A program made the position numbers and the translations under genes. A DNA stretch of 12,961 nucleotides from Gemmatimonadota bacterium (GTDB taxonomy: Bacteria > 4572-55 > J002). Of the stretch, positions 1 to 12,961 are shown in pieces. The stretch is taken from contig RFFQ01000107.1 of the NCBI GenBank assembly GCA_003697105.1, positions 1 to 12,961 on the forward strand, written 5' to 3'. The notes under the pieces are model-generated. The model worked only from the letters and a program-made list of their open reading frames with translations, was not told the origin of the DNA and searched no databases. The first letter of the stretch is position 1. Each line of letters opens with the position of its first letter.

Positions 1-1779
1 GACGGCTCGAATCTGATTTTCTCGATTCTCTCCAACAGCAACGCCACGCTCGTCACACCCACCATTGACGCGGCGGATAGCACGCTGGATTTCAGTTTCG
101 GGGCGAATGAGAACGGCACGGCGGAAATCGTGATTCAAGCGCAGGATTCGGGCGGGTTGACCGTCACCGATACGCTGGTGGTGACGGTCAATTCCGTAAT
201 CGATGCACCGGTCGTCAATACGCTGAGTGCCGATCTGGTGGGTATCAGCACTGCCCGGCTGAATGGTGAGGTGAATCCGGATAATGACCCGGCAACCGTC
301 GTTTTTGAATATGGATTGACAGCCAGTTACGGCGATTCTGCTATTGCCGATCAAAGTCCGGTGAATGGTTCAAGCCTGCAACGTGTCAGCGTAAACCTGA
401 GCACATTGATACCGGATACCACCTATCATTTCAGAGTAAAAGCGACGAACAGCGCCGGGACGAGTTTTGGAAACGATTCTACATTTACGACGCAAGCGGC
501 AAATTGTGCGATCACGGTGACCAATACCAATGATAGTGGAATTGGCTCTTTACGGTGGGCATTGCAAAGTGTTTGTGATGGGGGCACCATCACGTTTAAT
601 ATTGCAGGTACTGGTTCTCCTCACATAATAACCTTAACTAGCAGTTCATTAACGGTTGGTAATAATGTAACAATTTCCGGCGCAGATACAGATGGTGACA
701 GCATCAAAATTAGCGGGAACAATGCTCGCCGGATATTTATTGTGAATCCGGGTGTAATGGCAACTTTGGAGAATCTGTCTCTTATCAATGGGAATGCTGG
801 CGGATTTGCCAGTGGCGGAGCAATTCAAAATGCAGGTGATTTAACCGTCAACAACGTTATTTTCCATTCAAATACCGCGACGGCCGACGGCGGCGGAATT
901 ATAAACACGGGCGGTACATTGAATGTCAACAATTCCTCTTTTATAAACAACCATGCGGATTACGACGGTGGCGGTATCCGGGTCAATAATGGGACGGTTC
1001 GCATCAATGGGTCTCTGTTTACCGGTAATAGTAGCGGTTTTAGTGGCGCGGCACTCCGGCGGGTTGGTGGCACGCTAACCGTACGAAACAGCACCTTATC
1101 CAGTAATAATGCCGGTATGAACGGCGGCGGTGTCGAAGGAACGAGTACCTTCATCAACTGTACCATTTTTGGAAATTCTGCGGTAAGCAATGGCGGCGGT
1201 GTGTATTCGGGGATTACGCTGGGGAATTCGATTGTGTACAGTAATACGGCCGGTTCTTCCGGACCGAATATTCAGGGTTCATTTACGAGTCTGGGCTACA
1301 ACCTGATTGGGGATGTCAGCGGCGCGTCCGGTTTTACCGGTACGGACATCACGGGCAGTGATCCGCTTCTGGATCCACTGGCTGATAATGGTGGGTCAAC
1401 GTTGACCCATGCCTTACAAGTGGGTAGCCCGGCAATTGATGCTGGGACCCGATCCGGTGCCTTGGGTCACGATCAGCGCGGGTATTTGCGCATCGGTGCG
1501 GTGGACATCGGCGCATACGAAGTTTCCGGTGTACTACCGGATAAAGTTTGGACTGGTGAAGTGAATAATTTGTGGAGCAACCCGGCAAATTGGTCACCAC
1601 CCGGCGTGCCGTACCTTACGGATATTATTTATGTGCCCGGTGGGCATACGGTGCTTATTAATACCGGTACGGTCACGGTGGATAAAGTTTACATTGATGT
1701 GGAAAATAGCGGTAAGATTCAGACCAATACGACTAATGGTGCCCAACTCCGAACTGGCGGATCGACGATTCCGCAATAA
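1..1779 (+). CDS. Secreted/surface beta-helix protein with choice-of-anchor Q domain, 5'-truncated by window edge
   Basis: The frame is open from the first base, so this is the last 592 residues of a larger protein; the GTG at 130 is internal. In order (residue 1 = base 1): the end of a cadherin/Ig-like repeat (1-68); an FN3-like beta domain (about 69-165, with [14 protein letters not shown]); a CSLREA-like lead-in (about 170, [17 protein letters not shown]); a right-handed parallel beta-helix with six GGG(I/V)-type rungs (about 271-420); a choice-of-anchor Q ending (about 454-508, with [25 protein letters not shown] and DIGAYE); and a W-x-G / NLWSNPANW module (517-592). Such proteins are exported and act as adhesins or carbohydrate-binding surface proteins; the ligand cannot be told here. 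No LPXTG, PEP-CTERM or type IX sorting tail is visible at the C-terminus, which ends abruptly soon after the W-x-G module. A terminator follows 24 bases after the stop. Domain assignment is confident; function is inference. Confidence 0.88.
811..1260 (+). repeat. Beta-helix rung repeats within the surface protein gene
   Basis: Six in-phase coding repeats start with (S/D/N)GG(A/G)(I/V)-like motifs at bases 811, 886, 964, 1042, 1120 and 1189. The spacings are 75, 78, 78, 78 and 69 bases, that is 25, 26, 26, 26 and 23 residues. Each unit reads GGGI, then a TLTVNNS-type strand, then an N-rich turn. The period and the stacked N/S/T residues are typical of parallel beta-helix coils. DNA identity between units is low, so these are old protein-level repeats, not recent duplications. 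Confidence 0.8.
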
Positions 1780-1803
1780 TACGCTTCTCTTTTTCGTACT
1801 CCC

Positions 1804-1839
1804 AAAGATTCCATCTTGCCAATAGATGGAATCTTTTTT
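1804..1839 (+). terminator. Rho-independent terminator of the surface protein gene
   Basis: AAAGATTCCATCT (1804-1816) pairs perfectly with AGATGGAATCTTT (1824-1836) over 13 bp, around a 7-base loop. The descending arm runs into a six-T tract (1834-1839). It ends 51 bases before the start of the next gene. Confidence 0.92.
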
Positions 1840-1890
1840 ATGTTGGGGGCAAAGTGCATCGTGTTTGACCCTAAATTTGTGGAGGATAGA

Positions 1891-2490
1891 ATGGATTGGT
1901 CGGATTATTTTTACACCGGTGAGTATATTGAAATCCCTCATCAATTTTATTCAGATTTGACCGAAAAGCCGTTTACACACTGTATCGAATGTGGGCAACC
2001 ATTGGGTGAACCCGGTATTCAGTATATCATTGAAAAAGCCATCAAAAACTATCCCGGCCAGCAGATGACGGATACCTTGTTTGAGTATGCCATGTGTCTG
2101 GATTGCTATTGGGAGATGGCGCAATCGCTCTCCCAACTTTCGCAGGAACGCATTGCCGCCTATTTTGAACAACGGGTTGATTTAGTCCTGCGGCGGCAAC
2201 AGTTGGCGCAACTGGGGTTTGAGCGGATTGAGCCGTGGATTTCCAACTGTGTGATTACCGGCAAACCGGCGTCTGAAACATCAGAATATCAAATTATTGG
2301 GCAGTTTGATGGTCCGCATCTGCTTTACACCTATCTGCCGTTCATGATTAGCGGAGACGTGATGGAAGATGTCGCAAAATTGCTTTCCGCGGAGACTCGC
2401 CGTGAGTTGGATAATTTCGGCGAACGCCACTTTGGACCTCCGCCCGAAGTGAAAAAAATATTGAACCGCGGTCCGTTGGTGATGATTTGA
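1891..2490 (+). CDS. Hypothetical protein with two CxxC motifs (probable zinc-binding)
   Basis: A 199-residue soluble protein without signal peptide or membrane segment. I chose ATG 1891 because a GGAGG (1881-1885) sits five bases upstream; earlier in-frame starts (TTG 1816, ATG 1840) fall in or beside the preceding terminator and lack a ribosome site. Visible features are CIEC at residues 31-34 and CLDC at 69-72, a plausible Cys4 zinc site; a further Cys at 120 within CVITGKP; and a helical Q/L/R-rich stretch between about 75 and 110. The segment YIIEKAIKNYP lies between the CxxC pairs. It resembles uncharacterised small CxxC proteins that I cannot name as a family. The gene stands alone between two terminators. 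Metal binding is inferred from the cysteine pattern only; no catalytic residues are recognisable. Confidence 0.8.
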   Translation: MDWSDYFYTGEYIEIPHQFYSDLTEKPFTHCIECGQPLGEPGIQYIIEKAIKNYPGQQMTDTLFEYAMCLDCYWEMAQSLSQLSQERIAAYFEQRVDLVLRRQQLAQLGFERIEPWISNCVITGKPASETSEYQIIGQFDGPHLLYTYLPFMISGDVMEDVAKLLSAETRRELDNFGERHFGPPPEVKKILNRGPLVMI

Positions 2491-2512
2491 GCCGTTGGCA
2501 GTAAACTGGAGA

Positions 2513-2539
2513 ACCTCACAGGGCTCATAAGACTCACAA
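2513..2539 (+). repeat. Degenerate 9-base tandem repeat, three units
   Basis: Three consecutive nonamers, ACCTCACAG, GGCTCATAA and GACTCACAA, share the pattern RNCTCAYAR. They lie in the 201-base gap after the CxxC protein gene. A related nonamer series lies at 7335-7369. Directly after it, AAAATC-TGGC-GATTTT can form a small hairpin with no T tract. Confidence 0.5.
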
Positions 2540-2631
2540 AAATCTGGCGATTTTCAACGGTAGGGAGGTGCACTTGGGTGATCCATTGTAACGGTTTTGC
2601 TCAAACTTGATTGATATTTCTTCTGTATGAT

Positions 2632-2665
2632 GCGATACTTACCGGTGCTGAGTATCGCTTTTTTT
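2632..2665 (+). terminator. Rho-independent terminator upstream of the permease gene
   Basis: GCGATACT (2632-2639) pairs with AGTATCGC (2651-2658) around an 11-base loop, followed by seven Ts (2659-2665). It ends only 26 bases before the permease start. It may terminate the CxxC protein transcript, or act as a leader attenuator for the permease. A possible -10 box (TATGAT, 2626-2631) abuts it, so a transcript starting near 2638 would lack the 5' arm. That last point is inference. Confidence 0.82.
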
Positions 2666-2691
2666 GTATGTGTGGAATATGGGGAGTACGC

Positions 2692-4917
2692 ATGGCAGAA
2701 CATTTACAAGAAATTTTCAAGAAAAAAATAGTTCCGGTGACGTTTGAGCGCTCTATCGGGTTATTTGGTGCGACCACCATCGGGGTAGGAGCGTTGATGG
2801 GCGCAGGTGTGTACGTGCTGATTGGGTTGGCGGCAGAACAAGCGGGACCCTCGGTCTGGCTGTCCTACACCGTTTGCGGAGCGTTGGCGTTTTTAACCAC
2901 CCTAATGTTTGCTGAGTTTGCCCGGCGGATCCCCAAAGCCGGGGGGGGCTACGTGTATGCGTACGATGTACTCGGTAGTGTGGGAGGCTTCATCACCGGC
3001 TGGTTTTTGGCATTAGGTAGCGTGTTCGCTTGCGGGTTGTACGCTATTGGTTTTGCGAAGTATTCCATCTCGGTTTTGGGCTATGATGTGCATGCGTTTG
3101 GGGTCAAACTGATTGCGATAGGGGCAGTGTTGGTTTCCATGCTGATAAACTCACGTGGCACCAAAGGAGCGGATAAAATTCAAAACTTCCTGACATGGGG
3201 AAATCTGGCGATTTTAGCCGTGTTAATTTTCGCCTCGTTGTTTCACTTGGATTTCCGGAATGCCACCCCGATGTTCCCACGAGGACTTGCCGGCACCGGC
3301 TCTGCAATTTCGATTATCTATATCTCCTTTTTCGGCTACCAGTTGATCGCCAACAATGCCGATGAGATCATCGAACCGGCGAAAACCGTGCCCAAAGCCA
3401 TGATGCTGGCGATGGGCATCAGTTTTACTTTTTATTTGCTGATTGCGGTGGTTGCGGTTTTGGTGGTGCCATGGCAGGAACTGGCGGCTTCCAATGCCCC
3501 GCTGGTGGTTGTGGCAAGTAAAAGTTTCGGTTCGGCGGGTTGGTTGCTGATCTCGTTCGGAGGGATATTAGCCTCAGCGGGAGCCCTCAATAGTACGTTA
3601 CTCTCCAAAGGGCGGCAAATTTACGCGATGGGCAACCATCACTTTTTGCCCCGTATCTTGGGACGAATCCACGAGGCAAAAAAGACTCCGCAAGCCGCGC
3701 TCTATGCCGGCGGGTTGCTGATCATGCTGATGTTGCTCGTTTTTGATTTAGGATTTATTGCTAAATCCGCAAATTTTTGTTTGCTGGCATCGTTGTTACC
3801 CATCTCGCTGGCGTTGCGCAAACTTTACCGGGACTATCCAGAGCACCGTCCGGCGTCGTTTTTCCGGCGTCGCTTGCCAGAAGCGGCGCTAATCGCTAAT
3901 GTCGGCTTGCTGTTCACTCTGGATTGGCTCTCGCTAATGTTTGGTGTTCAACTGGCGGGTATTGGCGCGGTGGTCTATTTTGTCTATTCGCGCAAGCGCG
4001 AGATTCGCACCCGCGACGGCATGAACATCGTATTAGCAGAGCCCGAAAAAAAACCGCTGCTCCGCCTCAGCACCGGCACCCGGATTTTAGTTCCGATGGC
4101 AAATCCCAAAACCCAACAGGCGATTTTCTCCGTCTCCGATGCGATGCTCGCCCACCAAGAAGGCGGGGAAATTATTGTGCTGTCAGTGGTCAATGCGCCG
4201 GAGCAGGTCAGCTTTTATGCGGCACTCTCCAATGCGGATTACGCGCTGGAGATTATCGAACGTAGTGCCGCACTGGCAAAGCTGACCAAAGTCCCCGTCA
4301 AACCCATTATCCGGGCGTCACGAAGTATCCCGCGCGGAATTGTTCATGCGGCAGAAGAGGAAAATTGTAATCTGATTGTAATGGGCTACGCTGGGACGAA
4401 TCCGACCAAATCCGCCAGTTTGATGGAGGAGGTGTTACACCACACCCATACGGACACTATTTTTATTAAATTGAAAAGGCTAGATGATTATTTTGCACCT
4501 AAACGGATTGCCGTTTCGTTGGGCGGGCGGTTCAATCTCAATTTGCAGCTCATGGTGCAACTTGCCGGTAATTTAGCCGATTATTTCGGGGGGGAGATTA
4601 CGTTCCTCAACATCTTACCGACCGATTTTACCCCCGATCAAAAAGCGCAGACCGATAAAGCGTTTATCGAAGCGTTACAGCAGGATCACTCGCGGGCACT
4701 ATACAACATTCAGGTGCTTGCTTCGGACGAACCGCTGGAAACGCTGGTGGAAAAATCCACCGAATTCGACCTGCTGATTGTCGGAACTACGAAAGTCGCT
4801 ATGCTGGAACAGGCGGTCGTGGGAAGTTTTGCCACCCAAATTGCCGAACGTTCGCACTGTTCCGTCGCTATTGTGCGCGTTGTACCTACCCCGGAGAAGA
4901 TCATCAAGAAGATTTAG
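2692..4917 (+). CDS. APC-family amino acid permease with two C-terminal UspA domains
   Basis: A 741-residue fusion. ATG 2692 is chosen for its GGGGAG (2681-2686) five bases upstream; the in-frame extension to 2611 would run through the terminator hairpin. Residues about 20-445 form the polytopic transporter of the amino acid-polyamine-organocation superfamily: GVGALMGAGVY (31-41) is the glycine-rich broken helix 1 that binds the substrate backbone, AEFARRIPKAGGGYVY (about 75-89) follows helix 2, and IIYISFFGYQLIANNADEI marks helix 6. Residues about 461-598 and 604-735 are two UspA-like alpha/beta domains (TRILVPMANP; KRIAVSLGG). Neither keeps a full G-2x-G-9x-G(S/T) nucleotide motif: the first has GYAG without the final GS, the second GTTK with GS. 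ATP binding is therefore doubtful. The transporter sits in the inner membrane with UspA domains in the cytoplasm, presumably sensing stress or energy state. Substrate is unknown. Confidence 0.93.
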   Translation: MAEHLQEIFKKKIVPVTFERSIGLFGATTIGVGALMGAGVYVLIGLAAEQAGPSVWLSYTVCGALAFLTTLMFAEFARRIPKAGGGYVYAYDVLGSVGGFITGWFLALGSVFACGLYAIGFAKYSISVLGYDVHAFGVKLIAIGAVLVSMLINSRGTKGADKIQNFLTWGNLAILAVLIFASLFHLDFRNATPMFPRGLAGTGSAISIIYISFFGYQLIANNADEIIEPAKTVPKAMMLAMGISFTFYLLIAVVAVLVVPWQELAASNAPLVVVASKSFGSAGWLLISFGGILASAGALNSTLLSKGRQIYAMGNHHFLPRILGRIHEAKKTPQAALYAGGLLIMLMLLVFDLGFIAKSANFCLLASLLPISLALRKLYRDYPEHRPASFFRRRLPEAALIANVGLLFTLDWLSLMFGVQLAGIGAVVYFVYSRKREIRTRDGMNIVLAEPEKKPLLRLSTGTRILVPMANPKTQQAIFSVSDAMLAHQEGGEIIVLSVVNAPEQVSFYAALSNADYALEIIERSAALAKLTKVPVKPIIRASRSIPRGIVHAAEEENCNLIVMGYAGTNPTKSASLMEEVLHHTHTDTIFIKLKRLDDYFAPKRIAVSLGGRFNLNLQLMVQLAGNLADYFGGEITFLNILPTDFTPDQKAQTDKAFIEALQQDHSRALYNIQVLASDEPLETLVEKSTEFDLLIVGTTKVAMLEQAVVGSFATQIAERSHCSVAIVRVVPTPEKIIKKI

Positions 4918-4930
4918 CGGGATTATTCCG

Positions 4931-4958
4931 TTGAAATTTTGCTGAAATCGGCTATATT
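4931..4958 (+). promoter_or_regulatory. Predicted sigma-70-type promoter
   Basis: TTGAAA (4931-4936) and TATATT (4953-4958) are separated by 16 bases. This predicts a transcript start near 4965, about 40 bases before the ATG of the signal-peptide-like ORF at 5006. It lies 13 bases after the permease stop, and no terminator is seen between them. Confidence 0.6.
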
Positions 4959-5005
4959 TTAGATGGAGTCTGATTCTTTTTCCGGTTTCCTCACGAGAGT
5001 GCACC

Positions 5006-5116
5006 ATGCCTATCCTATTGATTCTTCTTTTTTTATTATCTGCACCGTTCTTCACAAAAGAACTCCCTACCGACAGCGCCTGTATCCCGCTGGAGATCGA
5101 GACCCAAAGGCTGTGA
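5006..5116 (+). CDS. Short signal-peptide-like ORF; possible detached N-terminus of the next protein
   Basis: Thirty-six codons beginning MPILLILLFLLSAPFF and ending at TGA 5114. The start has a weak GAGAG (4995-4999) six bases upstream and sits at the expected distance from the promoter at 4931-4958. The N-terminus is a convincing hydrophobic export signal, followed by a short polar stretch with one Cys. Three readings are possible: a small secreted or membrane peptide, a translated leader, or the true N-terminus of the membrane protein encoded downstream, separated by a frameshift. The bases 5117-5189 are open in a different frame again (frame of 4963-5226, with LLSDSALLSLLHDTENEKR), so two frame changes would be needed to join all parts. 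Identity as a real gene is uncertain. Confidence 0.35.
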   Translation: MPILLILLFLLSAPFFTKELPTDSACIPLEIETQRL

Positions 5117-5189
5117 CACTGCTATCTGATAGCGCTTTGCTGTCTCTGCTCCACGATACAGAAAACGAAAAGAGGGGTGGACTCCAACT

Positions 5190-6506
5190 TTGGGAGATAT
5201 TGATTTTGGAGCATCTTCCATTGTAGCATTTACTGTACACGGGATGGATTGTCATTACAGCATTTCCTCGAATGAACTTTACTCCATGATTATCGTTTTT
5301 TTAGGGTTGCTCTATTTAGGGGTGTGGATTATGATTTTTAATCTGATCGTTCATCTCACCTTTCGTGGATTCTGGATCGGCATTATTGGGTTGGGGTCGG
5401 TCTATCCGGATGGGATTCAATATGACCGGCTGAAATATAACGCCAAATTTACCCGCTATTTAAAGAATAAAATTCCCAGTTTGGAATCTCTGGCACTAAA
5501 TCTGGATAAAATTTCCAGCAGTATCTTCAGCTTCACGTTTTTGATCTTTTTTATGTTTATGTCCATCGGGGTGTTCATTGCTGTATTAGTGGCATTCAAC
5601 CTAATCATTACCACCATCATCAACATATTTAGCTTGAAAGCGATTGTTTTTGCCGGTCTTTCTTTGGGACGGATACTTGCTGCATTGGCGAATTTGGCGT
5701 TGATTCTGTTTATTGTGGGTGGTCTTTTGTCCGTAGTAGATTTTCTTTTTCAGGGAATATTTAAACGGATTCCATGGCGGTGGTTCGCTGTTCCCTATTT
5801 TCATTTGTCCCGATTTTACCGCATCATTTCGTTGGCGTTTATCTACGAAGCTATTTACTATAGTTTGATTAGCAATCTTTCTAAAAAAGTAGTTGGGGTT
5901 ATTCTGATCGGTTATTTGCTGGTGATTTTCTCGGTCTTTAATTTCAGTTACAGCGAATTTATTTATTACCCCAGTTTGGGTGATGAGACGACTCCGAGTG
6001 TTATGTCTAAGCGGCACTATCAAAACTTTTTACCGAATGATATTCCCTATCTGCTTATCCACCCGGTTATCCAGTCCAATATTATTCGCGATGAACCCGT
6101 TCAACTGTTTATTCCGTATTTGGTAAGTGATAATGATAGCTTAAAGGCTCGTTGTCCGGATGCCCAACCCTTTCGTGAACTGGGGTTCAACAGTAAAAGC
6201 AAGTTTAATATAGGGGGTAAAAAGGGTGAACAAACGGGTCTAACTATTTCGACGAATTTACCGAGTCACGGGATAGAAAATACAGCGATGGTGCTGGATT
6301 GTCTGGCTAATTTCTACACCATCAGTGTGGATGATTCTATCTATACTAACCTCCCGTTTACTTTTTTCAAACACCCGAATCATAATGAACCCGGTATATT
6401 AACCTACATTCCCACCCATCAGATGCCGAAGGGTTATCATATCCTAGCAGTCAAAGCCAACCGTGCGGATGCTACACCCAGTTACATCTCTTTTTGGTTG
6501 CAGTGA
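5190..6506 (+). CDS. Hypothetical polytopic membrane protein with C-terminal extracytoplasmic domain
   Basis: I do not recognise this family. The longest plausible reading is 438 residues from TTG 5190; ATG 5244 and ATG 5286 are alternatives. None has a good ribosome site (GAGGGG lies 12 bases before 5190), so the start is unresolved, and the preceding 180 bases may hold frameshifted N-terminal sequence. Numbered from 5190, hydrophobic segments lie at about 33-56, 111-147 (long enough for two), 151-191 (two), 211-228 and 234-255. A basic, polar loop runs from 71 to 110, and FKRIPWRW is at 191-198. Residues 261-438 are hydrophilic and beta-rich, ending in GYHILAVKANRADA and a C-terminal SYISFWLQ. 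This suggests about six membrane helices plus a periplasmic beta-sandwich-like domain. The stop (TGA 6504-6506) overlaps the ATG of the TSUP exporter, so the two are translationally coupled and may work together. Function unknown. Confidence 0.72.
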   Translation: MGDIDFGASSIVAFTVHGMDCHYSISSNELYSMIIVFLGLLYLGVWIMIFNLIVHLTFRGFWIGIIGLGSVYPDGIQYDRLKYNAKFTRYLKNKIPSLESLALNLDKISSSIFSFTFLIFFMFMSIGVFIAVLVAFNLIITTIINIFSLKAIVFAGLSLGRILAALANLALILFIVGGLLSVVDFLFQGIFKRIPWRWFAVPYFHLSRFYRIISLAFIYEAIYYSLISNLSKKVVGVILIGYLLVIFSVFNFSYSEFIYYPSLGDETTPSVMSKRHYQNFLPNDIPYLLIHPVIQSNIIRDEPVQLFIPYLVSDNDSLKARCPDAQPFRELGFNSKSKFNIGGKKGEQTGLTISTNLPSHGIENTAMVLDCLANFYTISVDDSIYTNLPFTFFKHPNHNEPGILTYIPTHQMPKGYHILAVKANRADATPSYISFWLQ

Positions 6507-7264
6507 TGCTAGAACTTACTTTTTTTACCTCTGTCCAGCAGTTTCTCATCATCGGTGGGATCATCTTCCTGAGTCAATTTGTTTATTCTGCTATTGGATT
6601 TGGGTCTGGGATGATTGCTATCTCCCTCCTAACGCTTCTCTACGGTCAAATTGATCTGTTTGTGCCCTTTTTTACCCTGCTGTGCCTACCGGCGGAAGCC
6701 TGGATTTCTATCAAAGACCGTCATCAAATCAATTATCAGCACACCTGGATTTTTTTGGTGTTTATCATTCCGGCGCTGTTTCTGGGTTCGCTGTTGCTTA
6801 AACAGGAATCCAACCAACGTTTACTCCTGCTCTTGGGGGCGGTGATTGTCATTTTTGCGTTGTATTACCTCTTTTTTGAAGATCGAATCCGGTTCAATTT
6901 GCAACATCGGGGGTGGCTTTTGTTTTTTGGTGTTCTGAGCGGAGTTTTAGGTGGTTTGTTTGCCATCGGAGGACCTCCCCTCATCTTCTACTTCAAAAGT
7001 ATTCGGCTTAATAAAACGGAATTTCGGGTAGCGTTGATGAGTATTTTTTTGGCGATGACGATTGCCCGATTTGTCATCTATGTGGGTTTGGGGTTTTACT
7101 CCGTGCCTATGCTTTGGAGCATGGGATTGACACTCCTGTTTGCGGTTGCCGGTCTGATTGCCGGTCTGAGATTTCATGATCTGCTCCCTGAAACCCTATT
7201 TAAGCGGTTGACGTCGTTTGTCTTATTTATCTCCGGTTTATTGCTTTTCCTCAAAAATTTTTAA
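6506..7264 (+). CDS. TauE/SafE (TSUP) family anion/sulfite exporter-like permease
   Basis: A 252-residue inner-membrane protein of the TSUP superfamily, whose studied members export sulfite, sulfoacetate or related organosulfur anions. ATG 6506 is preferred because it overlaps the upstream stop as TGATG; the earlier TTG 6494 lies inside the upstream gene. No strong Shine-Dalgarno is present, in line with coupled translation. The two-repeat layout is visible: the first half begins with FVYSAIGFGSGM (about 25-36), and the second with GVLSGVLGGLFAIGGPPLI (from 142), the paired glycine-rich motifs of the family. About eight hydrophobic segments are seen, with length typical of the family (about 250). 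Substrate cannot be read from sequence; sulfite or another sulfur oxyanion would fit the PAP phosphatase gene downstream, but that is inference. Confidence 0.88.
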   Translation: MLELTFFTSVQQFLIIGGIIFLSQFVYSAIGFGSGMIAISLLTLLYGQIDLFVPFFTLLCLPAEAWISIKDRHQINYQHTWIFLVFIIPALFLGSLLLKQESNQRLLLLLGAVIVIFALYYLFFEDRIRFNLQHRGWLLFFGVLSGVLGGLFAIGGPPLIFYFKSIRLNKTEFRVALMSIFLAMTIARFVIYVGLGFYSVPMLWSMGLTLLFAVAGLIAGLRFHDLLPETLFKRLTSFVLFISGLLLFLKNF

Positions 7265-7290
7265 AAATGTGCTAACCGCTGACTTCACAA

Positions 7291-7319
7291 TTGATTTTCC
7301 CGCTGTTTTCAACTATTAT
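7291..7319 (+). promoter_or_regulatory. Predicted sigma-70-type promoter for the PAP phosphatase operon
   Basis: TTGATT (7291-7296) and TATTAT (7314-7319) are separated by exactly 17 bases, predicting a start near 7326, about 50 bases before ATG 7377. It lies in the 112-base gap after the TSUP gene, which shows no clear terminator. Confidence 0.6.
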
Positions 7320-7334
7320 CAGGGGGCAGTTAGC

Positions 7335-7369
7335 AACTCCCAAACTTGTAAAACTCGTAAAACTCATGG
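7335..7369 (+). repeat. Degenerate 9-base tandem repeat next to a ribosome site
   Basis: Successive units AACTCCCA (8 bases), AACTTGTAA, AACTCGTAA and AACTCATGG start at 7335, 7343, 7352 and 7361. The last unit runs into the GGAGG ribosome site (7368-7372) of the PAP phosphatase gene. The nonamers resemble those at 2513-2539 (shared core CTCRYA). The tract would be transcribed as part of the 5' leader. Confidence 0.55.
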
Positions 7370-7376
7370 AGGATGT

Positions 7377-8360
7377 ATGTCTTACGGAAAAGAGCGTCAA
7401 ATTGCTATTGAAGCGGTATTGAACGCTTGCCGGTTATGCCAACGAGTCCAAGCGGATCTAGTTACGGCGGATACGATCACCAAAAAAGATAAATCACCGG
7501 TGACGATTGCGGATTTTGGAGCGCAAGCGATTGTCAATTTGAGTTTGATGGCGGCGTTTCCTGATGACCCGATTGTAGGGGAAGAAGATGCGACGACGTT
7601 GCGGGAACAAGCCGACCTGCGGCAAAAGGTGGTTCACCACGTCCAGCAGATTCGACCCAATACGACCGAAGACCACATTTTAGATGCTATTGATTATGGT
7701 ACGTATGCCGGCGGCGCTAACGGGCGCTTCTGGACAATTGACCCGATTGATGGAACAAAAGGATTTCTTCGGAAAGATCAATATGCGGTAGCGCTGGGGC
7801 TGGTTGAAAATGGTGACGTGGTGTTGGGGGTACTCGGCTGCCCCAATCTGCCGTTTGACCTTGCATCTCCCCATCGGGGAAAAGGTTGCCTGTTTGTTGC
7901 CGTAAAGGGACAAGGCACCGTGATGCGCCACTTAAGCGATGATACCGAGAGACCGGTACATGTCTCTGATATTGATGATTCGCGGCAAGCGGCATTTTGT
8001 GAATCGGTGGAGTCGGCGCATTCCGATCAACAGGATTCGGCAAAAATTGCCCAACTCCTGCATATTGATGTACCCCCGGTGCGCATTGATAGCCAGTGCA
8101 AATATGGAATCGTTGCGCGAGGTGAGGCGTCAATCTACTTGCGCTTGCCCACCCGCGCCGACTACCAAGAGAAAATTTGGGATCATGCCGCCGGATACCG
8201 CGTGGTCACGGAAGCGGGCGGGCAGGTGAGTGATGTGGATGGCAAACCACTGGATTTTTCGCACGGGCGAAAACTAACCCAAAATACCGGCGTGATTGTC
8301 ACCAACGGACGTTTACACGACCGGGTAATTGCCGCCGTGAAACAGGTGTTGAACCGGTAG
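7377..8360 (+). CDS. 3'(2'),5'-bisphosphate nucleotidase, HAL2-type (PAP phosphatase)
   Basis: A 327-residue metal-dependent phosphatase of the inositol monophosphatase superfamily. It most resembles the HAL2-type enzymes that hydrolyse 3'-phosphoadenosine 5'-phosphate (PAP) to AMP, clearing the by-product of PAPS-dependent sulfate reduction and sulfotransfer. ATG 7377 is chosen for GGAGG (7368-7372) four bases upstream; the open frame back to 7218 overlaps the TSUP gene. The signature motifs are present: KSPVTIADFGAQAIV, PDDPIVGEED (62-71; metal-binding Glu), WTIDPIDGTKGF (119-130; the DPIDGT metal and phosphate site) and IWDHAAG (from 267; metal-binding Asp 269). The insertion between the EED and DPIDGT motifs and the overall length (HAL2 about 357) favour HAL2 over the shorter CysQ. 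Known HAL2 enzymes need Mg2+ and are inhibited by Li+ and Na+. The channel gene starts 12 bases after the stop. Confidence 0.92.
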   Translation: MSYGKERQIAIEAVLNACRLCQRVQADLVTADTITKKDKSPVTIADFGAQAIVNLSLMAAFPDDPIVGEEDATTLREQADLRQKVVHHVQQIRPNTTEDHILDAIDYGTYAGGANGRFWTIDPIDGTKGFLRKDQYAVALGLVENGDVVLGVLGCPNLPFDLASPHRGKGCLFVAVKGQGTVMRHLSDDTERPVHVSDIDDSRQAAFCESVESAHSDQQDSAKIAQLLHIDVPPVRIDSQCKYGIVARGEASIYLRLPTRADYQEKIWDHAAGYRVVTEAGGQVSDVDGKPLDFSHGRKLTQNTGVIVTNGRLHDRVIAAVKQVLNR

Positions 8361-8372
8361 CGGAGATTGCGC

Positions 8373-9806
8373 ATGCGTCCGAATATGCAATTGCCAGAAC
8401 GTGCCCCATGGCAACAGAATCTGCATGCGTTTTTTCAGCGACCCGCCGTTGAAATCACTGTTGGTGGACTGATCTTGCTATCCGTCTTGTTGACGCTGAT
8501 CGAGCTGGCAATCGATCCCACCTCCGACTATTTGCCGCTGTTGGTCCACTTGAACGATGCCATTACGTGGTTGTTTGTTGTTGAATTAACTCTGCGTTTT
8601 ATCGGTTTTCCAAAAAAACGACGGTTTTTCCGTGCCTATTGGATCGATATTTTAGCCGTTTTACCGGTTCTGCGCATGTTTCGGATTTTTCGGGCGTTCC
8701 GGTTCCTGCGGTTACTACGCCTTTTACGGTTGGTGGGGTTATTCCGCCGGTATGCGACGGTGTTTCCTTACATTTTCCGACGGGGTGCGCTGGAATACGT
8801 CATCATTTTGGGGTTGATCTTTTTGACAATTCTCTTTGGGAGCAGTGCCTTGCTCACCTTTGAGACCAGTGCCGGTGGGCGATTTAATACGTTTGGTGAT
8901 GCCTTTTGGTTCAGTATTTATTCGTTATTTGCAGGAGAGCCGATCCCGGGTCCGCCGCAGTCCGTAGGTGGACGGATTGTCGCGGTGGTGATCATGTTTA
9001 TGGGGTTGACAACCTTTGCGATGCTTACCGGCACCGTTTCGGCATTCATGGTGGAGCGGCTCCGCACGGAGGGTCAAGTTGTGGAATGGGATGAATTTCA
9101 AAATCATACAATTATCTGCGGCTGGAATCGCCGGGCAGAAATTATCGTGCGAGAATATCAAGCGGCTAAAAAATCCATGGACCAGCCGCTCATTGTCATT
9201 TGCGAGTCGGATGGCGAACCCCTCTTTCAGGATGAGTCCATCCGCTCCCGGGTGCGCTTTATTTTTGATGATTTTACCAAAGTCAATGTGTTGGAAAAAG
9301 CCGGTGTGTACCGCGCTCAAACCTGTATTATCCTCTCTGATTTAGGGTCGAACCGCACCGCCCAGGATGCCGATGCCCGCACCATTTTAGCCGCATTAAC
9401 CGTTGAACGACTCAATCCCGATATTTACACCTGCGCAGAACTCAATAATCGTGAATATGGGGCGCATCTGGAGATGGGGCATGTTAATGATTATGTGGTC
9501 AGTGGGGAACACAGTGGCTTTTTGTTGGCACAAGCGGCGCTCAATCGCGGATTGACTGAAATCGTGACGGAATTGCTGACCTATGAACGGGGCAACCAAT
9601 TTTATCGATTGGAAATTAGCGCCGAATGGGAGGGCAAAACCTTTTTTGATCTCTTTGTTTACATGAAACAAACACACGATGCCATTTTGGTCGCTGTACA
9701 AGACCAACAGGGTTCGCTTCGCGTCAATCCGGGAGATTACACGTTTCAGGCACACGATAATATCATTGTGATTGCATCACAAGAAATTGTGTTCCCAACG
9801 GTCTAA
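8373..9806 (+). CDS. Voltage-sensor-type cation channel with RCK (TrkA-N/TrkA-C) domains and a non-canonical pore filter
   Basis: A 477-residue six-helix ion channel subunit. ATG 8373 follows CGGAG (8361-8365) by seven bases. Helices S1-S3 lie at about 30-100. S4 is strongly charged, with Arg at 101, 104, 107, 110, 113, 116 and 119 in strict every-third spacing plus RR at 125-126. S5 is near 138-160, the pore helix FGDAFWFSIYSLF is at 174-186, and S6 follows GGR at 199-201. The usual K+ filter TVGYGD is absent; the loop reads SLFAGEPIPGPPQ (184-196), so ion selectivity is uncertain. After S6, HTIICGWNRRAEII starts an RCK N-lobe of the MthK-like ICGW type, lacking the GxGxxG NAD motif, and the last ~80 residues form a TrkA-C (RCK-C) lobe. 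These cytosolic domains probably bind a ligand and gate the pore in a tetramer. The gene is probably co-transcribed with the PAP phosphatase gene. Confidence 0.87.
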   Translation: MRPNMQLPERAPWQQNLHAFFQRPAVEITVGGLILLSVLLTLIELAIDPTSDYLPLLVHLNDAITWLFVVELTLRFIGFPKKRRFFRAYWIDILAVLPVLRMFRIFRAFRFLRLLRLLRLVGLFRRYATVFPYIFRRGALEYVIILGLIFLTILFGSSALLTFETSAGGRFNTFGDAFWFSIYSLFAGEPIPGPPQSVGGRIVAVVIMFMGLTTFAMLTGTVSAFMVERLRTEGQVVEWDEFQNHTIICGWNRRAEIIVREYQAAKKSMDQPLIVICESDGEPLFQDESIRSRVRFIFDDFTKVNVLEKAGVYRAQTCIILSDLGSNRTAQDADARTILAALTVERLNPDIYTCAELNNREYGAHLEMGHVNDYVVSGEHSGFLLAQAALNRGLTEIVTELLTYERGNQFYRLEISAEWEGKTFFDLFVYMKQTHDAILVAVQDQQGSLRVNPGDYTFQAHDNIIVIASQEIVFPTV

Positions 9807-9861
9807 TCTGATGGTTTCAGGAAAATCATAAACTCTGCTATCCATAAAGGAGGTTTGCCGC

Positions 9862-10629
9862 GTGAAAGATCGGTGGCGTTTGGAAGGTAAAAAAGCAGTG
9901 GTTACCGGCGCTACGAAAGGTATCGGTCGAGCCATTGCTGAGGAATTTCTGGCATTAGGCGCCGAAGTGTTAATTCTGTCGCGACATCGTTCTGAGATTG
10001 ATGCTCTGGTGGAAGAATGGCGTCTGGAGGGACATCATGTCTATGGATTAACCGCGGATGTCAGTCTGCCGGAGGATCGGGAACACGTGATGAAAACAAT
10101 CTGGGCGTTGTGGAATAAATTGGATATTCTGGTCAATAATGTGGGTACGAATATTCGTAAACCTACTGTAGATTACACCCCGGCGGTGGTGGATTCAATT
10201 CTACAGACCAATTTAATCTCGACGTTTGAGTTGTGCCGGTTGTGTTATCCGTTACTTCAAGCGGCTCAGGCAGCGTCAATTGTCAATATTTCTTCGGTGG
10301 CAGGGATGAAGCATGTGCGGAGTGGCCCGCCGTACGCCATGACCAAAGCCGCCATAAATCAACTGACCCAAAATTTAGCGGTGGAATGGGCACTGGCTGG
10401 AATTCGGGTCAATGCGGTTGCGCCGTGGTACATCCGTACCCCACTCGCGGAACAAGTTCTTAAAAATCAGGCATATTTAGACGCGGTGCTGGACCAAACG
10501 CCCCTCAAGCGTATTGGCGAACCGGAAGAAGTTGCCGCCCTAGTCGCGTTTTTATGTATGCCGGCAGCCTCGTATATCACCGGTCAAGTGATTGCGGTAG
10601 ATGGAGGATTTACAGTTTATGGCTTCTGA
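9862..10629 (+). CDS. SDR-family NAD(P)-dependent oxidoreductase, tropinone reductase-like
   Basis: A 255-residue classical short-chain dehydrogenase/reductase. The GTG start at 9862 is supported by AAAGGAGG (9846-9853), eight bases upstream. The Rossmann nucleotide motif is GATKGIGR (16-23) and the structural motif is NNVG (92-95). Catalysis uses Ser 145 (in NISSVAG), Tyr 158 and Lys 162 (YAMTK). The ending DGGFTVYGF and the [11 protein letters not shown] segment resemble tropinone reductase-like members, though bacterial enzymes with this look reduce many different ketones, and the substrate cannot be named. SRH at 40-42, after the second strand, carries a basic residue compatible with NADP(H) preference. 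The gene begins 55 bases after the channel gene and its 3' end overlaps the next gene by 11 bases, so SDR and DDAH are likely made together. Confidence 0.92.
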
Positions 10630-11392
10630 TTTTAATTTTACAAAAGCAATTGTCCGGACCCCTGCCCCTACCTTTGCGGCTGGTTTGACAACGGTCTCTT
10701 TGGGTACACCGGATTATGATCAAATGCTCGACCAACACCGGGCATATGTCCAAGCATTGCGTGATTTTGGCTTGAACGTGACAGTGCTGGACCCCCTGCC
10801 GGCGTTCCCAGATGCGCATTTTGTGGAAGATGTCGCCGTGATTGTACCGGAAGTCGCCGTGATTACACGTCCCGGGGCGGCATCCCGCTTGGGGGAAGTA
10901 GAATACATCGAGCCGGTACTGCGCCCATACCGGACGCTGGCTTATATCCAAGCGCCCGGCACCTTAGATGGTGGAGATGTGCTGGTTGTTGCAGATCAGG
11001 TCTTCGTCGGTCTTTCCAAACGGACGAATCAAGCGGGCGCCCAACAATTACTGGATATTTTGCGCCCGTACGGCTATCGCGGGGAACTGATTCCGATTCC
11101 AACCGGGTTGCATCTCAAAGCAAATGTTAATTATGTAGGGCAAAACACGTTACTTTTAACCGCCTCTTTTGCGGAACAGCAGGCGTTTGCTGGCTTCCGG
11201 CATCTTATCTTACCGGAAGAAGAAGCTTATGCGGCAAACACCCTGTTGATCAATGGCTATTTGCTCACTCCGGCGGGGTTTCCTCAAACCCGTGCCCTTT
11301 TGCAATCCCTCAACATGCCTCTGTTACCGTTAGCCATGAGTGAAGCTCATAAGATGGATGGTGGCTTGACCTGTCTCTCTCTTCGTTTTTAA
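10619..11392 (+). CDS. ddaH: Dimethylarginine dimethylaminohydrolase (DDAH)
   Basis: A 257-residue cytosolic enzyme of the guanidino-group-modifying superfamily. DDAH hydrolyses N-omega-methylated arginines to citrulline and methylamines through a cysteine thiouronium intermediate. Family motifs are in the right order: FVED (68-71) for guanidinium binding, LDGGDV (116-121), the catalytic His 165 in GLHLK, and the catalytic Cys 252 in [10 protein letters not shown] at the C-terminus. Length matches bacterial DDAHs (about 255). ATG 10619 is preferred, with GGAGG at 10603-10607 eleven bases upstream, inside the last codons of the SDR gene. ATG 10601 is in frame but has no ribosome site. The 11-base overlap implies coupling with the SDR. 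A related citrulline-forming or arginine-deiminase-like activity cannot be excluded from sequence alone, but the short length and absence of extra domains favour DDAH. Confidence 0.9.
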
Positions 11393-11426
11393 TCCGCATG
11401 TGAGCCGATTATGTCATGGTAAACTG

Positions 11427-11435
11427 TGGTATGCT
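11427..11435 (+). promoter_or_regulatory. Possible extended -10 promoter element before spmA
   Basis: TGG-TATGCT matches an extended -10 box (TGnTATnnT type), but no good -35 box is seen 16-18 bases upstream. A start near 11442 would place the heptamer repeat tract (11441-11489) in the 5' leader of spmA. Confidence 0.3.
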
Positions 11436-11440
11436 CGCTA

Positions 11441-11489
11441 GCCTTTAGCTTCTAACATCTCGCTTCTATTCTCTAACTTTTAACTTGTG
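11441..11489 (+). repeat. Degenerate heptameric tandem repeat upstream of spmA
   Basis: Seven successive 7-base units: GCCTTTA, GCTTCTA, ACATCTC, GCTTCTA, TTCTCTA, ACTTTTA and ACTTGTG. The consensus is near (G/A)CTTCTA, with two identical copies 14 bases apart. The tract ends one base before the AAGGGA ribosome site of spmA. Short tandem repeats of heptamers are known in cyanobacteria and some other genomes; the role here is unknown. Confidence 0.6.
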
Positions 11490-11499
11490 GAAGGGAACT

Positions 11500-12108
11500 A
11501 TGCTGAACGTAATTTGGTTGTTGCTCATTGTTTTGGCGGTCATTATGGGTGCGATCAATGGTACGACCACTGAAGTGGTTACTGCCGTAACCGATTACGC
11601 TAAAATTGCTTTTGAACTGGCGTTAGGCTTAACCGGTGTGATGGCACTATGGCTCGGCTTGATGAAAGTAGCAGAAGAATCCGGTTTGGTAAATTTGCTC
11701 TCTCGTTTGATTCGTCCCATCATGAGCCGCCTTTTTCCCGATGTACCGGTAGATCATCCGGCGATGGGTTCGATGACACTCAATATTGCCGCCAACATGC
11801 TTGGCTTAAACAATGCCGCAACTCCGCTCGGATTGCGTGCCATGGATGACCTGGAAAAACTGAACCCGACACCGGGTACCGCAACCAATGCCATGTGTAC
11901 CTTTTTGGCGATCAATACATCGAGTGTCCAATTGATCCCGGCAACCGCCATTGCCTATTTGGCCGCCGGGGGTTCCACCCATCCGACCGAAATTATCACC
12001 ACGACGTTAATCGCAACCTCCTTTTCTACGCTCGCCGGGATTGTTTCGGTGAAGTTTTTGGAGAAATTACCACTGTTTCAGGTGCAACCCGTAGAGGAGG
12101 AGAACTGA
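11500..12108 (+). CDS. spmA: Spore maturation protein A-like membrane protein (nucleoside-recognition/Gate domain)
   Basis: A 202-residue inner-membrane protein with the gate/nucleoside-recognition fold, close in length to B. subtilis SpmA (about 196). ATG 11500 follows AAGGGA (11491-11496). Hydrophobic segments lie at about 1-20, 35-55, 140-156 and 165-185. The highly conserved block is at 90-121: MGSMTLNIAANMLGL (89-103), NNAATPLGLRAMDDL (104-118) and EKLNP (119-123), followed by TNAMCTFLAINTSSVQLIP. In Bacillus, SpmA and SpmB act in spore core dehydration, but homologues are common in non-sporulating Gram-negatives, where their transport role is unproven. The stop overlaps the spmB start by one base, so the two proteins probably form a pair. 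Confidence 0.92.
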   Translation: MLNVIWLLLIVLAVIMGAINGTTTEVVTAVTDYAKIAFELALGLTGVMALWLGLMKVAEESGLVNLLSRLIRPIMSRLFPDVPVDHPAMGSMTLNIAANMLGLNNAATPLGLRAMDDLEKLNPTPGTATNAMCTFLAINTSSVQLIPATAIAYLAAGGSTHPTEIITTTLIATSFSTLAGIVSVKFLEKLPLFQVQPVEEEN

Positions 12109-12653
12109 TGGATTGGCAAGCATTAAGTAATGAGGTCTCCAATTGGCTGTTTTTAACGTTGGTTGCCGGAATACCCCTTTATAGGGCGATCCGTAAGGTG
12201 AAAGTGTATGAAACCTTTGTGGAAGGCGCCAAAGAGGGATTTCAGATTGCCGTGAAGATTATCCCGTATCTCGTTGCCATTTTGGTGGCGATTGGCATGT
12301 TTCGCGCCTCGGGGGCAATTGACCAACTTTCGGCGCTGTTGGCTCCTGTGTTGGCGTGGATAGGTATGCCCCCGGAAACGCTTCCGCTGGCGATTATCCG
12401 TCCCTTGTCGGGGAGTGGGGCAAACGGCATTATGGCAGAACTCATCAATGAACACGGGGGCAATTCATTTATTGCGCGGGTGGCGGCAACGATGGCGGGG
12501 AGTACGGAGACCACCTTTTACGTGTTAGCCGTTTATTTTGGGTCAGTCAATATTCGGAAAACGCGCCATGCGGTGCCGGCAGGTCTGGTGGCGGATGCGG
12601 TTGGAATTTTAGCCGCGGTTTGGGTCTGTCGGATCATTTTCGGCGCTTCATAA
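12108..12653 (+). CDS. spmB: Spore maturation protein B-like membrane protein (nucleoside-recognition/Gate domain)
   Basis: A 181-residue membrane protein, the usual partner of SpmA (B. subtilis SpmB about 178). ATG 12108 has GAGGAGG (12094-12100) seven bases upstream and overlaps the spmA stop in TGATG. The open frame upstream to 11895 is a shadow of spmA. Family marks are GAKEGFQIAVKIIPYLVAIL (40-59), IRPLSGSGANG (97-107) and MAGSTETTFYVLAVYFGSV (129-147), with VPAGLVADAVG (156-166) near the end. Several hydrophobic helices are evident at about 50-66, 75-88, 135-146 and 160-178. No sporulation genes are nearby, so a sporulation role is not implied; a paired channel or transporter is the more cautious reading. 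No terminator is evident directly after the stop. Confidence 0.92.
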   Translation: MDWQALSNEVSNWLFLTLVAGIPLYRAIRKVKVYETFVEGAKEGFQIAVKIIPYLVAILVAIGMFRASGAIDQLSALLAPVLAWIGMPPETLPLAIIRPLSGSGANGIMAELINEHGGNSFIARVAATMAGSTETTFYVLAVYFGSVNIRKTRHAVPAGLVADAVGILAAVWVCRIIFGAS

Positions 12654-12961
12654 TCTTATTTACATAATTTTTAGTCGACATTCCGTACCTTTTGATAATG
12701 CTAATGTTACGAAATTTGGGGATCAAAAATTCAAAAAGCTAGCCTCAATATTATCAGCTACTTAAGTATGGGGTGTGGAATGTCGGTTTTAACCCACCTT
12801 GAACAGGTCAGGCGTAAGTAACGGATAAAACGGAAGTTAATTTTTAGTTTTAAGACCCATAACCTGATTGACTGACAAAACTATTTCCGAATTTATTTGA
12901 CAGTTAGGTGAAAAACGTAAGTGCGATGGTGATTTGTTTTCTTTTTCTACGTTTGACTTGC
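12654..12961. other. Gene-free region at window end
   Basis: This 308-base AT-rich stretch holds no convincing ORF; the longest clean starts give 12 to 17 codons. It contains the imperfect inverted repeat at 12676-12785 and a weaker 7-base inverted pair, AAACGTA (12913-12919) and TACGTTT (12948-12954). TTGACA at 12897-12902 has no matching -10 box 16-18 bases downstream. The next gene presumably starts beyond the window. Confidence 0.6.
12676..12785. repeat. Imperfect inverted repeat flanking about 80 bases
   Basis: CGACATTCCGTACC (12676-12689) and GGTGTGGAATGTCG (12772-12785) are inverted copies matching at 12 of 14 positions, including nine consecutive terminal bases. The 82 bases between are AT-rich and non-coding. 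No clear target-site duplication is visible on the flanks. It could be the ends of a small MITE-like element, an operator pair, or chance. Confidence 0.4.

Follow-up and report, generated by a model that had tools for sequence, protein, structure and literature searches.

The window analysed here, a stretch of 12,961 nucleotides, belongs to an assembly of 4.18 Mb in 199 contigs from a phylum which is represented by only two genomes in the collection. At 8373–9806, stop codon included, an open frame beginning with an ATG at 8373 encodes a channel protein of 477 amino acids with the segments S1 to S6 and one RCK domain; this gene and all features described below lie on the forward strand. Matches above the curated Pfam cut-offs were obtained for Ion_trans (residues 26–223), TrkA_N (247–376), and Slo-like_RCK (242–353), and voltage sensor, pore, and RCK domain are found in one chain. 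An AF2 monomer model calculated from 25 sequences had a mean pLDDT of 83.2 and a pTM of 0.45. Slo1 channels and MthK came out at the top of a Foldseek search with the first model, and with the second model Slo2 chains were matched by VIA-align over 407–433 residues. The GC content of the gene (0.489) equals that of the window (0.484). The upstream neighbour (7218–8360) is, judging from its translation, presumably an inositol-monophosphatase/CysQ-like gene, and the downstream neighbour (9862–10629) we take in the same way to be an SDR gene. No operon partner was found to be conserved across the family of relatives described below, and neighbours recur only within subgroups, such as convergent SDR genes of a different subtype beside four myxococcal members and TolQ/ExbB-like genes beside another subgroup. 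In the absence of a family-wide neighbour, the channel looks solitary.

The pore helix (residues 174–186, 8892–8930) and S6 (residues 198–233, 8964–9071) are both formed as helices in the AF2 model, and with the frame from 8373 to 9806 intact the initial annotation was right to describe an open frame with a proper pore helix and S6. Tryptophan 179 of the pore helix is found in 68 of 71 sequences, and S6 contains glycine 200 (71 of 71), a conserved pair of threonine 219 and glycine 220 (the latter in 67 of 71), and alanine 224 (70 of 71). Between the two helices lies the filter loop AGEPIPGPPQS (residues 187–197, 8931–8963). The whole segment 8892–8975, corresponding to residues 174–201, reads FGDAFWFSIYSLFAGEPIPGPPQSVGGR, and the pore loop carries SLFAGEPIPGPPQ at the position where K+ channels have TVGYGD. 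In a HMMER alignment with KcsA, which required no gaps, alanine 187 falls on T75, glycine 188 on V76, glutamate 189 on G77, proline 190 on Y78, isoleucine 191 on G79, proline 192 on D80, and proline 195 on P83. Glutamate 189 is encoded by GAG at 8937–8939 and proline 190 by the codon at 8940–8942. The earlier claim that AGEPIP stands in the pore loop in place of TVGYGD is thereby borne out, and neither TVGYGD nor another K+ filter aligned elsewhere in the chain of 477 residues, which had been named as a finding that would speak against it.

A first search yielded one close relative from the same class (L006) with TLYTLIAGEMGQGEPST at the filter, the next relatives already carrying TVGYGD. When 84,980 genomes were scanned with an alignment of these two sequences, relatives with 52–63% identity were found in the cyanobacteria Okeania, Lyngbya, Oscillatoria, and Trichodesmium and in one Pirellulales MAG, and relatives with 36–39% identity in Myxococcota and others; nearly all of their filters were AGEP-like, with ATQP in L044 and ANEP in L051. 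A profile (A2) was then built from 14 members and a threshold of 380 bits set for membership. Members scored about 380–810 bits and nonmembers below 370 bits, except for L161, a TVGYGD channel with S4-like helices which reached 384 bits. Among sampled whole genomes, members with at least 380 bits occurred in 6 of 386 cyanobacteria, 26 of 282 Myxococcota, and 24 of 294 Planctomycetota, seven of the last by whole-ORF score, the group names having been deduced from the title of the record in which the founding locus lies. Of 386 genomes sampled from the whole domain, 7 had such a member. Viral contigs contained no relatives, and plasmids gave weak matches only, none of which spanned 80% of the query. 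Altogether, profile searches of public genomes collected 70 different relatives of full length in which the K+ filter is missing, hosted by Myxococcota, Planctomycetota, cyanobacteria, both collected genomes of the window's own phylum, and a few further lineages. A search among these 70 for homologues with TVGYGD at the filter found none. The distinct subfamily considered in the initial annotation is thereby supported, and a lone mutant is ruled out by the 70 relatives over several phyla. In a Planctomycetota subgroup (L141–L147) with mostly ATEP filters, a long insertion directly before the pore helix splits the profile match. The orthologues in a Trichodesmium MAG (L045) and in Okeania hirsuta (L043) are frameshifted into several frames, which suggests recent loss, or assembly errors.

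Position 189 is occupied by glutamate in 60, glutamine in nine, and aspartate in one of the 70 members, so that the glutamate which had been pointed out at the filter is indeed a family feature, and proline 190 is kept in 66. The commonest four letters of the filter are AGEP (31 members), and two divergent members, L159 and L160, have AGEY or SGEY instead. Among 459 columns ranked by conservation glutamate 189 is 58th and proline 190 is 31st, while most other loop positions are free to vary, with the exception of proline 195 (64 of 71) and a serine or threonine at 197. The proline-rich character described for the filter is mostly a local trait: prolines 190 and 195 are conserved, the second of which is also present in K+ channels (P83 of KcsA), and prolines 192 and 194 are local to the window sequence. 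The spacing from tryptophan 179 to the invariant glycine 200 is 21 in 63 of the 70 members, as it is in 44 of 45 relatives with TVGYGD. As the loop thus has the length found in K+ channels, the K+ filter was substituted rather than deleted. This unchanged length, together with the fact that the nearest outgroups are TVGYGD K+ channels, could be taken to indicate a K+-permeable channel with a degenerate filter, which would still serve chiefly for the leak or efflux of K+ as has been proposed for E. coli Kch-like proteins. Such a reading is nevertheless highly improbable, because T75, V76, G77, Y78, and G79 of KcsA are replaced by A, G, E, P, and I, with no residue of the K+ sites retained, and because the host possesses TVGYGD channels of its own, L002 and L003, encoded separately in the same genome.

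A tree was calculated from 98 pore plus RCK sequences, including a sample of 42 members, after removal of the filter columns 184–199. All 42 members came together in a single clade (SH-aLRT 99) to which no TVGYGD sequence belonged, and the nearest outgroups were RCK channels with TVGYGD. Five changes between glutamate and glutamine at position 189 were needed on this tree. The window protein grouped with the cyanobacterial and Pirellulales sequences (52–62% identity) and not with L006 from its own class (37% identity), a placement which suggests horizontal transfer of the channel gene. In nine close pairs dN/dS values of 0.05–0.30 were obtained, which indicates that the genes are under purifying selection. 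This selection argues against decay, in agreement with the earlier judgement. A functional form of loss has to be considered separately, namely that the protein is a voltage- and ligand-sensing pseudo-channel which has kept the channel fold and given up permeation. The proline immediately following the filter acid and the loss of the carbonyl-lined TVGYGD could shut the path, and the frameshifted orthologues in Trichodesmium and Okeania hirsuta would fit. We consider this decidedly unlikely, since the acid or amide with its proline has persisted between distant relatives in a loop that otherwise changes at most positions around it, the pore helix, the S6 glycine, and the TG pair of S6 are retained, and one specific new motif is not what is expected of a dead pore; nor was a partner domain or a conserved neighbour gene found.

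The voltage-sensor domain S1–S4 extends over approximately residues 24–128 (8442–8756) and shows the hallmarks of voltage-gated channels, charge-transfer residues in S2 and S3 (phenylalanine 68, glutamate 71, and aspartate 92) and regular arginines in S4. The latter stand at every third residue from 101 to 119 (101, 104, 107, 110, 113, 116, and 119), the unbroken series of seven which had been noted at the outset, and are followed by arginines 126 and 127. The charge-transfer trio is kept in 67 of the 70 members and arginines 107, 110, 113, 116, and 119 in 60–69 of them; arginine 104 lies within a stretch of three residues which is missing from most of the family. In the Lyngbya sequences L042 and L044 and in small cyanobacterial genomes (L069–L072) S4 is down to 3–5 basic residues, and strong voltage gating is therefore probably not universal in the family. 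Outside the family, the myxococcal TVGYGD channels L123, L120, and L121 have a very long S4-like stretch with 10–11 basic residues, and the open frame of L123, 916 codons long, appears to contain a second RCK unit.

A single RCK domain occupies residues 243–477 (9099–9803). TrkA_N and Slo-like_RCK both match above cut-off and the model contains the full alpha/beta series, in agreement with the initial description of this part as complete. At the site of the GxGxxG nucleotide loop the protein has the motif NHTIICGWNR, and as HTIICGWNR replaces GxGxxG, a replacement also seen in MthK and CASTOR, NAD would be an unlikely ligand. Aspartate 323 and glutamate 356 align with D184 and E210 of MthK, which we take to be Ca2+ ligands of that channel. 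Because acidic residues are common at these positions in RCK domains generally they constitute weak evidence for Ca2+, though on this alignment Ca2+ may be the ligand worth a first test. An internal start which would supply extra RCK subunits, as in MthK, was found to be unsupported. Methionine 226 is conserved in 64 of 71 sequences, and a strong Shine-Dalgarno-like core precedes none of these 64 ATG codons, where 2.3 would be expected by chance.

By fold, the RCK domain was matched by VIA-align to the gating rings of LjCASTOR, which scored highest (Z 19.3 over 222 residues), MtDMI1, GsuK, and MthK, and the RCK of CASTOR is also the best PDB match by sequence. CASTOR, POLLUX, and DMI1 resemble the window protein in being RCK-gated, in lacking TVGYG, and in having one acidic filter residue, but differ from it in having two RCK domains per subunit, four transmembrane segments, and a filter of the type AD-S/A-GNHA. 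The plant channel CASTOR, with this filter in place of TVGYG, is Ca2+ selective, and its mutation D265N kills all current (PMC6697748). The Pfam and PDB matches were rejected as specific evidence of close kinship with CASTOR, as the K+ channels L074 and L123 match CASTOR RCK1 equally well. The window chain ends after one RCK domain, and CASTOR offers a functional analogy rather than a family to which the protein belongs. The Pfam family Castor_Poll_mid is matched by the window protein with 33.2 bits against a cut-off of 26.7, a match which is unspecific because the K+ channel L074 reaches 28.5 bits and the family member L048 only 20.9. A bacterial protein of CASTOR/POLLUX type was encountered elsewhere (L028:1381–3357, forward strand, 659 amino acids), with 106.8 bits to Castor_Poll_mid, no NCBIfam name, and a non-K+ pore loop containing LDPGTMGADEG; it matches CASTOR RCK1 with 154.6 bits, about three times the 48.7 bits which are at most reached by other sequences.

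The parallel with CASTOR gives rise to a further reading, in which the glutamates of the window protein would form a high-affinity Ca2+ site in a Ca2+- or divalent-selective channel, the RCK domain would sense Ca2+, and the whole would serve bacterial Ca2+ entry gated by voltage and ligand. The presence of one conserved acid where an RCK channel has lost its K+ filter, comparable to the aspartate of CASTOR, the resemblance of the RCK fold to the gating rings of CASTOR and DMI1, and the alignment of aspartate 323 and glutamate 356 with the MthK residues all point this way. Ca2+-selective filters of the Cav type are usually more charged. Here 39 of the 70 members have no more than one acidic residue in the loop and nine have glutamine at position 189, and with the acidic RCK positions being so common this reading appears doubtful. 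Its extension to a cross-phylum family of Ca2+-selective channels gated by voltage and RCK ligand, in which exchange of the filter glutamate for glutamine would repeatedly have switched divalent permeability, is quite unlikely.

RCK channels without a K+ filter are found outside the family as well. A second cyanobacterial group (L014:1423–2532, forward strand, and L076, L077, L080–L088, L092, and L093) has two transmembrane segments, no voltage sensor, and a loop ITLMGEYPDKP which is two residues shorter than that of K+ channels; it forms a clade of its own (SH-aLRT 100), and L014 had no PDB match at 1e-6. Other non-K+ loops are FFGEIGEVETP in a Dehalococcoidia MAG (L057), TNKAASIGNAG in Caldisericales (L059), and SKPVTGSGAKP in a Chloroflexi MAG (L060), two of these three sequences sitting on long branches.

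By analogy, the closest known filter chemistry would be that of the cyclic nucleotide-gated (CNG) channels, where Gly-Glu replaces Gly-Tyr and nonglycine residues follow. CNGA1 and TAX-4 share with the window protein the voltage-sensor fold with six transmembrane segments and, one residue out of register, have a Gly-Glu at the filter, and probably also share a wide nonselective filter, a likeness which for the window protein is predicted. They differ in having a C-linker and a cyclic-nucleotide domain where the window protein has an RCK domain, Pfam giving no match to a cyclic-nucleotide-binding domain in the latter, and in lacking the proline after the glutamate. The match of the filters is an analogy with a shift of one residue, because the ungapped alignment puts glutamate 189 on G77 of KcsA while the CNG glutamate falls on Y78. 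In CNGA1 the filter T362-I363-G364-E365 is wide and nonselective, hydrated Na+ and K+ pass through it, and cations are bound at the side chains of E365 (PMC12375067); Ca2+ is conducted by CNG channels too (PMC13088309).

The other known systems each share a part of the architecture. BK/Slo channels also combine voltage sensor, pore, and RCK on one chain, but their filter is that of a K+ channel and each subunit has two RCK domains. Kch (PRK10537), MthK, and GsuK combine pore and RCK, Kch also with six transmembrane segments, but carry a K+ filter; the Kch model NF007828, the nearest curated one in NCBIfam, is matched by the window protein with 30.6 bits against a cut-off of 425, and no NCBIfam family accepts any of the members tested. 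BacNav and CavMr channels are homotetramers with a voltage sensor and a glutamate in a non-K+ filter. The TLESW-type filter of BacNav is lacking in the window protein, which has an RCK domain and a pore that aligns with pores of the KcsA type. The body plan is thus the known one of the voltage-gated cation channel superfamily, and the combination of filter and regulatory domain is apparently unreported. A published description of the family was not found in a literature search which was thin on subscription journals and hence gives weak evidence of absence; voltage-sensor RCK channels without a K+ filter apparently constitute a previously undescribed family.

Taken by analogy with the systems above, the protein is probably a tetrameric cation channel without K+ selectivity, having a CNG-like glutamate filter, with an RCK ring as its gate and voltage as a tuning influence. 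Four subunits would assemble to a homotetramer in which the four glutamate side chains form an acidic ring, or an amide ring where glutamine is present, in a wider filter. Through this filter partly hydrated cations would pass, Na+, K+, and probably Ca2+, in the manner of the T-I-G-E filter of CNG channels. Binding of a cytosolic ligand to the RCK ring would pull on S6 and open the pore, with the voltage sensor modulating the opening, so that in effect a CNG-type pore would be driven by an RCK ring rather than by a cyclic-nucleotide domain. Relaxed selectivity and dual gating by voltage and ligand, as predicted, fit this anatomy. As nine of the 70 members have glutamine at position 189 the fold does not depend on a charged ring, and lineages with glutamine would be expected to bind divalent cations more weakly than those with glutamate.

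Prokaryotic RCK channels are usually taken as K+ channels, and so is the nearest curated NCBIfam model of the window protein. The sequences compared here suggest that an RCK-gated voltage-sensor scaffold lost K+ selectivity once, held Glu-Pro across phyla, and exchanged the glutamate for glutamine about five times. The family would offer compact homotetramers in which the transition from a TVGYGD pore to a CNG-like or Ca2+-permeable pore can be studied, and it would show that RCK-gated conduction of ions other than K+ has been reached by another route in addition to that of CASTOR. For the organisms concerned it would imply regulated entry of Na+ or Ca2+ in Myxococcota, Planctomycetota, and filamentous cyanobacteria.
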